A stretch of 7,595 nt of DNA. It comes from Candidatus Eiseniibacteriota bacterium. GTDB taxonomy: Bacteria; JAFGKV01. The position numbers were made by a program, and so were the translations under genes. The DNA lies in the NCBI GenBank assembly GCA_025453925.1, contig JALOPK010000343.1:1-7595 (forward strand). The letters are read 5' to 3'. Shown here piece after piece: positions 1 through 7,595 of the stretch (positions are counted from its first letter, which is position 1; every line of letters begins with the position of its first letter). The notes under the pieces were generated by a model. The model was not told the origin of the DNA, made no database searches, and saw only the letters and a list, made by a program, of their open reading frames with translations.

Positions 1-33
1 ACTGGCCTGCGACGCGTCCTCAGCGGCGGCGCC

Positions 34-1416
34 GTGGATTTCATCGACGACGCCGCGCTGGGACGGCTGGCGGCAACATCCCCGCCGGAGGCCGGCCGGC
101 TGCGCGACATCCTGGCGAAGAGCATGGACAAGCAACCGCTCACTCTGGAGGAGACGGCCGCGCTTCTGGCGGTGAATGATCCCCTGGAGCGCGAGATGAT
201 GTTCGAGGCCGCGCGGGAACTGAAACGGCGGGTCTACGGCAACCGAATCGTGCTCTTCGCGCCGCTCTATGTCGGCAATGCCTGCGTAAACGACTGCGCC
301 TATTGCGCGTTCCGGCGCTCCAACCGCGGCGAAGTCCGCCGTACCCTGCGGCACCAAGAGCTCGTGGCGCAAGTGGAAGCGCTTGAGGACGCGGGGCACA
401 AGCGGCTCATTCTGGTGTTCGGCGAGCACCCCCGCTACGACGCCGACTATGTGGCGCGGTGCGTGCGCACCGTCTCCCGCACGAAAAAGGGTACTGGCGA
501 AATCCGGCGGGTCAACCTCAATGCCGCGCCGCTGGACCACGAGGGGTATCGTACCGTCAAGGCCAGCGGCATAGGCACCTACCAGATCTTTCAGGAGACC
601 TATCACCACGAGACCTATGCCCGCATGCACCCCGCCCCCACGGCCAAGGGCGACTACCTCTACCGGCTCGATGGCCTGAGCCGCGCTCTGGAGGCCGGGT
701 GCGACGACGTCGGCATCGGTGCGCTGTTCGGGCTGTACGACTGGCGATTCGAGGTGCTGGGCCTTGTTGCCCATGCCCGCTATCTCATGGAACGGTTCGG
801 GGTGGGGCCTCACACCATCAGCTTCCCGCGCCTCCGGCCTGCGGCCGGCACCGCGGTGGACATGCGCCACCGTGTGGATGACGACGCTTTCATGCATCTG
901 GTGGCCACGTTGCGGCTGGCGGTGCCGTACACGGGGATGATACTGACGGCTCGTGAAGCCCCGGAACTCAGGCGCAGGGTCATGGCCCTGGGCGTGTCGC
1001 AGATCGACGCGGGGAGCCGGATCGAGATCGGCGGGTACACCGAGTGCGGGGACGCGCAGGTGCTGGAGCGCGAGCAGTTCTCGCTGGGTGATGTCCGCCC
1101 TCTGGACAGCGTCATGCGTGAACTCCTGGAGGATGGCTACCTCCCCTCGTTCTGCACGGCGTGCTACCGGCTGGGGCGGACCGGGGAGCACTTCATGGAA
1201 TTCGCCATCTCCGGGTTCATCAAGCGCTACTGCACGCCCAATGCCCTCACCACCCTCACCGAGTACCTCGTTGACTATGCCTCCCCAGAGACCCGTGAGG
1301 CGGGTGAGCGGCAGGTGGAAAGGGAGCTGTCAGACCTGCCGGATGCCGCGGAGACCCTGACGCGCGGGCGTATCGAGACGATTCGTGCGGGCGACGAGCG
1401 CGATCTCTACGTTTAG
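34..1416 (+). CDS. hydG: [FeFe]-hydrogenase maturase HydG, radical SAM tyrosine lyase
   Basis: HydG cleaves tyrosine with S-adenosylmethionine to p-cresol and a glycyl fragment that becomes CO and CN-, delivered as an Fe(CO)2(CN)-cysteine synthon for the H-cluster. Seen here: the radical SAM motif CVNDCAYC (C84, C88, C91; CX3CX2C), the GEHP stretch (130-133), a GVGPH segment (H260, probably the dangler-iron histidine), and the C-terminal auxiliary cluster motif CX2CX22C (C374, C377, C400) that separates HydG from ThiH. The 460 residues are close to the usual 470 or so. The GTG at 34 has no clear ribosome binding site, and the frame is open back to base 1. HydG homologues normally have about ten residues before the FIDD-like segment, so the true start may lie upstream of the window. 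It is followed 7 bases later by aspA, in an apparent operon. Identity is near certain; only the start is doubtful. Confidence 0.96.
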   Translation: MDFIDDAALGRLAATSPPEAGRLRDILAKSMDKQPLTLEETAALLAVNDPLEREMMFEAARELKRRVYGNRIVLFAPLYVGNACVNDCAYCAFRRSNRGEVRRTLRHQELVAQVEALEDAGHKRLILVFGEHPRYDADYVARCVRTVSRTKKGTGEIRRVNLNAAPLDHEGYRTVKASGIGTYQIFQETYHHETYARMHPAPTAKGDYLYRLDGLSRALEAGCDDVGIGALFGLYDWRFEVLGLVAHARYLMERFGVGPHTISFPRLRPAAGTAVDMRHRVDDDAFMHLVATLRLAVPYTGMILTAREAPELRRRVMALGVSQIDAGSRIEIGGYTECGDAQVLEREQFSLGDVRPLDSVMRELLEDGYLPSFCTACYRLGRTGEHFMEFAISGFIKRYCTPNALTTLTEYLVDYASPETREAGERQVERELSDLPDAAETLTRGRIETIRAGDERDLYV

Positions 1417-1423
1417 GCGCATC

Positions 1424-2848
1424 ATGACGGCGTTCCGCACCGAGACCGATCTGCTGGGCCCGCGGCAGGTTCCCGCCGATGCCCTGCACGGGATACACAC
1501 CGAACGCGCCGTGGAGAACTTTCCCCTCTCCGGACGGCCCGTGCATCCCGCCCTTGTCCAGGCCTACGGCGCTGTCAAACTGGCGTGTGCGAGGGCAAAC
1601 CACGAACTGGGGTGCGGTGATGACCGCATCTTCGAGGCCATCGAGCGAGCCTGCGCCGAGATGATCCGGGGCGACCTGACCGAGGCCGTCATCGTGGACG
1701 CGCTGCAGGGCGGCGCTGGCACCTCCACCAACATGAACGTCAATGAAGTATTGGCCAACCGCGCCCTCCAGTTCATGGGGGAGCAGCCCGGGGCCTACCG
1801 CGTGATCTCTCCCCTTGACGATATCAATCGTCACCAATCCACCAATGACACGTTTCCCACCGCTCTGCGGGTCGCCGCGATGCAGGCGCTCCGACCGCTT
1901 GAGACGGAGATCATCCTCTTGCAGGAGGCCTTCCAGGATCGGGAGCGGGCCCTGGACCACGTGGTCAAGGTGGGTCGAACCCAGTTTCAGGATGCCGTGC
2001 TCGTCACCATGGGGAGGGAGATGGGTGCCTATGCCGAGGCGGTCGCGCGGGACCGATGGCGCATCCACAAGTGCGTTGAGCGTCTCCGAGTAGTGAATCT
2101 CGGCGGCACGGCAGTAGGCACCGGTCTGGGTGCACCGAGGCAGTTCATCTTCCGCGTGGTGGATCATCTCCGCGAGATCACCGGGCTCTCCCTCGCCAGG
2201 GGGGAGAATCTCATGGACGCGACCCAGAACGCCGACGCGTTTGTCGAGGTCGGAGGGATGCTGGCGGCGTGCGCCGCCACGCTCATGAAGATTGCCACCG
2301 ATCTGCGGTTCCTTTCCTCAGGTCCCGAGGCAGGCATCGGGGAGATCCGGCTCCCGCCGCGTCAGACGGGTTCGTCGCTCATGCCCGGCAAGGTAAATCC
2401 GGTCATCCCCGAGGCGGTGACGCAGGCCTCTCTGGTGGTCATTGCCAACAACGGTGCCCTGACCCACGCCTGCGGCCTGGGGAGTCTCGAGCTGAATCCG
2501 TTTCTTCCCCTGGTGGCTGATTTGCTTCTTGCGAACATTACCCTGCTGCAGGGCGCGTGCGGGATCCTCAACCGGTTCTGCGTCGCCGGTCTCGAGGCCG
2601 ACGAGGCACGTTGCCGGCGGCAGGTCGACACCGCTTCCGCCACCGTGACGGCGTTGGTGGAGGAGATCGGCTACGATGCGGCGGAAGCGCTGGCCGCGGA
2701 GGCCAGGGGAACCGGGATGTCGATCAGAATGCTGGCCATTGAGCGCGGCCTCCTCTCCGAAGAGCGTTTCGACCGGCTCACCAGCCCGGAGAGCGTGACG
2801 AAACTCGGGTGGGCCACTCCGCCGGTGGAGCCGGAGGCGACACCATGA
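1424..2848 (+). CDS. aspA: aspartate ammonia-lyase (aspartase) in the hydrogenase maturation cluster
   Basis: Aspartase reversibly deaminates L-aspartate to fumarate and ammonia; it is a cytoplasmic homotetramer of the aspartase/fumarase superfamily. The 474 residues match the usual length. The N-terminus has the aspartase-like DLLGPRQVPAD. Substrate-site blocks are visible: QGGAGTSTNMN (about 95-105), HQSTND (137-142), GRTQFQD (184-190) and the mobile signature loop GSSLMPGKVNP (316-326) with the catalytic serine S318 and K323/N325. The GSS plus NPVIPE wording favours aspartase over fumarase C (SSS, NPTQCE) and argininosuccinate lyase. ATG 1424 is chosen because the protein then begins like known aspartases; a GTG at 1385 would add 13 unconserved residues inside hydG. 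The Shine-Dalgarno is weak, so coupling to hydG, 7 bases upstream, is likely. It ends in an ATGA overlap with hydF. A role in supplying ammonia for the azadithiolate bridge is inferred from context. Confidence 0.93.
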   Translation: MTAFRTETDLLGPRQVPADALHGIHTERAVENFPLSGRPVHPALVQAYGAVKLACARANHELGCGDDRIFEAIERACAEMIRGDLTEAVIVDALQGGAGTSTNMNVNEVLANRALQFMGEQPGAYRVISPLDDINRHQSTNDTFPTALRVAAMQALRPLETEIILLQEAFQDRERALDHVVKVGRTQFQDAVLVTMGREMGAYAEAVARDRWRIHKCVERLRVVNLGGTAVGTGLGAPRQFIFRVVDHLREITGLSLARGENLMDATQNADAFVEVGGMLAACAATLMKIATDLRFLSSGPEAGIGEIRLPPRQTGSSLMPGKVNPVIPEAVTQASLVVIANNGALTHACGLGSLELNPFLPLVADLLLANITLLQGACGILNRFCVAGLEADEARCRRQVDTASATVTALVEEIGYDAAEALAAEARGTGMSIRMLAIERGLLSEERFDRLTSPESVTKLGWATPPVEPEATP

Positions 2849-4314
2849 GCGCGCCCCGCGGCATGCGTCTCCACATCGGGATCTTCGGGCGGAGGAACGT
2901 TGGCAAGTCTTCTCTCCTGAATGCCCTGGCGCGCCAGGATGTGGCCATCGTCTCCGCCACCCCCGGGACGACCACCGACCCCGTGGAGAGGCCCTTCGAG
3001 CTCCAGCCACTGGGGCCGGTCGTGTTTATCGATACCGCGGGCATCGATGATGACGGGGGCCTCGGCGAGCAGCGAACGGGCCGCACCCGCAAGATCCTGG
3101 AGCGGATCGAGGTGGCGCTTCTCGTGGCGGAATCCGGAACCTGGGGTGCGCACGAGGAGGAGTTACTCGACGAGTTGCGACGGCGCGGCGTGCCGCTCGT
3201 CGTGGTGCACAACAAGCGGGATCTATCGCCGCCCGATCCCGGGCTGGTGGCCCGCCTGGCCTCCGGAGGCGTGCCGTCGGTGGAGACCGACGCCGCACGA
3301 GGCATGGGTGTGGCTGAGTTGCTGGCCTCCCTCGTCCGCGCGGTGCCGGACGAACTGGTGGAGGCTCCCCCGCTGGTGGGCGATCTCATCCGGGCGTGCC
3401 AGGCCGTGGTGCTCGTGGTGCCCATCGATCTGGAAGCGCCCAAGGGGCGTCTGATCCTTCCCCAGGTTCAGACCATCCGTGACATCCTGGATCATGACGC
3501 CTGGTGCGTCGTGACCAAGGAGCGGGAGCTGAGGGATGCCCTGGATCGACTCCGGGAATCGCCCGCGCTCGTGATCACCGATTCGCAGGCATTCCTCAAG
3601 GTCGCCGGCGACGTGCCGCCTGGCACCCCTTTGACCTCGTTTTCCATCCTGTTCTCCCGGCTGAAAGGCGACATTCTGACCTTCGCGCAGGGCGCGGCCG
3701 CCATCGACCACCTCCGTTCCGGCGATCGGGTGTTGATGGCCGAGGCCTGCTCGCATCACCCCGTGGGCGACGACATCGGCCGGGTGAAGATCCCGAGATG
3801 GCTCCGTCAATACGCGGGCGGCCACATCGAGTTCGATCACGTGCAGGGGCATGACTTCCCTGCGGATCCCACGGCGTACCGCCTGATCGTCCACTGCGGC
3901 GCCTGCATGCTCACCCGTCGGGAGGTGTTGGGGAGGGTGGCCGTAGCCCGGGCACGGCACGTGCCCATCACGAACTACGGGATGGCCATCGCCCATTCGC
4001 TGGGGCTCCTGGAACGGGCGCTGGCGCCGTTTCCCGCGGCTCTTGAGGCCTATCGCGGGGAAGACTCGTTCTCGATGATGGGCGACCATCGAAAGGGATG
4101 CCACCACGTGGAACCGCGTGTTGAACTGAAGGAAGGTCTCGAGGAAGTACTGCTCGTTCCAGTAGAAGGAGTGCTTCAGGTTCCACTCCAGGGGGTAGTC
4201 GAAGGGGAAGAAGATGTCGTGAATGTGTACGAGCACACCTTCTTGCATACTCGGTGGAATGAAGGGGACTCGCGGCAATCACCTTCACAGCCGCGCGCCT
4301 CACGACACCGCTGA
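2845..4314 (+). CDS. hydF: [FeFe]-hydrogenase maturation GTPase HydF, with abnormal C-terminal extension
   Basis: HydF is the scaffold on which the diiron subcluster is assembled and passed to apo-HydA. Seen: an N-terminal GTPase domain with P-loop GRRNVGKS (15-22), the GTTTD switch (41-45), DTAG (63-66) and NKRD (123-126); a middle dimerisation domain (about 175-270); and a C-terminal cluster domain with C302-x-H304 and H350-C351-x-x-C354, the family's [4Fe-4S] motif. ATG 2845 is chosen for its GGAGG at 2833-2837 and the ATGA overlap with aspA; an in-frame start at 2809 lacks this support. Normal HydF proteins end near 400-410 residues, just after the segment here reading ALAPFPAALEAYR (392-404). 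This frame instead continues to residue 489. The added part is V/E-rich, unlike any HydF, and is explained by antisense reading of a methyltransferase remnant. The catalytic and scaffold parts look intact. Whether the tail is tolerated or removed is unknown. Confidence 0.93.
   Translation: MSAPRGMRLHIGIFGRRNVGKSSLLNALARQDVAIVSATPGTTTDPVERPFELQPLGPVVFIDTAGIDDDGGLGEQRTGRTRKILERIEVALLVAESGTWGAHEEELLDELRRRGVPLVVVHNKRDLSPPDPGLVARLASGGVPSVETDAARGMGVAELLASLVRAVPDELVEAPPLVGDLIRACQAVVLVVPIDLEAPKGRLILPQVQTIRDILDHDAWCVVTKERELRDALDRLRESPALVITDSQAFLKVAGDVPPGTPLTSFSILFSRLKGDILTFAQGAAAIDHLRSGDRVLMAEACSHHPVGDDIGRVKIPRWLRQYAGGHIEFDHVQGHDFPADPTAYRLIVHCGACMLTRREVLGRVAVARARHVPITNYGMAIAHSLGLLERALAPFPAALEAYRGEDSFSMMGDHRKGCHHVEPRVELKEGLEEVLLVPVEGVLQVPLQGVVEGEEDVVNVYEHTFLHTRWNEGDSRQSPSQPRASRHR
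4066..4254 (-). pseudogene. 3' fragment of a class I SAM-dependent methyltransferase, antisense to the hydF tail
   Basis: Reading the - strand from about 4254 down to 4066 gives about 63 residues typical of the C-terminal part of a widespread class I (Methyltransf_24-like) SAM-dependent methyltransferase: VLVHIHDIFFPFDYP, then an EW, then WNEQYFLETFLQFN and a HVVASLSMVAHH segment. These motifs are recalled from the family, not searched. Forty consecutive codons of this frame (from the second His of HIH) end in G or C in all but one case, as expected for a real gene in this GC-rich genome, whereas the overlapping + frame has mixed third positions. The upstream two thirds of such a gene (SAM-binding domain) are missing: a TGA sits just before the TTG at 4278 and nothing recognisable precedes it. 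The fragment also lacks its own stop and reads on into antisense hydF. It is therefore a remnant with no expected function. Confidence 0.82.
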
Positions 4315-4379
4315 CGATACCGAGAAAGCTTGATGAGGCAACGCGTTCGGCCGTGCTCGATGCGTGCGGAGCATTGCTC

Positions 4380-4408
4380 TTGACACGGGGCGAGGAACAG
4401 CGCATACT
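4380..4408 (+). promoter_or_regulatory. sigma70-type promoter of the rex-hydCBA operon
   Basis: A perfect -35 hexamer TTGACA lies at 4380-4385. A 17-base spacer leads to CATACT at 4403-4408, which matches four of six bases of TATAAT. Transcription would start near 4414-4416, about 70 bases before the rex start codon. The stretch is locally richer in A/T than the surrounding genes, and it is the only gap of promoter size in the window. The assignment is by eye, with no start-site data. Confidence 0.72.
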
Positions 4409-4413
4409 GAGCG

Positions 4414-4431
4414 ATGTGATTCAATTCACAA
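4414..4431 (+). promoter_or_regulatory. Rex operator (ROP) over the transcription start
   Basis: The 18 bases ATGTGATTCAATTCACAA form an inverted repeat, TGTGA-N6-TCACA. They match the Rex consensus TTGTGA-N6-TCACAA at 11 of the 12 defined bases; only the first differs. The site begins 5 bases after the -10 hexamer, so it covers the expected +1, where bound Rex would block polymerase. It lies 53 bases upstream of rex, which indicates autoregulation and NADH-controlled expression of the hydrogenase subunits. Known biology: Rex binds such sites when NAD+ dominates and releases them when NADH rises. Confidence 0.85.
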
Positions 4432-4473
4432 TGTGTAGGATTGCACAAGAATAGATAACTCACCGTGAGAAGC

Positions 4474-4478
4474 GGAGG
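4474..4478 (+). promoter_or_regulatory. ribosome binding site of rex
   Basis: GGAGG lies 6 bases before a GTG at 4485. It decides the rex start in favour of this GTG over the in-frame ATG at 4506, which would remove the first seven residues of the Rex protein and has no comparable site. Confidence 0.8.
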
Positions 4479-4484
4479 TAGTCC

Positions 4485-5096
4485 GTGGAGAAGACCATCG
4501 GCCGGATGAGCCTCTACCGCCGGCTATTGCTCGACATCGAGAAACGAGGTGCGAGCCATGTCTACTCCCATGAGCTGGCGCGCGTGGCTGGCATCGGTGC
4601 GGCCCAAGTGCGCCGTGACCTCATGACCATGGGGTTCAGCGGAAGCCCCTCGAAAGGGTATCACGTGGCGGATCTGATAGGGCACATCGGCACGGCCATT
4701 GACCCTCCGGAGCAACAGCGGGTCGCGCTGGTGGGCGTCGGCAACCTTGGGCGCGCGATTCTGGCCTACTTTCACGGACGCCGGCCCAAGCTCGCCATCG
4801 TGGCGGCGTTCGACGATGATTCGGCGAAGGTGGACAAGGTGGTGCACGGATGCCGGTGTCATCCGCTGCGGGCCATGTCGGAAATAGTCCCCGCGCTCGA
4901 CATCACCGTGGGGATCATCACCGTGCCCGCCGAGTCCGCCCAGGACATCGCCGATCGGCTGGTCAACCTCGATATCAAGGGGATCCTCAATTTTGCGCCT
5001 GCCGCGCTGCGAGTCCCCCCCGGCGTCTTCGTCGATACCATGGACATCACCACGGCGCTGGAGAAGGTCGCCTACTTCGCCCGCAAGGGCCGCTGA
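4485..5096 (+). CDS. rex: redox-sensing transcriptional repressor Rex
   Basis: Rex is a cytoplasmic homodimeric repressor that senses the NADH/NAD+ ratio. Seen: an N-terminal winged-helix domain (about 1-75) with the recognition-helix segment GIGAAQVRRDL (36-46); a Rossmann domain with GVGNLG (84-89) followed by an acidic AAFDDD (108-112) for the adenosine ribose; and a C-terminal helix, DITTALEKVAYFAR (187-200), of the type that swaps between subunits. The 203 residues fit the usual 205-225. The GTG start is supported by GGAGG 6 bases upstream. The region after the recognition helix reads MTMGFSGSPSKGY, where classical Rex has a SYFGEFGKRGVGY-like sequence, so this is a divergent, perhaps hydrogenase-dedicated, subgroup. 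A Cys-x-Cys pair (C123, C125) is also unusual. rex is first in the operon, 17 bases before hydC, and its own promoter carries a Rex operator. Confidence 0.95.
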   Translation: MEKTIGRMSLYRRLLLDIEKRGASHVYSHELARVAGIGAAQVRRDLMTMGFSGSPSKGYHVADLIGHIGTAIDPPEQQRVALVGVGNLGRAILAYFHGRRPKLAIVAAFDDDSAKVDKVVHGCRCHPLRAMSEIVPALDITVGIITVPAESAQDIADRLVNLDIKGILNFAPAALRVPPGVFVDTMDITTALEKVAYFARKGR

Positions 5097-5113
5097 GTGG
5101 AAAGGAAGCAGCC

Positions 5114-5590
5114 ATGAACCTCGGTGAGGTCGATGCCATCCTCAACCGCTACCCCAACGCTGCCAGGGATGCGCTGATCCCGATCCTCCAGGAGGTGCAG
5201 GAGCACCTCGGCTTCCTTGACCGGGATGCCGTGGTCAAGATCGGCCAGCACCTGCATCTGCCGGCAAGCAAGGTCTACGGCGTCGCGACCTTCTACAACC
5301 AGTTCAGATTTCACCCGCCCGGGCGGTTCCATGTCCAGCTTTGCCGCGGCACGGCGTGTCACGTGAAGGGGTCGGCCAAGGTGTTGGAGGCAGTCCAGCG
5401 AGCACTCAAGCTCAATCCGGGTGAAACCACCAGAGACGGCCTCTTCAGCCTCGAGGTGGTCGCCTGCATCGGCGCCTGCGGACTGGCGCCGGTGATCAGC
5501 GTCAACGGCGAGTTCCACGGCGGGGTAACGCCCGATTCCGTCAAGAGGATCATCGCGGAGTACCGGGAAAGGGGCAGGAAGGATGCATAG
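5114..5590 (+). CDS. hydC: NADH-dependent [FeFe]-hydrogenase subunit HydC (NuoE/HndA-like, [2Fe-2S])
   Basis: This is the small thioredoxin-fold [2Fe-2S] subunit of multimeric NAD(P)-linked hydrogenases, equivalent to HydC of Thermotoga, HndA of Desulfovibrio and NuoE of complex I. The 158 residues match the family (about 155-165). Seen: an N-terminal helical region with IPILQEVQEHLGFL (22-35), the conserved VYGVATFYNQF (54-64), and the cluster ligands C77 and C82 (CX4C) and C118 and C122 (CX3C). ATG 5114 has a GGAAAGGAAG ribosome binding site and begins like family members; the same frame is open further upstream inside rex, but that part resembles nothing. The last codons overlap the hydB start by 8 bases, implying translational coupling. 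A complex I NuoE is less likely because the neighbours are rex, hydF/hydG and a HydB with extra ferredoxin clusters. Confidence 0.93.
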   Translation: MNLGEVDAILNRYPNAARDALIPILQEVQEHLGFLDRDAVVKIGQHLHLPASKVYGVATFYNQFRFHPPGRFHVQLCRGTACHVKGSAKVLEAVQRALKLNPGETTRDGLFSLEVVACIGACGLAPVISVNGEFHGGVTPDSVKRIIAEYRERGRKDA

Positions 5591-7529
5591 CGCTGCGCCT
5601 CCCTCAAGCATCCTTGATCAGCGCGTTGTGGCGGAATGGTTGCGCGAACCAGACGGGTCCGGGCACGCGATGGCCCGGATGCTGGCGCCGCTTCGGCGCG
5701 ACGACGTGATCCGCCCCGTGATTTTCGTCGGCACGGGCACCTGCGGGTTAGGCGCCGGCGCGGCCAAGACCCTCACGGCAATCCGCTCCCATCTGGCGGC
5801 GCATGCCATCGATGCCGACGTCGTCGAAGTCGGCTGCATCGGGCTTTGCTCCGCCGAACCCATCGTGGAAATCCAGATCCCGGGCCGGCCCCGGGTGATG
5901 TTCCCCAGGGTCGATGCCGGCGGCGTGCCCGCGCTCCTCGATGCTGTACTGGGGGGAACGATTCCGGATGGCGCCCTCGGTCAGCATCCCCACGACGGAA
6001 ACGGATGGCCCGGCGTGCGCCCGCTGCAGGACCATCCTTTCTTCGCACCACAGACGCGCTGGGTACTGGCCAACTGCGGCCTGATCGATCCGGGCAGCAT
6101 GGGCGAATACCTCGCACGGGACGGCTATCGGGCGCAGGCGAAGGCGCTGGGAACCATGACCTCTCAAGATGTCTGCGGCACCGTGGAGGAGAGCGGCCTC
6201 AGGGGCCGAGGCGGCGGGGGGTTTCTCACCGGCCGGAAGTGGCGGTTCGCCCTGACCGCCCCGGGGGACCGCAAGTACCTCATCTGCAACGCCGACGAGG
6301 GAGATCCGGGCGCGTTTATGGACCGCGCGGTCATCGAAGGCGATCCCCACCGGTTGCTTGAGGGAATGGCCATCGCCGCATATGCCATCGGCGCGACCAA
6401 GGCCTACGTGTACATCCGGGCCGAGTATCCCCTGGCGATCGCCAGGCTGAAGACCGCCCTGTCCCAGGCGCACGAAGCGGGTCTCCTCGGCCACAACATC
6501 CTCGACAGCGGCTTCAATCTGGAGATCGTGATCAAGCAGGGCGCCGGGGCGTTCGTGTGCGGTGAGGAGACGGCCTTGATCGCCAGCATAGAGGGCCGGA
6601 GAGGCATGCCGAAGCCGCGCCCACCGTATCCGGCGGTGCGCGGCCTCTTCGACAAACCTACCGTGATCAACAATGTCGAGACCCTGGCGAATGTGCCGCA
6701 GATAGTCCGTCTCGGCGCCGATTGGTTCAACTCCCTGGGAACCGCCTCGAGCAAGGGCACCAAGGTCTTTGCGTTGTCGGGCAAGGTCGCCCGCACCGGT
6801 CTTGTGGAGGTGGCCATGGGCACGTCTCTCCGGCAGATCGTCTTCGACATCGGCGGCGGCCCCCCGGACGGGCGGTCGTTCAAGGCCGTGCAGATCGGAG
6901 GGCCATCCGGCGGCTGCATACCCGAGTCGCACCTCGATATTGATATCGACTATGAGTCGCTCAAGACCGTAGGCGCCATCATGGGTTCCGGCGGGCTGGT
7001 GGTCATGGATGACGCCAACTGCATGGTAGACGTCGCGAAGTTCTTCATGGACTTCATCCAGCGGGAGAGCTGCGGCAAGTGCATCCCGTGCCGCGAGGGC
7101 ACCAGGCGGCTCCTCGAGATGTTGGAGGCCATCACCCGCGCCAGGCGGAGCGAACACGGCGTGCAGGCGCTGGAGCGTTTTCGGGGAATCGTGAACCTGG
7201 AGCGTCTCGCCGAAGTGATTAAGGATACCAGCCTCTGCGGCCTCGGCCAGACCGCTCCCAACCCGGTCTTGAGCACGTTGCGGTGGTTCCGCGACGAGTA
7301 TGAGGCACACGTGTTCGAGCGCCGGTGCCCCGCGGGCGTGTGCAAGGAGTTGCTCGTGTACCGCATCGATCAGTCCCGGTGCACGGGCTGCACCGCCTGC
7401 GCGCGAAAGTGCCCGGCGGAGGCCATAATGGGAGCGCCCAAGAGCCCCCACTACATCGTGCCGGAACGGTGTATCGGATGCGGGGCATGCCTTGAGGCAT
7501 GCCGTTTCGACGCCGTCGTCACCGAATAG
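5583..7529 (+). CDS. hydB: NADH-dependent [FeFe]-hydrogenase flavin subunit HydB (NuoF/HndC-like)
   Basis: HydB binds FMN and NAD(H) and is the proposed site of electron bifurcation or confurcation in trimeric HydABC enzymes. Domains in its 648 residues: an N-terminal thioredoxin-like region with C54 and C85/C89 (CIGLC), probably [2Fe-2S]; the NuoF-type FMN/NADH domain with GRGGGGFLTG (208-217), NADEGDPGAF (236-245) and GAGAFVCGEE (320-329); an SLBB-like region; a [4Fe-4S] site, CGKCIPC (C497, C500, C503) with C552; and a C-terminal two-[4Fe-4S] ferredoxin (C600/603/606/610 and C630/633/636/640). This ferredoxin tail and the N-terminal domain distinguish HydB/HndC from respiratory NuoF (about 430 residues). 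ATG 5583 overlaps the hydC end by 8 bases, with purine-rich AGGAAGG just before it. It is followed 12 bases later by hydA. Bifurcating activity with ferredoxin is inferred from architecture and operon. Confidence 0.94.
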   Translation: MHSAAPPSSILDQRVVAEWLREPDGSGHAMARMLAPLRRDDVIRPVIFVGTGTCGLGAGAAKTLTAIRSHLAAHAIDADVVEVGCIGLCSAEPIVEIQIPGRPRVMFPRVDAGGVPALLDAVLGGTIPDGALGQHPHDGNGWPGVRPLQDHPFFAPQTRWVLANCGLIDPGSMGEYLARDGYRAQAKALGTMTSQDVCGTVEESGLRGRGGGGFLTGRKWRFALTAPGDRKYLICNADEGDPGAFMDRAVIEGDPHRLLEGMAIAAYAIGATKAYVYIRAEYPLAIARLKTALSQAHEAGLLGHNILDSGFNLEIVIKQGAGAFVCGEETALIASIEGRRGMPKPRPPYPAVRGLFDKPTVINNVETLANVPQIVRLGADWFNSLGTASSKGTKVFALSGKVARTGLVEVAMGTSLRQIVFDIGGGPPDGRSFKAVQIGGPSGGCIPESHLDIDIDYESLKTVGAIMGSGGLVVMDDANCMVDVAKFFMDFIQRESCGKCIPCREGTRRLLEMLEAITRARRSEHGVQALERFRGIVNLERLAEVIKDTSLCGLGQTAPNPVLSTLRWFRDEYEAHVFERRCPAGVCKELLVYRIDQSRCTGCTACARKCPAEAIMGAPKSPHYIVPERCIGCGACLEACRFDAVVTE

Positions 7530-7541
7530 ATGAGGAGCGCC

Positions 7542-7595
7542 ATGTTCTCCATTGATGTCAACGGCCGTTCCATCCAGGCCCAGCAGGGCGAGACC
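7542..7595 (+). CDS. hydA: [FeFe]-hydrogenase catalytic subunit HydA (N-terminal 18 codons, cut by the window end)
   Basis: Only 18 codons are visible, reading MFSIDVNG, then RSIQAQQGET. The pattern (beta strand, short turn, then a QQGET-like loop) is the start of the plant-type [2Fe-2S] ferredoxin domain that opens the catalytic subunit of [FeFe]-hydrogenases such as HydA/HndD. The same fold also begins NuoG and some formate dehydrogenase alpha subunits, so the assignment rests mainly on position directly after hydB, in a locus with hydG, hydF and a Rex operator. The ATG at 7542 is favoured because GAGGAG at 7532-7537 is well spaced for it; an in-frame ATG at 7530 would add four residues and lie on the hydB stop codon. 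No H-cluster motif is visible. Confidence 0.78.
   Translation, partial: MFSIDVNGRSIQAQQGET

Follow-up and report, generated by a model that had tools for sequence, protein, structure and literature searches.

HydF proteins, the GTPases of [FeFe]-hydrogenase maturation (TIGR03918; structures 5lad, 3qq5 and 5kh0), combine a GTPase, a dimerisation and a tetramerisation domain with ligands of the cluster motif CxH...HCxxC, and their reading frames normally stop a few residues after the tripeptide PFP. The closest counterpart to the locus described below is the Rex-linked trimeric [FeFe]-hydrogenase operon with aspA of genome G062, in which the genes follow one another in the linear order rex-hndA-hndC-hydA-FdHK-RR-HK-hydE-hydG-aspA-hydF. 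Essentially the same order is kept in G097, G095 and G027, with FdHK and RR perhaps swapped, without aspA and with rex not in the stretch read. In G074, hydF lies upstream of hndA as the first gene of the hyd operon and hydG/hydE come last, an instance (L189/L191) of natural variation in hyd operon order. The aspA gene is a known partner of hyd operons (PMC11736057), and bacteria are documented to form duplications whose joints show scarcely any homology or none (PMC11111574).

The window analysed here, the whole stretch of DNA under study, corresponds to the complete contig C406 (7595 bases) of MAG G000, which consists of 502 contigs at 82% completeness and belongs to a phylum represented in the comparison by three genomes, G000 and two others. 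The contig contains no runs of N and carries hydG, aspA, hydF, about 430 bases of further DNA, rex, hndA, hndC and the start of hydA (Table 1). As in G062, the same genes are present and a promoter and an operator-like site precede rex; unlike in G062, the order is cyclically permuted, hydF being joined upstream of rex. The AspA ammonia-lyase encoded within the hyd operon agrees with the role proposed for this enzyme in dithiomethylamine synthesis (PMC11736057).

Table 1. Features of the 7595-base window
Feature	Position	Strand	Basis
hydG, complete except for its 3 initial codons (contig edge)	1..1416	+	TIGR03955, 467 bits
aspA-type ammonia-lyase	1424..2848	+	NF008909, 589.6 bits (cut-off 510)
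hydF proper	2845..4056 (end approximate)	+	TIGR03918, 531.7 bits; three Pfam domains; 5lad
Joint between hydF and methyltransferase fragment	4054..4063	.	ends of relatives' HydFs; last aligned methyltransferase residue at 4060
Antisense tail of the hydF frame, presumably accidental, with stop	4057..4314	+	no Pfam match; overlong after PFP
Internal fragment of Methyltransf_24 type	4060..4265	-	gapless alignment to Microcystis proteins
Putative rex-operon promoter, sigma-70-like, TTGACA-17-CATACT	4380..4408	+	10/12 consensus matches
Rex-type operator-like palindrome TGTGATTCAATTCACA	4414..4431	.	pattern match, one mismatch
rex, redox-sensing repressor	4485..5096	+	NF003995, 197.5 bits; first operon gene in G062
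hndA/NuoE-like hydrogenase subunit	5114..5590	+	profile match
hndC/NuoF-like hydrogenase subunit	5583..7529	+	profile match
Presumed hydA start, 18 codons up to the contig end	7542..7595	+	gene order in G062, G097, G095 and G036

The composition of both window halves, and that of contig C269 from the same MAG (see below), is close to that of the other MAG contigs, and the nearest relatives of both halves belong to the same genome group. A foreign origin of one contig half was rejected, since composition matches that of the bin. The two other genomes of the phylum that were compared have no HydF, and the nearest hydF copies sit in another phylum, which suggests that hydF was acquired by horizontal gain, or that the contig pair was misbinned although its composition fits the bin.

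The HydF Core and Its Overlong Frame

The frame that begins at 2845 matches TIGR03918 over residues 3-393, far above the cut-off of 325.55 bits. All three Pfam domains of HydF (PF01926, PF18128 and PF18133) were found, and the translation contains CSH and HCGAC, fitting the ligand motif. The protein shares 65% identity with the nearest relative found. The HydF core is intact, the ligand motif included, and may be able to work with the tail attached.

The position at which HydF should end is indicated by the Pfam HydF_tetramer match, which stops at residue 395, and by the solved structure 5lad, which aligns through residue 398; relatives terminate in ...ALEAYREE. Among 17 homologous HydFs, 15 end 6-38 residues past PF[PAE], mostly 6-18, and the remaining two have no PF[PAE] in that form but, at 407 and 414 residues, are of ordinary length. 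The window protein departs from this pattern by running on for 92 residues after the motif and, unlike the described HydFs, carries an 86-residue antisense tail where the stop would normally fall. A previous sequence-only reading of this DNA had estimated the run beyond the usual end at about 85 codons; the frame stays open for 86, with its stop at 4312-4314. Peptides of the tail include GCHHVEPR and VELKEGLEEVLLVPVEGVLQVPLQGVVEGEEDVVNVYEHTFLHTR. The tail has no match in Pfam, and aligning the HydFs of relatives, a check which that reading had proposed, found it in 0 of 17; a conserved tail domain was rejected on both grounds.

A Methyltransferase Fragment on the Opposite Strand

On the minus strand, 69 codons running from 4265 to 4060 without gap or stop share 72-77% identity with methyltransferases of Microcystis. 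A homology search on this strand, likewise proposed earlier, returned 134 confirmed relatives with a best E value of 1e-30, and the full-length proteins among them belong to Pfam Methyltransf_24 (PF13578), with the domain at 127-239. By identity, the fragment stands far nearer to the Microcystis proteins, all others found reaching 58% at most. It resembles the C-terminal part of these proteins, covering about residues 224-290 of 310. Unlike them, it is an internal piece only, without some 223 residues at the N-terminus, among them the whole SAM-binding half with its Rossmann motif, and without some 20 at the C-terminus. The sequence-only reading, which had seen here a clear methyltransferase C-terminus, was thus correct as to the protein family and went too far as to the extent of the piece, since its last 20 or so residues are missing. 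It had also counted 39 G/C-ending codons out of 40 in this frame, which is exact, and had noted the missing stop of this frame, which does indeed continue to 3223.

A stop lies directly upstream of the methyltransferase piece on the minus strand. A hidden N-terminus between 4266 and rex was considered and rejected, as frame-shift-tolerant alignment halts at 4254-4260 with 8 of 8 homologues, and the rest of the gene was not found elsewhere in the MAG or in its two relatives. The closeness of the fragment to the Microcystis proteins suggests that it was obtained by horizontal transfer.

Each codon of the hydF tail frame is the exact reverse complement of a codon in the methyltransferase frame, and an antisense stop therefore requires TTA, CTA or TCA. 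Under the codon usage of the contig, the probability that no antisense stop occurs across the fragment is about 0.79, and all genes of the contig are almost free of antisense stops in that same register. With the frames paired in this way and antisense stops rare under this codon usage, an open tail is to be expected. In codon fit, the tail falls short of the antisense methyltransferase frame. The tail is the antisense reading of a methyltransferase scrap and looks like the scar of a duplication or the product of a mis-join in assembly, not like a working part of HydF; it is presumably without function, and a functional new end of HydF is unlikely.

The Region Upstream of rex

The search for sigma-70-like promoters gave two sites, against 0.2 expected in shuffles. 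A pattern for the symmetrised palindrome, written after the site had been seen, matched once, at TGTGATTCAATTCACA and with a single mismatch, and in 0 of 200 shuffles. Going by the Rex consensus, we take the site at 4414-4431 to be similar to the Rex operator. Standing together before rex, the promoter and the operator-like palindrome suggest that the hydrogenase operon may be autoregulated, and both are intact just past the methyltransferase relic. With the simple patterns tried, no Rex-type palindrome was found upstream of rex in G062, G124 or G123; relatives yielded no convincing DNA homologous to this region of the window, and no plasmid DNA similar to 4051-4484 was found.

Operon Order and the Joint

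Turned round, contig C269 opens with the C-terminal part of hydA, continues with genes for a ferredoxin-histidine kinase, a response regulator and another kinase, and closes with hydE and the beginning of hydG. The 108 bases at its end agree with the first 108 of the window at 104 positions (96%). Two versions of the hydG start in one bin would fit either a strain mixture or two gene copies. Through this overlap C269 leads into the hydG of the window, and by gene order the right end of the window leads into hydA, where C269 begins, the middle of hydA being missing between the two contigs. From the G062 order and the C269 overlap it follows that the window joins the last gene of the operon, hydF, to the region before the first, rex, and, because the window ends at the hydA start, C406 and C269, if they lie on one molecule, together give the operon in cyclically permuted order. 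The end of the unit is joined to its own beginning, and on this gene order the joint is head-to-tail, such as a tandem duplication, a circle or a mis-join would leave. The position of hydF ahead of the structural genes is by itself no proof of duplication, since G074 is naturally so arranged; the order hydF-methyltransferase-rex was present in no hydF neighbourhood read from other genomes.

At the joint, the homologies of HydF and of the methyltransferase meet without a gap, which bears out the earlier description of hydF as having lost its stop and abutting, tail-to-tail, a methyltransferase remnant. No shared repeat of at least 16 bases was found at the joint within the contig, and a repeat driving a mis-join was rejected, none of useful length existing within the contig. 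In the bin, which is 82% complete, hydF occurs once, and positions 1-400, 3900-4500 and 7000-7595 have no further copy except for the 108-base hydG overlap.

The explanation that we prefer, tentatively, is that the joint arose from a head-to-tail tandem duplication by illegitimate recombination; we rank an artefact second and, third, the deletion proposed in the sequence-only reading or a reordered operon, and these rankings reflect judgements and not computed values. The joint, at about 4054-4063, would link the 3' end of the operon (...hydE-hydG-aspA-hydF) to DNA just upstream of the rex-hndA-hndC-hydA promoter. This upstream DNA would have brought with it the relic of an antisense methyltransferase gene, and the new joint would have removed the last codons of hydF, whose frame would then read the antisense strand of the relic for 86 codons. 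A head-to-tail joint explains at once why the methyltransferase has lost both of its ends and why the junction falls between hydF and rex. Two operon copies, or two strains, would account for the 4% mismatch in the overlap, which argues against a simple circle. As in tandem-duplication joints attributed to illegitimate recombination, the end of the unit meets its start with little or no homology (PMC11111574); unlike those joints, the one in the window is known from a MAG contig alone. We infer that the arrangement was present in a cell, and there as a tandem duplication. That such a duplication of the hyd operon, in this sparsely sampled lineage, also gave a longer HydF that is expressed and whose tail is tolerated or even used seems to us very improbable.

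The strongest competitor, which we nevertheless consider unlikely, is a chimera of assembly or library preparation, the former also listed in the sequence-only reading, in which the operon end was wrongly joined to a fragment from near its start, so that joint and tail would exist in no cell. The MAG is fragmented into 502 contigs, C406 and C269 each break off within genes of the operon, the divergence within the overlap indicates mixed strains or copies, and the hydF-methyltransferase-rex order was absent from all other hydF neighbourhoods read. However, a chimera needs two breakpoints about 205 bases apart, each with reads across it, and the contig offers neither a repeat at the joint nor a run of N, while composition is similar on either side; a mis-join with two such closely spaced breakpoints and no shared repeat would be unusual.

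Less probable again is a reordered single-copy operon or a convergent-gene deletion, the latter having been put forward in the sequence-only reading as the simplest explanation. A methyltransferase would once have lain between hydF and rex and have been deleted from both sides. The tail-to-tail orientation with zero gap agrees with it, and G074 demonstrates that hydF can lie upstream of hndA. Yet no fewer than two deletions and a rearrangement of the operon would be required, and C269, from the same bin, has hydA...hydE-hydG in standard order. With both ends of the methyltransferase gone and the joint placed exactly between hydF and rex, the loss of two stops from convergent genes is not supported as the simplest reading. 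A small circular molecule bearing the operon, with the joint closing the circle, is highly improbable: C406 and C269 would form a ring if the hydA gap were bridged, but the parts seen hold no replication gene and their overlap is mismatched. The least probable reading of all is that overprinting gave HydF a selected, functional C-terminus, a possibility raised earlier for which the open frame after an intact HydF speaks, but which is opposed by the absence of the tail from every relative and from Pfam, by an openness expected from the codon register and by a codon fit inferior to that of the antisense frame.

Implications

Should the joint be an artefact, it means that unusual protein ends in MAG contigs need to be checked against other contigs of the same bin. 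If it is real, it would document that a full hydrogenase gene set was recently amplified in a lineage in which neither of the two other genomes compared has HydF. The case would then also show how a reading frame can gain an antisense tail without coding selection, since complementary registers rarely hold stops in GC-rich DNA.
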